A model generated the notes under the pieces. The model was not told the origin of the DNA and did not search any database. It saw only the letters and a list, made by a program, of their open reading frames with translations. From an uncultured Pelagibacteraceae bacterium (lineage in GTDB: Bacteria > Pseudomonadota > Alphaproteobacteria > Pelagibacterales > Pelagibacteraceae), in assembly GCA_902616145.1 (NCBI GenBank), contig CACMRM010000002.1:124001-188000 (forward strand): a stretch of 64,000 nucleotides of DNA, in the 5' to 3' direction. Every line of letters begins with the position of its first letter. Position 1 is the stretch's first letter. The translations under genes and the position numbers were made by a program. Below are positions 1 to 64,000 of this stretch, one piece after another.

Positions 1-52
1 CAAATTCGACTTGTTTGTCTTTCATAAGCTTAAGAATGTTTTTAGAACTCAT
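1..52 (-). CDS. glnA: Glutamine synthetase-like, 5' end only (partial)
   Basis: Only the first 17 codons lie in the window; the gene runs off the left edge on the minus strand. The translated start (MSSKNILKLMKDKQVEF) resembles the N-terminus of type I glutamine synthetases, where a short helix is followed by a V-x-F-V-D segment. A strong ribosome-binding site, AAGGAG, lies 6 bases upstream of the ATG (plus-strand positions 58-63), which fixes the start. The gene diverges from the DMT transporter and the two share an intergenic region of about 120 bases. The identification rests on very few residues and is tentative. Confidence 0.5.
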   Translation of the reverse strand, partial: MSSKNILKLMKDKQVEF

Positions 53-173
53 TAATTCTCCTTAAAAATTAGTTTTAATTTTGACCTGAACATATATAAG
101 GAACTTTTTTATAGTAATATTAAAAATATATACCAGCTATGCATTTATCACATATATACAATTTGAACTTGAA
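53..173. promoter_or_regulatory. Divergent intergenic region
   Basis: This 121-base AT-rich spacer separates the glnA-like gene (minus) from the DMT transporter (plus). It must hold the promoter of at least the leftward gene, whose AAGGAG ribosome-binding site is at 58-63. I saw no convincing sigma-54 site or riboswitch, and several TATA-like hexamers prevent a single promoter call. Confidence 0.35.
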
Positions 174-1061
174 ATGAGAGAAGCAACTAAATTTGATTTA
201 TCACTTTTAATTTTGCTATCTATTATTTGGGGTTCTTCATTTTTTAATATAAAAATAGCAACTTATTCTTACGATCCAATTACGCTCGCGCTAGTAAGAG
301 TTATTTTTGCTAGCATCCCCCTTTTACTTATATGCAAATTAAGGAAAATAAAGATTGAAGCTTTTACAGAAAATTGGAAATGGTATGCATTGATTGGATT
401 GTTTAATATCGCTATACCATTTGTATTAATAGCAATTGGAACTGCAAAAATTAATAGTTACCTTGCTGCAATTTTAATGAGCACCACTCCTCTAAGCGGA
501 TCTGTTTTAGCCCATTTTTTTACAAAAAATGAAAAATTGTCTTTTTACAAATCAACCGGAGTTTTAATAGGCTTTAGCGGAATTATATTATTATTTTTTG
601 ATAAGGTAATTATAAATAGTGAAAATTATATTTATGCTTTAATTACTATTTTAGGTTCCACATTTTACTGTATTGGTGGTTTATTAACTTTAAAACTCAA
701 GAACAAAAAAAACGAGAATGTGACTACCTCTACTACCCTTTGGTCTGTTCTTTTTTTACTCCCATTTTCTCTAATTTTAGAGAGTCCATGGAACTCTGAA
801 CCAACAATAGCCTCAACTATGTCTTTATTATACTTAGGAGTTATCGCAACAGGGTTTGCATGGTTAATCAGATTTAGAATATTAACAGTAAATGGCTTAG
901 TATTTCAAACACAAGTAGCTTATTTGATACCAATATTTGGAATAATTTTTGGATATTTTCTCATGAACGAAATAATAACATGGAGAGTCTTAGTATCATT
1001 AGTTATAATTCTAATTGGAATATATATTTTTAAAAAAAACAATAAAATGATAGAGAGTTAA
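174..1061 (+). CDS. DMT superfamily (EamA) transporter
   Basis: A 295-residue polytopic inner-membrane protein with about ten hydrophobic segments arranged as two EamA repeats, the usual length and layout of drug/metabolite transporters. The first helix carries the typical IWGSSFFNIKIA pattern, and the second half contains a GVIATGFAWLIRFRIL segment similar to the family's second repeat. Members export or import small metabolites such as amino acids or nucleobases; the substrate cannot be predicted here. It ends directly before the next gene (stop at 1061, next ATG at 1062), so the two are probably co-transcribed. No clear Shine-Dalgarno sequence precedes the ATG. Confidence 0.85.
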   Translation: MREATKFDLSLLILLSIIWGSSFFNIKIATYSYDPITLALVRVIFASIPLLLICKLRKIKIEAFTENWKWYALIGLFNIAIPFVLIAIGTAKINSYLAAILMSTTPLSGSVLAHFFTKNEKLSFYKSTGVLIGFSGIILLFFDKVIINSENYIYALITILGSTFYCIGGLLTLKLKNKKNENVTTSTTLWSVLFLLPFSLILESPWNSEPTIASTMSLLYLGVIATGFAWLIRFRILTVNGLVFQTQVAYLIPIFGIIFGYFLMNEIITWRVLVSLVIILIGIYIFKKNNKMIES

Positions 1062-2123
1062 ATGGGATCAGAGTCTATAGAAGCAAGTTTTTTATCAATT
1101 TTTGCTCTTATAAGTTTTTTTATATTCTTAATTATTAGCAAGTATTCTTTTAAAATTAGAAAAGGAGCATTACTTGACAATGATTTTATTAAGCCTCAAG
1201 CATTTCACAAATATCCCGTAACTAGAAGTGGTGGAATGGGGTCTATAATTTGTCTAATCATATTTTTCTATTTTTATTATTTGCTCTATGGAAATATTTT
1301 GTATGAATATATCTTAATAGGTTCCTCTATGTTTTTGATTGGGTTTTTAGAAGATTTAAAAATAAGTATAAAACCCTTAAAAAGACTTCTTACTATGGTT
1401 ATTTTGCTATTAATATTAATATTTTTTTTACCAATTAAAATATCAAATGTCGATATTCAGTTTTTAAAATTTTTAATGAGTAGTCATTTATTTTCCTCAA
1501 TTTTTGTGCTTCTCTGTTTTTTATTTGTCATAAATGGTGCAAATTTAATTGATGGTTTCAATGGCCTGTTATCAATTAATCTTTTGATTGTAAATGTAGT
1601 TCTAGCATACACCAATCTCAATAGCGCTAATCAAGAATTTGCTTTTTTAATAATCGGTCAAATAATTATTTTATTAATTTTTTTGTTTTTTAATTTCCCG
1701 AACTCTAAAATTTTTTTAGGAGATAGTGGGGCATATCTCATGGGTTCTTTAGTAGCTTTAAATACGATTATTACAAATAATCTAAATCCAAATATTTCAT
1801 CATTTTTCTTTTGCACACTTTTATTTTACATATTTTTCGAGGTATTTTTTTCATTTTTAAGAAAATTAACTCAAAATAAATCACCATTCTATCCTGATGA
1901 ACAACATTTACATATGTTGAGTTACTACAAAATTTCATCATTCTATGGAAAAGAAAAAGCCAATTATATTAATTCAATATTTTTAAACCTTATTTATCTA
2001 ATTCTTATTATTCCAGGGCTGTATTTTATTGAAAGCCCAAGTTTGAGCCGGTATTGGTTTTTTACACTGCTGATATTTTATATAATAACTTATTCTAGAC
2101 TTTATCGTTTAACAAAAAATTAA
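1062..2123 (+). CDS. MraY/WecA-family glycan-initiating phosphotransferase
   Basis: A 353-residue membrane protein of the polyprenyl-phosphate N-acetylhexosamine-1-phosphate transferase family, which loads a sugar phosphate onto undecaprenyl phosphate to begin O-antigen or related glycan synthesis on the cytoplasmic face. Visible motifs are GFLEDLK at 94-100 (Glu-Asp in place of the Asp-Asp of WecA, as in WbpL-like members), NGANLIDGFNGL at 158-169 with Asp164, FLGDSGAYLMG with Asp221, and a His-Leu-His near 282-284. About ten hydrophobic helices are present. MraY itself is less likely because the ED motif and isolated location fit the glycan branch. It abuts the DMT gene upstream and tRNA-Leu downstream. 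Confidence 0.82.
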   Translation: MGSESIEASFLSIFALISFFIFLIISKYSFKIRKGALLDNDFIKPQAFHKYPVTRSGGMGSIICLIIFFYFYYLLYGNILYEYILIGSSMFLIGFLEDLKISIKPLKRLLTMVILLLILIFFLPIKISNVDIQFLKFLMSSHLFSSIFVLLCFLFVINGANLIDGFNGLLSINLLIVNVVLAYTNLNSANQEFAFLIIGQIIILLIFLFFNFPNSKIFLGDSGAYLMGSLVALNTIITNNLNPNISSFFFCTLLFYIFFEVFFSFLRKLTQNKSPFYPDEQHLHMLSYYKISSFYGKEKANYINSIFLNLIYLILIIPGLYFIESPSLSRYWFFTLLIFYIITYSRLYRLTKN

Positions 2124-2153
2124 ATTGTTATATAAGACAACAATTGATTATAT

Positions 2154-2238
2154 GGGCAAGTGGCGGAATTGGTATACGCGCTGGTCTTAGAAACCAGTGC
2201 CGCAAGGCTTAAGAGTTCGAGTCTCTTCTTGCCCACCA
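2154..2238 (+). tRNA. tRNA-Leu (UAG)
   Basis: The 85-base cloverleaf has acceptor arms GGGCAAG and CTTGCCC, an anticodon stem CTGGT/ACCAG around loop CTTAGAA (anticodon TAG), a long variable arm typical of class II tRNA, a GTTCGAG T-loop and an encoded 3' CCA. The next gene, tig, starts only 6 bases after the CCA, so tRNA and mRNA probably share a transcript. Confidence 0.97.
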
Positions 2239-2244
2239 AAAATT

Positions 2245-3618
2245 ATGAAAATACAGGTTAAATCTCAAAAAGGGCTTAGCACTATTTTATCAGTGGTAAT
2301 TGATAAAAAAACCATTCAACTAAAAATGGACGAAAGACTTGCCCAGCTTCAAAAAGAGGTTTCTCTAAAAGGTTTTCGACCAGGCAAAGTCCCACCGTCT
2401 ATAATAAAAAGTCAATTTGGAAAATCAATTTACGGAGAAGTAATTGATAAGATTTTAAGAGAAACTTCGACTAAAGCTATCAGTGAAAAAAAATTGAAAG
2501 TAGCGGGACAACCCAAAATTGATCTCAAACAATTCGGAGAGGGTAAAGATCTGAATTATGAACTGTTAATTGATTGTTTACCATTAATTAAACTCAAACC
2601 TTTACAAAATATAAAAATTACTGACTATAAAATTAAGATCGAAAAAAATATAATTGAAGATAAAATTAAAGAATTTAGTAAACAATATAAACAATTTGAA
2701 GATAAAGACGAAGATCAAAAATCAATTTTAGGCGATCAAGTAACTTTTGACTATTCAGCAACTATTCATAAAGAAAAGTTTGAGGGAAGTGAGGGCAAAG
2801 GAGTTCAAATAGAGCTTGGCAAAGATTTATTCTTAAAAGGATTTGATCAACAATTAGTTGGTTTAAAAAAAAATGAAAAAAAGGTTGTGAATGCAAAATT
2901 ACCTGAAAATCATCCTAAGAAAGAATTAGCTGGGAGAGATGCTAAGTTTGAATGCAAAATATTAAATGTAAAGAAAGCGATCAAAAATGAAATAAATGAT
3001 AAATTTGCCACTATGATGGGAGCTAAAAATCTAAATGATTTTAAAATGATGATTGAAAAACAAATTTCTAGTCAATACTCACAAGCATTAAATTCTATAA
3101 CGAAAAAAAAAATATTAGACGAGATTGATAAAATTCATACTGTAGACTTACCTAAAAATCTTGTTGAACAAGAAGTTTCTTTAATGACTAAAAATTTAAA
3201 AGTTGAGGAAAAAGAAAAAAATAAGACAAATAGTGAAAAAATTGCAAAATCAAGAATAAAATTGGGCTTACTTTTAAATGAACTAGGTGAAAAAAATAAT
3301 ATAAAAGTCTCCGAAAATGAAGTTAAAGCTGAAATCCAAAAACAAATTCAAGGAATGCCAGGACAAGAAAAAATGGTAATTGATTATTATCAAAAAAATC
3401 CAAATGCTTCTCAAAGTTTAAAAGGATCTTTATATGAAGACAAAATTATTGATTTGATTAAGAAAAAAATAAAACTAGATATTAAAGAAATTGACACTAA
3501 AGAGGCTGAAAAAATTATTGCAGATTTTAATAAACCAAATATAGATAAGAGACAATCATCTAATACTCAATCTTCCCTTAAAGAAAAAAGTAAGTCAAAA
3601 AAAATTAGTAAAAAGTAA
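2245..3618 (+). CDS. tig: Trigger factor, ribosome-associated chaperone
   Basis: A 457-residue trigger factor that binds the ribosome exit tunnel and helps nascent chains fold. The N-terminal ribosome-docking signature GFRPGKVP is at residues 43-50. An FKBP-type prolyl isomerase domain follows at about 163-244, starting GDQVTFDYSA, then the helical C-terminal chaperone domain and a lysine/serine-rich tail. The reading frame is open further upstream into tRNA-Leu, but the first 16 codons would lie inside the tRNA, so the ATG at 2245 is taken as the start; it encodes MKIQVKSQKG, as in the family. It is followed by clpP, as in many proteobacteria. Confidence 0.95.
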   Translation: MKIQVKSQKGLSTILSVVIDKKTIQLKMDERLAQLQKEVSLKGFRPGKVPPSIIKSQFGKSIYGEVIDKILRETSTKAISEKKLKVAGQPKIDLKQFGEGKDLNYELLIDCLPLIKLKPLQNIKITDYKIKIEKNIIEDKIKEFSKQYKQFEDKDEDQKSILGDQVTFDYSATIHKEKFEGSEGKGVQIELGKDLFLKGFDQQLVGLKKNEKKVVNAKLPENHPKKELAGRDAKFECKILNVKKAIKNEINDKFATMMGAKNLNDFKMMIEKQISSQYSQALNSITKKKILDEIDKIHTVDLPKNLVEQEVSLMTKNLKVEEKEKNKTNSEKIAKSRIKLGLLLNELGEKNNIKVSENEVKAEIQKQIQGMPGQEKMVIDYYQKNPNASQSLKGSLYEDKIIDLIKKKIKLDIKEIDTKEAEKIIADFNKPNIDKRQSSNTQSSLKEKSKSKKISKK

Positions 3619-3640
3619 GCATTAGTTGTATAAATTAGTC

Positions 3641-4252
3641 ATGAGTCGTGATTTTGAAGAAAAAATGAATAGTTTAATCCCAATGGTTGTTGAACAAACA
3701 AGCAAGGGAGAAAGAGCATATGACATTTATTCAAGACTTTTAAAAGAAAGAATAGTTTTTTTGGTCGGACCAGTGAATGACTCTGTAGCTTCATTGGTTA
3801 CAGCTCAACTTCTTTTTTTAGAGTCAGAAAATCCTAATAAAGAAATAAATTTCTACATAAATAGTCCTGGCGGATTAGTAACTGCAGGATTAGGAATTTA
3901 CGATACTATGCAATATATTAACTCTCCAGTTTCAACTTTGTGTATTGGTCAAGCTTCTTCCATGGGATCATTTTTGTTAGCGGCTGGAGAGAAAGGTAAA
4001 AGATACTCGTTACCAAATTCAAGAATAATGGTTCATCAACCCTCAGCTGGATTTCAAGGGCAAGCTACGGACATACAAATACATGCTAAAGAAATTTTAT
4101 CTTTAAAAGAAAGACTAAATAAAATTTATTCAAAGCATACAGGCAAATCAATTAATGAGATTTCAGATGCTTTGGAGAGAGATAATTTTATGACTGCTGA
4201 TGAGGCAAAAAAATTTGGTTTAATAGACTCTGTTGTGGAAAAAAGAAAATAG
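3641..4252 (+). CDS. clpP: ATP-dependent Clp protease proteolytic subunit
   Basis: Serine peptidase of family S14 that forms the degradation chamber used by ClpX. The catalytic serine lies in GQASSMGSF (about residue 107 from this start) and the catalytic histidine in MVHQPSAG (about 132). The [26 protein letters not shown]-terminal region is characteristic. The frame stays open to a TTG at 3626, and another ATG lies at 3665. I chose the ATG at 3641 because it gives a 203-residue protein of usual length, but 3665 is also possible. It lies between tig and clpX. Confidence 0.95.
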
Positions 4253-4284
4253 GGCACTAAATATAGCAATCTTTACAACTTGAA

Positions 4285-4316
4285 CTTGATAAGCTCGAGT
4301 TAGATACTTATATTAT
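4285..4316 (+). promoter_or_regulatory. Putative RpoH (sigma-32) promoter of clpX
   Basis: CTTG at 4285-4288, an 18-base spacer and CTTATATTAT at 4307-4316 match the alphaproteobacterial heat-shock promoter pattern CTTG-N17/18-CYTATNT. The clpX ATG is at 4332, so the predicted leader is only about a dozen bases. The similar box in front of lon supports the call. It is a pattern match only. Confidence 0.55.
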
Positions 4317-4331
4317 AGTTATTGATTCGAA

Positions 4332-5585
4332 ATGACTGAAAAAAATAATAAAAATATTTTGTATTGCTCCTTTTGCGGCAAAAGCCAACACGAAGTTAGA
4401 AAGTTAATTGCAGGGCCAACCGTTTTCATTTGCGATGAATGTGTTGAGCTTTGTATGGATATTATAAAAGAGGAAAATAAAAGTTCTTTGGTGAAACATC
4501 AAGAGGGCGTGCCATCTCCAAAAGAAATTTGTAATGTTTTAAATGATTATGTAATTGGGCAAAAATTTGCTAAAGAAATCCTATCCGTGGCAGTTCATAA
4601 CCATTATAAAAGATTAAATCATGAGAGCAAAAATAATAAAGATGTTGAGCTTTCTAAATCAAATATTTTGTTAGTAGGACCCACTGGTTGTGGAAAAACA
4701 CTTTTGGCTCAAACATTGGCAAGAATTTTAGATGTTCCTTTCACTATGGCAGATGCTACTACATTGACAGAAGCCGGGTATGTCGGGGAAGACGTGGAAA
4801 ATATAATTTTAAAATTATTACAGGCCGCTGACTATAACGTTGAGAAGGCTCAAAGAGGAATAGTTTACATAGATGAAGTTGATAAGATAAGTAGAAAATC
4901 TGAAAATCCTTCGATTACTAGAGATGTTTCAGGAGAAGGTGTACAACAAGCTCTTCTTAAAATTATGGAAGGCACTATAGCTAGTGTACCACCTCAAGGA
5001 GGCAGAAAACATCCGCAACAAGAATTTTTACAAGTAGATACTACGAATATTTTATTCATTTGTGGCGGAGCTTTTGCAGGTTTAGATAAATTGGTTAATA
5101 GCAGAGGCAAAGGGAGTTCAATAGGCTTTGGAGCTAAGGTTAGAGATTTAAAAGAGAAACCCTTATCTGAAATAATGAAATTGTTAGAACCAGAAGATTT
5201 AATTAAATATGGTTTAATACCGGAATTTATTGGTAGAATGCCGATAATAGCTACTTTAAATGATCTTGATGAAAAATCTTTAGTAAAAATATTAAAAGAG
5301 CCTAAAAATTCTCTGATAAAACAATATCAAAGGTTATTCGAATTTGAAGATGTAAAATTAGACTTTAACGACGATGCAGTCGCTGAGATAGCTAAAAAAG
5401 CTATTTCTAAAAAAACAGGTGCTAGAGGTCTGAGGTCAATTATTGAAAATATCTTATTAAAAACGATGTTTGAATTACCTGATATGGAAAACGTAATAAA
5501 AGTAACAGTGGATGTGTCAGCTGCAAAAGGTAATTCAGAGCCCATTGTCACATACGGCAAAGATTCATCAACATCGGTAGCTTAA
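4332..5585 (+). CDS. clpX: ATP-dependent Clp protease ATP-binding subunit ClpX
   Basis: A 417-residue AAA+ unfoldase that feeds tagged or damaged proteins to ClpP. The N-terminal zinc-binding domain has Cys12, Cys15, Cys34 and Cys37. Walker A GPTGCGKT is at 116-123, the pore-loop motif GYVGED at about 149-154 and Walker [10 protein letters not shown] at 177-185. The [10 protein letters not shown] loop, typical of ClpX, is present. Length matches the family. It lies 79 bases after clpP, and an RpoH-like promoter fills this gap, so clpX can be induced separately by heat or protein stress. Confidence 0.97.
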
Positions 5586-5598
5586 ATTAAATTTGTTT

Positions 5599-5630
5599 CT
5601 TGATATTAGCATAGGAATTACCATATAAAT
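5599..5630 (+). promoter_or_regulatory. Putative RpoH (sigma-32) promoter of lon
   Basis: CTTG at 5599-5602, an 18-base spacer and CCATATAAAT at 5621-5630 fit the sigma-32 consensus well. The lon ATG is at 5636, so initiation 6-8 bases after the -10 box would give an almost leaderless mRNA. No Shine-Dalgarno sequence is seen. The spacing is the same as in the clpX box 1.3 kb upstream. Confidence 0.6.
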
Positions 5631-5635
5631 TAAGT

Positions 5636-8020
5636 ATGAAGACTTCTTATATAAAACCTCTGTTACCGCTAAGAGATATTGTGATTTTTCCTTCAATGGT
5701 AGTACCTCTATTTGTAGGAAGAGACAAATCTATTAAAGCTCTTCAAGAGGTAATGAAGTCTGATAAATCTATTGTATTAGTTAGTCAAAAAAATTCTGAA
5801 ATTGATGATCCTGAGTCTAAAGATCTTTACCAATATGGATGTCTGAGTAAAGTCCTTCAGCTTTTGAAACTACCAGACGGCACCGTCAAAGTTTTAGTTG
5901 AAGGAGAAAAGAGAGTAAAAATTTTAAATTATAAGGACGATAATAAAAGCTTTTTAACTTGTGAAGTAGAGATAGCTCAAGACAAAAATGTTTCAAAAGA
6001 TCTTGACCAATTAGCTCTAGGATTAGTTAAAAAATTTGAAAAGCTTCAAATACTCAGCAAAAGAGATTTGAACGAAGGCTCTAACAATTTGAAAAATTTA
6101 AGAGACACAGTTCAAATAGCAAACAACATTTCATCTAATCTCAATATTCAAATATTTGAGAAACAAGAATTGTTAGAAATTTTAGACTTAAAACAAAGAC
6201 TCGAAAAAATCCACGGTATTATTGAAAAAGAAATAAGCATGCTGTCTGTTGAAAAGAAAATTAGAGGAAGAGTTAAAAATCAAATGGAAAAAACTCAAAG
6301 AGAATACTATTTAAATGAGCAGTTAAAAGCTATTCAAAAAGAGTTAGGAGAAATTGATGAAGGAAAAGACGAACTAACTTCACTTTCAAAAGCTATTTCA
6401 GACGCGAAAATGCCAAAACTAGCTAAAGAGAAGTGTTTATCTGAGTTAAAAAAGTTGAAATCAATGAGCCCAATGTCGGCTGAAGCTACCGTTGTAAGAA
6501 ACTATTTAGATTGGATGACAGATTTACCATGGTCAAATAAATCTAAAATTAATACTGATTTATCAAACGCTCAAAAAATTTTAGATGAAGATCACCATGG
6601 TTTAGAGAAAGTCAAAGAGAGGATTATTGAATTTTTAGCTGTTCAAAAAAGAATACAAAAAATGAAAGGTCCTATTTTGTGTTTAGTTGGACCTCCAGGT
6701 GTTGGGAAAACCTCTTTAGGCAAATCTATCGCAAAAGCGACAAACAGAAAATTTATAAGAATTTCGCTTGGAGGTATTAGAGATGAAGCTGAAATAAGAG
6801 GTCATAGAAGAACTTATATCGGTTCTTTGCCGGGAAAAATAATTCAAATGATGAAAAAAGCAGGTACAAAAAATCCCCTTTTTCTTTTAGATGAAATCGA
6901 CAAAGTAGGAAACGATTATCGTGGCGATCCATCTTCGGCTTTGTTAGAGGCGCTAGATCCTGAGCAAAACAAAGAATTTAATGACCATTACCTCGAAGTA
7001 GATTATGATTTATCTGATGTGATGTTTGTTACTACGGCAAATACACTTAATATTTTGCCACCCCTTCTTGATAGAATGGAAGTTATAAGGTTATCAGGGT
7101 ACACCGAGGATGAGAAAGTAAACATTTCTCAAAAATATTTAATTCCTAAACAAAGTGAAAATAATGGTTTGAAATCTGAAGAGTGGAGTATTGACGAAAA
7201 TATTAATAGAAAGATTATAAGGAATTATACCAGAGAGGCGGGAGTAAGAAATTTAGAAAGAGAAATTTCAAAAATTGCTAGAAAAATTGTTAAAAGAATT
7301 GATAACAAAGAAAAAATCAACAATTCAATAAATGATAATGATTTAAAAGATTATCTTGGTGTTCCAAAATTCAACTTTGGAGAAATCGAGGAAGAAAATA
7401 GAATTGGAGTAGTTACAGGGCTTGCTTGGACAGAGGTAGGAGGCGAAATTTTAAAAATAGAGTCTGCTGTGATGCCTGGTAAAGGAAAAATGCAAATCAC
7501 TGGAAAACTAGGTGATGTGATGCAAGAATCGGTAAAAGCAGCTAAATCTTACATAAGATCAAAAAGTTTAGAATTTGGAATAATACCTCCAACGTTTGAC
7601 AAAAAGGATTTTCACATTCACGTTCCAGAAGGTGCTACACCCAAAGATGGGCCATCAGCAGGTATAGGTATGGTAACTTCAATAATTTCTGCTATTACTG
7701 AAATTCCCGTAGACAAGAAAGTCGCTATGACAGGGGAAATTACATTAAGAGGGTTGGTTTTGCCGATTGGAGGACTTAAAGAAAAATTATTAGCAGCACA
7801 CAGAGCAGGTATTAAAAAAGTTTTGATACCAGTTGAAAATAAAAAAGATTTAATTGAGGTTCCAAAAACAATTTTGGATACTATCGAAATTATACCAGTA
7901 AAAAATGTAGAGGAAGTTTTAAAAATTGCTCTAATTAAACCTTTAAAAAGAGTAGAGTGGGTAGATGTGGATCCTATTTCAAATAAACAAAAGTCAAAAG
8001 AGGAACTGAGTACTCATTAA
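5636..8020 (+). CDS. lon: Lon protease (ATP-dependent endopeptidase La)
   Basis: A 794-residue soluble AAA+ serine protease that removes misfolded and short-lived regulatory proteins. The N-terminal LON substrate-binding domain starts at about residue 8 (LLPLRDIVIFPSM), followed by a coiled-coil region around 180-260. Walker A GPPGVGKT is at 352-359 and Walker B FLLDEID at 416-422. The C-terminal peptidase domain has the Ser-Lys dyad: Ser674 in PKDGPSAG and Lys717 in GGLKEK. Full length for LonA. It closes the tig-clpP-clpX-lon set and converges on the GT17 gene with a 3-base gap and no visible terminator. Confidence 0.97.
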   Translation: MKTSYIKPLLPLRDIVIFPSMVVPLFVGRDKSIKALQEVMKSDKSIVLVSQKNSEIDDPESKDLYQYGCLSKVLQLLKLPDGTVKVLVEGEKRVKILNYKDDNKSFLTCEVEIAQDKNVSKDLDQLALGLVKKFEKLQILSKRDLNEGSNNLKNLRDTVQIANNISSNLNIQIFEKQELLEILDLKQRLEKIHGIIEKEISMLSVEKKIRGRVKNQMEKTQREYYLNEQLKAIQKELGEIDEGKDELTSLSKAISDAKMPKLAKEKCLSELKKLKSMSPMSAEATVVRNYLDWMTDLPWSNKSKINTDLSNAQKILDEDHHGLEKVKERIIEFLAVQKRIQKMKGPILCLVGPPGVGKTSLGKSIAKATNRKFIRISLGGIRDEAEIRGHRRTYIGSLPGKIIQMMKKAGTKNPLFLLDEIDKVGNDYRGDPSSALLEALDPEQNKEFNDHYLEVDYDLSDVMFVTTANTLNILPPLLDRMEVIRLSGYTEDEKVNISQKYLIPKQSENNGLKSEEWSIDENINRKIIRNYTREAGVRNLEREISKIARKIVKRIDNKEKINNSINDNDLKDYLGVPKFNFGEIEEENRIGVVTGLAWTEVGGEILKIESAVMPGKGKMQITGKLGDVMQESVKAAKSYIRSKSLEFGIIPPTFDKKDFHIHVPEGATPKDGPSAGIGMVTSIISAITEIPVDKKVAMTGEITLRGLVLPIGGLKEKLLAAHRAGIKKVLIPVENKKDLIEVPKTILDTIEIIPVKNVEEVLKIALIKPLKRVEWVDVDPISNKQKSKEELSTH

Positions 8021-8023
8021 GTT

Positions 8024-8920
8024 TTAATCTAACCAATCTTTAAAATTATCTATGTTACCTATGACATAGGACGGAAGATAAGAATTTTCAACTCTCTCGA
8101 GTTGTATATCTCCTCTCCATTTATTTTTGTAATTTTTTTGGTCAACTTGGTGATTATAAATTGCTTTTTTATTTTCAATCATTGCCTTTATATCGCTTTG
8201 TTTTAAACCACTAATTTCAAATTCATAATGATGAGCAAAACTTGATAATTTTTTTTCAAGATCTTTATAATTCTTTAAATAAGTAAAATGCCATCCACCA
8301 TTTTCAACAAAAAAAATATCAGAATATTTCTTTTTAGAAAATATAAGATCTAATCTATATTTAGAGTATTGTTTAGATTTAATTTCTCTAAGCCATTGAG
8401 GTGATATAAAGTTTCTTTTTTTACATGCTTTCGTTCCGTACCAGGTGTAATTTTTATAAAGCAAATTTAACTTATAATAAAACATCTTTTGCTTAAAAAC
8501 GATTATCTTATTATTTATTTCACTCAACTTAAGATTTTCAAGATTTGGTATTTCATCTAAATCGCTTACTAAAATTATATCGTTTTCATCAACTTTAGAT
8601 AGTCCTTTATTTAACATTTCTCTTTGATGAATATCTCTAGCCATACCATTGAGTATTAATTTTTGACTTTTAATATCGTCACTATCGTCAGTATTGATAC
8701 TTTTAATATTAGTTGGTAAGTCGTCTACTACAATATATTCGATTTTATCTTTGAATTTTTTGAAGTTTTCAATTTTAAAGTTTAGCTTTTTTTTATTACC
8801 ATTATGGGCGTAAGTTGCTTCTGTAATTATGAATTTTTTTACATATTTATTTAGAACATTGAGTCTAATATCTAATACTAGATCCTCGTCAAAATACATA
8901 AAACAATCGTACAAATTCAT
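8024..8920 (-). CDS. Glycosyltransferase family 17 protein
   Basis: A 298-residue protein resembling the GT17 family, named for the eukaryotic enzyme that adds bisecting N-acetylglucosamine; bacterial members probably decorate surface glycans. Family features are the N-terminal YDCFMYFDEDLVLDIRL segment, ITEATYAHNG at about 32-41, a metal/nucleotide-binding SDLDEIP at 119-125, and GGWHFTYL in the C-terminal half. A TTG at 8941 would extend it by seven codons; I prefer the ATG at 8920 because it places the conserved NLYDCF at the terminus. It diverges from the sugar-enzyme fusion next to it and converges on lon. Acceptor and donor are unknown. Confidence 0.78.
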   Translation of the reverse strand: MNLYDCFMYFDEDLVLDIRLNVLNKYVKKFIITEATYAHNGNKKKLNFKIENFKKFKDKIEYIVVDDLPTNIKSINTDDSDDIKSQKLILNGMARDIHQREMLNKGLSKVDENDIILVSDLDEIPNLENLKLSEINNKIIVFKQKMFYYKLNLLYKNYTWYGTKACKKRNFISPQWLREIKSKQYSKYRLDLIFSKKKYSDIFFVENGGWHFTYLKNYKDLEKKLSSFAHHYEFEISGLKQSDIKAMIENKKAIYNHQVDQKNYKNKWRGDIQLERVENSYLPSYVIGNIDNFKDWLD

Positions 8921-8972
8921 GATATTTGAGTTATAACACAATTTAATATAAGTAAATATTTATTGAAATTAC

Positions 8973-11525
8973 ATGAAAAAAAAAATTATAATTACTGGTG
9001 GACTTGGATATATAGGCACAGAATTGTGTAAAATTTATTCGGGAGTTAGTTGGCATCATAAAATTATAATAATTGACAAAAGATTTATTTCAGACAGAGT
9101 TAGTCAGTTAAGAAATTGGAATATGGATTTCATCCATGGAGATATTTTAAATAAAGACTTAGTTAAAGAATTATTCAAGGATGTAGATATTGTTCATCAT
9201 TTAGCCGGAGTAACTGATGTGCCTAGAACTGTAAGCGAGTCTACCAAATCAAAAGATGAAAAAATTAAGTTAGTCGCTGAAGAAGGAACACAAAATATAC
9301 TTAATTCAATTAAAGATACATGTAAAATAATTTTTCCTTCTACTCATGTAGTTTATGAGGGGATTGATAAAGTAAAAACTGATATTTCTGAAGACGAAGT
9401 CACAAAACCAGTTTTATCTTATTCTTCATCCAAAGCTAAAAATGAGAAGCAACTAAAAGATTCTGGAAAAAACTATATTATTTTAAGACTTGGTTCAGTT
9501 TATGGTTATTCTTTAGACTCAATGAGAATAGATATTATGCCTAATTTATTTTCTAAAATTTCATCACAAAATGGTACTTTAAAACTTTTTGCAGGAGGAA
9601 GACAAATAAAAAGTCTTGTACCAGTTATCGATGTTGCGAGATGTTTTAAATTTATGGAGGAAAGAAGTGATATTTCCTCTGAAACTTTTAATTTAACAAA
9701 AGATACAATTACAGTGAAAGAAGTTGCTAATATTTGTAAAAAATATAATCCAAAAATAACTTTGAAAGAAACTAATGACGAAGTGCCAAATTTAGGCTTT
9801 TCTCTCTCAAATAAAAAATTATTAAAATTAGGTTTTAAATTTTTGTACGCACTAGATGAAAGTATTAAAGAAATGATTGAAAAATGGGCGAAACAAAATA
9901 TGATTCAAGATTTAGAATACATAAGAGACGGTAAGGATAAATACGTCGATCAGAGAGGAACAATTAGTAATCATGAACTCACTGAGCCAATTAATTTAAT
10001 CGGATTAATTGACTCAAAAAAAGGAACTGTAAGGGCTAACCATTATCATCCGCAGCAAGAGCAAAAATGTTTATTTACTAAAGGACAAATAATTGAGGTA
10101 TTCCAAGATATTATAAATCCAAATTCTCCAAAAGTGACCCAAGTTGTAAATGCAGGTCAGCTATCAATAATAAAACCAAATGTAGCTCACACAATGGTAT
10201 TTAGTAAAGATACTACTTTTTTAAATCTAGTAAGAGGTGAAAGAGACCATGACAATTATGGGATTACACATACAATCAAACACACTATTGTAAATGAGAA
10301 AGAAAAAGAATTACTTTTAAAATATTATAAGTTTGAGTGTAGATCCTGTGGAAACGAAAACTTAAAAAGAGTAGTTTCTCTAGGATATCAACCTTTAGCA
10401 AATAATTTGCTTAAAAAGAAAAACGATGAATGCGAACTATATCCGCTTGAGGTAAATTTCTGTGAAAAATGTTACAATTGTCAATTATCAGTATCAGTAG
10501 ATCCAAAAAAGATGTTTTCCAATTATTTGTATACATCTTCAACTTCAAGAGTATTTAGAAATCATTTCGTTCAAGCAGCAAAAAAATATAAAAATGAGCT
10601 AAAATTAAATAAAAAAAAATCCTACATAATTGACATTGGCAGTAACGATGGAGTAGCTTTAAAACCTTTTTTAGAATTAGGTTTTAAAAAAGTTTTAGGA
10701 ATAGAGCCAGCAAAAAATTTAGCAAAATTAGCTAATATGAATAAGATAAAAACATTTAATGGTTTCCTAGACAAAAAAAACTTGAAAAAAATTAAAAAAG
10801 GAGCGGATTTAATTTTAGCTTCCAATGTTTTTGCTCACTCTGACAAACTTCAGGAAATGGCTGAGTGCATGTTTAAACTTTTAAGCAAAAAAGGAACAAT
10901 TATTATTGAAGTTCAATACCTAATGAATACATTAAAGGACCTAACATTTGATAATATTTATCATGAACACTATAACTATTGGTCACTTACCTCTTTAATT
11001 AATTTTTTCAAAAAATTTGATAGCACAGTATATAAAGCAGAAAAAATTGATACCCACGGAGGCTCAATAAGAGTTTACATAAAGAAAAACAAAAATTCTA
11101 AAATCGAAGCAAGTGTGAAATACTTATTGAAAGAAGAGGAAAAATTTGGAATTAAAAAATTTTCTACATACAAAAAATTCGGAGAAAAAGTTTACAAAAT
11201 AAGAGAAAATGTAAAAAAAAATATTAAAAAACTTAAAAATAAAAATAACAAATTAATTGGATATGGCGCACCTGCAAAAGCAACCACTGCATTAAATTTT
11301 TTTGGTATATCGAAAGAATTAGATTTTATAGTAGAGGATAATAGATTAAAACATAATAAATTTATTCCAGGTGTAAAAATTCCAATAAAAAATAAATCTG
11401 AAATTAAAAATAAAAAAAATACTCTTATAGTTTTAGCCTGGAATTTTTACAAAGATATAAAAAAGAATAATTCTGAACTTTCAGAAAATTTTATAAATAT
11501 TAAAGACTTAGAGATCAATAATTAG
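8973..11525 (+). CDS. Three-domain sugar enzyme: SDR epimerase / cupin / C-methyltransferase fusion
   Basis: An 850-residue fusion. Residues 1-310 are an extended short-chain dehydrogenase (NDP-sugar epimerase/dehydratase type) with TGGLGYIG at 8-15 and catalytic Tyr150-x3-Lys154. Residues 315-440 are a cupin resembling WxcM/FdtA-type or 3,5-epimerase-like sugar isomerases, with HYH at 357-359 and His406. Residues 450-850 resemble NDP-sugar C-methyltransferases of the TylC3/NovU type: zinc-ribbon cysteines 456, 459, 497 and 500, SAM motif IIDIGSNDG at 552-560, an HEHYNYW motif and the C-terminal GYGAPAKATT segment near 763. Together they could make a branched deoxysugar for a surface glycan. 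It overlaps the convergent zinc-ribbon gene by 11 bases. Confidence 0.85.
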   Translation: MKKKIIITGGLGYIGTELCKIYSGVSWHHKIIIIDKRFISDRVSQLRNWNMDFIHGDILNKDLVKELFKDVDIVHHLAGVTDVPRTVSESTKSKDEKIKLVAEEGTQNILNSIKDTCKIIFPSTHVVYEGIDKVKTDISEDEVTKPVLSYSSSKAKNEKQLKDSGKNYIILRLGSVYGYSLDSMRIDIMPNLFSKISSQNGTLKLFAGGRQIKSLVPVIDVARCFKFMEERSDISSETFNLTKDTITVKEVANICKKYNPKITLKETNDEVPNLGFSLSNKKLLKLGFKFLYALDESIKEMIEKWAKQNMIQDLEYIRDGKDKYVDQRGTISNHELTEPINLIGLIDSKKGTVRANHYHPQQEQKCLFTKGQIIEVFQDIINPNSPKVTQVVNAGQLSIIKPNVAHTMVFSKDTTFLNLVRGERDHDNYGITHTIKHTIVNEKEKELLLKYYKFECRSCGNENLKRVVSLGYQPLANNLLKKKNDECELYPLEVNFCEKCYNCQLSVSVDPKKMFSNYLYTSSTSRVFRNHFVQAAKKYKNELKLNKKKSYIIDIGSNDGVALKPFLELGFKKVLGIEPAKNLAKLANMNKIKTFNGFLDKKNLKKIKKGADLILASNVFAHSDKLQEMAECMFKLLSKKGTIIIEVQYLMNTLKDLTFDNIYHEHYNYWSLTSLINFFKKFDSTVYKAEKIDTHGGSIRVYIKKNKNSKIEASVKYLLKEEEKFGIKKFSTYKKFGEKVYKIRENVKKNIKKLKNKNNKLIGYGAPAKATTALNFFGISKELDFIVEDNRLKHNKFIPGVKIPIKNKSEIKNKKNTLIVLAWNFYKDIKKNNSELSENFINIKDLEINN

Positions 11526-12048
11526 TTACTAGATTTTTCCATATTTCAAAAATATTTCTTATACTTTCAAAAAAGTATTCTAAGTAATACTCTGTTCCAG
11601 GAAAATAAGAAATTATAAAACCTTGTGAAAAATATAAGATTCTTGATATAGAAACAGCTAAAAAAATAAATATTATTAATGAGTTATAAAAGCCAAAAGA
11701 TACTTTCTCTTTTCCAATTTTACCAATACTTTTTTTAGTTTGTGTTTCATCTAATTTAATCCCGTGTTTTTTTGCTAAATATTCTGGTGAGTACAAACTG
11801 ATTTCTCTTGTTTTTTTTGGAACAGTCCTTTTTATTTTTTTTGGTTTTTGTATTTTTTGTTGAATAGGCTGAGGTCTTGAAACCGCCTTTTTTGGACGAG
11901 CGATTGATTGTGTTTTTTCCACATCTCCCACAGGGAATTGTTTCCATTTTAATCCACAAAAACCACACTGAACCATTCTTCCAGCTGCAGGTATGGAATT
12001 ATCTGGAAGCGTAAATTTTTTTTCACCACAGTTACAAGTTATAATCAT
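11515..12048 (-). CDS. MJ0042-type zinc-ribbon membrane protein
   Basis: A 177-residue protein with an N-terminal zinc ribbon: Cys5, Cys7, Cys28 and Cys31 in the arrangement ITCNCGEKKFTLPD...VQCGFCG. A basic proline/lysine-rich linker follows, with one probable membrane segment at about 122-145 and a short C-terminal region. Such proteins are common in Alphaproteobacteria and usually annotated as zinc-ribbon domain proteins; their function is not known. The orientation of the terminal domains relative to the membrane is not clear. Its stop overlaps the end of the fusion gene, and it diverges from the tRNA pair. Confidence 0.7.
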   Translation of the reverse strand: MIITCNCGEKKFTLPDNSIPAAGRMVQCGFCGLKWKQFPVGDVEKTQSIARPKKAVSRPQPIQQKIQKPKKIKRTVPKKTREISLYSPEYLAKKHGIKLDETQTKKSIGKIGKEKVSFGFYNSLIIFIFLAVSISRILYFSQGFIISYFPGTEYYLEYFFESIRNIFEIWKNLVTNY

Positions 12049-12102
12049 AGTTTTACAATAATACTGCTATTTATATAAATTACACTAGAAATTAAATACT
12101 TT

Positions 12103-12131
12103 TTTACTTTATAAAGTTTTTATTGTATATC
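12103..12131 (+). promoter_or_regulatory. Putative housekeeping promoter of tRNA-Val/tRNA-Asp
   Basis: TTTACT at 12103-12108 and TATATC at 12126-12131 are separated by exactly 17 bases and lie about 18 bases before the tRNA-Val 5' end. The same -10 hexamer appears in front of the rpsB leader. This is a pattern match in AT-rich DNA. Confidence 0.4.
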
Positions 12132-12148
12132 TCGATTTTATTTAATTG

Positions 12149-12224
12149 GGGCGGTTAGCTCAGTTGGTAGAGCATCTCGTTTACACCGAGAGGGTCATAG
12201 GTTCGAGTCCTTTACCGCCCACCA
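12149..12224 (+). tRNA. tRNA-Val (UAC)
   Basis: The 76-base cloverleaf has acceptor arms GGGCGGT and ACCGCCC, anticodon stem TCTCG/CGAGA around loop TTTACAC (anticodon TAC), a GTTCGAGTC T-arm and an encoded CCA. It lies 8 bases before tRNA-Asp, so both are probably cut from one transcript. Confidence 0.97.
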
Positions 12225-12232
12225 TTAAATAA

Positions 12233-12310
12233 GGGGGTGTAGCTCAGTTTGGTTAGAGCGCCTGCCTGTCACGCAGGAGGTCGCGGGTTCGAGTCCCGTC
12301 ACTCCCGCCA
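12233..12310 (+). tRNA. tRNA-Asp (GUC)
   Basis: The 78-base cloverleaf has acceptor arms GGGGGTG and CACTCCC (one G-U pair), anticodon stem CCTGC/GCAGG around loop CTGTCAC (anticodon GTC), a GTTCGAGTC T-arm and an encoded CCA. Confidence 0.97.
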
Positions 12311-12347
12311 CTAGTTGATAATGATTTTCAGAAAAAAAGCTGTAAAG

Positions 12348-12409
12348 TAACATTTATCAATCAACAAAAATGCTTCCTTCTGTCCTGTACTCTTTAAAAA
12401 TAAATGTTA
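12348..12409 (+). repeat. 10-bp perfect inverted repeat in the nuo leader region
   Basis: TAACATTTAT at 12348-12357 is exactly complementary to ATAAATGTTA at 12400-12409, enclosing a 42-base loop. A second, shorter repeat lies closer to nuoA: CCTTAA at 12436-12441 and TTAAGG at 12451-12456 with a 9-base loop. Both lie in the 149-base spacer between tRNA-Asp and the complex I operon. They may be leader hairpins or operator half-sites, but such repeats arise by chance fairly easily in AT-rich DNA. Confidence 0.4.
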
Positions 12410-12459
12410 TAAAAGGTTATTGTTAATATAAGAATCCTTAAGCTACGGCATTAAGGTAG

Positions 12460-12843
12460 ATGTTAATAAACTATATGATTTACAATTTTTTATCAGATTA
12501 TCTTTCTATAATAATTTTTTTATTAATTTCTTTATTTCTAAGTATTGGGTTTATTTTTGCTAACTTTTTAGCCTCTCCATCAAATCCAGATCCAGAAAAA
12601 TTATCGGCTTACGAATGTGGTTTTGAAGCTTTTGATGATTCAAGAATGGAATTTGACGTACGATTTTATTTGGTAGCAATATTGTTCATTATTTTTGACC
12701 TTGAGATAGCATTTCTTTTCCCTTGGGCTATATCTCTCGGAAGTTTAGGTGCTCTTGGTTTTTGGTCAATGATGATTTTTTTGGGTATCCTTACAATTGG
12801 CTTTATCTATGAATGGAAAAAAGGGGCTTTGGAATGGGAATAA
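12460..12843 (+). CDS. nuoA: NADH-quinone oxidoreductase subunit A
   Basis: A 127-residue membrane subunit of complex I with three hydrophobic helices. The conserved stretch [16 protein letters not shown] lies at about residues 47-62, followed by [25 protein letters not shown], nearly invariant in NuoA. An ATG at 12475 would give a protein five residues shorter; AAGG at 12453-12456 is very close to the first ATG, so the start is uncertain. It begins the nuoA-N operon and overlaps nuoB. Confidence 0.95.
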
Positions 12844-13370
12844 AATTTAATCTAAATCCAGATAAACAAAAACAAATTCCAGAAGAATTTAAAGAGCTTG
12901 CGAAAGATTTTGCAGAAAAAGGATTTATTACTACGTCTTCAGAAAATTTAGTGAATTGGGCAAGGACAGGTTCCTTACATTGGATGACTTTCGGCCTAGC
13001 TTGCTGCGCTGTTGAGATGATGCAAACCTCAATGCCTAGGTATGATCTAGAGAGATTTGGGGCAGCTCCACGCGCTTCACCTAGACAATCTGATGTTATG
13101 ATAGTTGCTGGTACGCTAACGAATAAAATGGCTCCAGCTCTTAGAAAAGTTTATGATCAAATGCCTGAGCCAAGATATGTTGTGTCTATGGGAAGCTGTG
13201 CTAATGGAGGTGGTTATTACCACTACTCTTACTCCGTAGTAAGAGGATGTGATAAAATCGTTCCTGTCGATATTTATATTCCAGGTTGCCCACCTTCGGC
13301 TGAAGCACTTCTTTACGGTATTTTGCAATTACAAAAGAAAATTAGAAGAGATGGAACTTTACAAAGGTAA
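12834..13370 (+). CDS. nuoB: NADH-quinone oxidoreductase subunit B
   Basis: A 178-residue peripheral-arm subunit carrying the terminal [4Fe-4S] cluster N2, which passes electrons to quinone. Probable ligands are the adjacent Cys57-Cys58 in [10 protein letters not shown], Cys122 in GSCANGGG and Cys152 in [14 protein letters not shown]. The frame is open to an ATG at 12813, but the ATG at 12834 gives MGIKFNLN, closer to the family N-terminus, and leaves a 10-base overlap with nuoA. Typical length. Confidence 0.96.
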
Positions 13371-13372
13371 AT

Positions 13373-13987
13373 ATGTTGAACCAAATTACTAAATTAGAAA
13401 AATTAATTAATTCAGAGCTGAGTAGCAAAGTTCTGAAATCATTTATAAAAAATAACGAGCTAATGATTGAGATTGATGATAACGATTTAGTTGAAGTAAT
13501 ACAATTTTTGAAAGCTAATGAACATTGCAAATTTAAACAATTAATAGATATTGCTGGCGTTGACTATCCTGACGAAGAAAAAAGATTCAAACTTATCTAT
13601 TTATTTTTATCTCATGAACACAATCATAGAATAAAACTTTCAATTCAACTAGAAGCTAGACAGGTAATAAATTCTATAACAAAGATTTTTCCATCAGCTA
13701 ATTGGATGGAAAGAGAAGTTTTTGATATGTATGGTATTAAATTCAAAAATCATCCAGATTTAAGAAGAATACTTACAGATTATGGTTTTAAAGGTCATCC
13801 CTTACGAAAGGATTTTCCCTTAACTGGATTTAACGAAGTTAGATACAGTGAAAAAGAAAAAAAAGTAATTTATGAACCTGTAAAACTTGAGCAAAATTAC
13901 AGAAATTTTGATTTTGAGAGTCCCTGGGAGGGAACAAATTATGTTAAAGAAGTAAAAAAACTTAATACTGATGGCAAAAAAAACTAA
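13373..13987 (+). CDS. nuoC: NADH-quinone oxidoreductase subunit C
   Basis: A 204-residue hydrophilic subunit (30-kDa homologue) linking the quinone-reducing module to the rest of complex I. The conserved region [19 protein letters not shown] followed by [23 protein letters not shown] is clearly present in the second half. It is separate from nuoD, unlike the fused nuoCD of E. coli. Two bases separate it from nuoB, and its 3' end overlaps nuoD by 17 bases, suggesting translational coupling. Confidence 0.96.
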
Positions 13988-15146
13988 ATCTTTAAATCTA
14001 AATTTTGGTCCCCAACATCCTGCAGCACACGGTGTTCTTAGACTAATATTGGAGCTGGACGGAGAAGTGGTAGAAAAAGCAGATCCACATATTGGACTTC
14101 TTCATAGAGGAACAGAGAAACTTATTGAACAAAAAACTTATACGCAGGCTCTACCATATTTTGATAGACTTGATTACGTAGCACCTATGAATCAAGAACA
14201 TGCTTTTGCTTTAGCAGCAGAAAAACTACTCAAAATTGAGGTCCCAATTAGAGCTAAATACATAAGGGTAATTTTTTGTGAGATAGGAAGAATTTTAAGT
14301 CACATACTTAACGTCACTACCCAGGCTCTTGATGTTGGAGCTTTAACACCTTCCCTTTGGGGGTTTGAAGAAAGAGAGACCTTAATGACATTTTATGAGA
14401 GAGCGTCAGGTTCAAGATTACATGCTAATTATTTTAGAACTGGAGGGGTTCACCAAGATATACCTCTCAAGCTTATAGAGGATATTGAAAAGTTTTGCAG
14501 GTCATTTCCAAATATAATTGATGATTTAGAGGGATTACTCACCGAAAATCGAATTTTTAAGCAACGTAATGTAGAAATTGGTATTGTAACCAAACAAGAA
14601 GCTTTAGATCATAGTTTTTCTGGAGTGATGTTAAGAGGGTCAGGTGTTCCTTGGGATTTAAGAAGATCTCAGCCCTACGAAATATATAAGGACTTAGATT
14701 TTAAAATTCCCGTGGGAAAAAATGGAGATTGTTACGATCGATACTTATGTAGAATCGAGGAAATGAGAGAAAGTGTTAAAATTATTTTGCAATGTATAGA
14801 TAAACTTCCAAAAGGACCGGTTAAATCAATCGATGGAAAAATTTCACCACCTAACAGAGATGATTTGAAAGAGTCGATGGAAGCCTTAATCCATCATTTT
14901 AAATTATTTACTGAAGGCTATAGAGTTCCAAAAGGCGATGTTTATACTGCAGTTGAAGCTCCAAAAGGTGAATTTGGAGTTTATTTAATTTCAGATGGAA
15001 GCAATAAACCATACAGATGCAAGATAAGGGCCCCGGGCTTCTCACACCTTCAAGCTATGGATTATTTAATAAGAGGCCACATGTTAGCAGATGTGCCTGC
15101 AGTTTTAGGATCTCTTGATATTGTTTTTGGTGAGGTAGATCGATGA
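13971..15146 (+). CDS. nuoD: NADH-quinone oxidoreductase subunit D
   Basis: A 391-residue homologue of the 49-kDa subunit, which with NuoB forms the quinone pocket. The N-terminal [16 protein letters not shown] contains the quinone-binding His of the family, followed by [34 protein letters not shown] and the C-terminal [39 protein letters not shown]. Full length. It overlaps nuoC by 17 bases and nuoE by 4. Confidence 0.97.
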
Positions 15147-15748
15147 GTTTAAAAAAAGTACATGATGTCCAGCCAAAAGAATTTAAATTTTCCAAAGAAA
15201 ATTTAAAAAGGGCTGACGATATACTAAAAAGATATCCTGAAAAAAATAAAAAAAGCGCTGTTATGCCTTTTCTTTATTTAGCTCAAAGACAAAACGATAA
15301 CTGGATACCTTTGGCAGCTATGAAATACATAGCAAATAAATTATCAATGCCTTACATATCTGTTTACGAGGTTGCAACTTTTTATACCATGTATAATTTA
15401 GCACCAGTTGGCAAACATTTTGTTCAAGTATGTACAACAACACCATGCTTAATTCGTGGTGCTGATAAAATAGTTAAAATTTGCAAGGAAAAAATCTCTC
15501 CAAATGAAAATGAAGTGTCTAAATCAGGAAATTGTTCGTGGATGGAGGTAGAGTGTTTAGGAGCCTGTGTAAGCGCACCAATGATGCAAATAAATGATGA
15601 TTACTATGAAGATCTCGACGAAACAAACACGAGGGAGATTTTGGATTCCTTACTTAATGATAAGCCTTTAAATCCAGGCTCATATAGAGGTAGAAAAAAT
15701 ACGTCCCCGGAAAAAAAACAAACTGTTAATGGAGGCGACCTTGCTTAA
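15143..15748 (+). CDS. nuoE: NADH-quinone oxidoreductase subunit E
   Basis: A 201-residue subunit of the NADH-dehydrogenase module carrying the [2Fe-2S] cluster N1a. Ligands are visible as Cys97 and Cys102 (CTTTPC) and Cys138 and Cys142 (CLGAC). The C-terminal tail ([17 protein letters not shown]) is typical of alphaproteobacterial and mitochondrial homologues. It overlaps nuoD by 4 bases (ATGA), and its last codons contain the ribosome-binding site for nuoF. Confidence 0.97.
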
Positions 15749-17072
15749 AAAAGAGAATAAAATTTTTCAAAATCTCTATAACGAACTTGGCTGGGAAATA
15801 GATAACGCTATTAAAAGAGATGACTGGAAAGATACTAAAAAATTGATCTCAAAGGGAAGAGATTGGATAATCAATGAAGTTAAGACATCTGAGTTAAGGG
15901 GAAGAGGTGGAGCAGGTTTTTCCACTGGTCTTAAATGGTCTTTTGCTCCAAAAGAAGTTGGTTCAAGACCACATTATTTAGTAGTTAATGCTGATGAGTC
16001 GGAACCTGGGACTTGTAAAGATAGAGATATATTAAGATTTGAACCGCAAAAATTAATTGAGGGTTGTCTTCTAGCTGGTTTCGCCGTAAATGCTCATGTT
16101 TGTTATATTTATATAAGGGGTGAATATTTTAACGAGGGTAAAAGGTTACAAAAAGCTATTGATCAGGCATATGATAAAAATTATCTTGGAAAAAATGCCT
16201 GTGGATCAGGCTGGGATTTTGATATCCATATACATTATGGGGCTGGAGCGTACATTTGCGGAGAAGAGACAGCTTTATTAGAAAGCATAGAAGGTAATAA
16301 AGGTCAGCCAAGACTTAAACCGCCTTTCCCTGCTTTAGTAGGTCTTTATGGTTGCCCTACAATAGTTAACAACGTTGAAACTATTGCAGTTGTTCCAACA
16401 ATTTTAAGAAGAGGGGGCAAATGGTTTGCGTCAATTGGAAAACCAAAAAACACTGGAACAAAAATATTCTGTATTTCTGGAAATGTTAATTCACCTTGCA
16501 ATGTTGAGGAAGAAATGGGGATACCTCTTAAAGAGTTAATCGAAAAACATGCCGGAGGCGTAATTGGAGGTTGGGATAATCTTCAAGCAGTGATACCGGG
16601 AGGCTCATCAATGCCATTATTATCAAAAAATATCTGCGATACAATTACTATGGATTTTGACTCTTTAATAGAAAATAAAAGTGGGTTAGGTACTGCTGGG
16701 ATTGTAGTCATAAACAAAGATCAAGATATAGTTTCATGTATGGCTAGAATAGCTAGATTTTATAAACATGAGAGCTGCGGTCAATGTACCCCTTGTCGAG
16801 AAGGAGCGGGTTGGATGTGGAGAATACTTGACAGAGTAGAAAAAAGAAAAGCTACATTTAGTGATATTGAATTACTATCAGATGTAACAAAGCAAATAGA
16901 GGGTCATACTATTTGTGCGTTTGGAGAGGGCTCTGCTTGGCCAGTTCAAGGATTATTAAGACATTTCAGAAAAGAAATTGAAAGTCGATGTAGAGAAGAA
17001 CCTTTAATTAAAAAGAAAACTAATAATCCTTATTTAGTTGACCAACATCTTTTGGAGAATAAAAATGCCTAA
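15741..17072 (+). CDS. nuoF: NADH-quinone oxidoreductase subunit F
   Basis: A 443-residue subunit that binds NADH, FMN and cluster N3. The glycine-rich [13 protein letters not shown] and the FMN-site [12 protein letters not shown] are present; N3 ligands are Cys346, Cys349, Cys352 and Cys392. I place the start at the TTG at 15741 rather than the in-frame ATG at 15729: GGAGG at 15731-15735 then sits 5 bases upstream as a ribosome-binding site, and the protein begins [13 protein letters not shown], like alphaproteobacterial relatives. This leaves an 8-base overlap with nuoE. Confidence 0.95.
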
Positions 17073-19119
17073 GATAACAATCAATGGAAAAGAAATAGAA
17101 TTTGAGAAAGGCATGACAGTTCTTCAAGCTTGTGAACTTGCAGATGTAGAAATCCCTAGATTCTGTTACCACGAAAAATTGTCAATAGCCGGAAATTGCC
17201 GAATGTGTTTGGTTGAACTGGAAAAGTCAGCCAAGCCAATAGCATCATGCGCTATGCCTGCGGCAGAGGGAATGAATATAAAAACTAATACAGCGTTTGT
17301 AGAAAAAGCTAGAAAAGGGGTAATGGAATTTCTACTTGCTAATCATCCTTTGGACTGCCCAGTATGCGACCAAGGAGGTGAATGTGATTTACAAGATCAA
17401 TCTATGTATTATGGAGTAGACAAATCTAGATTTGTTGAAAATAAGAGACAAGTTAAAGAAAAATATATGGGGCCCTTAATAAAAACTCAGATGACTAGAT
17501 GCATACACTGCACTAGGTGCGTTAGGTTCGCAACTGAAGTTGCAGGAGTTCCAGAAATCGGAGCGATAGGCCGAGGGGAGAATATGGAAATTACAACTTA
17601 TTTAGAAAAAGCGATGGAATCTGAACTTTCAGCTAATGTTATAGATTTATGTCCAGTTGGAGCTCTTACATCAAAACCTTATGCATTTGAAGCTCGACCT
17701 TGGGAACTTAAAAAAACTGAAAGTATAGACGTTATGGATGCAGTTGGATCAAATATTAGAGTTGATACTTATAATTGGGAAGTAAAAAGAATATTACCAA
17801 GACTGAATAATGATATTAATGAGGAATGGATTTCCGATAAATCAAGATACTCTTGTGATGGGTTACTCAAACAAAGACTAGATGTACCATATATTAAAAA
17901 AAATAATAAATTACAAAAATCTACCTGGGATGAGGCTATTTCTCTTTTAGTGGAAAAAATTAGATCTACAAATCCTAATGAAATAGGTGGTCATATAGGC
18001 GACATGATAAATTTAGAAAATGCTTTAAGTTTTAAAAAATTTTTTTCAGCTATCAAAAGTGATAATTTAGAATTCAGAGAAAGAAATTTTCACATTAATT
18101 CCTATGAAAAAAGTAATTACATATTTAATTCATCAATAAAAGGCATAGAAGAGTCCGATCTTATTCTTTTAGTTGGAACCAATCCAAGACACGAAGCTAC
18201 AATGTTAAATGCTAGAATAAGAAAAGTTTTTTCTCAAAAAAAAGTTCCAATTTTTTCAATTGGTAATCCAGGAGATCTCACATATGAATATTCTGTAATT
18301 GGAAATAAAACAGACGATATTAAAAAAATATTTGATAATGAATCTGAATTTTCAAAAAAACTGTCCTCATCAAAAAGACCAATAATTATCATAGGTGAGT
18401 CTGCTCTTGAGTTGGAAAGTTCAGAATATATTATTGAGGGCTTTAAAAATCTTTTATTAAAGAATAACTTTATCAATGAAGACTGGAATGCTTTCAATTT
18501 TTTACCCCAAAATGCATCAACTGTTGGTTTAATTGACCTAAATATTTTACCTAATGATAATACAAAAAAAAATTCGTTTTTTGATAAATTAAAAAATAAT
18601 CAATTTAAATTATTATACCTTTTGGGATCAGATAATTTGGAAATTAAAAAAAATAATGAATTTATTATTTATCAAGGTAGCCATGGAGATAGAGGCGCAG
18701 AGATAGCTGATATAATTTTACCAAGTGCTACATTTACTGAACAAAGTGGGCTTTACGAAAACCTAGAGGGGAGAGTTCAAGAATGTAAAAAAGCATCTTA
18801 TCCGATTGGTGAAGCTCTTGTGGATTGGAAAATATTTAATTTAATTTTAAAAAAATTAGAAAATGAAAACTTAACAACTTTCGAAAGCTTAAGATCAGAG
18901 GTATTAAATTTAATTCCGAATTTTACAGAATTAAATGAACTACCAATTCGTAAAAAAATTGAAACAAAGAATACTTCTCCAATTTTTGTGAGTGAAACAG
19001 TTAATATTAAAGAATTAGATTATTTTTATACAAACTCTATTTCAAGAGCGTCTAAAACAATGAGTGAATGCCGACAAATAAAACAAAATTCAAAAAAAAC
19101 GGGCACAGATAATATATGA
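17065..19119 (+). CDS. nuoG: NADH-quinone oxidoreductase subunit G
   Basis: A 684-residue iron-sulfur subunit. The N-terminal ferredoxin-like domain binds a [2Fe-2S] cluster ([15 protein letters not shown]), followed by a His-Cys region ([14 protein letters not shown]) and a [4Fe-4S] site (CIHCTRC with a later CPVGAL). A molybdopterin-oxidoreductase-like domain without cofactor fills the rest. The open frame starts at 17038, but the ATG at 17065 has GGAG 7 bases upstream and gives the family start [13 protein letters not shown]. It overlaps nuoF by 8 bases. The C-terminal third is poorly conserved, as is usual. Confidence 0.96.
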
Positions 19120-20123
19120 TTGAATATCTTCAAATTTTAGGTCAAGAAATCTATAAGATTATTTTTTTAATTGTCCCAATTCTTGTTTCTGTGGCAATGA
19201 TAGTTTGGTTAGATAGAAGAGTATGGGGATTAGTTCAAAAAAGGAGAGGACCTAATGTTGTTGGTCCTTTCGGACTTTTTCAAACATTAGCTGATGCATT
19301 AAAATATATATTTAAAGAAATTATTATACCTGCAAGTGCAAATAAAGTAGTTTTTATCCTTGCTCCAATTATAACTATGACTTTAGCCTTAGTTGCCTGG
19401 GCTGTGATTCCTATGAGTGAAAATTTAGTTTTAGCAGATATTAATGTTGGGATATTATATCTATTTGCAGTTTCTTCACTAGGTGTCTATGGAATTATAA
19501 TGGGAGGATGGGCCTCTAACTCGAAATACCCTTTTTTAGGAGCTATAAGATCTGCTGCACAAATGGTTTCTTATGAAGTATCAATTGGAATTATAATTAT
19601 TAACGTCCTTTTATGTGTAGGATCTTTAAACTTAAAAGATATCGTTGTTGCTCAAAAAGACTTGTGGTACGTGATACCTCTCTTTCCAATGTTTGTAATT
19701 TTTTTTATTTCGGCACTAGCTGAGACCAATAGACCTCCATTTGACTTGCCTGAAGCTGAAGCAGAGTTAGTAGCTGGTTACCAAACAGAATATTCAGGCA
19801 TGATGTACGCAATGTTTTGGCTTGGAGAGTATGCTAATATCTTATTGATGTGCGCAATGGGCTCAATACTTTTTTTAGGAGGTTGGTTGCCTATTATGGA
19901 TGTTTATCCATTAAATTTAATTCCTGGTCCTTTTTGGATGATTTTAAAAATTCTATTTTTATTTTTATTATTTGCTTTAATAAAAGCTATCGTACCAAGA
20001 TACAGATACGATCAATTAATGAGATTAGGTTGGAAAATATTTTTACCTTCCTCGCTTGTGTATCTTGTACTAACAGCAAGTTTTTTATTTTATTTTGATA
20101 AATTACCTAAGGTAAGTATTTAA
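19116..20123 (+). CDS. nuoH: NADH-quinone oxidoreductase subunit H
   Basis: A 335-residue membrane subunit with about eight helices that joins the peripheral and membrane arms and helps form the quinone channel. Signature stretches are [38 protein letters not shown] near the N-terminus and [28 protein letters not shown] in the middle. Usual length. It overlaps nuoG by 4 bases. Confidence 0.97.
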
Positions 20124-20608
20124 TGGATTTGAGCAGAATTTTTAAAACTATATTTCTGGTAGAATTTATTTCCGGGCTATTTTTGGCAGTCAAAGAATTA
20201 TTTAAAAAGTCCAAAACTATAAACTATCCTTTTGAAAAAGGGCCTATCAGCCCAAGAATGAGAGGTGAACATGCCCTTAGAAGATATCCAAATGGAGAAG
20301 AGAGGTGTATTGCTTGTAAATTATGTGAAGCAGTTTGCCCTGCTCAAGCCATTACAATTGAGTCTACTGAAAGATCAGATGGTAGCAGAAAAACTACTCG
20401 TTATGACATTGACATGCTTAAATGTATTTACTGCGGATTATGTCAGGAATCCTGTCCTGTTGATGCCATTGTCCAAGGACCGAATTTTGAATTTGCTACT
20501 GAAACTAGAGAAGAACTGTACTATAATAAAGAGAAGCTTCTAGAAAATGGTGATAGATGGGAGTCAGTTCTAGCTAAAAATATTAAGCTAGATAAACCTT
20601 ATAGATAA
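20123..20608 (+). CDS. nuoI: NADH-quinone oxidoreductase subunit I
   Basis: A 161-residue subunit carrying two [4Fe-4S] clusters (N6a and N6b) that relay electrons to NuoB. The eight ligands lie in two CxxCxxCxxxCP motifs: Cys62, 65, 68 and 72, and Cys101, 104, 107 and 111. The N-terminal amphipathic helix and [19 protein letters not shown] stretch are typical of the alphaproteobacterial/mitochondrial TYKY subunit. It starts within the nuoH stop codon. Confidence 0.97.
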
Positions 20609-21235
20609 ATGATAATTCATTCCATTTTCTTTTATTTTTTTTCTGTTATTGCAATTTTTTCATCTTTAATGGTGATTACTTCTAGAAGCACAATTAATTC
20701 AGTTTTTTTTTTGATACTTGATTTTATCTCAGTTGGCTGTCTTTTTATCATGGTTGGAGCGGAATTTTTGGGAATGATTCTCTTAATTGTATATGTAGGA
20801 GCAGTAGCAGTATTATTCTTATTTGTTGTAATGATGCTAAATGTTGCTGAGCAAAAACAATCATGGTTTATCGGAAAAAAATCAACTCATATTCCTACTG
20901 GATTAATTGTAAGTGTATTAATTTTATTAGAGCTTTTAGTTGTAGTAGGAGGATGGAAGTATAAAGATGACGTAATGTCGAGCAACACATTACTTTTATC
21001 TGATATTTCTAACACTCATCAATTAGGGTTAGTCATGTACACTGAATATATTTTGTATTTCCAATTAGCAGGTATAGTTCTTTTATTAGCAATGATTGGA
21101 GCTATACTTTTGACATTTCGAGAAAGAGTAGGTGTTAAAAAACAAAGTTATTTTAACCAAATTTCTAGAAATCCATCAAACGCGGTAGAGCTTATAGATG
21201 TAAAATCTAACCAGGGAATTAAGATAGATGATTGA
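20609..21235 (+). CDS. nuoJ: NADH-quinone oxidoreductase subunit J
   Basis: A 208-residue membrane subunit (ND6 homologue) with five predicted helices. The conserved third helix includes [28 protein letters not shown], whose glutamate and tyrosine are typical of NuoJ. The C-terminal tail after the last helix is hydrophilic. It follows nuoI directly and overlaps nuoK by 8 bases. Confidence 0.96.
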
Positions 21236-21539
21236 GATTGGTTTAGGGCATTATTTATCATTAGGAGCCATAATTTTTTTCTTAGGCGTAATTGGAATTT
21301 TTTTGAATAGAAAAAATGTAATTGTCATATTGATGTCTATAGAGCTAATTTTGTTAGCGGTGAATATAAACTTAATCTCCTTTTCAATTTTTTCTGGCGA
21401 TATAATTGGGCAAATTTTCACTATGCTCATTTTAACAGTTGCAGCAGCTGAGGCAGCTATAGGGCTAGCTATTATTGTAGTTTATTACAGGAACAGGGGC
21501 TCAATTAGAGTAGAGGATATTCACGGCATGAAAGGTTAA
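21228..21539 (+). CDS. nuoK: NADH-quinone oxidoreductase subunit K
   Basis: A 103-residue membrane subunit (ND4L homologue) with three helices. Conserved buried glutamates are visible in [17 protein letters not shown] and [20 protein letters not shown]; they are part of the proton path. Typical length. It abuts nuoL. Confidence 0.97.
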
Positions 21540-23447
21540 ATGGAATACGCTATATTATTTCTACCTTTAGCAGGTTCTCTCATAGGGTATTTGGGCAGAT
21601 CACTCACAAAATATTTTGCTGAAATCTCTACAAGTTTATTTGTAGGAGCATCAGCAATACTATCAATTGTTGTTTTTTGGAATGTAACTCAAAATAATAT
21701 TTACGGAAATTACGTTATTTTTGAATGGATAAGTTCTGGAGGTTTTACGGCCAACTGGTCAATTAATATTGATCCGTTAAGCTCAGTAATGTTAGTAGTT
21801 GTCACTTTTGTTTCTGCCCTGGTTCATATTTATTCTATTGGTTATATGAGTCACGATCCTCATAAACCAAGGTTTATGTCTTATCTGTCATTATTTACTT
21901 TTTCAATGTTAGCCTTAGTCGTTTCGGATAATTTCTTACAACTATTTTTCGGATGGGAGGGAGTTGGTTTATGCTCTTATTTATTGATAGGCTTTTGGTA
22001 TAAAAAAGAAACTGCAAATAACGCTGCTATAAAAGCTTTTATAGTTAATAGAATAGGAGATTTTGGTTTAGCTATTGCGATATTTTTAATCTTTTTCTTT
22101 TTTGGTACCATTAATTTTGAAGAAACTTTTCAGGCCACAAGTCAGTTTGCTGACAAAAAAATAAATTTTTTTGGTTTTGAAACAAGTTTAATAACATTAA
22201 TATGCGTATTCCTTTTTATAGGAGCAATGGGAAAATCTGCGCAATTTTTACTTCACACTTGGTTACCTGATGCAATGGAGGGCCCAACACCAGTTTCAGC
22301 ATTAATTCATGCAGCAACAATGGTAACCGCTGGAGTTTTTCTAGTTGTTAGATGTTCGCCGATGTTTGAATATTCTCAATTTGCTTTAAATTTAGTTACT
22401 ATTGTTGGAATGTTGACAGCAATATTTGCTGCTTCTGTTGCGCTTGTACAAAACGATATAAAAAAAATAGTTGCTTATTCTACCTGCAGTCAATTAGGGT
22501 ACATGTTTTTTGCTGCAGGTGTGGGAGCATATCATGTAGCTATGTTTCATTTATTTACACATGCTTTCTTTAAAGCATTGTTATTTTTGGGTGCGGGTTC
22601 GGTAATACATGCGTTTAAGGATGAGCAAGATATTAGAAATATGGGCGGTGTTAGAAAAAAACTTCCACACACTTACATCTTTATGTTACTTGGAACGTTA
22701 GCATTAACAGGATTTCCTTTTTTATCTGGATTTTATTCAAAAGATGCTATTATTGAATTTGCATATCTTAAAAATTCTGCTTTAGGAAATTATGCAGCTA
22801 CTATTGGAATTTTTACGGCATTTTTAACATCAATTTATTCATGGAGGCTATTTTTTAAGGTATTTCATGGACCATATAACAACAAAAAAATTCCTTTAGA
22901 TAAAACCCATGAGTCACCATTAATAATGTTAATACCATTAGTATTTTTAGGTTTAGGCGCAATATTTTCTGGCTATCTTTTTAAAAACACTTTTATAGGT
23001 CATCATAGCAACGAATTTTGGCAAGGCTCAATCTTCTTTTTGAATGAAATTAAACATGGCGTTATACCTTTATGGCTTTTATTAATTACTCCGGTATTAG
23101 TTGTAATTTCAATCCCTATCTCATTTTATTATTATATTTTAAATCCAAAGGTTCTGGAAGATTTTAAGAATACAAACATACCCCTGTATAACTTTTTATT
23201 AAATAAATGGTATATCGATGAATTGTATGAAAAAGTTTTTGTAAATCCTGCAAAAAAAATAGGCTCATTTTTTTGGAAAAAAGGAGATATTGGTTTGATT
23301 GATAAGTTTGGTCCTGACGGTATTTCAAAATTAGTTAAGATTATTTCTAACAAAGCAGGACGTCTTCAAACAGGATTTATTTATGATTACGCATTTGTAA
23401 TGCTACTAGGTTTATCAATCTTATTAACTTATTTGATTTTAAAATAA
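21540..23447 (+). CDS. nuoL: NADH-quinone oxidoreductase subunit L
   Basis: A 635-residue antiporter-like proton-pumping subunit with about 16 membrane helices and the long lateral helix at the C-terminus. Key regions are GWEGVGLCSYLLIGFWY (helix 5 glutamate), FLLHTWLPDAMEGPTPVSALIHAATMVTAGVFL (lysine/histidine path) and HLFTHAFFKALLFLGAGSVIHA. Usual length. It starts directly after the nuoK stop. Confidence 0.97.
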   Translation: MEYAILFLPLAGSLIGYLGRSLTKYFAEISTSLFVGASAILSIVVFWNVTQNNIYGNYVIFEWISSGGFTANWSINIDPLSSVMLVVVTFVSALVHIYSIGYMSHDPHKPRFMSYLSLFTFSMLALVVSDNFLQLFFGWEGVGLCSYLLIGFWYKKETANNAAIKAFIVNRIGDFGLAIAIFLIFFFFGTINFEETFQATSQFADKKINFFGFETSLITLICVFLFIGAMGKSAQFLLHTWLPDAMEGPTPVSALIHAATMVTAGVFLVVRCSPMFEYSQFALNLVTIVGMLTAIFAASVALVQNDIKKIVAYSTCSQLGYMFFAAGVGAYHVAMFHLFTHAFFKALLFLGAGSVIHAFKDEQDIRNMGGVRKKLPHTYIFMLLGTLALTGFPFLSGFYSKDAIIEFAYLKNSALGNYAATIGIFTAFLTSIYSWRLFFKVFHGPYNNKKIPLDKTHESPLIMLIPLVFLGLGAIFSGYLFKNTFIGHHSNEFWQGSIFFLNEIKHGVIPLWLLLITPVLVVISIPISFYYYILNPKVLEDFKNTNIPLYNFLLNKWYIDELYEKVFVNPAKKIGSFFWKKGDIGLIDKFGPDGISKLVKIISNKAGRLQTGFIYDYAFVMLLGLSILLTYLILK

Positions 23448-23448
23448 A

Positions 23449-24927
23449 ATGAACTTTCCAATATTATCAACTTTAATTTTCTTACCATTAATAAGTTCCT
23501 TTTTCATTTTACTATCAAAAGACAAAACTAACAATAATAGTTCAATTTATATTTCTTTATTTAGCAGTATCGCCACTTTTTTTCTTTCATTGTTTTTGTG
23601 GTATAATTTGGATGTAAATACTTCTGAATTTCAGTTTGTAGAAGAAAAATCCTGGATAAATAATTTTATAAAATTTAAACTAGGTATCGATGGTATATCT
23701 ATACTTTTTATTGTTTTGACAACATTCATTACACCGATTTGTATTATTTCTTGTGTGAATAGTGTCAAAGTTAGAGTTAAAGAATTTTTAATAGCTATTT
23801 TGATTTTAGAAACATTCATGATTGGAGTGTTTTGTTCCCTTGATCTTGTAATTTTTTATTTGTTTTTTGAGGCAGGGCTAATTCCAATGTTTTTGATTAT
23901 TGGAGTTTGGGGCGGCCCTAGAAGAGTATACTCAGCTTTTAAATTTTTTCTTTTTACTTTGCTAGGGTCTGTTTTAATGCTTGTAGCTATTATAGTAATT
24001 TATTGGTTAACGGGCACGACAGATATCACACAAATATATCAGATAAAAATACCAAAAGAATATCAAAATATTTTATGGTTAGCTTTCTTCAGTTCTTTTG
24101 CAGTAAAAATGCCAATGTGGCCTGTGCATACATGGTTGCCAGACGCTCATGTTGAAGCGCCAACTGCTGGTTCGGTTATCCTTGCCGCAATTTTGTTAAA
24201 AATGGCTGGCTATGGTTTCTTAAGATTTTCAATACCAATGTTTCCTGTTGCCTCAGAGTATTTTACTCCCTTAATATATATTTTAAGCATTATAGCAATT
24301 ATATACACTTCTTTAGTTGCATTGATGCAAGACGACATGAAAAAGTTAATTGCTTACTCCTCTGTCGCCCATATGGGTTACGTAACTTTAGGAATTTTTA
24401 CATTTACAAAACAAGGAATAGAAGGAAGCGTCTATCAAATGATAAGTCATGGCCTAATATCTGCTGCTTTATTCTTATGTGTTGGTGTAGTATATGACCG
24501 ATTACATTCGAGAATGATCAACACTTATGGAGGATTAGTAAATTATATTCCCAAATACTCCTTTTTATTTTTAATATTTGCTTTAGCTGCTTTAGGATTG
24601 CCTGGAACCTCGGGATTTTTAGGTGAGTTTCTTGTTTTGACAGGAACATTTCAAAAAAGTTATCTAGCAGCTATGTTAGCAACTTTTGGAGTGGTCCTAG
24701 GAGCTGCTTATATGCTCTGGCTAACTAAAAGGGTTATATTTGGCGTTGCGCATAATTCTGAAGTCAAAAAAATTAATGATGTAAATAGATCTGAAGTATT
24801 GATGTTAGTAACTTTAGCATTTTTAATACTATTTTTTGGATTTTACCCACTCCCATTAATGGAGACATTAAGCACTTCAGTTAATAGTTTGATTTACAAT
24901 TACGAAATAGCACTTAAATCTAATTGA
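23449..24927 (+). CDS. nuoM: NADH-quinone oxidoreductase subunit M
   Basis: A 492-residue antiporter-like proton-pumping subunit. Visible motifs are FFEAGLIPMFLIIGVWGG (helix 5 glutamate), KMPMWPVHTWLPDAHVEAPTAGSVILAAILLKMAGYG and MISHGLISAALFLCVGVVYDR. About 14 membrane helices. It lies 1 base after nuoL, and its stop lies 2 bases before the preferred nuoN start. Confidence 0.97.
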   Translation: MNFPILSTLIFLPLISSFFILLSKDKTNNNSSIYISLFSSIATFFLSLFLWYNLDVNTSEFQFVEEKSWINNFIKFKLGIDGISILFIVLTTFITPICIISCVNSVKVRVKEFLIAILILETFMIGVFCSLDLVIFYLFFEAGLIPMFLIIGVWGGPRRVYSAFKFFLFTLLGSVLMLVAIIVIYWLTGTTDITQIYQIKIPKEYQNILWLAFFSSFAVKMPMWPVHTWLPDAHVEAPTAGSVILAAILLKMAGYGFLRFSIPMFPVASEYFTPLIYILSIIAIIYTSLVALMQDDMKKLIAYSSVAHMGYVTLGIFTFTKQGIEGSVYQMISHGLISAALFLCVGVVYDRLHSRMINTYGGLVNYIPKYSFLFLIFALAALGLPGTSGFLGEFLVLTGTFQKSYLAAMLATFGVVLGAAYMLWLTKRVIFGVAHNSEVKKINDVNRSEVLMLVTLAFLILFFGFYPLPLMETLSTSVNSLIYNYEIALKSN

Positions 24928-24929
24928 TT

Positions 24930-26345
24930 ATGATAAACAATTTATACATAATGTTTCCTGAAGTCTTCTTATCTCTTTCAATTTTTTCTATTTTAATGAT
25001 TGGTGTATTTATTAAAAAAAGCTTTAATATAGTATTTAATCTTACTTCTTTAATAATAATCGTTACTATTTTAATTATTTTGTCAAGTTCAAGTGATGAA
25101 GAAAAAATATTTTTAGATAGTTTTATAAGAGATGGTTTTTCAAATTATTTTAAAATTTTAATTCTTTTATCATCTTTATTTGTTCTCAACTCATCTAAAA
25201 GATTTATCATTGATAGTAAATTAGACAAATTTGAATACCCTATAATCATTTTGCTTTCAATATTAGGAATGTTTTTCATGGTAAGTGCAAATGATTTAAT
25301 ACTTTTCTATTTAGGGCTTGAGCTGCAATCTTTATCGCTTTATATACTCGCATCAATTGATAGGGACAATTTAAGATCAACAGAGTCAGGAATTAAATAC
25401 TTTGTTTTGAGTGCATTATCTTCAGGTTTATTATTATACGGATGTTCATTATTATATGGGTTTACTGGCACTACAAACTTTGAACTAATAGCTGGCCAAC
25501 TCAATAAAGAAAATACTGGAGCAGTTTTTGCAATGGTATTTATACTAGTAGGACTTGCTTTTAAAGTTTCTGCAGTTCCATTTCACATGTGGACACCAGA
25601 TGTTTATGAGGGAGCACCAACATCAATAACTAGTTATTTTGCAGTTGTTCCAAAAGTTGCAGGTTTAGCATTATTAATAAAATTTATGTATGTTCCTTTT
25701 TCAAATATTTTATTAGAGTGGCAAACAATTATAATTTTTATTTCAATAGCATCTATGATACTCGGCGCTGTTGCAGCAATGACTCAAAAAAATTTTAAAA
25801 GACTTCTTGCTTATAGTTCTATAGGACATATCGGCTACGCCCTTGCAGGAGTTGCTACAGGCGCAATATCAGGATATCAAAGTACAACCGTTTATATTTC
25901 AATTTACGTAATTATGAATATTGGAGCTTTCTCATGTTTGTATCTATTAAAGAAAGATGGACAATATAAAGAAAATATTTCGGATTTATCTGGAATTTCA
26001 AAAAAACATCCTCTAATAGCTATTTCATTATTGATAATATTATTCTCTCTAGCTGGAGTTCCTCCGCTAGGAGGGTTTTTTGCAAAATTTTATGTTTTCG
26101 TCGCTGTTTTGGAAAAACAAATGTACGCACTAGCAATTATAGGATTATTAACTACAGTAATGTCAGCATTTTATTATTTAAAAATTATTAAAACAATTTA
26201 TTTTGATGACAGTCTCATAACTTTTGAGGCAACCAAAAATAGAACAGCTCAAGCTTCCATATTCGCCAGCTGTACAATTCTAATTACATTTTTTTTATAT
26301 CCATCAGTTTTAAATAATTTAGTTAAATCATTATTCGTTAGCTAA
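24930..26345 (+). CDS. nuoN: NADH-quinone oxidoreductase subunit N
   Basis: A 471-residue antiporter-like subunit, last of the nuo set. The regions LIFYLGLELQSLSLYILAS and LAFKVSAVPFHMWTPDVYEGAPTSITSYFAVVPKVAG are characteristic. The frame also offers a TTG at 24924; I chose the ATG at 24930, which gives MINNLYIMFPEVF. The stop overlaps the first base of birA, so complex I and the downstream housekeeping genes appear to share a transcript. Confidence 0.97.
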   Translation: MINNLYIMFPEVFLSLSIFSILMIGVFIKKSFNIVFNLTSLIIIVTILIILSSSSDEEKIFLDSFIRDGFSNYFKILILLSSLFVLNSSKRFIIDSKLDKFEYPIIILLSILGMFFMVSANDLILFYLGLELQSLSLYILASIDRDNLRSTESGIKYFVLSALSSGLLLYGCSLLYGFTGTTNFELIAGQLNKENTGAVFAMVFILVGLAFKVSAVPFHMWTPDVYEGAPTSITSYFAVVPKVAGLALLIKFMYVPFSNILLEWQTIIIFISIASMILGAVAAMTQKNFKRLLAYSSIGHIGYALAGVATGAISGYQSTTVYISIYVIMNIGAFSCLYLLKKDGQYKENISDLSGISKKHPLIAISLLIILFSLAGVPPLGGFFAKFYVFVAVLEKQMYALAIIGLLTTVMSAFYYLKIIKTIYFDDSLITFEATKNRTAQASIFASCTILITFFLYPSVLNNLVKSLFVS

Positions 26346-26908
26346 TGAAAATTAAGATTAAAAGGTATAAAAAAGTAAAAAGCACTAACGATATAGCTTT
26401 AAAACTAATAAAAAAGAATTTTTCGGAACCCACTTTAGTCGTAAGCAAAAATCAAACTGAAGGCAAAGGTAGAGTTGGAAAAAAATGGATTTCTCAAAAT
26501 GGGAACCTTTTTATAACCTTATTTTTTAAATTTGATCAAAGAAAAATCGATTTTAAACAATTTGCAATATTGAATGCGTTTTTATTGAAACAGATTATTT
26601 CAAAAATAATTTCAAGAAAAATAAAAATAAAATGGCCTAATGATTTAATGGTAAATAAAAAAAAGTTTTGTGGGATTTTACAAGAAGTTTTAAAATACAA
26701 TAATTTTGACTATTTAATTGTTGGAATAGGGTTAAATACTAATGCAGCTCCGCAAAACAAAGGCTTTAAATCGACTTGCTTAAAAAATATATTAAATAAA
26801 AAAGTAAATAATCAAAAAATTTTGAAAAAAATTGTAATTACATATGAAAAATTTTTAAAGGAAAAAAATAAAATATCATTTTCAAATTTAAAAAGGAAAT
26901 ATAAGTAA
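26345..26908 (+). CDS. birA: Biotin--[acetyl-CoA carboxylase] ligase, short form
   Basis: A 187-residue biotin protein ligase that attaches biotin to the carrier domain of acetyl-CoA carboxylase. The catalytic core is clear: STNDIA at 13-18, the biotinyl-AMP loop GKGRVGKKW at 40-48, KWPNDLMVNKKKFCGIL at 96-112 and VGIGLNTN at 126-133. It has no N-terminal helix-turn-helix, so it cannot act as the repressor known from E. coli BirA. The C-terminal SH3-like domain is also largely missing, since only about 50 residues follow the GIGLN motif. The nuoN-birA-coaX-rnj order is common in Alphaproteobacteria. Confidence 0.9.
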   Translation: MKIKIKRYKKVKSTNDIALKLIKKNFSEPTLVVSKNQTEGKGRVGKKWISQNGNLFITLFFKFDQRKIDFKQFAILNAFLLKQIISKIISRKIKIKWPNDLMVNKKKFCGILQEVLKYNNFDYLIVGIGLNTNAAPQNKGFKSTCLKNILNKKVNNQKILKKIVITYEKFLKEKNKISFSNLKRKYK

Positions 26909-26913
26909 TCAAA

Positions 26914-27657
26914 ATGTATTATATAATTGGTGACATAGGAAATACTTCGACTAAAATTTGTTTATTGGAACAATCAAAAATTATTAAGTCAATATCAATT
27001 AGTACAAAAAAAATTTTTTTAAAGGGATTTATAAAAAAAATTATTAAAAGACTGAATAAAAAAAACCTTAGGAAAGAAGTATTATTTTCATGCGTTGTTC
27101 CCTTAGTGTTAAATAAAATTAAAAAAGATTTAAATAAAACAGGTTTTAAAGTTTTAGAAATCAAGAGTTTCAATTTAAAGAAGATCATCAAAATTAATAT
27201 TCGAAATATACAACAACTTGGTTCAGATAGAATTGTAAATTCAATAGAGGGTAAAAAATTTAGGAATTGTTTAGTAATCGACTTTGGAACTGCAACTACT
27301 TTCGATATTATTAAGAATGGAATTTACGAGGGGGGAGTCATTGCTCCAGGTGTTAAATTATCTATAAAAAATTTGAGTCAGGCTACAGCTTTACTTCCAA
27401 TATTTGATTTAAAAAGCAATCAAAAGAGATATGGAAAGAATACAAAAGATGCTTTAAATGCAGGTTTTATTTGGGGTTATGATGGACTGATAAATAATAT
27501 AATTAATAAAATTACTAAAAATTGGAAAATGAATTATAAAATAATACTTACTGGTGGATATGCTAATTTATTTAAAAAAATTATTAAAAGAAGGACTATT
27601 GTTGATCAAAATATTACGATTAAAGGAGTTTCAAAAGTTTATAGGAAATTTTTATGA
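26914..27657 (+). CDS. coaX: Type III pantothenate kinase
   Basis: A 247-residue enzyme that phosphorylates pantothenate in the first step of coenzyme A synthesis. The N-terminal phosphate-binding motif DIGNTSTK is at residues 7-14; GSDRIVNSI and the VIDFGTATTFDII...GGVIAPGVKLS block follow, as in CoaX members of the ASKHA fold. Very rich in lysine and isoleucine. It is 5 bases after birA and overlaps rnj by 4 bases. Confidence 0.93.
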   Translation: MYYIIGDIGNTSTKICLLEQSKIIKSISISTKKIFLKGFIKKIIKRLNKKNLRKEVLFSCVVPLVLNKIKKDLNKTGFKVLEIKSFNLKKIIKINIRNIQQLGSDRIVNSIEGKKFRNCLVIDFGTATTFDIIKNGIYEGGVIAPGVKLSIKNLSQATALLPIFDLKSNQKRYGKNTKDALNAGFIWGYDGLINNIINKITKNWKMNYKIILTGGYANLFKKIIKRRTIVDQNITIKGVSKVYRKFL

Positions 27658-29315
27658 GTAAAGAAGAGCTTATTTTTTGTCCTTTAGGCGGATCAGGAGA
27701 AATAGGTGGAAATATGAATTTATACGCCTATGGGAAAGAGGATAATCAAAAATGGATTATAGTAGATATGGGTGTATCATTTGCGGATGACTCAGTGCCA
27801 GGAGTTGACCTTATAATGCCAGATGCCGGATTTATTATTGATAAGAAAGATGACTTGCTTGGGATTGTTCTGACCCATGCGCATGAAGATCACATAGGTG
27901 CAGTTGCACATATATGGCCGAGTCTGAAATGTAAAATGTATGCCACACCTTTTACTTCAGCCTTAATCCTTGAGAAATTCAAAGAAAAAAAAATTGACAT
28001 TTCATCTTATTTAGAAGTAGTGCCTTTAAATAGTAAAATAAAGCTTGGAAGTTTTGAAATTGATTTTGTAACCTTAACCCATTCTATTTTGGAGCCTAAT
28101 GGCTTAAGCATTAAAACTCCTTTGGGAACAGTTTTGCATACTGGTGATTGGAAAATTGACCCTAACCCATTAATCGGAGGTCAGATTGATGAACAAAAAT
28201 TGAAATCTATTGGTGATAGCGGAGTTTCAGCGATGATATGTGATTCTACTAATATTTTTAGCCCAGGAAGAGCTGGCTCTGAGTCAGAAGTAAGAAATAG
28301 CTTATTAAGAATTATGGAAATAAAAACTAATAGAATCCTTGTAACTTCGTTCGCTTCAAACGTAGCTAGAATGGAGTCAGTATTCTATTGCGCAAAAAAA
28401 ACTGACAGAAATATATGCTTAGTCGGCAGATCAATGCAAAGAATTTATAAAGCAGCAAGAAAATGTGGATATCTTCACGGACTTATAGAACCACTAGAAC
28501 CTAAAGACGCAAAAAAAGTAGCAAAAAATAAAATCTTATACTTAGCTACTGGTAGTCAAGGAGAGCCTATGGGAGCGATGAATAGGATAATTAATGGCGT
28601 TCATCCAGATGTTCATTTGGAAAACGGAGACTGTGTAATCTTTTCATCTAAAATTATACCGGGAAATGAAAAAAAATTGTACCATTTACAAAACCTAATA
28701 GTAAGAAATAAAATGGAAATGATCAGTGAGGAAAATGCTTTTGTTCATGTCTCCGGTCATCCTAATAGAGATGATCTTAAAGATATGTATAAATGGGTGA
28801 AGCCGCAATGCGTAATACCTGTTCATGGAGAGCATCGTCATATGGCTGAGCACGTATCGTTCGCTAAAGAAATGCAAATTCCAAAAACTTTGCTAATCGA
28901 AAATGGTGATATAATAAAAATTCTTCCTGGAAACAAACCAGAAATTATTGATAAAGCACCTTCAGGTAAAATTTATCTTGACGGAAATATCAATGTTGAA
29001 ACTGACTCTCAATCTATAAAAGATAGAAAAAATCTTTCAGCAAATGGATATTTGGAAATTACTTTAATTATATCAAGTAATGGGAGTGTTAAAAAACCAG
29101 TAATTTCATACAAGGGGATACCTGAGAAAAATGAGGATAATACTTTTATTTTTGATATGGAAGATGAAATAATGAATATATGTAGAACTTTTTCAATGGA
29201 CAACAAAAAACAGCAACAAAATTTAATTGAAACCCTAAAACAAAATTGTAGAAGAATAGTTAGAGAAAAAACTGGAAAAAAACCTTTTACAAATATCAAT
29301 ATTGCTAGAATTTAA
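27654..29315 (+). CDS. rnj: Ribonuclease J
   Basis: A 553-residue metallo-beta-lactamase-fold RNase that acts as endo- and 5'-3' exoribonuclease in RNA processing and decay. The metal site HAHEDH is at residues 75-80, HTGDWKIDP near 160, and the beta-CASP part contains SFASNVARMESV and GSQGEPMGAMNRI. The conserved HVSGHPNRDDL and PVHGEHRHMAEH follow. Full length. It overlaps the DUF1467 gene by one base. Confidence 0.95.
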   Translation: MSKEELIFCPLGGSGEIGGNMNLYAYGKEDNQKWIIVDMGVSFADDSVPGVDLIMPDAGFIIDKKDDLLGIVLTHAHEDHIGAVAHIWPSLKCKMYATPFTSALILEKFKEKKIDISSYLEVVPLNSKIKLGSFEIDFVTLTHSILEPNGLSIKTPLGTVLHTGDWKIDPNPLIGGQIDEQKLKSIGDSGVSAMICDSTNIFSPGRAGSESEVRNSLLRIMEIKTNRILVTSFASNVARMESVFYCAKKTDRNICLVGRSMQRIYKAARKCGYLHGLIEPLEPKDAKKVAKNKILYLATGSQGEPMGAMNRIINGVHPDVHLENGDCVIFSSKIIPGNEKKLYHLQNLIVRNKMEMISEENAFVHVSGHPNRDDLKDMYKWVKPQCVIPVHGEHRHMAEHVSFAKEMQIPKTLLIENGDIIKILPGNKPEIIDKAPSGKIYLDGNINVETDSQSIKDRKNLSANGYLEITLIISSNGSVKKPVISYKGIPEKNEDNTFIFDMEDEIMNICRTFSMDNKKQQQNLIETLKQNCRRIVREKTGKKPFTNINIARI

Positions 29316-29569
29316 TGGGAATAACAGGATCTATCATTGTTTATGTAATGATTTGGTGGATAATTTTTTTTTCAGTTTTACCTATTGGAATTCGGTCAAA
29401 TAAAGAAGTTTTCAAGGAAAAGATTGGAGGAATAGATCCTGGAGCCCCGAAAAATCCTAAAATAAGAATAAAATTTTTAATTACCACATTAATTACTACT
29501 ATAATTTTTGTAGTCATATATTATCTTGTAGAGTTTGATTTATTAAATTTAAGAAAGTTTTTACAATAA
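29315..29569 (+). CDS. DUF1467 family membrane protein
   Basis: An 84-residue protein with two predicted membrane helices and the conserved block WWIIFFSVLPIGIRSNKE followed by DPGAPKNPKIRIKFLITT, typical of DUF1467. The family occurs in Alphaproteobacteria, often next to proS as here, and has no known function. The start overlaps the rnj stop and the end overlaps the proS start. Confidence 0.88.
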   Translation: MGITGSIIVYVMIWWIIFFSVLPIGIRSNKEVFKEKIGGIDPGAPKNPKIRIKFLITTLITTIIFVVIYYLVEFDLLNLRKFLQ

Positions 29570-30882
29570 TGTATCTTTCAAAACTATTTATACCAATTAT
29601 CAAAGACCTTCCTACAGAAGCTAAAATTAAATCACACCAGCTTATGCTTAGAACCGGGATGATAAAACAATCTTCTGCCGGAATATATTCATGGTTACCA
29701 CTAGGTTTTAAAGTGATGAAAAAAATAGAACAGATCGTTAGGGAAGAACAAAATTCGATTGGTGCTCAAGAAATGTTAATGCCTACTATTCAATCATCAG
29801 AAATATGGAAAGAAAGTGGAAGATATGATGATTATGGGGAGGAGATGTTAAGAATTAAAGATCGCCAAGGTAGAGAGATGCTTTATGGACCAACTAACGA
29901 AGAGCTTATAACAGACGTATTTAGGTCAAGCGTGAAATCCTACAAATCTCTTCCTCAAACTTTATATCACATTCAATGGAAGTTTAGAGATGAAATCAGA
30001 CCAAGATTTGGAGTCATGAGATGTAAGGAATTTTATATGAAAGACGCATATTCTTTTGATTTGTCTGATGAGGACGCTAAAAAATCATATAATAAGATGT
30101 TTTACTCTTATTTAAAAACATTTAACAGATTAGATTTAAAAGCCATACCTATGGCTGCAGATACAGGTCCAATAGGAGGAGATCTTTCTCATGAATTTGT
30201 AATATTAGCCGAAACAGGTGAAAGCCAAATTTACGCTGATAAAAATATTTTTGAAATTGATCCTAATAAATATGAATTTGATGACAGCTCGCTTCAAATA
30301 ATGCGAGAAGACTTTACTAAAATTTACGCAGTTACAGATGAAAAATTTAAAAAGGAAGATTTTAACAAATTAGTTGATAAGGAAAATCAAATAATTACAA
30401 AAGGAATTGAGGTAGGCCATATTTTTTATTTCAGTGACAAATATTCTAAGCCGATGAATTGCTTAATAGATGATAAAAGTGGAAAAAAAACATCTGTTAA
30501 AATGGGCTCATATGGAATTGGAGTTTCAAGATTAGTCGGAGCTATTATTGAAGCGAAGTATAATAATGGAATTATGAAATGGCCTAAATCGGTAGCACCT
30601 TTTGACGTAGTTATTATACCAAGTATTAGCAAAAATAATAAAGAGAACCTAGAAAAAGCTGAAAAAATTTATAATCAACTTAAAAAACAAAATATTGACG
30701 TATTGTTAGACGATGTTGATGAAAATATGTCGAATAAATTTAAAAAACATGACTTAATTGGAGTTCCTTATCAAATTATTATCGGCTCTAAATCTGAAAA
30801 AGATAAATTTGAATTTAAGGAACTTAACTCTAATAGCGAGCTATTAAGTCTTGATAAAATAAAATCAAAATTAAAGACTTAA
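29569..30882 (+). CDS. proS: Prolyl-tRNA synthetase, short alphaproteobacterial type
   Basis: A 437-residue class II aminoacyl-tRNA synthetase charging tRNA-Pro. The N-terminal MLRTGMIKQSSAGIYSWLPLGFKV and the class II motifs around RFGVMRCKEFYMKDAYSFD and KMGSYGIGVSRLVGA are visible. It lacks the large editing insertion found in the roughly 570-residue bacterial form, as is usual in Alphaproteobacteria. The C-terminal anticodon-binding domain (VVIIPS...LLDDVDENMSNKFKKHDLIGVP) is present. It lies 2 bases before lolC. Confidence 0.95.
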   Translation: MYLSKLFIPIIKDLPTEAKIKSHQLMLRTGMIKQSSAGIYSWLPLGFKVMKKIEQIVREEQNSIGAQEMLMPTIQSSEIWKESGRYDDYGEEMLRIKDRQGREMLYGPTNEELITDVFRSSVKSYKSLPQTLYHIQWKFRDEIRPRFGVMRCKEFYMKDAYSFDLSDEDAKKSYNKMFYSYLKTFNRLDLKAIPMAADTGPIGGDLSHEFVILAETGESQIYADKNIFEIDPNKYEFDDSSLQIMREDFTKIYAVTDEKFKKEDFNKLVDKENQIITKGIEVGHIFYFSDKYSKPMNCLIDDKSGKKTSVKMGSYGIGVSRLVGAIIEAKYNNGIMKWPKSVAPFDVVIIPSISKNNKENLEKAEKIYNQLKKQNIDVLLDDVDENMSNKFKKHDLIGVPYQIIIGSKSEKDKFEFKELNSNSELLSLDKIKSKLKT

Positions 30883-30884
30883 AA

Positions 30885-32117
30885 TTGTTTACAAAAGCAG
30901 AGAGATTAATTTCTATAAGAAATTTAAGACCTAAAAAAAAAGAAGGTTTTCTGAAAATAATATCAATTTTCTCGTTTTTAGGAATAATGCTGGGAGTTGC
31001 AATTTTAATTATAGTTATGTCAGTCATGAATGGCTTCAAAACAGACTTAACAAAAAAAATTTTAGGTTTAAATCCCCATATAGTTATACAACCTAATAGC
31101 TTTGAGATTGACGACACTTACATCGCAAAATTAAAGAATGATTTTAAAAATATAAGCTTAAGCAGATCTTTTTCAGGTGAAGGAATTATAATTAGTAATG
31201 ATAACGCCAAAGGAGTAATATTAAAAGGTGTAAACAAAAATGAAAATAAGATTATCGAATTTTTTGAAAAGTTCACCTCAAAAGGAGATTTAAAAAATTT
31301 TAACTCAAATAACGTTTTTGTCGGATCGGAACTCGCATTCAATCTGAATCTTAAAGAAGGTGACAGTTTGAGTATTATGTCCTCAGCTTTTGTTGCTACA
31401 CCCTTAGGAAGTTTACCAAAACAAGAAATTTTTAAAGTTGCTGGAATTTTTAATACAGGTTTTTTAGAATTTGATCAAAATGTAATCTTTTTAAATATAC
31501 AAGACGTATTATCAATTTTTGATAAAAATCAGAAAGACCAGAATATTGAGATATATCTTGAGGATCCTCTTAAGGCCAATTCTATTAAAAACAAAATTCA
31601 AAATATTGACCAAAATTATTTTATATATACCTGGTCTGATTTAAATAAGTCTCTTTTTAGCGCTCTAAAAGTGGAAAGAAATGTAATGTTCATAATTTTA
31701 TCACTTATAATAATTGTTGCAGCTTTCAATATTATATCTGGTCTTACAATTTTAATAAAAAATAAGACAAAGGAAATTGCAATTTTAAAAACTTTGGGGT
31801 TGAGTAATCAATCTATTAAAAAAACTTTTTTTTTGACAGGACTAACAATTGGTTTTCTAGCAACAATAAGTGGTATAATTTTGGGAACTTTATTTTCATT
31901 AAATATTGAAAAACTACGTATATTTTTATCTACTGTTTTCAGCTTTGAAATTTTTCCATCAGATATTTATTTTTTAGATCAACTACCAAGTGAGATTAAT
32001 TTTAGCTCAGTTTTTATAATTTTTTTTATTTCAATTTTTATTTCTGCATTAGCGTCGTATTTACCAGCTATGAGAATATCAAAAATGAGTACATTTAGAG
32101 CTTTAAGGTATGAATAA
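30885..32117 (+). CDS. lolC: Lipoprotein-releasing ABC transporter permease LolC/LolE
   Basis: A 410-residue inner-membrane permease of the FtsX/MacB family that, with LolD, extracts lipoproteins for transfer to the outer membrane. One N-terminal helix (ISIFSFLGIMLGVAILIIVMSVMNGF) is followed by a periplasmic domain and three C-terminal helices. The start is a TTG at 30885: it gives MFTKAERLISIRNLRPKKKEGF, matching the family, and no earlier ATG exists. Only one permease gene is present, so it probably works as a homodimer. It overlaps lolD by 8 bases. Confidence 0.92.
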   Translation: MFTKAERLISIRNLRPKKKEGFLKIISIFSFLGIMLGVAILIIVMSVMNGFKTDLTKKILGLNPHIVIQPNSFEIDDTYIAKLKNDFKNISLSRSFSGEGIIISNDNAKGVILKGVNKNENKIIEFFEKFTSKGDLKNFNSNNVFVGSELAFNLNLKEGDSLSIMSSAFVATPLGSLPKQEIFKVAGIFNTGFLEFDQNVIFLNIQDVLSIFDKNQKDQNIEIYLEDPLKANSIKNKIQNIDQNYFIYTWSDLNKSLFSALKVERNVMFIILSLIIIVAAFNIISGLTILIKNKTKEIAILKTLGLSNQSIKKTFFLTGLTIGFLATISGIILGTLFSLNIEKLRIFLSTVFSFEIFPSDIYFLDQLPSEINFSSVFIIFFISIFISALASYLPAMRISKMSTFRALRYE

Positions 32118-32796
32118 AATTTTTTTAGAAGTAGCCAATTTAAAAAAGAGTTATGATAATACAAAAAATTCAATTACACTTTTTGACAATGTAAATATAA
32201 AAATTAAGGAAGGCGAACTAGTCGCCTTAATAGGTCCGTCAGGCTCTGGGAAATCCTCATTATTACATCTTTTAGCACTACTAGATGAGCCAACAAATGG
32301 AAAAATTATTATTAATAATAAAGAAACTAAAAATTTAACAGATGTTCAAAAAGATAATTTAAGAAGAAGGGCAATATCAATAATATTTCAAGATAATAAT
32401 TTATTAACTGATTTCACCGCTATAGAAAATGTAATGATGCCGCTTATTATAAGAGGTGAAAATAAAAAGATTATTTTAAAAAAAGCAAATAGGATACTCA
32501 AAGATGTAAAAATATTTGATAGATCTCATCATTTTCCAAATGAACTCTCTGGTGGTGAGCAACAAAGAGTAGCTATTGCAAGAGCACTTATAGCTGAAAC
32601 AAATTTAATTTTAGCTGACGAACCTACTGGCAATTTAGATTTTAAAACTTCAAAAGAAATATTTTCTCTTTTTTTAAAATTAAAAAAACTAAAAAAAACA
32701 ATTATTTTTGCAACTCATAATAGAGAACTTGCTAACAGGGCTGATTACAAGTTGTTTATTTCTGATGGTAATATAAAACGAGTAAATGCAAGTTAA
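32110..32796 (+). CDS. lolD: Lipoprotein-releasing ABC transporter ATPase LolD
   Basis: A 228-residue ABC ATPase powering lipoprotein release. Walker A GPSGSGKSS, signature LSGGEQQRVAIARAL and Walker B LILADEPTGNLD are all intact, and the sequence has the MacB/LolD-type pattern of a D-loop followed by IIFATHNRELA. It overlaps both lolC (8 bases) and dnaE (11 bases). Confidence 0.93.
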   Translation: MNKIFLEVANLKKSYDNTKNSITLFDNVNIKIKEGELVALIGPSGSGKSSLLHLLALLDEPTNGKIIINNKETKNLTDVQKDNLRRRAISIIFQDNNLLTDFTAIENVMMPLIIRGENKKIILKKANRILKDVKIFDRSHHFPNELSGGEQQRVAIARALIAETNLILADEPTGNLDFKTSKEIFSLFLKLKKLKKTIIFATHNRELANRADYKLFISDGNIKRVNAS

Positions 32797-35700
32797 TGAT
32801 AAAGTTTTCAATAACTTTAAAGTACATTCTCAATACTCTATTTGTGAAGGTGCAGCTAAAATAGATGATCTTGCTGAATATTGTAAAATAAACAAAATTA
32901 AATCTTTAGGTTTAGCCGACAGCTTTAATTTATGTGGAGCTTTAGAATTTTCTGAAAAACTATCAAAAGTTGGAACACAACCAATAATTGGAACTCAAAT
33001 TAATGTTAAATTCCACAACACAATAGGAAAAGTCACATTATACGCTAAGACAGAGGAGGGTTATAAGAATTTAACTAAGTTATCATCTTTGAGTTATCTG
33101 AATAGTAAAGAGATTGAGGAGCCAAACTGTAAAATTGAAGATCTTATAACTAACAATAAAGACCTAATATTACTTTCAGGAAATTATAGAGATCTTTTTG
33201 GAAAATTATTTCACTCAAATAAAATTAAAAACTTTGAGGAGCTAGCAACTTTATTTAAAAAAAATTTTGAAGAAAGAACTTATTTTGAAATTCAAAGACA
33301 CAATGAAACTGCAGAAAAAAATTTTGAGATATTTCTTTTAAATAATTCTAAAAAGCTAGGTATTCCTATTATCGCTTCTCAAGAAGTTTTTTATCTTAAT
33401 AAAGAGATGTTCGAGGCTCATGATGCGTTAACATGTATAGGTCAAAAAGAATTTGTAGATAACAAAAATAGATTTAGGTTAAGCGATCAACATTTTTTGA
33501 AAAAAAGCGAAGAATTGGCGAAACTCTTCTCTGATGTTCCTGAAGCGTTGGAGAATAATTATAATTTTCATTTGAGATTTAGTTTTAAACCAAAGAAATC
33601 TAATCCAATATTACCGTCTATTTCTTCTAGCCAAAGTCAATCACCTGAGGACGAACTTTTAAGACAAGCAGAATTGGGATTAGAAAAAAGAATTAAAAAC
33701 TTCATTTTAAAAAAAAACCCCAAAGAAACCGAAATTAAAATAAGGGAAAAATATAAAGATCGTCTTAGTCATGAAATAAATATTATAAATTCGATGAATT
33801 ACGCTAGCTATTTTTTAATAGTCTCTGATTATATAAAGTGGGCAAAGAAAAATTATATTCCGGTTGGACCTGGAAGAGGTTCAGGCGCTGGATCTTTAGT
33901 TGCTTATTGTTTGGATATTACTGATCTTGATCCGATTGAATATGATTTGATTTTTGAGAGATTCCTTAATCCTGATAGAATTTCTATGCCTGATTTTGAT
34001 ATTGATTTTTGCGAGGAAAAAAGAGATCGAGTTTTTGAATATTTGAAAACAAAATATAAAGATGGTGTAGCTCATATAATAACTTTTGGTAAACTTAAAG
34101 CGAGAATGGCTTTAAGAGATGTAGGGAGAGTTTTAGGATTATCCTATGGTCATGTTGATAGACTTTGTAAAATGGTACCTTTTGATCCCTCTAGACCATT
34201 AACTCTTCAAGAGTCAATTGATAGAGAGCCAAGATTTAAGGAGGAGGTTAAAAATAATCCAAAAGTCAAAAAGTTACTAGAGTTATCTTTAAAGTTAGAG
34301 GGATTGAATAGAAATATGGCTACGCATGCTGCAGGTGTAGTAATTGCAGGGGAAAAATTAGCTGAACAATTCCCACTATATGTTGATCATACATCAAATC
34401 TAATTTTACCCTCTACACAGTATGATATGTATTCTTCAGAAAACGCTGGGCTAGTAAAGTTTGACCTTCTTGGATTAAAGACACTAACTGTAATAGACAA
34501 AACATTAAAAAGATTAAAAGCAAAACAAATAGAATTAGACATTAGTAAAATCAACCAAAATGACAAAAAAGTTTTTTCTCTACTTTCAACTGGGGAAACA
34601 ACAGGTCTGTTTCAATTAGAGAGTGCCGGTATGAGAGAAGCTATAAAGCAAATGAAACCAAATAGTTTTGATGATATAATCGCACTTGTCGCTTTATATC
34701 GTCCAGGCCCTATGAGCAATATTCCTATTTACAATGAATGTAAAAATGGAATTAGAGAACCTGATTATATTCACCCAACTTTAAAAAATATATTAAAGCC
34801 TACCTACGGAATAATTATCTATCAGGAGCAAGTGATGCAAATTGCTCAAACCCTAGCAGGTTTTACTGCAGGAGAAGCAGATATTTTAAGAAGAGCAATG
34901 GGTAAGAAAAAAAAAGCAGAGCTAGATAGACAAAAAGAAAGATTTATTAATGGTGCAATAAAAAATGGAATTACTAAAGAAGTAGCTAATTTTGTATTTA
35001 CAAAAATTGAACCTTTTGCTCAATATGGGTTTAACAAAAGCCATGCTGCTGCTTATGCATTAATAGCTTATCAAACAGCATATTTAAAAACTTATTATAA
35101 GGAAGATTTTATATCTGCAACCATGTCAACAGAATTAACAAATACCTCTAAATTGAGAGAATTTGTTGAAGAATTAAAAAGACTTAAAGTAGAAATAATA
35201 AAACCATCAATAAATAAGAGTTACGCTGAATTTAAAGCTGAAGATAAAAAAATTTATTATGGTTTGGGCGCAATTAAGAATGTTGGTTTTGAAGCTATAT
35301 CAAATATTATCAACGAAAGAGAAAAAAATGGCAAATTCTTAACATTTGAAAACTTTATCATGAGAGTGAACTCTAAAGATGTAAATAAACTACAGCTAGA
35401 GGGCTTAACAAAAGCAGGCGTTTTTGATGAATTTGATAAAGATAGAAATAAAATATTCAATTCCATACCAAAGATTATCCAACAGATTAAAAATATTAAT
35501 GATGACAGATTTAATAAACAGACTAATCTTTTTGAAAATAATGAGAATATTTCTAATAATTTTGAATTCTTATCTTGCAAGCCTTGGAAGAAGAAGGAAC
35601 TTCTTGCTGAAGAATTTAAATCTTTAGGTTTTTATATTTCAGATCACCCTTTAAATGAATATAATGAAGTTTTTAATCAATTAAATATTATTTCTTATGA

Positions 35701-36202
35701 TAAATTTTATAACAATGATCTTAACGAGGGGGTCGTTGCTGGAACGATTATGTCGATTCAAGAAAAAAAAAGTTCAAAAGGAACACCGTACGCAATTATT
35801 AAGTTTAGCGACCAAAAAGGAGAATTCGAATTATTTTTATTTGCTGATACACTTATAAATAATAGGGACAAATTGAAAGAATCAGAGTCTTTTGTAATCA
35901 CTTTACATAAAGAGAGAGCTTTGGTTGAAAATGGAAAAAAAAGAGTAAATATAAAAAAAATTGTGAGCTTAGATGAGTTAATTAACAAGCCCTACTCTGA
36001 TGTTACAATAGAGTTAAATGATGAGTTAAAAGTTAATGAAATAAGTGAAATTCTGTCAAAAAATGGCGAAACTAAAATAAATCTTATTATTAAAAATCAA
36101 AACAGGAAGGCAAAATATTCCCTGCAAAATAATAGAAAATTTGACCTAAAACATTTGAAGTCCCTAAAAGCTAAGGAATACGTGGCAAAAATAATTGTAT
36201 AG
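32786..36202 (+). CDS. dnaE: DNA polymerase III alpha subunit
   Basis: An 1138-residue replicative polymerase. The N-terminal PHP domain (FKVHSQYSICEGAAKIDDLAEYC) leads into the palm, where PVGPGRGSGAGSLVAY and the catalytic aspartates of PDFDIDFCEEKRDRV (near residue 401) are seen. Further blocks are GLFQLESAGMREA, YGIIIYQEQVMQIAQ, LRRAMGKKK and AQYGFNKSHAAAYALIAYQTAYLK. The C-terminal part contains an OB-like domain and a diverged tail. It begins within lolD, so it is probably co-transcribed with the lol genes, a common alphaproteobacterial order. Confidence 0.97.
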   Translation: MQVNDKVFNNFKVHSQYSICEGAAKIDDLAEYCKINKIKSLGLADSFNLCGALEFSEKLSKVGTQPIIGTQINVKFHNTIGKVTLYAKTEEGYKNLTKLSSLSYLNSKEIEEPNCKIEDLITNNKDLILLSGNYRDLFGKLFHSNKIKNFEELATLFKKNFEERTYFEIQRHNETAEKNFEIFLLNNSKKLGIPIIASQEVFYLNKEMFEAHDALTCIGQKEFVDNKNRFRLSDQHFLKKSEELAKLFSDVPEALENNYNFHLRFSFKPKKSNPILPSISSSQSQSPEDELLRQAELGLEKRIKNFILKKNPKETEIKIREKYKDRLSHEINIINSMNYASYFLIVSDYIKWAKKNYIPVGPGRGSGAGSLVAYCLDITDLDPIEYDLIFERFLNPDRISMPDFDIDFCEEKRDRVFEYLKTKYKDGVAHIITFGKLKARMALRDVGRVLGLSYGHVDRLCKMVPFDPSRPLTLQESIDREPRFKEEVKNNPKVKKLLELSLKLEGLNRNMATHAAGVVIAGEKLAEQFPLYVDHTSNLILPSTQYDMYSSENAGLVKFDLLGLKTLTVIDKTLKRLKAKQIELDISKINQNDKKVFSLLSTGETTGLFQLESAGMREAIKQMKPNSFDDIIALVALYRPGPMSNIPIYNECKNGIREPDYIHPTLKNILKPTYGIIIYQEQVMQIAQTLAGFTAGEADILRRAMGKKKKAELDRQKERFINGAIKNGITKEVANFVFTKIEPFAQYGFNKSHAAAYALIAYQTAYLKTYYKEDFISATMSTELTNTSKLREFVEELKRLKVEIIKPSINKSYAEFKAEDKKIYYGLGAIKNVGFEAISNIINEREKNGKFLTFENFIMRVNSKDVNKLQLEGLTKAGVFDEFDKDRNKIFNSIPKIIQQIKNINDDRFNKQTNLFENNENISNNFEFLSCKPWKKKELLAEEFKSLGFYISDHPLNEYNEVFNQLNIISYDKFYNNDLNEGVVAGTIMSIQEKKSSKGTPYAIIKFSDQKGEFELFLFADTLINNRDKLKESESFVITLHKERALVENGKKRVNIKKIVSLDELINKPYSDVTIELNDELKVNEISEILSKNGETKINLIIKNQNRKAKYSLQNNRKFDLKHLKSLKAKEYVAKIIV

Positions 36203-36206
36203 AGTG

Positions 36207-36234
36207 TTGATTTTTTAAATTGTTTCTATATATC
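36207..36234 (+). promoter_or_regulatory. Putative rpsB promoter
   Basis: TTGATT at 36207-36212 and TATATC at 36229-36234, 16 bases apart, form a plausible housekeeping promoter. Transcription would then start near 36241, about 10 bases before the structured rpsB leader. The -10 hexamer is the same as that proposed for the tRNA-Val promoter. Confidence 0.4.
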
Positions 36235-36248
36235 AGATAATAATTTCG

Positions 36249-36321
36249 CACACAGTTTCAAGGGTGTTGCCCTACCGGTCCATTAATTTGGAATTACTGT
36301 GGTGGATTAACCGGAAAAAAA
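36249..36321 (+). promoter_or_regulatory. Structured rpsB leader with pseudoknot topology
   Basis: Four pairing elements can be read directly. CACAGT (36251-36256) pairs with ACTGTG (36296-36301). AGGG/CCCT (36261-36264 with 36270-36273) forms a small hairpin. CCGGT (36275-36279) pairs with ACCGG (36310-36314). CCA/TGG (36280-36282 with 36289-36291) forms a second small hairpin. The first and third helices interleave, giving an H-type pseudoknot. The last strand ends 7 bases before the rpsB ATG, where a ribosome-binding site would lie. Leaders before rpsB in other proteobacteria mediate feedback by protein S2, and a candidate rpsB leader has been described for Pelagibacter; the same role is inferred here. 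Confidence 0.7.
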
Positions 36322-37059
36322 ATGAAAGTACCAAAAGTAGATATTAAACAATTACTAGAAGCGGGTGTCCATCTAGGTCATAAAACATTAAGGTGGAATC
36401 CCAAAATGAAAAAATTCATATTTGGAGAAAAAAACTCAATACACATAATAGATTTAACACAGACCGTCGATTTTCTTAAAGCGGCTCTAGTTGAGGTACA
36501 CAAAGTGATTTCAAGTGGAGGAAAATTATTAATTGTATCAACAAAAAAACAAGCTTCAGAACAAGTGAGTAATTTAGCAGTAGAAACAGGCCAGTACTTT
36601 GTAAATTATAGATGGTTAGGTGGCATGCTTACTAATTGGAATACAATTCAGAATTCAATCAAGAGACTTAAAAAATTAGAAGACCAACTTTCAAAAGAAA
36701 ATTTAGGTTTTACAAAAAAAGAAATTTTAAAATTTGGCAAAGAAAGAGAAAAGCTTAAAAGATCTTTAGGTGGTATTGTTGAAATGAAAAAAACACCAGA
36801 CTTAATTTTTATAATTGATACAAACATAGAGTCATTAGCAGTAGCTGAAGCAAAAAAATTAGGAATACCAATAATTGCAGTGCTTGACACAAATTCGGAT
36901 CCTACTGGAATAGATTTTCCTATACCAGGCAATGATGACGCAAGAAGATCGATTAATCTCTATTGCGAATTATTGAAAAATACAATTAAAGATGCAGAAA
37001 AACAAATTATAGGCGCAGAGGACAAAAAAGAAAAGAGCGCTACCCAAAAAAAAAAATAA
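36322..37059 (+). CDS. rpsB: 30S ribosomal protein S2
   Basis: A 245-residue S2, clear from LLEAGVHLGHKTLRWNPKMKKFIFGEKN at the N-terminus, VNYRWLGGMLTNWNTI in the middle, and PDLIFIIDTNIESLAVAEAKKLGIPIIAVLDTNSDP. The C-terminal tail is lysine-rich. The start is fixed by homology and by the leader structure ending just before it. tsf follows after 18 bases, the standard rpsB-tsf pair. Confidence 0.97.
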   Translation: MKVPKVDIKQLLEAGVHLGHKTLRWNPKMKKFIFGEKNSIHIIDLTQTVDFLKAALVEVHKVISSGGKLLIVSTKKQASEQVSNLAVETGQYFVNYRWLGGMLTNWNTIQNSIKRLKKLEDQLSKENLGFTKKEILKFGKEREKLKRSLGGIVEMKKTPDLIFIIDTNIESLAVAEAKKLGIPIIAVLDTNSDPTGIDFPIPGNDDARRSINLYCELLKNTIKDAEKQIIGAEDKKEKSATQKKK

Positions 37060-37077
37060 TTAAGTAAACTTTTATTC

Positions 37078-37944
37078 ATGTCTGCCAAAAACTTATTAGA
37101 TAATATTAAAAAACTTAGAGAAATGACAGGTGTCGGTTTTAAAGACTGTAAAGTGGCACTAGAAGAAACTAAAGGAGATTTAGAGAAATCAGTAGAGTTT
37201 TTAAGAAAAAAAGGGATCGCAAAAGCCTCAAAAAAAATGAGCCGTACCGCTTCTGAGGGATTAGTTTTAGTAAAATCTTTTGATGACAAAGCTTCTATTA
37301 TTGAAATTAATAGTGAAACTGACTTTGTTGCTAAAAATAATGACTTTATAAGTTTTTGCAAGGAGTTGTCAGAGATTAATTTTTTATCAAAAGGGAACAT
37401 CGAAAAATTAAATAACTCTAAAATGAAAAACAATCTTTTAGTGAAAGATAACCTTGTAAATTTAATTGCTAAAATTGGAGAAAAAATTACCATCAGGAGG
37501 ACAAAGTTTTTCGATAATAATACTGGAACAAATTTTTTTTATGTACATTCAGCAATTGAAAAGAATATTGGAAAAATTATTTCTATGGTGAAAATAGATG
37601 GAATTATAAAAGGCAAAAACGAAGACATAGGATCCAAAATAGCTATGCATATAGCTGCATCAAATCCTCTATCTATTGAAAAAGATGGAATAGATAAAAC
37701 AATCATTGAAAAAGAATTAGAAATAATTAAAGCCGAAATTACTAATTCTGGCAAATCTCAAGAATTGGCAGATAAAATTTCAAAAGGAAAAATAGAAAAG
37801 TTTTTAAACGACAACTCACTTTTAAATCAAATTTGGATAATGGACCCTAAAAAGAAAGTTTCTGATGTTTTGAAAGAAAATTCTTTGGAAAAAGAATTGA
37901 AAGTTTTAGATTTTGCTAAATTCAAAGTTGGAGAAGGAGTATAG
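37078..37944 (+). CDS. tsf: Elongation factor Ts
   Basis: A 288-residue guanine-nucleotide exchange factor for EF-Tu. The N-terminal UBA-like domain (LREMTGVGFKDCKVALEETKGDLEKSVEFLRKKG) and the TDFVAKN signature in the core are clear; MHIAASNPLS marks the second subdomain. frr starts 2 bases after its stop, so pyrH, normally between them, is not here. Confidence 0.96.
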   Translation: MSAKNLLDNIKKLREMTGVGFKDCKVALEETKGDLEKSVEFLRKKGIAKASKKMSRTASEGLVLVKSFDDKASIIEINSETDFVAKNNDFISFCKELSEINFLSKGNIEKLNNSKMKNNLLVKDNLVNLIAKIGEKITIRRTKFFDNNTGTNFFYVHSAIEKNIGKIISMVKIDGIIKGKNEDIGSKIAMHIAASNPLSIEKDGIDKTIIEKELEIIKAEITNSGKSQELADKISKGKIEKFLNDNSLLNQIWIMDPKKKVSDVLKENSLEKELKVLDFAKFKVGEGV

Positions 37945-37946
37945 TT

Positions 37947-38507
37947 ATGAGCTCAGAATTTAATGAAAAAAACTATTCAATGAAAATGGAAAAAAGCATT
38001 GTCTCTTTTAAAAAAGATATATCAACTTTAAGAACAGGGAGAGCCAACACTTCTATGTTAGATACTATAAAAGTTGATATATACGGACAACAAATGCCTA
38101 TAGAGCAACTGGCAACTATAAGTGTGCCAGAGGCTAGGCTAATATCAATTCAAGTGTGGGATAAATCGAATACCAATGTGATAGAGTCAGCTATCCAAAA
38201 ATCTGAATTAGGAATAAATCCTCAAATAGATGGACAAATAATAAGATTAAGAATTCCTGATTTAACCGAAGATAGAAGGAAAGAACTGATTAAGATTTTA
38301 AAAAATATGGGTGAAAAAGCAAAAATTTCTATAAGAAACATTAGGAGAGAAGCAAATGAAGAGTTAAAAAAAAGTCTAAAATCTAAATCACTTTCTGAGG
38401 ACCAAAATAAAAACTTCGAAAAAAATATTCAAAAATTGACAGATAACAATATTGTAAATATTGAAAAAATTGTAACTGAAAAAGAAAAAGAGATAATTCA
38501 AATATGA
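37947..38507 (+). CDS. frr: Ribosome recycling factor
   Basis: A 186-residue RRF that with EF-G splits ribosomes after termination. The central DTIKVDIYGQQMPIEQLATISVPEARLISIQVWDKS and the C-terminal RIPDLTEDRRKELIKILKNMGEKAKISIRNIRREAN are highly characteristic. AAGGAG at 37934-37939 lies 7 bases before the ATG, inside the end of tsf. It overlaps uppS by 4 bases. Confidence 0.97.
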   Translation: MSSEFNEKNYSMKMEKSIVSFKKDISTLRTGRANTSMLDTIKVDIYGQQMPIEQLATISVPEARLISIQVWDKSNTNVIESAIQKSELGINPQIDGQIIRLRIPDLTEDRRKELIKILKNMGEKAKISIRNIRREANEELKKSLKSKSLSEDQNKNFEKNIQKLTDNNIVNIEKIVTEKEKEIIQI

Positions 38508-39172
38508 ACCAACTCAACCATATTGCCTTTATCATGGATGGCAATGGAAGGTGGGGAAGAAAAAAAAATAAAGGTAGAAATTACGGGCACATAAAAGGCG
38601 TAGACACTGTTAAAAAAGTTGTGAGCAGTTCTATAAAACTTAAAGTACCAGCTATTACATTCTATGTTTTCTCATCTGAAAATTGGAAAAGACCAAAAAG
38701 TGAAATAAACTTTTTATTTAAGTTGATAAAAAAATATTTTTCAAAAGAAATACAAAGCGTAATCTCTCAAGGCATTAAAATTAATATCATTGGAGATGTA
38801 AATAAATTAACACCAGATTTAAAAAAAGTTTTAAAAAAAACAATGTATTTAACTAAAAAAAATTCCAAAATCTTAGTAAACCTAGCAATTAATTATGGAT
38901 CAAGAAATGAAATTATTAATGCTGTGAAAAAGTCATCAAAGAAAATTACTATAAAAAGTTTCCAAAAAAATCTTTTTACAAATAATATACCTGATCCTGA
39001 CATACTAATAAGAACTGGAGGACATAAAAGACTTAGTAATTTTATGCTTTGGCAATTAGCATATGCAGAACTATTTTTTTTGAAAAAATTATGGCCTGAT
39101 TTTAATGAAAAAGATTTAAAATCTATTATTAAGAAATTTAAAAATATAAAAAGAAATTTTGGTGCTTTATGA
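38504..39172 (+). CDS. uppS: Isoprenyl transferase (undecaprenyl diphosphate synthase)
   Basis: A 222-residue cis-prenyltransferase that makes undecaprenyl diphosphate, the lipid carrier for wall and surface glycans. The catalytic region HIAFIMDGNGRWG has Asp12. The YVFSSENWKRP motif and the C-terminal PDILIRTGGHKRLSNFMLWQLAYAEL match the family; the usual ...GEQRLSNFLLWQ has GHKRLSN here. Slightly shorter than E. coli UppS. Confidence 0.95.
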   Translation: MNQLNHIAFIMDGNGRWGRKKNKGRNYGHIKGVDTVKKVVSSSIKLKVPAITFYVFSSENWKRPKSEINFLFKLIKKYFSKEIQSVISQGIKINIIGDVNKLTPDLKKVLKKTMYLTKKNSKILVNLAINYGSRNEIINAVKKSSKKITIKSFQKNLFTNNIPDPDILIRTGGHKRLSNFMLWQLAYAELFFLKKLWPDFNEKDLKSIIKKFKNIKRNFGAL

Positions 39173-39822
39173 TTTCAAATAATTTAAAACTTAGATTAAT
39201 AACTTCATTTTTTTTAATTACTCTAATTATTTTATTATTTAAATATAAATTTATATTAATTTATAGTTTAATTGTGTTTGGTGTAATTTCCTTCTTAGAA
39301 TTTTCCAATTTAATAAATAAAGTAAAACTAAGCACAGTTAACCGCTTAATTTCTAATACTTTATTTCTATTTTATGTATTTTTGTTTTGTTTTTTATTTT
39401 TTTTATTTTGCTCTTTTATTCAATTAAAATTTTTACTTTTTACAATTTTATTAGGTTGCGTTGCTTCTGATATTGGAGGTTTCGTTTTTGGTAAAATTTT
39501 AAATGGTCCTAAACTGACAAAAATAAGTCCTAAAAAAACCTACGCCGGTTCTTTAGGATCAATAATTTTGACTTGTTTAACATTATCTTTTCTTTTTTAT
39601 TTTATATCCGACACATTTAGTTTTAAAATTCTATTAATATCAATTTTAACCTCTATTGCATGTCAGTTAGGTGATTTATTTTTTTCATTTATTAAAAGAA
39701 AAGCTAAAATAAAAGACACAGGTAATTTACTTCCTGGACATGGTGGTCTACTCGATCGCCTAGATGGAATATTTTTTGGTATGCCGGTTGGATTCTTATC
39801 ACTTATTATATTTTACTCATGA
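39169..39822 (+). CDS. cdsA: Phosphatidate cytidylyltransferase
   Basis: A 217-residue multi-helix membrane enzyme forming CDP-diacylglycerol for phospholipid synthesis. The family signature appears in full near the C-terminus: SFIKRKAKIKDTGNLLPGHGGLLDRLDG. An upstream SDIGGFVFGK...KISPKKTYAG block is also conserved. It is shorter than the E. coli enzyme (about 285 residues) because the N-terminal helices are reduced. Overlaps of 4 bases join it to uppS and dxr. Confidence 0.92.
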   Translation: MISNNLKLRLITSFFLITLIILLFKYKFILIYSLIVFGVISFLEFSNLINKVKLSTVNRLISNTLFLFYVFLFCFLFFLFCSFIQLKFLLFTILLGCVASDIGGFVFGKILNGPKLTKISPKKTYAGSLGSIILTCLTLSFLFYFISDTFSFKILLISILTSIACQLGDLFFSFIKRKAKIKDTGNLLPGHGGLLDRLDGIFFGMPVGFLSLIIFYS

Positions 39823-40982
39823 AAAAATCTTTTTCTATCATTGGTTCAACGGGGTCTATAGGCCTGACAACTTTAAAAGTAATAAATAGAAAGCGAAAAG
39901 ATTTTTATATAAATATTTTAGTTGCTGATAAAAATTTCAATTTAATATGTAGTCAAATCAAAAAATATAAACCTAATATTTTTTTCATAAATAATTTTAA
40001 AGTTTTTGAAAGGGTTAAAAAGAAATTTAAATCCTCAAAAACAAAAATTTTACATACAAGTGATTTAAAATTTAAATCCATTAAATCATCGGAATATACA
40101 CTCACAGCAATACCAGGAATTATTGGATTAGTTTCAACTTTAGAAATGATTAAAAAAACAAAAAAAATTCTTATTGCTAATAAAGAGTCAATTATTTGTG
40201 GATGGAAACTTTTACACAAAACTGCAAGAAAATATAAAACAGAAATTATACCAATTGACTCAGAACATTTTGCTATAATGAAACTTTTGGAAAAGAATAA
40301 TATTACTGATATTAAAAAAATTTATTTGACAGCATCTGGTGGACCCTTTCTCAATCACAAGTTATCTGCTATTAAAAATGCTGGTCCCAAAGAAGCTTTA
40401 AAACACCCTAAGTGGAAAATGGGAAAAAAAATATCGATAGACTCAGCAACATTGATGAATAAAATTCTTGAACTTATCGAAGCTCAAAAACTTTTCAATA
40501 TTCCTCAAAAAAAACTTGAAATTGTTATTCATCCTCAATCGCTGGTACATGCAATTATTGAATTAAAGAATGGTCTGTACAAGTTTATTTATCACCACAA
40601 TTCTATGATTATACCTATAGCAAATGCTATATTTGGAGATAAATTGTTAATAGATGAAATATATCCCGAACATTATAAAAAAAATGTTTTTTTAAATAAT
40701 TTCAGTTTTCAAAAAGTCGATAAGAAAAAGTTCCCAATCATAAAAATCAAAAATAGACTGAATGAGCATAAATCTACCGCAATTATAATTAATGCTGTCA
40801 ATGAAACACTAGTTGATCTATTTCTACAAAAAAAAGTAGCTTTTTTTGACATTTTTAGAACTATTTTGAGAGTACTGAACGATAGAAATTATAAAAAATA
40901 TGCTGTAAAAGATCCAAAAAGTATAAACGAGATATTTTTAATCGACAAATGGGCTCGCGATATAAGCATTAAAAAAATATGA
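39819..40982 (+). CDS. dxr: 1-deoxy-D-xylulose 5-phosphate reductoisomerase
   Basis: A 387-residue enzyme making 2-C-methylerythritol 4-phosphate in the non-mevalonate isoprenoid pathway, which supplies the substrate chain for UppS next door. The NADPH motif GSTGSIG is near residue 9-15, ANKESIICGWKLL near 125, the metal/substrate region IPIDSEHFAIMKLL near 145 and TASGGPF near 170. bamA starts within its last codons, so the usual rseP gene is absent from this spot. Confidence 0.95.
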   Translation: MKKSFSIIGSTGSIGLTTLKVINRKRKDFYINILVADKNFNLICSQIKKYKPNIFFINNFKVFERVKKKFKSSKTKILHTSDLKFKSIKSSEYTLTAIPGIIGLVSTLEMIKKTKKILIANKESIICGWKLLHKTARKYKTEIIPIDSEHFAIMKLLEKNNITDIKKIYLTASGGPFLNHKLSAIKNAGPKEALKHPKWKMGKKISIDSATLMNKILELIEAQKLFNIPQKKLEIVIHPQSLVHAIIELKNGLYKFIYHHNSMIIPIANAIFGDKLLIDEIYPEHYKKNVFLNNFSFQKVDKKKFPIIKIKNRLNEHKSTAIIINAVNETLVDLFLQKKVAFFDIFRTILRVLNDRNYKKYAVKDPKSINEIFLIDKWARDISIKKI

Positions 40983-43213
40983 ATTATTTTGTAAAAATTT
41001 TTACCACACTTCTTTTTGTATTAATGTTAACGCCTTTAAGCGCTGAAACAGTTAATAAAATTATTATTAATGGTAATAAGAGAATAAGTGAAGAAACAAT
41101 CAAGGTATATGGTGAAATCAACCTAAATGAAAAAATAGATGAAATAAAAATCAACAAAATTTTAAATAATTTATATTCGACAAATTTTTTCGAGGATGTA
41201 AAAATCAAAGTTTCAAACAATATTCTTGAAATTGATTTAAAAGAGTATCCAATTATAAATCAATTAATTATTATCGGGGAAAAAACCAATAAAATTAAAG
41301 ACCAAATTAGAAAAGCAATTAAATTGAAAGAGAAAAATTCATTTATCAGATCGGACCTTGCAAGCGATATTGAAAAAATAAAGAAACTTTACTCTTCAGC
41401 AGGATATAATTTTTCAAAAATAGATGCAAAACTAAAAAAAATTGATGAAAGTAATTTGGATTTAATTTTAGTGATCGATCGAGGTGAGATTACAAGGATA
41501 TCCACTATATCATTTACTGGAGATAAAAAAATTAGAGACAAAAGATTAAGAAGTGTAATCGCAAGTGAGGAGGATAAATTTTGGAAAATAATTTCAAGGA
41601 ATACAAAGTTTAGTGAAAGTTTAATAAATTTAGATCTAAGACTTTTAAGAAATTATTATAAATCACTAGGATATTATGATGTAAAAATTAATTCAAAAAC
41701 AGCAGAAATTAACACAGAGGGAAATATTGATCTTGTATATTCAATTGATGCGGGACAGAGATACTCAATCAATAAAATAACAACCAATGTTGATCCAGTT
41801 TTTGATAAAAAGATATTTTTTGAATTAAACGAAATTTATAAAGAATATATTGGTGAATATTATTCGCCTTTTAAGATTAAGGATCTTTTAGAAGAAATTG
41901 ACTCTATTATAGAAAAAAATAATCTACAATTTGTCGAACACAATGTGGAGGAAATATTGAACAAAAATAATATTGAAATAAAATTCAATATTTTTGAAGG
42001 AGAAAGAACACTAGTAGAAAGAATAAATATTTTTGGGAACACAATTACTAATGAAAGCGTAATTAGAGGAGAACTTTTAATAGATGAGGGAGACCCTTTT
42101 ACAAAATTAGGACTAGAAAAATCAATTTCAAATTTAAAATCAAGAAAATTATTTGGTAAAGTGAATTCAGAAGTTGTAGATGGAACCAAAAAAAATTTGA
42201 AAAGTATTAATATTAATGTGGAAGAAATGGCGACTGGTGAGATAAGTGCAGGCGCAGGTATAGGTACAAATGGTGGAAGTTTTGCTTTCAATATTACTGA
42301 AAATAATTGGCTCGGTGAAGGAAAAAAAGTAAACTTTGAAGTAGAGGTAGACGAGGAGTCTTTAGCTGGAACCTTAAATTATTTAAATCCGAATTATGAT
42401 TTTTTGGGAAATTCATTAAATTATTCTATTAGCAGTGTGTCTAACGATAAACCTGATCAAGGATACGAAAATAGAATAATTTCAGCAGGTGTAGGTACCT
42501 CTTTTGAGCAATACAAAAACCTCTACGCGTCACTTGGATTAAACGCTTCTTACGATGATTTAACTACTAACTCATCTGCGTCGTCATCATTGAAAAAACA
42601 AGCAGGCGAGTTTAGTGAAATATCTGGTAATTACGGTTTTAGCCTTGATAACAGAGATAGAACTTTCATGCCAACTAGCGGTAACATAATAACTTTTAGA
42701 CAAACACTGCCGTTGTTTGCAGATAAAAAATTCATCGCAAACACTTTAAGTGCAAGTGCATATAAATCTATAACTGAAAATGTTATCGGTGCTTCGAAAT
42801 TTTATTTTTCTGCAATAAATGGAGTAGACGATAACGTTAGACTGAGCAAAAGAACAGGCTTAAGCTCAAAAAGATTGAGAGGATTTGAAAAAAATAAAAT
42901 TGGTCCAAGAGACGGCAAAGATCATGTTGGTGGAAATTATTCTGCTGCCTTGAATTTTGAGGCCAACTTGCCAAATCTTTTGCCAGACTCCACTAATATG
43001 GACGTAGGCTTATTTCTTGATTTTGGTAATGTATGGGGCGTTGATTATGATAGTTCTTTACCAAACAGTAATAAGGTGAGATCTTCAACAGGAGTAGCAG
43101 CCAGCTGGATCTCTCCTGTAGGACCTATGACGTTTATTTTATCAACAAATTTATCAAAAGCGCCAACAGACGAAACTGAAAGTTTTAATTTTAGTTTAGG
43201 AACAACTTTTTAG
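40979..43213 (+). CDS. bamA: Outer membrane protein assembly factor BamA
   Basis: A 744-residue Omp85 protein that inserts beta-barrel proteins into the outer membrane. A signal peptide (about residues 1-22, ending PLSAE) is followed by five POTRA-like repeats up to about residue 400 and a C-terminal 16-strand barrel. Barrel features include ISGNYGFSLDNRDRTFMPTSGN and the terminal aromatic residue. The loop motif corresponding to VRGF is seen as RLRGFEKNKIGPRD. It overlaps dxr by 4 bases. Confidence 0.96.
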   Translation: MNYFVKIFTTLLFVLMLTPLSAETVNKIIINGNKRISEETIKVYGEINLNEKIDEIKINKILNNLYSTNFFEDVKIKVSNNILEIDLKEYPIINQLIIIGEKTNKIKDQIRKAIKLKEKNSFIRSDLASDIEKIKKLYSSAGYNFSKIDAKLKKIDESNLDLILVIDRGEITRISTISFTGDKKIRDKRLRSVIASEEDKFWKIISRNTKFSESLINLDLRLLRNYYKSLGYYDVKINSKTAEINTEGNIDLVYSIDAGQRYSINKITTNVDPVFDKKIFFELNEIYKEYIGEYYSPFKIKDLLEEIDSIIEKNNLQFVEHNVEEILNKNNIEIKFNIFEGERTLVERINIFGNTITNESVIRGELLIDEGDPFTKLGLEKSISNLKSRKLFGKVNSEVVDGTKKNLKSININVEEMATGEISAGAGIGTNGGSFAFNITENNWLGEGKKVNFEVEVDEESLAGTLNYLNPNYDFLGNSLNYSISSVSNDKPDQGYENRIISAGVGTSFEQYKNLYASLGLNASYDDLTTNSSASSSLKKQAGEFSEISGNYGFSLDNRDRTFMPTSGNIITFRQTLPLFADKKFIANTLSASAYKSITENVIGASKFYFSAINGVDDNVRLSKRTGLSSKRLRGFEKNKIGPRDGKDHVGGNYSAALNFEANLPNLLPDSTNMDVGLFLDFGNVWGVDYDSSLPNSNKVRSSTGVAASWISPVGPMTFILSTNLSKAPTDETESFNFSLGTTF

Positions 43214-43216
43214 TTT

Positions 43217-43741
43217 ATGAAAAAGATTAAAATTATCTCAATATTGTTAAGTTTTTTAATCTTAACACCCAATAATCTTTTAGCTTCAACTACTTACTAT
43301 TTGGATTTTAAATATATTTTAAATGAGAGTGATGCCGGAAAAAAAGCTCAAAACGAATTAAAAAAAAAATTAAACGATGGAATTAAATCCTCTAAGAAAA
43401 AAGAAAAATCGCTGCAAGAGGAAGAAAAAAAAATAATCCAACAAAAAAAAATTATTTCTGCTGAAGAGTATAAAAAAAAACTTCAATCTCTCAGAACTAA
43501 AGTCTCTAGTTTGCAAAAGGAAAGAAATAGCTTGCTAGAGAATGTTGGGAGACAGAGAGCTAAAGCAAGAAATGAATTATTAAAAAATTTAAACCCAATA
43601 ATTAGAGAATATATGAAAACAAAAAATATTAAGATCGTGATGGACAAAAAAAGTTTGATACTTGCAGATGAGTCTTTAGATATTACCAAAGATATTATAA
43701 AGCTATTAAATGATAAAATTAAGTCAATAAAATTAAACTAA
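43217..43741 (+). CDS. OmpH/Skp-family periplasmic chaperone
   Basis: A 174-residue protein with a cleavable signal peptide (about 1-24, ending NNLLAS) and a lysine/glutamate-rich coiled coil spanning about residues 45-115. Location directly after bamA and before lpxD, and the Skp-like pattern of short strands flanking the coiled coil ([26 protein letters not shown] and the C-terminal [18 protein letters not shown]), identify it as a Skp/OmpH-family chaperone that holds unfolded outer-membrane proteins. Confidence 0.85.
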
Positions 43742-43749
43742 AAAGTTTA

Positions 43750-44721
43750 ATGGAAAACAAATCAATTATTTTTTTTGAAAATAAAAAATATTCTATTAAA
43801 AAACTATTTCCTAAAAATACTTTTAAAAAGAATTCTGTCATTAATTTCGTAAAATCTTTAAACAATGCAAAGCAAAATGATCTTACTTTTTATGACTCCA
43901 AAAATTATTTTAAATTAGCCAATTCAACCAAAGCCTCATATTGTATAACTACTAAAAAGTTAGCAGACGACTTACCCCAAAATGTTGAAAAAATAATAGT
44001 AAAAAACGTTTTATTTGAATTAGCGAAAATACTTAAGAAAATTTTTCCTACCGCAGATATCGATTATCCTGATCTAACAGTAAAAAAACCTTTATCTAAA
44101 AATTTCAAGTTTGTTAAATTTGGTAATAATGTTTTAATTGGTAATAAAGTAAAAATTGGTAAAAATTCGATTATTGGATCAAATACTATAATTGAAAATA
44201 AAGTTATGATAGGAAATAATTGTATTATTGGCTCGGGGGTTGTTATTAAAAACTCAATTATTGGAAACAATGTTATTATTCAAGATGGATGCAAAATTGG
44301 TCAAAAAGGATTTGGTTTTATACCTGTACCAGGAGAAAATATAAAATTTCCTCACATAGGAAGAGTGGTAATAGAAGATAAAGTTGAGATAGGATCTAAT
44401 TGTACTATTGATCGTGGATCTGTAGATGATACTAAAATTGGATCAAACTCGTACTTGGACAATCAAGTGCATATTGCTCATAATGTTAAAATTGGATCTG
44501 ATTGCATGATTGCAGGTCAAGTAGGATTTGCCGGGAGCTCAATCATTGGTAATAAAGTTTCTATTGGTGGTCAAGCCGGTATATCAGGACATTTAAAGAT
44601 TGGAAATAATGTTAAGATTGGCGGTGGTAGTGGAGTGGTAAAAGATATCGAGGATAACCAAATAGTAATGGGATATCCTGCTGTTCCTTTTCGCCAATTT
44701 TTAAAAGATAAAAAAAAATGA
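43750..44721 (+). CDS. lpxD: UDP-3-O-acylglucosamine N-acyltransferase
   Basis: A 323-residue left-handed beta-helix acyltransferase adding the amide-linked acyl chain in lipid A synthesis. An N-terminal uridine-binding domain (to about residue 105) is followed by hexapeptide repeats ([22 protein letters not shown] and onwards). The catalytic His is in [15 protein letters not shown] and the C-terminal motif [15 protein letters not shown] is typical. It overlaps fabZ by 4 bases. Confidence 0.95.
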
Positions 44722-45173
44722 GTGAAAGCGAAATAGATAAAAAAAAAATTGAGAGTTTGTTACCTCATCGGGAACCTATGTTGCTTATAGACAAGCTTAC
44801 TAAAATTGTTCCTTTAAAATCAGCTACTGCAATAATGAATGTTAAGAAGAATGGTTTTTATGTACAAGGTCACTTTCCTGGCCAGCCAGTTATGCCAGGA
44901 GTTTTAATCGTCGAAGCATTTGGCCAAGCAGCTGCTGCATTGACCGCCCACGGTATAGATCCTAAAGAATACGAGAATAAATTAGTTTTTTTAATGAGTG
45001 TTGAAAAAGCAAGATTTAGAAATCCTGTTATACCTGACTGTGAATTACATTTAGAAATAGAAGCTATCAGATCTCATGGAAGAGTATGGAAATATAAAGG
45101 TATAGCTAAGGTTAATGGAAAGAAAATGGCAGATGCAGAGTGGTCAGCAACTATAGTGGAAAAAAAACAATGA
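44718..45173 (+). CDS. fabZ: 3-hydroxyacyl-ACP dehydratase FabZ
   Basis: A 151-residue hot-dog-fold dehydratase of fatty acid elongation. The active-site His52 and Glu66 lie in [21 protein letters not shown], and the N-terminal [15 protein letters not shown] is typical. Its position between lpxD and lpxA links 3-hydroxyacyl-ACP use in lipid A and fatty acid synthesis. It overlaps lpxA by 4 bases. Confidence 0.96.
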
Positions 45174-45949
45174 TTCACAACTCTAGCGAAATTAATAAAA
45201 AAGCAAAAATAGGTAAAAATGTTAAAATTGGCCCTTTTTGTTATGTAGGACCCGATGTGATTTTATCTGATGATGTTGAATTAGTCTCAAATGTTCATAT
45301 AGAAGGCAACACATTTATAGGAGCAGGAACAAAAATTTTTCCTTTTGCTAGCATAGGTACTCAACCACAAGACTTAAAATATAAAAATGAAAAAAATAGT
45401 TTGTCTATAGGTCAAAACAATATAATAAGAGAATATGTTACTATTAACCCCGGTACTCAAGGCGGTGGTTCTAAAACAGTAGTTGGCAATGATTGTCTTT
45501 TCATGATTTCATCTCACGTAGCTCATGATTGTAATATTGGAAATAATGTAATTGTTGCAAACAATGTTCCATTAGGTGGGCACGTGACCATAGAAGATTC
45601 AGTTGTCATAGGTGGTAACTCTGCAGTTCAACAATTCACTCGAATAGGTAGATTAGCTATGATTGGCGGAATGACAGGAGTATTAAAAGATGTAATTCCA
45701 TTCGGATTATCTGTTGGTAATAGAAATTATTTACAGGGCCTTAATTTAATAGGATTAAGAAGAAAAAAATACGACAATAAAAAAATTATAGGACTTGATA
45801 AAGCGTATAAAGAAATTTTTTCTTCAAAAAACTTATATCAAAACCTTACTAAGATTAATGGCGCTTATAGAGACAATGAATTAGTGAATGAGGTGGTTAA
45901 ATTTATTGAGAAAGATAAAAAACGACCAATTTGCTCACCACAAAGTTAA
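45170..45949 (+). CDS. lpxA: UDP-N-acetylglucosamine acyltransferase
   Basis: A 260-residue left-handed beta-helix enzyme catalysing the first step of lipid A synthesis. The hexapeptide repeats run from about residue 8 to 185. The catalytic His119 lies in SSHVAHDCNIG. The frame is open to 45140, but the ATG at 45170 gives [15 protein letters not shown], the family start, and a tidy ATGA overlap with fabZ. Confidence 0.96.
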   Translation: MIHNSSEINKKAKIGKNVKIGPFCYVGPDVILSDDVELVSNVHIEGNTFIGAGTKIFPFASIGTQPQDLKYKNEKNSLSIGQNNIIREYVTINPGTQGGGSKTVVGNDCLFMISSHVAHDCNIGNNVIVANNVPLGGHVTIEDSVVIGGNSAVQQFTRIGRLAMIGGMTGVLKDVIPFGLSVGNRNYLQGLNLIGLRRKKYDNKKIIGLDKAYKEIFSSKNLYQNLTKINGAYRDNELVNEVVKFIEKDKKRPICSPQS

Positions 45950-45956
45950 ATAATTT

Positions 45957-46748
45957 ATGATTGGGCTCATTTTTGGAGAGACAGAATTTCCAAAATATAT
46001 TTTAAAAAAGATCAAAAAAAAATATAAATATATTATTATCGATTTAACAAAAAAAAAAATATTTAAGAAAGATAAAAATTCTTATTCCGTATCTATTGGA
46101 CAATTTGGAAAGATTTTATCTATTTTAAAATCAAATAGATGCAAAAAAGTTTTGTTCGCAGGAAAAGTTTCGAAACCAAATTTAAAGTCAATAAAACTTG
46201 ACTTAAAAGGAATTTTTTATATGCCTAAAATATTAAAAAGTTCAAAATTGGGAGACGCAGCAATACTAAAACAAATTATTAAAATATTTAAGACTGAGAA
46301 AATTCAAACTTTAAGCTCTAATAAATTTACTCCCGAGATCAGTTTATCAAAAGGTAATTACACGATTTCTAAACCAAATATTTCTGATAAAAAAGATATT
46401 TATTGTGGAGAAAAAGCTTTGAAAAAATCTGGGAATTATAATTATACTCAAGGTGTAGTTTGTAGAAATAATAAAGTAGTGAGTTTGGAAGGTAGAGGGG
46501 GGACAAAAAAAATGATAAAAAAAGTCAAAAAAATTAACAAATCTCTAAATGGTGTATTAATTAAGTTTCCCAAAAAAAAACAGGATTTAAGAGTAGATCT
46601 CCCAACTGTAGGATTGCAAACTCTAAAACAATGTAAATCAGCAGGTTTAAAAGGAATAGTTTTAAAACATAGGTTAAATATTTTTTTAGACAAGAGACAA
46701 AGTATTCAATTCGCAAATAAAAACAAAATGTTTATCCTTATTAAATGA
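45957..46748 (+). CDS. lpxI: UDP-2,3-diacylglucosamine diphosphatase LpxI
   Basis: A 263-residue LpxI (formerly DUF1009) that hydrolyses UDP-2,3-diacylglucosamine to lipid X, replacing LpxH in Alphaproteobacteria. Visible family features are GLIFGETEFP at the N-terminus, LFAGKVSKP near 63-71, KLGDAAILKQI near 97, QGVVCRNNKVVSLEGRGGT near 166 and DLPTVGLQTLKQCKSAGLKGIVL. Its place after lpxA fits. The next gene starts within its stop. Confidence 0.9.
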   Translation: MIGLIFGETEFPKYILKKIKKKYKYIIIDLTKKKIFKKDKNSYSVSIGQFGKILSILKSNRCKKVLFAGKVSKPNLKSIKLDLKGIFYMPKILKSSKLGDAAILKQIIKIFKTEKIQTLSSNKFTPEISLSKGNYTISKPNISDKKDIYCGEKALKKSGNYNYTQGVVCRNNKVVSLEGRGGTKKMIKKVKKINKSLNGVLIKFPKKKQDLRVDLPTVGLQTLKQCKSAGLKGIVLKHRLNIFLDKRQSIQFANKNKMFILIK

Positions 46749-47800
46749 AAAAAATTATAATTATTTGTATAATCTCTTTTACAAATCTCTATGCTGATGA
46801 TTTTAAATTAGAAAAAGTTATTAAAGGATTCGAAAGACCTTGGAGCTTAGCTTTTATCGATGAGGAAAATTTAATTATTACCGAAAAGTCCGGATATATT
46901 AAATTAGTCGACATAGATAAAAATAAGATTCATAATATACAACATAATTTAAATGTTTTAGAGGACGGTCAAGGCGGTTTGCTTGATGTACTTTACCAAA
47001 ATGGTGTCGTTTTTGTTTCTTACTCAGAAAATAGACTTAGCGGAATGTCAAGTACTTCAGTGGCAAAAGCAAACTTTAATAAAAAAAAACTCTATTTTAA
47101 AAATATTTTTCGTGCTGAACCACCAATAAATTCTGGTTATCATTTTGGTTCTAGATTAGCGATTAAAGATAATCACTTATATGTAACTGCTGGTGAAAGA
47201 GGTCAAGGCATGATTGCACAAGATTTTACAAAACATCCTGGGAGTATAATTAGAATAAAATTAGATGGTTCTATACCTAAGGATAACCCAAAATTCATAA
47301 ACAGACAGGATTGGCTTCCAGAAATTTATCAAATCGGAGTAAGAAACCCTCAAGGAATGTCTCTCTCACCATATGATAATAAAATTTATTTGACGAATCA
47401 TGGAGCTAGGGGCGGGGATTGGTTTGGCACAGCAAATTTTGGGGAAAATTATGGATGGAAAATTTTAGGATGGGGAGGAATTAATTATTCAGGGACTAAA
47501 ATTGGACCTAAATGGAAACCGGGATTTACAAAAGCAATAAAATATTGGGTACCCTCTATAGCTGTTAGTGCAATGTTAATTTACGAAGGTGAAACTTTTA
47601 AAGAATGGAATGGTGATGCTCTGATTGCATCACTAAAAGACCAATCATTGAGAAAAATAAAATTTAATAAAAAAAAATTTGTTAATGAAAAAATTATTTT
47701 TCAAGGAAATATTGGCAGGATTAGGGATATAAAAAAAAATAAAATAGGTGATCTTTACTTGTTATCAGATAAAGGTGAACTTTGGAGAATGTATAAGTGA
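46745..47800 (+). CDS. PQQ-dependent sugar dehydrogenase-like exported protein
   Basis: A 351-residue protein with a signal peptide (about 1-18) and a six-bladed propeller of the glucose/sorbosone dehydrogenase family (YliI/Asd-like). GFERPWSLAFIDEENLIITEKSG, GGLLDV, YHFGSRLAI (the family's active-site His), and QIGVRNPQGMSL with an Arg corresponding to the PQQ-binding Arg, are seen. It is probably periplasmic and oxidises aldose sugars if PQQ is available; no PQQ synthesis genes are in the window. It lies between lpxI and lpxB with 4-base overlaps on both sides, an unusual place. Confidence 0.82.
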   Translation: MKKIIIICIISFTNLYADDFKLEKVIKGFERPWSLAFIDEENLIITEKSGYIKLVDIDKNKIHNIQHNLNVLEDGQGGLLDVLYQNGVVFVSYSENRLSGMSSTSVAKANFNKKKLYFKNIFRAEPPINSGYHFGSRLAIKDNHLYVTAGERGQGMIAQDFTKHPGSIIRIKLDGSIPKDNPKFINRQDWLPEIYQIGVRNPQGMSLSPYDNKIYLTNHGARGGDWFGTANFGENYGWKILGWGGINYSGTKIGPKWKPGFTKAIKYWVPSIAVSAMLIYEGETFKEWNGDALIASLKDQSLRKIKFNKKKFVNEKIIFQGNIGRIRDIKKNKIGDLYLLSDKGELWRMYK

Positions 47801-48927
47801 AAAAAATATTTATTCTTACAGGTGAACCCTCTGGAGATAAATTAGCATCAAAAGTAATTCAAGAATTAAAAAAAAATAATTCGCAAATTGAATATTTAAG
47901 TGTGGGAGGTGAAAATTTAAAAGCATTAGGAATAAAATCAATTTATGATTTAAATGACATAACCTATATAGGATTTACAAATGTGATTAAAAATATATTC
48001 AAAATTAATAGAAAAATTAATGAAACTGTAAAAGCTATAAAAGATTTTGATCCTAATATTTTATTTACAGTTGATAGCCCTGATTTTACTTTAAGAGTTG
48101 CTGAACGTGTAAAAAAACTAAATCCTAATATAAAAACAATCCATTATGTTGCGCCACAAGTATGGGTTTGGAGAGAGGGAAGGGTCAAAAAAATTAAAAA
48201 GTTTATTGACCACATATTATTATTATTTAATTTTGAAAAATCGTATTTTGATAAAGAGAATATGAGCAATGAGTTTGTGGGACACCCTTTGTTAGATGAA
48301 ACTTTAGAAAGTAAAATTGATATCAATCAACTATTTGAAAAAAATAAAGCATTAATATCAGTTTTTCCAGGAAGTAGAGTATCTGAAATTGATGTCTTAA
48401 TGCCTGTCCTTTTAGATTTTGTAAAATTAATGAATAATAATTACCAAGATTTTATTTATATATTTCATTCAACAAAACAACATTATGATTTAATACAATC
48501 GCACATAAAATCTCAAAATATAAGTAATTGTGAAATTATTAGTGATGAAAAAATAAAGTCTCACACTTTAAAGAAATCTGTATTTGCAGTTGCTAAATCT
48601 GGCACAATTTCACTTGAAATTTGTAAATCTAAAGTTCCATCTATCATTCTCTATAAAATGAATTTTTTTAATTATTTAATCGTAAGGTCTTTGGTGAAGG
48701 TAAAATTTGCAAATATTATTAATATTGCAGCAGGAAAAGAAGTAATACCTGAATTACTCCAAACAAAATGTAATCCAAAAGATTTATTCAAAGCTGTAAG
48801 TTCTTTTATTGATAATCCAAGTAAAATTAAGGAGCAGGTTGAAAAAACTCAATCGATATTAAATACATTTAAAACTGATATCTCCTCATCAAAACTTGCA
48901 AGTAAAGCTTTGAGTAAATATCTATAA
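47797..48927 (+). CDS. lpxB: Lipid-A-disaccharide synthase
   Basis: A 376-residue GT19 glycosyltransferase joining lipid X and UDP-diacylglucosamine. The N-terminal GEPSGDKLASKVI, YVAPQVWVWREGRVKKI near 110-124, FVGHPLLDE near 165, and PGSRVSEI near 195 are diagnostic. The start is a GTG at 47797, overlapping the previous stop. Its 3' end converges on the oxidoreductase cluster with a 1-base gap and no terminator visible. Confidence 0.95.
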   Translation: MKKIFILTGEPSGDKLASKVIQELKKNNSQIEYLSVGGENLKALGIKSIYDLNDITYIGFTNVIKNIFKINRKINETVKAIKDFDPNILFTVDSPDFTLRVAERVKKLNPNIKTIHYVAPQVWVWREGRVKKIKKFIDHILLLFNFEKSYFDKENMSNEFVGHPLLDETLESKIDINQLFEKNKALISVFPGSRVSEIDVLMPVLLDFVKLMNNNYQDFIYIFHSTKQHYDLIQSHIKSQNISNCEIISDEKIKSHTLKKSVFAVAKSGTISLEICKSKVPSIILYKMNFFNYLIVRSLVKVKFANIINIAAGKEVIPELLQTKCNPKDLFKAVSSFIDNPSKIKEQVEKTQSILNTFKTDISSSKLASKALSKYL

Positions 48928-48928
48928 A

Positions 48929-49840
48929 TTATTGAAACCTTGCTTTTTTTAAAGCATCAGCGCATATCTTTTGGGCTAATATTGCTTCATCCATTAAGAG
49001 ATTATTTTTACTTTCAATAAATTTTTTTAAACAATTTAAGTACGACTCCCTGTGTCTTACAGAAAAGTCATTATACAATTTCTTTTTGTTAGAAAAGTCG
49101 TCAGAATCTAGTAAAAATTTTTCACCATGGACTCTAATTTTTTCAAAATTTCCTAACCTACACTTTCTACTGAATACGATCTCAACAATTATTCCATTCC
49201 TGAGTTTTAGATTAATTACTGCATCTGAGAAATCTCCTTTATTTAAAAAACTCTCAGAACTAATTGATTTTGAAATTACAATCATTTTCTTAGGTTTCGA
49301 ATTACTCAACCAACAAGCCAAATCAAAAAAATGAAATCCTTTATCAAAAAAAAGACCTCCATTTCTTTTTGACAACTCAATATTATGATTGGCGGATCTA
49401 GATATAATTTGGATATAGTTAATTTTTTTTTTATACACTTTATTTTTTAAAGCAACATACTCTTTTGCATATCTACGATTTAAACCAACACAAAATTTGA
49501 TTTTATGTTTTTTTATTAAGTTTTTAAGTCTGTTAAGGTTTTTATTATTATTTGTAATTGGTTTTTCACAATAGATCATTTTCTTGAACTTTATCAGTTT
49601 TTTTATGTAAAAATTATGTGTTGTTGTAGGTGATGCAATTATAAACAGTTCTATATCTTTTTTTTTTAATATACTATTGAAGTCTCTTGAAGTGTTACAT
49701 TTAAATTTTTTGGATAGTCTTTTGCTAAGATTGTAATTTTTATCAAAAATATAGTTTAACGAAGTCTTTTTTATTTTTAACAAACTTTCACAATGAATTA
49801 TACCAACTTTTGATAATCCTATAACACAGGATTTAATCAT
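48929..49840 (-). CDS. Gfo/Idh/MocA-family oxidoreductase
   Basis: A 303-residue NAD(P)-dependent oxidoreductase. The N-terminal Rossmann segment CVIGLSKVGIIHCESLL and the family EKP motif in IYCEKPITN are visible; GLNRRYAKEYVALKN and FFDKGFHFFDLACWL match the C-terminal domain with its catalytic His. Members act on sugars, inositols and their acids. It is the last gene of an eleven-gene minus-strand run and abuts the next family member with no gap. Substrate unknown. Confidence 0.85.
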   Translation of the reverse strand: MIKSCVIGLSKVGIIHCESLLKIKKTSLNYIFDKNYNLSKRLSKKFKCNTSRDFNSILKKKDIELFIIASPTTTHNFYIKKLIKFKKMIYCEKPITNNNKNLNRLKNLIKKHKIKFCVGLNRRYAKEYVALKNKVYKKKINYIQIISRSANHNIELSKRNGGLFFDKGFHFFDLACWLSNSKPKKMIVISKSISSESFLNKGDFSDAVINLKLRNGIIVEIVFSRKCRLGNFEKIRVHGEKFLLDSDDFSNKKKLYNDFSVRHRESYLNCLKKFIESKNNLLMDEAILAQKICADALKKARFQ

Positions 49841-50971
49841 TTAAAAAGCTACCCATTTTTTCTTGGATGATGACTTTACACATCCATCTATAAATCTTGC
49901 TGTAAGCAAACCTTCATATGCTGTTGGAAAATAAAACTTTTTCTTACTATTTTTTGAATTAATTTTTGATGCAATTTCTCTATATAAATTTGAAAAAGCA
50001 CTCAAATATCCCTCAGGATGCCCGTACTTAATTCTTGAAAAGTTTTTTGAGAAACTACTTTCATTAAAACCTCTTTCTAAAACTCTTGTAGCACCTTTAG
50101 CAGCATTAAATCTTAAATAGTTTGGATCATTCTGCACCCATTCTAAACTTCCCATTGAACCAAATACTCTTATTCGTAATCCATAAACACCACCTTTAGC
50201 AGTAGTTGATGTCCAAAATAAACCCTTAGCTCCATTCTCGTAATTTATGAAAACTTGGGCGTTTGTATCAAATTTAATTTTTTTCGAATATTGCTTAATA
50301 TCTGCAAATAAACTTTTCCCTTTTAGACCAGTGATGTAATTACATAAATGATATGCATGAGATCCTATTTCATTAAGTACGGTAGAAACTCCAGCTATTT
50401 TTTTGTCTAATTTCCATTTAAATATTTTTTTTGCAGAAGCAGGAGTAACTTTTTTACCATTGGACCAGTCCTGAACATATTCAACATTAATATATTCTAT
50501 ATTTCCAAGTTTTTTATCTTCCACCAATTTTTTAGCATGTCTTACCATTGGGTATGCCGAATAATTGTGTGTTAGCCCGTAAACAATCTTTTTATGACTT
50601 TTAATTGTTTTATAAAGTTTTTTAGCTTGAGGTAGAGAACCTGCAAAAGGTTTATCAGATATTACATGAATATTATTTTTAATGAATAATTCCGCTATTT
50701 CTTGATGACTCCCCGGAGGCGTCATAATCGCCACCACATCGATACCATTTTTAATTTTTTTTTCAGAATAGCAAAGATCTTTATAATTTTTATAACACCT
50801 GTTTTTGTTTATTCCCAAACTTGTTCCAAAAGATTGACTGATTTTATAATTTCTTGAAAAAACTCCTGCTACAATTTCATATTTATCATCAAATCTTGAG
50901 GCAATTCTATGTACATGACCAATCCAAGATCCAGGACCACCACCAATTATACCAAGTTTTAGTCTTTTCAT
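49841..50971 (-). CDS. Gfo/Idh/MocA-family oxidoreductase
   Basis: A 376-residue oxidoreductase, longer than its two neighbours. The cofactor motif GIIGGGPGSWIGHVHRIA is at the N-terminus, the EKP region reads SDKPFAGSLPQAKKLY, and VLNEIGSHAYHLCNYITGLK holds the probable catalytic histidine. The sequence GGGPGSWIGHVHR... resembles members annotated as inositol or dihydropyridine-type dehydrogenases in Rhizobiales and marine Alphaproteobacteria. Its start overlaps the next gene's stop by one base. Confidence 0.87.
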   Translation of the reverse strand: MKRLKLGIIGGGPGSWIGHVHRIASRFDDKYEIVAGVFSRNYKISQSFGTSLGINKNRCYKNYKDLCYSEKKIKNGIDVVAIMTPPGSHQEIAELFIKNNIHVISDKPFAGSLPQAKKLYKTIKSHKKIVYGLTHNYSAYPMVRHAKKLVEDKKLGNIEYINVEYVQDWSNGKKVTPASAKKIFKWKLDKKIAGVSTVLNEIGSHAYHLCNYITGLKGKSLFADIKQYSKKIKFDTNAQVFINYENGAKGLFWTSTTAKGGVYGLRIRVFGSMGSLEWVQNDPNYLRFNAAKGATRVLERGFNESSFSKNFSRIKYGHPEGYLSAFSNLYREIASKINSKNSKKKFYFPTAYEGLLTARFIDGCVKSSSKKKWVAF

Positions 50972-52011
50972 TAATTTACTCTAATTTTTTTTCCAGTTTT
51001 AGTACTTCTTAGTATGGCATCAAATATTTTAAGCGATTGCAAGCCATCATTTCCACTTACTTTTGGTATTGCCTTGTTAGATACGACATCACATAAATGA
51101 TCAATTTGATTTATTAAAGTAAATCTACTTAGTCGAATGTTAAAATCCTTATGATAAATTGGTTTCCACCAACTTCTCTCACCCTTATTATACCAATGCT
51201 TTAAGTTAGGAAATTGTATCGAGCCTTTTGTTCCTCCAATAAAATATGCGGATTGATTTGTTATTGGGTAAGCTGGATTTTCTCCAGCTGTAAGCTCATA
51301 ACTATAGGGAGCTACAATTGTATCAGAAACACTTAATGTACATAAAGCACCTGACCTAAAGATAAAATTGACAATTGCAGTATCTTCAACTTCATATTTT
51401 CTAATTTTATTTGAAGTTGTTGCTTGAACATGAGTTATAGGACCTAGTAGGTAACAAATTAGATCAATATCATGTACAAGATTAATGCCTAAGGGACCTC
51501 CTCCTTTTTTAATACGCCATTTTTCATTGTACCAATCTTTATTTTTATATAACCAACACATAACATTAGCAGCAACAATTTTTCCAAGATTACCGCTATC
51601 TATTTGTTTCTTTACTTTAGCAACTATACTGTTGTGTCTTCTATGATAGCCAATAAGTAGATGAGTTTTATTTTTTTTTGAGCTCTGAATAATTTTTTTT
51701 GCTTTTGAGATGTTATCGGAAATAGGTTTTTCTAATAAGACAGGTATTTTTGCATTTAAAAAGCTTATCGTATGTTTTTCGTGAAACTGATTGGGTGTGG
51801 CTACAATTACAGCATCTGGTTTATTATTACTAAGTAATTCAGTCGATGATCTATAGAATGGAACTTTAAACTTTTTAGCATGAATAATTGAATTTTTATT
51901 TACATCAACAATTGAGTGGAGTTTTGCTTTTTTTGAAACACTTAAAGCTTTTAAATGCTGACTACCCATCAAACCAATTCCAACAACTGCAATCTTTATT
52001 TTATTTTTCAC
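50971..52011 (-). CDS. Gfo/Idh/MocA-family oxidoreductase
   Basis: A 346-residue oxidoreductase with GIGLMGSQHLKAL near the N-terminus, LLEKPISDN as the EKP motif, LIGYHRRHNSIVAKV, and GGPLGINLVHDIDLICYLLG with the catalytic Asp/His region. The open frame begins at 52056, but that would overlap the upstream gene by 44 bases. The GTG at 52011 places the Rossmann strand seven residues from the start and lies 1 base after the upstream stop, so I prefer it. It resembles inositol/scyllo-inositol dehydrogenase-type members; substrate not determinable. Confidence 0.86.
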   Translation of the reverse strand: MKNKIKIAVVGIGLMGSQHLKALSVSKKAKLHSIVDVNKNSIIHAKKFKVPFYRSSTELLSNNKPDAVIVATPNQFHEKHTISFLNAKIPVLLEKPISDNISKAKKIIQSSKKNKTHLLIGYHRRHNSIVAKVKKQIDSGNLGKIVAANVMCWLYKNKDWYNEKWRIKKGGGPLGINLVHDIDLICYLLGPITHVQATTSNKIRKYEVEDTAIVNFIFRSGALCTLSVSDTIVAPYSYELTAGENPAYPITNQSAYFIGGTKGSIQFPNLKHWYNKGERSWWKPIYHKDFNIRLSRFTLINQIDHLCDVVSNKAIPKVSGNDGLQSLKIFDAILRSTKTGKKIRVN

Positions 52012-52012
52012 T

Positions 52013-52417
52013 TTAATATTTAAAATTAAATTTATAATTATTTTGTTGATAACCACTTTTCATGACTTTAAGATAATACTTTGCGGGTTTTAAGATAGGG
52101 GTCTTTCGTTTCATAAAATAATACATTACTTTTTTTCTATTTTTATTAAAAAATTTTTTTATATATAACTTAGGAAAGTCTTCGTATCTATCTAATTTTT
52201 TTTCGGTTGCTTTATCTATTTCATAGATTATGCCTTTTACACTTGAACCCTTTTTTCTTTGTAAATCTGGTACTCTATATTTTGATCTAAAAACTAATTC
52301 AAATCCTTTCAAAATATGCTTGCTTAGATACTTAGCGTTTTTATATTTTTTTAAAAAAATTTTTTTATTAAGATTTGTACCATAAGCAAAGTACAAAAGT
52401 TTCTTAGTATCAATCAT
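52013..52417 (-). CDS. Gamma-glutamylcyclotransferase-like protein
   Basis: A 134-residue GGCT/AIG2-fold protein. The substrate-binding loop YFAYGTNLN is at 9-17, and the likely catalytic Glu79 lies in LDRYEDFP. Family members release 5-oxoproline from gamma-glutamyl amines or amino acids, or act on other gamma-linked amides. The first ATG of the frame lies at 52462, inside the upstream gene; the ATG at 52417 overlaps the upstream stop by one base (TAATG) and is preferred. Its place among sugar and CoA enzymes is unexplained. Confidence 0.75.
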   Translation of the reverse strand: MIDTKKLLYFAYGTNLNKKIFLKKYKNAKYLSKHILKGFELVFRSKYRVPDLQRKKGSSVKGIIYEIDKATEKKLDRYEDFPKLYIKKFFNKNRKKVMYYFMKRKTPILKPAKYYLKVMKSGYQQNNYKFNFKY

Positions 52418-53067
52418 TAAAAAATTTTGTTCGAGATTTGAATTTGGTCTGGATGAATACAAGCTTTACCACTAAAACCTAATTTTTTTACTAAATTACA
52501 TGATTTTTCAAATCCATTTAAATCTTTAAAATTTAAATAAGAGGTATCTATTGGGTTCTTTATATTTTTAGATTTATTTACTATATTTTTTCTAAACTCT
52601 AATATTTCTTTTTCATCTTCTGAAATTTTAAGATTTATTGATTTAGCTAAATCATGAGAGCCAAAAGATACAATTCGAACTCTTTCTGAAAAAGAGCAAA
52701 TTTCCTCAAGATTAGCTAGACCGTCTATACTTTCTAAAATTGGGATTACATCAGTTTTCAATTTCTCAGTTTTTTTTAATAATGCATCTATCTCAATTAA
52801 TTGTTTTTTTGTTTCAGTAAACGGAAGGAATATTCCAGGAAATTTTTCTGATGTTACAAATTCTAAATCAGAATTCTTATTTATCCTTATATATGTTTGA
52901 TCTTTTTTAACATTACATTCCTTTATTATTTTTTTAGCTTGATCTTTCTGATCTTCAGGAACAGTTGACTCTAAGTCAAGAACAATTAAATCTGCGTTTA
53001 ATGTATAAGCCTTTTTAATTTTTTTTTCTTCATGTCCTGGAACGAATAAAACAGATCTATATTTCAT
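52417..53067 (-). CDS. HpcH/HpaI/CitE-family lyase, short
   Basis: A 216-residue TIM-barrel protein of the CitE-like group, which splits or forms C-C bonds in (S)-citramalyl-, malyl- or related CoA thioesters. RSVLFVPGHEEKKIKKAY, ADLIVLDLESTVPEDQK, ILESIDGLANLEEI and GFSGKACIHPDQI are typical. The usual GAEDLA active-site segment reads GSHDLAKSI. It is shorter than most CitE-like proteins (about 270-300), the C-terminal lid being absent after the IHPDQI motif. It overlaps the enolase-superfamily gene by 11 bases. Confidence 0.8.
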   Translation of the reverse strand: MKYRSVLFVPGHEEKKIKKAYTLNADLIVLDLESTVPEDQKDQAKKIIKECNVKKDQTYIRINKNSDLEFVTSEKFPGIFLPFTETKKQLIEIDALLKKTEKLKTDVIPILESIDGLANLEEICSFSERVRIVSFGSHDLAKSINLKISEDEKEILEFRKNIVNKSKNIKNPIDTSYLNFKDLNGFEKSCNLVKKLGFSGKACIHPDQIQISNKIF

Positions 53068-54145
53068 ATTTACTTAATTTATTATAATCTAAATCAATAC
53101 CAAGACCTGGTCCTGAAGGTAATTTATACTTTCCATTTATTGCTCTTTTAAAATTAGGGTAAAATTCTTGATCGATATCTAAATAGAATCTCTCAATATA
53201 CGTATCTTTTTCCATTAACGCAGCTAATTGAAGTGTAGCTAAAAAACCTGGTCCAAAATAAGCTGTATGAGGCATTACAGATATATTATTTTTTTCCGCA
53301 TGCTGAATAATTTTGAACATCTCGTAAACACCACCAACTTTTATTACTGACGGTTGAACAAAGGTAACTGCTTTTTGTTTTATCATTGATTTGAATTCAA
53401 ATTCTGTACACGCATTCTCTCCACAGGCTATAGGTATCCCAAGTTCTTCATTTAATTTTGCAAGAGTTTCATAATCTTCTGGTGGATAAATAGGTTCTTC
53501 TAACCAAGTAAGTTTCATACTTTTTAAAAAATCTTTTTTGGACAGCGTTTCTTTATAAGTCCAAGGACAATTAGTGTCTAACATTAAAGGAAGATTGCCT
53601 GTTCCTCTTCTTCCAGCTTCAATGCAATCATTTTCTATTTCATGAAGTTTTATAGCTTGGTAACCATCGTCTAATGATTGCTTACATTTTTGCTCTATAA
53701 TTTTTGGATCTCCATATCTAAAAAGACTTGAATACGCTTTAAATAGATCTTTATTTTTTTTTCCTAACAATTCATGAATTGGCTTATTTTTTTCTTTGCC
53801 TAAAGCATCCCATAATGCAATTTCAACACCAGATATTGCAAACATTGTTATTCCGTATCTACCAAATAAGTGCAAAGATTTTTGAAGAGTTAAAAGAAGT
53901 TCCGGTATATTACTCATATCTTTTCCAACGAGTAAAGGAGCCACCATTTCTTCAATTGCTATTTTTACTGCTTTCCAACTAGTATAACCAAAGGCTTCAC
54001 CCCAACCAGTGATACCTTTATCTGTTTCAATTTTTACTAAGTTAAATTCTAAACTTTTCCATTCTTTTCCATGAAAAATTACCTTTTTTCCTCCATGGCT
54101 AAACGGCATACTCAAAGTGATTGCTTTGATTGATTTAATTTTCAT
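53057..54145 (-). CDS. Mandelate racemase/muconate lactonizing enzyme family (enolase superfamily)
   Basis: A 362-residue enolase-superfamily enzyme. Metal ligands are Asp190 (MLDTNCPW), Glu216 (LEEPIYPPED) and Glu243 (CGENACTEF). The base region reads IKLHE: Lys166 and His168 instead of the common KxK. His293 in MPHTAYFGPG corresponds to the catalytic His of the mandelate racemase group, but the partner Asp is replaced by Ser266 in QPSVIKVGG. Members dehydrate acid sugars or racemise/cycloisomerise carboxylates. Its substrate is probably a carboxylic acid imported by the adjacent Liv-type transporter, which is inference. Confidence 0.85.
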   Translation of the reverse strand: MKIKSIKAITLSMPFSHGGKKVIFHGKEWKSLEFNLVKIETDKGITGWGEAFGYTSWKAVKIAIEEMVAPLLVGKDMSNIPELLLTLQKSLHLFGRYGITMFAISGVEIALWDALGKEKNKPIHELLGKKNKDLFKAYSSLFRYGDPKIIEQKCKQSLDDGYQAIKLHEIENDCIEAGRRGTGNLPLMLDTNCPWTYKETLSKKDFLKSMKLTWLEEPIYPPEDYETLAKLNEELGIPIACGENACTEFEFKSMIKQKAVTFVQPSVIKVGGVYEMFKIIQHAEKNNISVMPHTAYFGPGFLATLQLAALMEKDTYIERFYLDIDQEFYPNFKRAINGKYKLPSGPGLGIDLDYNKLSKYEI

Positions 54146-54915
54146 TATCTAAATTTTTTGAAATTTGGCTTTCTTTTTTCTAGAAAGGCCTTTGCGCCTT
54201 CTGCCTGTTCTCCAGTTTTAAAATAATCAGGAGCAACTTCTCCGACCATACCTTTTTGGGTAATTTTTAAAATTTCTTCAAATTGTTTTCTAAAACTGGC
54301 CTTTAATATCTTTAAACAAGTTGGTGCAGCTTTTAAAATTTCATCGCCATACTTTTTAACTTCCTCATCTAATTTATCTTTCTTCACTACTGAATTTACC
54401 AAACCCCAATTCATCATCTCTTTTGCTGAGTATCTTTTGCAAGTCATCCACATTTCTCTTGCACGTTTGTGTCCTAAAATATTTGCAGAGTGGGCAACTA
54501 TAGCTCCTCCGGCTGGAGAACCAACTCTGGGGCCATTTTGACCAAATGTAGAATTCTCACTTGCAATAGTTAAATCACAAAAGTAAGCCATATGATTTCC
54601 ACCACCAATCGCGTATCCATCAACTTTAGCTATGATTGGTTTACTACATTTTGTTAAGTGAATATGAAATTCGTATTCATGATCTTGAAATTCTTTAGAA
54701 CTTTCCCAATTCATATCTCCACCAGAGCAAAAGGCTCTATCTCCAGCACCTGATAAAACTATTACTCCAACTTCTTTATCTTTTTCTGCAGCATCAAGAG
54801 CTGTCTTGAGTTCTTGAAGAGTTACTGGTGTAAAAGCATTTAACACTTTAGGTCTATTTATAGTGACATGAGCGTAGTCACCTTTGACTTCATATAATAT
54901 ATCTTTAAATTGCAT
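54145..54915 (-). CDS. Crotonase-fold enzyme resembling BadI/MenB
   Basis: A 256-residue crotonase. Its N-terminus (MQFKDILYEVKGDYAHVTINRP) and the GDRAFCSGGD (58-67), GYAIGGGNHMAYFCDLTIAS (100-119) and KRAREMWMTCKRYSAKE blocks resemble 2-ketocyclohexanecarboxyl-CoA hydrolase (BadI) and naphthoyl-CoA synthase (MenB) more than ordinary enoyl-CoA hydratases. The oxyanion-hole segments are intact. However, the GSFD/GSVD loop that carries the catalytic Asp in those enzymes reads GSPAGG, with Ala135 at the Asp position. It overlaps the acyl-CoA synthetase gene by 11 bases, so the two probably act in one CoA-thioester pathway. Confidence 0.85.
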   Translation of the reverse strand: MQFKDILYEVKGDYAHVTINRPKVLNAFTPVTLQELKTALDAAEKDKEVGVIVLSGAGDRAFCSGGDMNWESSKEFQDHEYEFHIHLTKCSKPIIAKVDGYAIGGGNHMAYFCDLTIASENSTFGQNGPRVGSPAGGAIVAHSANILGHKRAREMWMTCKRYSAKEMMNWGLVNSVVKKDKLDEEVKKYGDEILKAAPTCLKILKASFRKQFEEILKITQKGMVGEVAPDYFKTGEQAEGAKAFLEKRKPNFKKFR

Positions 54916-56818
54916 GTGATCTAATCTCCTCTACAGACTCTGGATTTAATAGCGTTGATAAATCACCTGGGTCTTGGTTTGCTAAACATGATTTTATAAC
55001 TCTTCTCATTATTTTCATATTTCTTGTTTTAGGTAAATCTTTTACAAAAATTACCTTATCAGGCTTAAATGATTTCCCTAAATCTTTTATAACTAAATCT
55101 TCAAAAAAACTTTCTTTTTGATCATTATTTTCTGCAGGAACGATAGATAAAATAATTTTTGACCCTTTATTTGCGTCAGGTATTCCAACAGCAGCAACCT
55201 CTTTTGCTTTTCCACTTTTTACTATTACACTCTCAAGCTCAGAAGGACCTATTCTTTTACCTGATACTTTAATGGTATCATCAGATCTCCCATGTAAATA
55301 CCAATGACCATCAGAATCTCTACTTGCAAGATCACCATGAACCCAATAATCTTTAATTACACTCCAATAATTATCGATGTAACGCTTATCATCGTTCCAT
55401 AAGCTCTTAGTTAATCCGATTGATGATTTTCTCATGACTAATTCACCCATCTCATTTGTAGAAACTTTTTGTCCGTCTAAATTTAAGATATCTGCGCTCA
55501 TTCCGGGAATGGGAGCATTAAAAGATCCGACCTTAAAGGGACGATGTAAACAACAATGCAAAATAGAACCAGAAACTTCAGTACCACCAGCTGAGTTCAT
55601 AATAGGAACTTTAGATTTCCCTATGACTTGAAATAACCATTTCCAAGGTTTTTCTGTCCAAGGTTCTCCACCAGTACAAATCATTCTTAATGAGTTCAAA
55701 TCTAAATCTTTAAAAAGTTTTTCATCTTTAATCATTTGCGCTCTGATGAGAGCAGGGGAAAGCTCTGTCCAGGAAACCTTGTATTTTTCAATAAGTTTCC
55801 AAAAACGCACTTCATCAGGAAAATCAGGAACTCCCTCAGCGATTACCATTTGTGCTCCATGTGAAGAAGCTATTGTTGCAGATTTAGAACCCACCATCCA
55901 TCCCATATCAGCCATACACAAATGAATATCAGTTTGTTTAAAGTCTGCTAAAACTCCTTCGTCAAATGACATCTTAGCAACTAAACCAATGTGAGTATAA
56001 ACACATCCTTTGGGTTTTCCGGTTGTACCTGATGTAAAGTGGATAATAGCAGGATGCTCAGCATCGGTTTCCTCTGTTTTTAAATTATCAGAAACATTTT
56101 GAAAATTTTCCCAATTAAAGATTTTCTTTCCTTTCTCTTTTCCTAATAAAAAAATTTTTTCTAAAGAAATGACTTGATCTAATTCATTTTTAATTTGATC
56201 AAACATTCTTATTTCTTTTGCTTTTCTAAATGTTTTTTCAACAGTAAAAATTCCTTTAGCTTTTGCTATATTAAGTCTCTCAATAACTGCCTTTGATCCA
56301 TATCCAGAGAATAAAGGTAGCACTACACACCCAATTTTTAAAATAGCAAAGTAAGCAATGTAAGTTTCTATAAATTGAGGCATGTAAAGTGCGATTACAT
56401 CACCTTTTTTAAAGCCATTTATTTTTAAAGTATTTCCAACCTTTGAGATTTGCTTATCAAATTCTTTATAAGTAATTGAGCTTTCTTTCCCGTCTTCTCT
56501 TTCAGCAAAAATGAAAGTGTTGTTAAAAAATTCCTTATCTTTATGACGATCTATACAATTTAAAACTATATTAGTTTTACCTCCGATACACCACCTTGTC
56601 CAAGGAGTCCCTTTTGATTCATCTAATATTTTTGAGTAAGGTTTATAAAATTTTAAATCCGAAAATTTGATTACATTGTCCCATAACCATCCAGGATCAG
56701 AAAAACTTTTTTTCTCAAGCTCATCATAATTTTTTAATTTGCAATGTTGTATAAACTTAGTTAGTTTTGAATTTCTAATCTGCTCTTTTGATGGTTGCCA
56801 AATAATTTCTTTAGACAC
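54905..56818 (-). CDS. Acyl-CoA synthetase (AMP-forming), acetoacetyl-/acetyl-CoA synthetase type
   Basis: A 637-residue ANL-superfamily ligase that activates a carboxylic acid to its CoA thioester via an acyl-adenylate. The phosphate loop HFTSGTTGKPKG is at 260-271, GTEVSG follows, and the A8/A10 regions YLHGRSDDTIKVSGKRIGPSELES and TRNMKIMRR with catalytic Lys602 are intact. The N-terminal DPGWLWDNVIKFSDLKFYKPYSKILD...TPWTRWCIGGKTNIVLNCIDRH domain is like acetyl-CoA and acetoacetyl-CoA synthetases. Next to a BadI/MenB-like gene it probably starts catabolism of the imported acid. Confidence 0.9.
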   Translation of the reverse strand: MSKEIIWQPSKEQIRNSKLTKFIQHCKLKNYDELEKKSFSDPGWLWDNVIKFSDLKFYKPYSKILDESKGTPWTRWCIGGKTNIVLNCIDRHKDKEFFNNTFIFAEREDGKESSITYKEFDKQISKVGNTLKINGFKKGDVIALYMPQFIETYIAYFAILKIGCVVLPLFSGYGSKAVIERLNIAKAKGIFTVEKTFRKAKEIRMFDQIKNELDQVISLEKIFLLGKEKGKKIFNWENFQNVSDNLKTEETDAEHPAIIHFTSGTTGKPKGCVYTHIGLVAKMSFDEGVLADFKQTDIHLCMADMGWMVGSKSATIASSHGAQMVIAEGVPDFPDEVRFWKLIEKYKVSWTELSPALIRAQMIKDEKLFKDLDLNSLRMICTGGEPWTEKPWKWLFQVIGKSKVPIMNSAGGTEVSGSILHCCLHRPFKVGSFNAPIPGMSADILNLDGQKVSTNEMGELVMRKSSIGLTKSLWNDDKRYIDNYWSVIKDYWVHGDLASRDSDGHWYLHGRSDDTIKVSGKRIGPSELESVIVKSGKAKEVAAVGIPDANKGSKIILSIVPAENNDQKESFFEDLVIKDLGKSFKPDKVIFVKDLPKTRNMKIMRRVIKSCLANQDPGDLSTLLNPESVEEIRSHAI

Positions 56819-56823
56819 AAGTC

Positions 56824-57768
56824 TTATACGTACATACCCTCTTTAATCTTAATAATATTATACATGAGGTCATTTAAAGGTGTTTTAATCCCATGTTTTT
56901 TTCCAATTTTAGAAACAGCTCCACTTATGAAATCAATTTCTGTTTTTCTATGCTTTACCACGTCAAATGCCATAGATGATTTATTAGTTTGTCTTGAGTC
57001 TACTATTCTATTGAACATTTCTAAACAATCACTTTCACTTACATCAACTCCATCGGCTTTTGCTACTTCTCTAGTTTCAAGGATTATATCCTTACCTAAT
57101 TTTCGAGACATGGTCTGATTTTTATTAGAAATGTATAAATCTGTATGATGTAAATCAAATATTGCAGATAACGGACCAATTGCTGTTAAAGCAAATAATT
57201 TCATCCATTTTCTTCTTTTGATATTTTCTTCTGCAATTGTTTCTAAGCCATGTGCAGTAAAAGTTTCAGCTAAATCTTTAACCCTTTCACTTGAACCACC
57301 TTCGTATTCACCAATCCATGATGGCAAACTTGCGTGGTTTTGAATTATTCCAGGACCTTGAATACTAGAAGCTTGTGTTGTGGAACCACCTAAAACTTTT
57401 TCTTTACCAGCTATTTTTTGCATGATTTCTTCATGCCCAATACCATTTTGAAATGACATAAGCACTGTATTATCTCCGATAATATTTTTTGAATTGGATA
57501 AAGCTTGTTCTAAAGCTGTAGCTTTACACATAATAATTATTGCATCGACTGGCTTTAAAGTTTTTGGATCAGTTGTAGCATTGATTTTTACTGTTCTATC
57601 TCCGCCATGACCCATCATTTTTAAACCTTTACTGTTAATTTCGTCTACATGTTTTTTCCAAACATCAATAAGATGAACCTCTAAACCTTTTTCAGCTAAC
57701 AACCCGCCGAAAAGACAGCCCATAGCACCAGCACCTAATACTGCAACTTTTGTATCTTTCTTTATCAT
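56824..57768 (-). CDS. 2-dehydropantoate 2-reductase (PanE/ApbA) family protein
   Basis: A 314-residue NADP-dependent reductase. The cofactor motif GAGAMGCLFGGLLAEKG starts at about residue 11; IIIMCKATALEQAL, MSFQNGIGHEE and GSTTQASSIQGPGIIQNHA are typical of the ketopantoate reductase family. It may act in pantothenate synthesis, but its position in a catabolic operon between a CoA ligase and livH suggests reduction of another 2-oxo acid. Five bases separate it from the synthetase gene; it overlaps livH by one base. Confidence 0.82.
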   Translation of the reverse strand: MIKKDTKVAVLGAGAMGCLFGGLLAEKGLEVHLIDVWKKHVDEINSKGLKMMGHGGDRTVKINATTDPKTLKPVDAIIIMCKATALEQALSNSKNIIGDNTVLMSFQNGIGHEEIMQKIAGKEKVLGGSTTQASSIQGPGIIQNHASLPSWIGEYEGGSSERVKDLAETFTAHGLETIAEENIKRRKWMKLFALTAIGPLSAIFDLHHTDLYISNKNQTMSRKLGKDIILETREVAKADGVDVSESDCLEMFNRIVDSRQTNKSSMAFDVVKHRKTEIDFISGAVSKIGKKHGIKTPLNDLMYNIIKIKEGMYV

Positions 57769-58805
57769 TAAGCTTTCATTTTAACTTGAACACCAAAGAA
57801 GCCAGTTGGCTTGATCATTAAAACAACTATCATTAATAAAAAGGCGTATAAATCTTTGTGACTTCCAGAAATATAAAAAGAAGAAGCTGTTTCAAATATT
57901 CCAACTGTAAATCCTCCAACTATTGCACCAGGCAGATTACCAAAACCACCTACGACCGCAGCAGCGAAAGCTTTCATAAGAATGATATAACCCATGAATA
58001 CAACAACTTGATAAGTTGGACCTACTAAAGTTCCTCCTATACCTGCTATGGCACAAGCAATACCAAAAATAATTGATATGTATAGTGGCACGTTTATTCC
58101 AACTAGATTTGAAACATCTTTAGAGTAAGCTACAGCTCTTATACCTAATCCCATTTTTGTTTTATTTAAAAAGAACCAAAGACCTGCAGCTACAGATAAA
58201 CCAACTACAATCATCCAAATATAAGTAATCGGTAAAAATAGTCCTCCAATTTCCATTGGCAAACCTAATTCAGCAGGGAAAGGTTTTGCTACTGGATTCC
58301 AAATTAAATAAGCAACGTTTATTAAAACTACTGAAAGACCAAATCCACATATGATTATTCCCATTCCAGCTACAGTGTAACCGCCACCTTTTTTTGTTAG
58401 AGGTCTCAAGAAAACTCTTTCAATAAAAACTCCAAATAAACCCATTGAAACAAAGGCTGTAAATAAACAAACTACGTAAATTATCCAACCATAAGCATCA
58501 GGAAATAAATTAAAAATCCAATCTTGATTACCCAAAAGATTAAACATAGTAAGACCCGCAAAAGCACCTATCATGAAAAATTCGCCGTGAGAAAAATTAA
58601 CTACATCTAGACCTGTGTAGATTAATGAAATTCCAAGCGCAACTAAGCCATAAATAATTCCAACAGAAAGACCAATTGTTAATACTGATTTGAGCGATTC
58701 AATATTCATATCGGGGCTATTCACACACCAGCCGATATAAAGAAGTACGAATGTTCCAAATATTATATTTTCACCTTTTTTTCCAATTCTAAATTTATTA
58801 AACAT
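57768..58805 (-). CDS. livH: Branched-chain amino acid-type ABC transporter permease LivH
   Basis: A 345-residue inner-membrane permease with about eight to nine helices. GLSVGIIYGLVALGISLIYTGLDVVNFSHGEFFMIGAF is the LivH signature, followed by KTKMGLGIRAVAYSKDVSNLVGINV and GFGNLPGAIVGGFTVGIFET. It has an extra N-terminal helix before the standard core. The frame opens at 58823; the ATG at 58805 gives an 8-base overlap with livF and is preferred. In oligotrophic marine bacteria Liv-type systems carry many substrates besides branched-chain amino acids. Confidence 0.92.
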   Translation of the reverse strand: MFNKFRIGKKGENIIFGTFVLLYIGWCVNSPDMNIESLKSVLTIGLSVGIIYGLVALGISLIYTGLDVVNFSHGEFFMIGAFAGLTMFNLLGNQDWIFNLFPDAYGWIIYVVCLFTAFVSMGLFGVFIERVFLRPLTKKGGGYTVAGMGIIICGFGLSVVLINVAYLIWNPVAKPFPAELGLPMEIGGLFLPITYIWMIVVGLSVAAGLWFFLNKTKMGLGIRAVAYSKDVSNLVGINVPLYISIIFGIACAIAGIGGTLVGPTYQVVVFMGYIILMKAFAAAVVGGFGNLPGAIVGGFTVGIFETASSFYISGSHKDLYAFLLMIVVLMIKPTGFFGVQVKMKA

Positions 58806-59517
58806 TGGCTTTAGTCCCTCCAAGATACGACTCTTTTACACTTTCGTCGTACATTAATTTCTTACTATCGCCTTCAACATTGATCACACCGTCTTTAATT
58901 ACATACCCGTAATCAGCAAGCAATAATGCCATCCTAACATTTTGTTCTACCACAAGAACTGTTAATCCATCTTGTCTAATTCTATTAATGTTTTTAAAGA
59001 TATCTAAAACAATTTGAGGCGCTAGAGCAGCACTAGGTTCATCTAGCATTATCATTTTAGGATTAGACATTAATCCTCTTCCAATACATAACATTTGTAA
59101 CTCACCACCTGATAAAGTTGCAGCCAACTGATCTTTTCTTTCATTTAATCTTGGAAAATAGTTATAAACTTTTTCTAAATTATCTGACAGTTGTTGTTTG
59201 CTTTTTAAAATAAAGCCGCCCAATTTTAAATTTTCAGTGACAGACATTGCAGGGAATACATCCTTTCCTTGAGTTACTTGCACCAATCCTCTTCCAACTA
59301 TTTCGTGAGCAGGCAAGTTTTGAATTTGCTCACCATTAAATTCGATCGTACCTTTCCATGATCTAATTAATCCAGATGCAGCTCTAAGAATAGTTGATTT
59401 GCCTGTCCCATTACCACCGAGCAATGCAACTATAGATTGTTTCTCAACTTTCATATTAGCTCCATTTAAAATTTGTACAGAGCCATATCCAGAAATAAGT
59501 TGATCTATCTTAAGCAA
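58798..59517 (-). CDS. livF: Branched-chain amino acid-type ABC transporter ATPase LivF
   Basis: A 239-residue ABC ATPase. Walker A GGNGTGKST, the Q-loop region, signature LSGGELQMLCIGRGL and Walker B MIMLDEPSAALAP are intact, and GRGLVQVTQGKDVFPAMSVTENLKLGG is typical of LivF. It is the first gene of the minus-strand run, about 100 bases from the divergent binding-protein gene. LivG, its usual partner, is on the opposite strand 3.2 kb away. Confidence 0.93.
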   Translation of the reverse strand: MLKIDQLISGYGSVQILNGANMKVEKQSIVALLGGNGTGKSTILRAASGLIRSWKGTIEFNGEQIQNLPAHEIVGRGLVQVTQGKDVFPAMSVTENLKLGGFILKSKQQLSDNLEKVYNYFPRLNERKDQLAATLSGGELQMLCIGRGLMSNPKMIMLDEPSAALAPQIVLDIFKNINRIRQDGLTVLVVEQNVRMALLLADYGYVIKDGVINVEGDSKKLMYDESVKESYLGGTKANV

Positions 59518-59628
59518 TCATCCTCCAATTTTTTTTTCTGATTTACCAAAAATGTAACTATTAGTCATAGACATTATAACTATTATTTTATAGCCTTAGC
59601 AACAATTAAATAACAAATGGGGGAAATA
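59518..59628. promoter_or_regulatory. Divergent promoter region between livF and the binding-protein gene
   Basis: This 111-base region must drive both halves of the transport/catabolism locus. A strong purine-rich ribosome-binding site (GGGGGAA, 59619-59625) lies directly before the ATG at 59629. TAGACA near 59566 and TTTATAG near 59587 are a weak promoter candidate for the rightward gene. No clear operator palindrome was found, and no regulator gene lies next to the locus within the window. Confidence 0.4.
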
Positions 59629-60819
59629 ATGAATAAACTTAAATTTGTTTTTTCAGCAATTGTCTTTTCCGCAGGTTTAGTAATCACGACTTTAGCTCAA
59701 GCAGAAACAATCAAAATTGGTGTTTCTTTTAGAATGCTATCAGATGTTGGTTATAAACACGGAGAGTTAATTACTGATACTGTTGCAAAGTGGAATAAAG
59801 AAGGCACTATCAACGGTCAAAAAATCGACTTAACACTTTATAACGATGAGTGTAAATCTGAGAAAGGTGTAGCAAACGCAACAAAGCTTGCTTACCAAGA
59901 TAAAGTTCACGTTATAATCGGATCTAGCTGTAGTTCTGTAACATTACCTATGGTACCTGTTTCAGCTAAAGCTAAAGTTCCACAAATCATACCTCACTCA
60001 ACAAATGCTGACATTACTAAAAAAGGTAGTGAATACATTTTTAGAGTACCTGTATCATCAAGATTTTACAAAATCGTACAAGGTAAATTTACTGCAGAAA
60101 ATCAAGGTACTAAGATAGCTTATATCTATGGTCCAGATGCTGCTGGTAAAGATTTTGCATTATCTTTAGCTGATTACATGAGAGAGAACTACAACGTTGA
60201 GCCAACTTATATGGTTCAATCTGGAGAAAAAGAAACTGACTTTAGAAGTTACTTAACTAAAGCTAAAGCTACTAATCCAGAAGTTCTTGTAATTTCAGCT
60301 TTATTGGATGAAACAGTTAGAGGACTTGTACAATCGTATGAAGTTGGAATACCAAAATCTGTTCACAGAGTAACAGCTTCTATTGGTTCTAAAGTAGAGA
60401 TACCAATAAATGCTGGTTCTGCTGCAAAAGGTGTAACTTTCTCAGCTGCATTCGCTGCATCTGACACTAGACCTGAAGCTAAGAAATTTGTGAAAATGGT
60501 AAAAGACAAATATGGTGTTGTACCTGGTCACGACTTTTCACAAATGATGGACTTACTAGATATTCTAGAGATAGCTCTTAAAAAAGTTAGATTCACTGGA
60601 GATCTAGCAGCTGACAGAAATAAAGTTAGAGACGCAATTGCTGCGACAACTGACTTCAGAGGTTTAGCTTCTGGTCCAATCAATTTCTGTAAATCAGGAA
60701 CGCCTGAGTGTAGAGATGGTAACAGAACTCCTGTTATGATTGAGTACACTAAAGGTGGAAAAAACTTTAAAACAAAAGTTGCTGGCACTGTAACATTTAA
60801 TGCTAGCGCTGGTTTATAA
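59629..60819 (+). CDS. Liv-type ABC transporter substrate-binding protein
   Basis: A 396-residue periplasmic type I binding protein. A signal peptide (about 1-26, cut after TLAQA) precedes IKIGVSFRMLSDVGYKHGELITDTVAKWNKEG. The ligand loop IIGSSCSSVTLPMVPVSAKAKVPQI and the AYIYGPDAAGKDFALSL block are typical of LivJ/K-like proteins. Two cysteine pairs (one in the N-terminal lobe, one in FCKSGTPEC) may form disulfides. I chose the ATG at 59629 over 59617 because of the GGGGGAA site directly upstream. Codons look more regular and GC-rich than in neighbours, suggesting high expression. A terminator follows. Confidence 0.9.
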   Translation: MNKLKFVFSAIVFSAGLVITTLAQAETIKIGVSFRMLSDVGYKHGELITDTVAKWNKEGTINGQKIDLTLYNDECKSEKGVANATKLAYQDKVHVIIGSSCSSVTLPMVPVSAKAKVPQIIPHSTNADITKKGSEYIFRVPVSSRFYKIVQGKFTAENQGTKIAYIYGPDAAGKDFALSLADYMRENYNVEPTYMVQSGEKETDFRSYLTKAKATNPEVLVISALLDETVRGLVQSYEVGIPKSVHRVTASIGSKVEIPINAGSAAKGVTFSAAFAASDTRPEAKKFVKMVKDKYGVVPGHDFSQMMDLLDILEIALKKVRFTGDLAADRNKVRDAIAATTDFRGLASGPINFCKSGTPECRDGNRTPVMIEYTKGGKNFKTKVAGTVTFNASAGL

Positions 60820-60834
60820 TAGTTAAAAAAATTG

Positions 60835-60866
60835 TGAGCGGTAGGTAAAACTACCGCTCATTTTTT
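60835..60866 (+). terminator. Rho-independent terminator after the binding-protein gene
   Basis: A perfect 10-bp stem, TGAGCGGTAG (60835-60844) with CTACCGCTCA (60851-60860), encloses loop GTAAAA and is followed by six T residues (60861-60866). An A-rich stretch lies just upstream. It is the clearest intrinsic terminator in the window and lies between the binding-protein gene and the oxygenase/permease genes, so it probably sets the binding protein well above the membrane subunits. Confidence 0.92.
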
Positions 60867-60882
60867 CAAGGAAACCACAAAA

Positions 60883-61749
60883 ATGATAAACGTTAATAAA
60901 TTGAAGAAAGTAAAAAGCAACTTTCCTGTAATGGTTGGCAAAAGTGCCATTTCAAAAAAAGATTGTGAAAAACTTATAGACGAAATTCGAAATGCAAAAT
61001 CATTTGATGATTTAATACAAGGTGGCAGAAATAGAATTAACAAAGGGTCAAATAATTTTAAAAATTATTTAAAAAAATCAAAATTATCTAACAAATTATA
61101 TAAACAATTTAATAGCCAATCTTTTTACAAAAAAGTTGAAAATAGATTTAAAAAAACTTTTAAGGATTATGGTTGGTCTAATGCATACTTGCCTAGCAAA
61201 TTTTTGCGGGAAAAATTTACAAATAAAAAATTGATGAATTCAAAAGAATTAATGAAAATGTTAGGTAAAACTTATAAAAACCCGAATGTAAATTTAGACA
61301 TAGATTTTTCTGTTTCTAAGGGCGGTTATAGATTAAGGCCGCACAGAGATGATGTAACAAGACTTTATAATTTTCTTATTTATTTAAACGATATACCAAA
61401 AAAAAATGGAGGAGCTTTATCAATTTTTAAAAAGAAAACTGATAGGAAATATAGAAAAAGTTTTAAAAGATTTCCTGGTATTTCTGAACTAGCAAAAGTT
61501 AAAGAATTTACTCCGTCAAAAGGGAGTGTAATTTTTTTCCAATCTACACCTAACTCTTACCATGGTGTATCTTTATTCAGAGAAATCAAAGGCAAGAAAA
61601 GATTTTTCATTTATGGAAGTTATGCTTTAAGTAAACCTGTTGTATGGAGATATAAAAACGTTAGCTATTTACCCAAAATTAAGAAAACAAACAAAAGAAT
61701 GCTTACATCTTCACATGACTCAGATTATTTAATGAGAGAAGTTGGATAA
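60883..61749 (+). CDS. 2-oxoglutarate/Fe(II)-dependent oxygenase family protein
   Basis: A 288-residue protein with the Fe(II)/2OG oxygenase facial triad: His154-x-Asp156 in LRPHRDDVTR, His227 in SYHGVSLF and the 2OG-binding Arg240 in KKRFFIYGSY. The spacing fits the prolyl-4-hydroxylase-like branch that acts on small molecules or protein side chains. The N-terminal 130 residues are basic and lysine-rich with no recognised domain. It lies inside the transporter operon, ending one base into livM, so its role is probably oxidation of the imported compound. Substrate unknown. Confidence 0.82.
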   Translation: MINVNKLKKVKSNFPVMVGKSAISKKDCEKLIDEIRNAKSFDDLIQGGRNRINKGSNNFKNYLKKSKLSNKLYKQFNSQSFYKKVENRFKKTFKDYGWSNAYLPSKFLREKFTNKKLMNSKELMKMLGKTYKNPNVNLDIDFSVSKGGYRLRPHRDDVTRLYNFLIYLNDIPKKNGGALSIFKKKTDRKYRKSFKRFPGISELAKVKEFTPSKGSVIFFQSTPNSYHGVSLFREIKGKKRFFIYGSYALSKPVVWRYKNVSYLPKIKKTNKRMLTSSHDSDYLMREVG

Positions 61750-62741
61750 TGGAAAAATTTAAATCGATTATCAGAGATTATCCTTTTATTGCTTTTATTA
61801 TAGCTTTCGTCATCTTAGCTTTTGTACCTTCAGTAGTTTTCACGGATGTTTATCAATCACATTTAGCTACTTTAATATTTGTGAACATTGTGGTTGCCGC
61901 AGGACTAAACATTGTTAAGGGTTATTGCGGTCAAGTTACAGTTGGACACGTTGGCTTATTTGCAGTTGGTTCTTATACCGCTGGGACATTGTTTTTATAT
62001 TTAGGACTTGGTTTTTGGGCAACTTTACCCATAGCTATAATAGTTACTGCATTTTTTGGAGTAGCAATGGGAATTCCATCTTTTAGATTGGAAGGTCCTT
62101 ATTTAGCCTTAGCGACACTGGGAGGAGGTGAGGCAATAAGATTATTTATTGAAAACGGAAACTTTTTTAGATCTACATTCGGTATTTCTGATATTCCAAC
62201 ACCCTCTTTAATGGGTTACAACTTCGACTCTCCGGATAGATATTATTTCATCTCAATGACAATAATGATTATAGCGGTTTATTTTTCATTCAGTATTTTG
62301 AGATCTGGAGTTGGAAGAGCATTTATGTCTATCAGAGAGGATCCAATTTGTGCAGCAGCCGCTGGAATTAATGTAAAAAAATACAAAATCTTAGCTTTTA
62401 TTTTGAGCGCTATGTTCGCTGGTGCGGCAGGTGCAGTTTATGCTCACATGCCTCCAGGGTACATACATCCTAATAATTACACAGTTATAGAAATGGTAAC
62501 CTTCCTAGCTATGGTTGTCCTAGGAGGTCTAGGTCATATTTGGGGTGGAATTATTGGCGCTATAGTAATTACTATTGTTTATGACTTAACCAGACCATTA
62601 TATAAATATCAGCTTTTAATATTTGGTTTAACAATTGTATTAACTATTTTATTTATGCCTAAGGGTTTAGGCGGTTTTATTGACAGATATTTCTTAGAAA
62701 AGAGATTTAAAAAGAAAACTGGAACAGAAAAAACAACATGA
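61749..62741 (+). CDS. livM: Branched-chain amino acid-type ABC transporter permease LivM
   Basis: A 330-residue permease with about nine helices. GLNIVKGYCGQVTVGHVGLFAVGSYTAG, RLEGPYLALATLGGGEAIRL, and GRAFMSIREDPICAAAAGINVKKYKILAF...SAMFAGAAGA are the usual LivM landmarks. LVVLGGLGHIWGGIIGA follows near the C-terminus. It starts within the stop of the oxygenase gene and overlaps livG by 4 bases. Confidence 0.93.
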   Translation: MEKFKSIIRDYPFIAFIIAFVILAFVPSVVFTDVYQSHLATLIFVNIVVAAGLNIVKGYCGQVTVGHVGLFAVGSYTAGTLFLYLGLGFWATLPIAIIVTAFFGVAMGIPSFRLEGPYLALATLGGGEAIRLFIENGNFFRSTFGISDIPTPSLMGYNFDSPDRYYFISMTIMIIAVYFSFSILRSGVGRAFMSIREDPICAAAAGINVKKYKILAFILSAMFAGAAGAVYAHMPPGYIHPNNYTVIEMVTFLAMVVLGGLGHIWGGIIGAIVITIVYDLTRPLYKYQLLIFGLTIVLTILFMPKGLGGFIDRYFLEKRFKKKTGTEKTT

Positions 62742-63535
62742 TTTTAAAAACTAAACAATTATCTAAATCATTTGGTGGTTTGAAAGCTATTAATAAAGTT
62801 GATTTTGAACTTCAAAAAAATGAAATTAGAGGAATAATTGGACCCAATGGCTCAGGTAAAAGTACATTTTTTAATTTAGTTTCAGGAATCTATGATAGCG
62901 ATCCTGGAAGCTATATTGAGTTTGATGGTCATGATATTACTTTTGCACCTCCACATGAGATTGCTACCTATGGTTTATCAAGAACGTTCCAATTACTAAG
63001 ACTTTACCAAGATATGACAGTGATAGATAATGTTATGTCGGGATATCATACTAGAGTGCCTTACAAGTTTTTCGATGCAGTTATAGGAAGAAAAAAAATC
63101 TGGGATCAAGAAAGAGCTATCAAAGAGGAAATGATGGAACTCCTTTCTTTTGTAGGATTAGCAGACTATGCAGAGCTAAATGCTAGTGAGCTTTCTGGCG
63201 GTCAGAGAAGATTATTAGTTTTAGCAAGAGCAATCGCTATGAAACCAAAATTACTAATGTTAGACGAACCAGCTGCGGGTTTATCCCCAGTCAACGTAGA
63301 TAATTTAATGAAAATTATTATGCAGCTTAAAGAAAAATATGGCCTTACTCTTATTATTATAGAGCATATTTTAAAAGTCGTAATGGATACTTGTAATTCA
63401 GTAACTGTTTTTGACCATGGTCAGAAAATTGCAGAGGGTACTCCAGCTCAAGTAAAAGATGACAATGCTGTAATCGAGGCGTATCTGGGTAAAAAAATGG
63501 ACGATGAAGAGATGAGAAAAGCACTTGCAGTCTAA
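62738..63535 (+). CDS. livG: Branched-chain amino acid-type ABC transporter ATPase LivG
   Basis: A 265-residue ABC ATPase. Walker A GPNGSGKST, GLSRTFQLLRLYQDMTVIDNVMSGYH, signature LSGGQRRLLVLARAI and Walker B LLMLDEPAAGLSP are intact; the C-terminal GQKIAEGTPAQVKDDNAVIEAYLGKK is the typical Liv ATPase ending. It partners with LivF on the opposite strand. Confidence 0.94.
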   Translation: MILKTKQLSKSFGGLKAINKVDFELQKNEIRGIIGPNGSGKSTFFNLVSGIYDSDPGSYIEFDGHDITFAPPHEIATYGLSRTFQLLRLYQDMTVIDNVMSGYHTRVPYKFFDAVIGRKKIWDQERAIKEEMMELLSFVGLADYAELNASELSGGQRRLLVLARAIAMKPKLLMLDEPAAGLSPVNVDNLMKIIMQLKEKYGLTLIIIEHILKVVMDTCNSVTVFDHGQKIAEGTPAQVKDDNAVIEAYLGKKMDDEEMRKALAV

Positions 63536-63573
63536 AATGAATTTGATAATATTTTTCCTTTGAATACGATTCA

Positions 63574-64000
63574 ATGAGCCAAAATATTAAAAAAATTTTT
63601 GAGAAACAAGGTTTCATAAGATTAAAGGGTGTTTTAGATTATAAAGAGGATTTAGAACCAATTTTAAATGATATGGCTTTTATCATGGATAGGCTCATTC
63701 ACAGATTTGTTCCTAAAAGTGACAAAGTAAAAGTACTAAATTATGAGTTTAAGAAAAAATACTCATATTTGGTTTCTTTGGATATTCCTGAACTTGATCA
63801 ATATTTTAACATAAGACTTCCTGAAAAAAACATAAACGCTAATAGTGATTTTTTTGCAAGTCAATCAATATGGAATTTGATTAAAAATAAAAAGATTTTA
63901 GATAAGATTGAAAAAATTCTAGGTCCCGAGATAGCTTCTAATCCTTGTCAAAATTCAAGAATTAAACAACCTGAAAAAGGTGTTGCAAAAAAGAATTTAA
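63574..64000 (+). CDS. PhyH-like (phytanoyl-CoA dioxygenase family) protein, 5' part
   Basis: The first 142 codons of a gene running off the right edge, 38 bases after livG. The translation starts MSQNIKKIFEKQGFIRLKGVL and later reads KIEKILGPEIASNPCQNSRIKQPEK, resembling the N-terminal half of phytanoyl-CoA dioxygenase-like proteins, where a GPEIYSNP-type segment precedes the HxD metal motif. The metal ligands would lie beyond the window. It would be a second Fe(II)/2OG oxygenase in this operon. No ribosome-binding site is obvious. Confidence 0.6.
   Translation, partial: MSQNIKKIFEKQGFIRLKGVLDYKEDLEPILNDMAFIMDRLIHRFVPKSDKVKVLNYEFKKKYSYLVSLDIPELDQYFNIRLPEKNINANSDFFASQSIWNLIKNKKILDKIEKILGPEIASNPCQNSRIKQPEKGVAKKNL

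Follow-up and report, generated by a model that had tools for sequence, protein, structure and literature searches.

According to a review of the E. coli system, ribosomal protein S2 acting with S1, which is required, represses rpsB-tsf through the leader of the transcript; the Shine-Dalgarno sequence and the start codon lie outside the operator, the mechanism of repression is described as unclear, and deleting a conserved bulge in the leader may abolish regulation. For the SAR11 bacteria, the closest described element is the rpsB motif (Rfam RF01815), which Meyer et al. (2009; PMC2704228) reported from Candidatus Pelagibacter ubique in the interval between dnaE and rpsB. As described there, the motif consists of P1, P2, P3 and a pseudoknot and occurs in most Alphaproteobacteria and beyond. 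A 2019 study met the rpsB motif again in HIMB5.

The DNA analyzed here, referred to as the window, is a 64,000-nucleotide stretch of contig CACMRM010000002.1 from an uncultured Pelagibacteraceae bacterium (assembly GCA_902616145.1, positions 124,001 to 188,000 of the forward strand). An original prediction made from its letters alone held that CACAGT (36251-36256) pairs with ACTGTG (36296-36301) and CCGGT (36275-36279) with ACCGG (36310-36314), giving a pseudoknot with two small hairpins in its loops that ends just before rpsB; it also pointed to an S2-dependent leader in E. coli and a leader candidate in Pelagibacter. Both helices are present and interleaved in the window sequence, the 3' strand of the pseudoknot does end 7 nt upstream of the rpsB ATG at 36322, and the two hairpins correspond to P2 and P3 in the pseudoknot-free minimum free energy (MFE) fold. 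The E. coli regulation is as the review describes it, and the Pelagibacter candidate to which the prediction pointed is the rpsB motif of Meyer et al. (2009; PMC2704228). P1 is longer than first noted, with nine positions rather than 6 bp, one of them (36248/36303) prone to mismatch; it encloses P2, the 5' strand of the pseudoknot and P3, and is itself spanned by the pseudoknot (Table 1). The leader is thus an already known element in another SAR11 genome, and the structure first noted is confirmed as the published one. We consider it highly probable that it is the RF01815 5' leader of the Pelagibacteraceae rpsB-tsf transcript, with a pseudoknot that S2 would hold in place to block the 30S subunit.

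Table 1. Features of the rpsB leader and the adjoining genes (positions within the window).
Feature	Position	Strand	Remarks
Likely promoter, TTGATT (36207-36212) and TATATATC (36227-36234)	36207-36234	+	predicted
P1, 5' strand CGCACACAGT	36247-36256	+	A36250 bulged; MFE fold and family alignments
P2 hairpin, AGGGU/GCCCU with loop GUU	36261-36273	+	MFE fold and alignment
Pseudoknot, 5' strand CCGGU	36275-36279	+	J2-3 of the published motif; sequence and covariation
P3 hairpin, CCA/UGG	36280-36291	+	MFE fold (hairpin at 36279-36292) and alignment
P1, 3' strand ACUGUGGUG	36296-36304	+	contains GGUGG together with G36305; fold, alignments and anti-Shine-Dalgarno duplex
Pseudoknot, 3' strand ACCGG	36310-36314	+	-12 to -8 from the ATG, the usual Shine-Dalgarno place
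Spacer from pseudoknot to start codon	36315-36321	+	A only; without a separate Shine-Dalgarno
rpsB, ribosomal protein S2	36322-37059	+	Pfam PF00318, 291.9 bits; TIGR01011, 313.7 bits
tsf	37078-37944	+	Pfam EF_TS
frr	37947-38507	+	Pfam RRF

Taken as a single sequence, the leader does not stand out. When the 79-nt leader was shuffled with its dinucleotides preserved, 636 of 2000 shuffles contained an exact 6-bp and an exact 5-bp helix that interleave, as did 237 of the 810 tiles of the window. With about 30% of shuffles and tiles positive, simply having such complementary stretches was dropped as evidence. Fold stability was likewise dropped, the pseudoknot-free fold having a z of -1.27 with 25 of 200 shuffles equally stable. 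The single-sequence pattern is not beyond chance; conservation and covariation alone make it significant.

Comparison with the Rfam rpsB models, proposed alongside the original prediction, returned RF01815 over 36247-36330 with 33.5 bits (E 5e-5), below the gathering score of 40; at E ≤ 0.001 this is the sole match in the genome. The gathering score is reached by 0 of 61 genomes of the order, which is the order where the motif was first found, and 25 of the 61 match at E ≤ 0.001 (some of the 36 non-matching genomes lack rpsB in the assembly). Across a sample of the class, 123 of 191 match and 50 pass gathering. Because the motif itself was first described from Pelagibacter, we read the sub-cut-off score as probably reflecting a strict cut-off for a shortened member rather than non-membership.

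To place the leader among its relatives, genus, family and class genomes and those of a second family of the order were searched for S2, after which the upstream DNA of the matches was read. S2 was present in 52/60 family and 40/61 genus genomes (88 distinct genomes), including all of those at least 90% complete (27/27 and 4/4, respectively). The leader structure was found in 81 of 81 Pelagibacteraceae upstream regions picked by S2 alone, in every case directly upstream of rpsB, and, as judged by eye, also in the remaining seven family genomes with S2, six of them at loci found through RF01815 and the seventh fetched separately. The motif pattern also matched 80/80 named loci (kept from 571 confirmed, all labelled Pelagibacteraceae or Candidatus Pelagibacter; 19 are duplicate sequences of the 81), and the nearest named relatives of the window's S2 gene are Pelagibacteraceae. 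In the second family of the order, S2 was present in 19 of 24 genomes (10 of the 12 more complete ones), and both pseudoknot strands were found at all 19 S2 loci.

Pairing in P1 is strongly maintained across these loci. Over 75 distinct family leaders, its five inner pairs are formed in 369 of 375 cells (shuffles: 315, maximum 328), in a count where the 5' arm is the best-pairing candidate and structure is therefore favored; with the first candidate taken blindly as the 5' arm, 362 of 375 cells are paired, still above the shuffle maximum of 328 of the first choice. Three of the 75 leaders, of the CGCAGAGG type, show P1 mismatches, which by our reading reflect a one-base length change. In a 78-row family alignment, P1 is paired in 97.4% of cells with two-sided changes in five of nine pairs, P2 in 84.6% with two-sided changes in three of four counted pairs, and P3 in 74.4%, the alignment fitting P3 poorly. 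The whole structure is 91.4% paired there vs. 32-46% when slid; three measures (percentage paired, number of cells showing two-sided changes, covariation score) lie above 500 of 500 shuffles, and two do not: the count of pairs with two-sided changes (82/500 as high) and that of pair types (450/500 as high).

A covariance model that was trained on family leaders only and omits the pseudoknot was run on 100 further S2-anchored loci, comprising 88 class loci, 11 of the 19 second-family loci and E. coli. It found 83 of the 100 at E ≤ 1, 67 of those below 0.01, and scored the E. coli leader weakly (E 0.32). P1 is 89.4% paired in the alignment of these 83 loci vs. 34-51% when slid, and no shuffle reaches the observed value in four of five whole-structure measures; the exception is the count of pairs with two-sided changes (61/500 as high). 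A lack of compensatory changes in the helices among relatives had been named as grounds for refuting the structure; for P1, close relatives carry many two-sided changes. In the latter alignment, 70 of the 83 rows with letters at 36248/36303 have a non-standard pair there; together with the bulged A, this position looks like a conserved irregular spot that we suggest as a candidate S2 contact, a suggestion of our own that fits the statement on bulge deletion in the E. coli leader.

The pseudoknot behaves differently within the family and beyond it. All five pairs are present in 74 of the 75 distinct family leaders and four of five in the other, which has one C-A break; ACCGG is invariant in 74 of 75, and no compensatory change of the pseudoknot occurs among the 75. 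These figures come from the anchored count, used instead of a MAFFT alignment (A1) in which seven rows are one base off register in the pseudoknot columns. Beyond the family, the case rests on the alignment in which the pseudoknot-free model placed the 3' strand (two rows are one base off register, and one is a spurious second match in locus L162). Of 70 rows with ACCGG, 69 carry CCGGT. Where the 3' strand has changed (to ACCAG, ACCGA, ACTGG, ATCGG, ACGAG or ACCCC), nine of 11 rows carry the exact complement, against a background of 1-12 of 83 other rows for those complements, and one of 11 still carries CCGGT; the two rows lacking the exact complement are L200 and L243. In E. coli the pseudoknot reads GGGGT/ACCCC. 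Compensatory change in this helix is accordingly found in other Alphaproteobacteria and in E. coli, and is absent inside the family. Since the pseudoknot changes are matched across the class, the sequence comparison indicates that the pairing, and not the strand alone, is kept there.

Counts made with a descriptor of the class motif point in the same direction and are biased toward structure, as the descriptor demands an exact pseudoknot complement: it recognized 65 of 88 class loci and 10 of 1760 shuffles, and with 23 further rows added by eye, equally biased, 439 of 440 pseudoknot cells are paired in the 88 rows (shuffle maximum 429). At the level of sequence comparison, covariation establishes the leader structure itself. 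One alphaproteobacterial locus, L065, carries a compensated pseudoknot (CCAGT/ACTGG) in a leader whose end lies 79 nt upstream of the start codon, well away from any ribosome site.

The less familiar point of this known leader is that in SAR11 the pseudoknot lies at the ribosome docking place. In the 81 family loci, 4-12 nt (median 8) separate it from the start codon, with a Shine-Dalgarno-like 4-mer in the spacer of four of them; in the 80 named Pelagibacteraceae loci kept of the 571 the range is 4-9 nt, and none has such a 4-mer (0/80). Among other Alphaproteobacteria, the 65 of 88 class loci recognized by the descriptor have spacers of 9-23 nt (median 17), 57 of them with a Shine-Dalgarno-like 4-mer, as do 29 of 30 loci brought in by RF01815; by alignment, ATG is the start in 77 of the 88 class S2 loci, and the rest may have misplaced starts that blur the spacer lengths. 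The second family of the order has spacers of 7-10 nt, and in all 19 of its loci (L160-L178), vs. six of 81 in the window's own family, the pseudoknot strand reads ACCGGAG, with a GGAG that overlaps it by two shared Gs. Four family loci (L045, L047, L054 and L115) carry AAGGA between pseudoknot and ATG, perhaps a remnant of a separate Shine-Dalgarno. A limited search of the open-access literature, by titles and the starts of abstracts, found no treatment of the pseudoknot-to-start spacing in SAR11, and the main text of Meyer et al. (2009; PMC2704228) contains no word starting with Shine or sequester.

The 16S rRNA of this genome ends in the canonical anti-Shine-Dalgarno CCTCC; the pattern GGATCACCTCCTT is absent from the genome and from eight of eight relatives, and its T form, GGATTACCTCC, is found in four of six genomes tried, this one included. 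A matching Shine-Dalgarno 4-mer lies upstream of only 16 of the 58 open reading frames (ORFs) of the window, so weak use of the Shine-Dalgarno is general here. The best anti-Shine-Dalgarno match before rpsB is the GGUGG at the base of P1 (-4.9 kcal/mol), which ends 16 nt before the ATG and is replaced by GGAGG in nine of 81 family loci; the pseudoknot strand offers only GGA (-3.5 kcal/mol). Either way, whether the site is the GGUGG of P1 or the pseudoknot strand, the leader structure covers the best ribosome-site match.

Upstream of the leader, the likely promoter would start transcription at about 36241-36243, just before P1, so that the 5' untranslated region would be the leader alone, about 80 nt. 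A TATATA-like hexamer ending 11-15 nt before P1 occurs in 33 of 37 distinct upstream regions of the genus and in only four of 40 from the rest of the family. A consensus promoter scan gave three hits vs. 3.3 in shuffles and missed the conserved TATATATC, and no consensus scan picked its combination with TTGATT. A terminator scan of 36180-48300 found none vs. 3.5 expected, which has no bearing on operon ends. Downstream of frr, profile matches on the same strand identify undecaprenyl diphosphate synthase, a cytidylyltransferase, dxr, an Omp85 protein and an OmpH-like protein, followed by lpxD, fabZ, lpxA and an LpxI-like protein; gaps in the run from rpsB onward are at most 18 nt. By the original prediction, the leader would control this run, frr and the lipid A genes included. 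LpxB would be expected after the LpxI-like gene from usual gene orders. The ORF found there (46745-47800) instead matches a PQQ-dependent dehydrogenase family in NCBIfam, below cut-off, and not LpxB.

In the working of the leader that we favor, S2 in excess over 30S subunits would bind it and hold the pseudoknot closed; the probable contact is the conserved C-N-C-A-C / GUGG-N-G portion of P1. The 3' strand of the closed pseudoknot would then occupy positions -12 to -8 relative to the start codon and keep the 30S subunit off, and without S2 the 5-bp pseudoknot would open and rpsB would be translated. Masking of the ribosome site by the pseudoknot is plausible in SAR11 on grounds of geometry. 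It would be a feature of that geometry, given that in the review's account of E. coli the Shine-Dalgarno and start codon lie outside the operator, and for the same reason, together with the additional need for S1 in E. coli, occlusion may not be the actual mode of repression. More tentatively, and with somewhat less than even confidence, we propose that in the SAR11 order the rpsB operator may have become fused with the ribosome docking site. The 3' strand of the pseudoknot would replace the Shine-Dalgarno, closure of the knot and the start of translation would be mutually exclusive, and the second family, where two Gs belong to both GGAG and the knot strand, would represent an intermediate. 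This proposal is weakened by the best anti-Shine-Dalgarno match lying in P1.

A serious, if still doubtful, competitor to masking is an S2 operator whose pseudoknot does not cover the ribosome site: S2, with S1, would sit on P1 and trap or block the 30S subunit, or P1 would hide the GGUGG, and the closeness of pseudoknot and ATG in SAR11 would reflect genome streamlining only. The E. coli arrangement and its S1 requirement, as reviewed, speak for it, as does the rarity of Shine-Dalgarno 4-mers in the window, by which their loss at rpsB need not be special, and the strongest anti-Shine-Dalgarno match does lie in P1, with its GGAGG variants in the family. The 16 nt separating that GGUGG from the ATG are, however, longer than the usual distance, and both the -12 to -8 position of the pseudoknot strand and the GGAG overlap at 19 of 19 second-family loci weigh toward a pseudoknot that covers the site. 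The near-invariance of ACCGG within the family would also suit a role of the strand itself as translation enhancer or standby element, without S2 feedback in SAR11; we hold this improbable, because the matched changes across the class argue that the pairing is kept, and the corresponding E. coli leader is, in the review, an S2 operator. Chance complementarity without any structure, which the lack of significance in one sequence might have suggested, is already refuted by the covariation and by the presence of the structure in every family locus read, and has a negligible probability. With its lineage-specific geometry, SAR11 provides a compact S2 operator for directly testing how S2 represses, a step that is still unclear.

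Set against the known systems, the window's leader differs in nothing of kind from the rpsB motif (RF01815). The gene, the upstream neighbor dnaE, the helices P1, P2 and P3, and a pseudoknot between J2-3 and a strand after P1 are the same, and its P2 and P3 are short, as in the Candidatus Pelagibacter ubique form; it is shorter than the 132-position model. With the t44 RNA (RF00127), the E. coli rpsB leader, it shares a P1 with a CAC/GUGG base and the place of the pseudoknot, whereas the letters of the E. coli pseudoknot differ (as given above), a separate AGAGG lies between that pseudoknot and the ATG, and 24 nt separate its 3' strand from the annotated ATG; in Rfam, RF00127 is the model matched by the E. 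coli leader, and the window matches RF01815 and not RF00127. The SAM-V riboswitch of SAR11, compared here from the text of PMC2704228, is likewise a simple pseudoknot, typically no more than 10 nt from a start codon, but it responds to a metabolite ligand and belongs to other genes.
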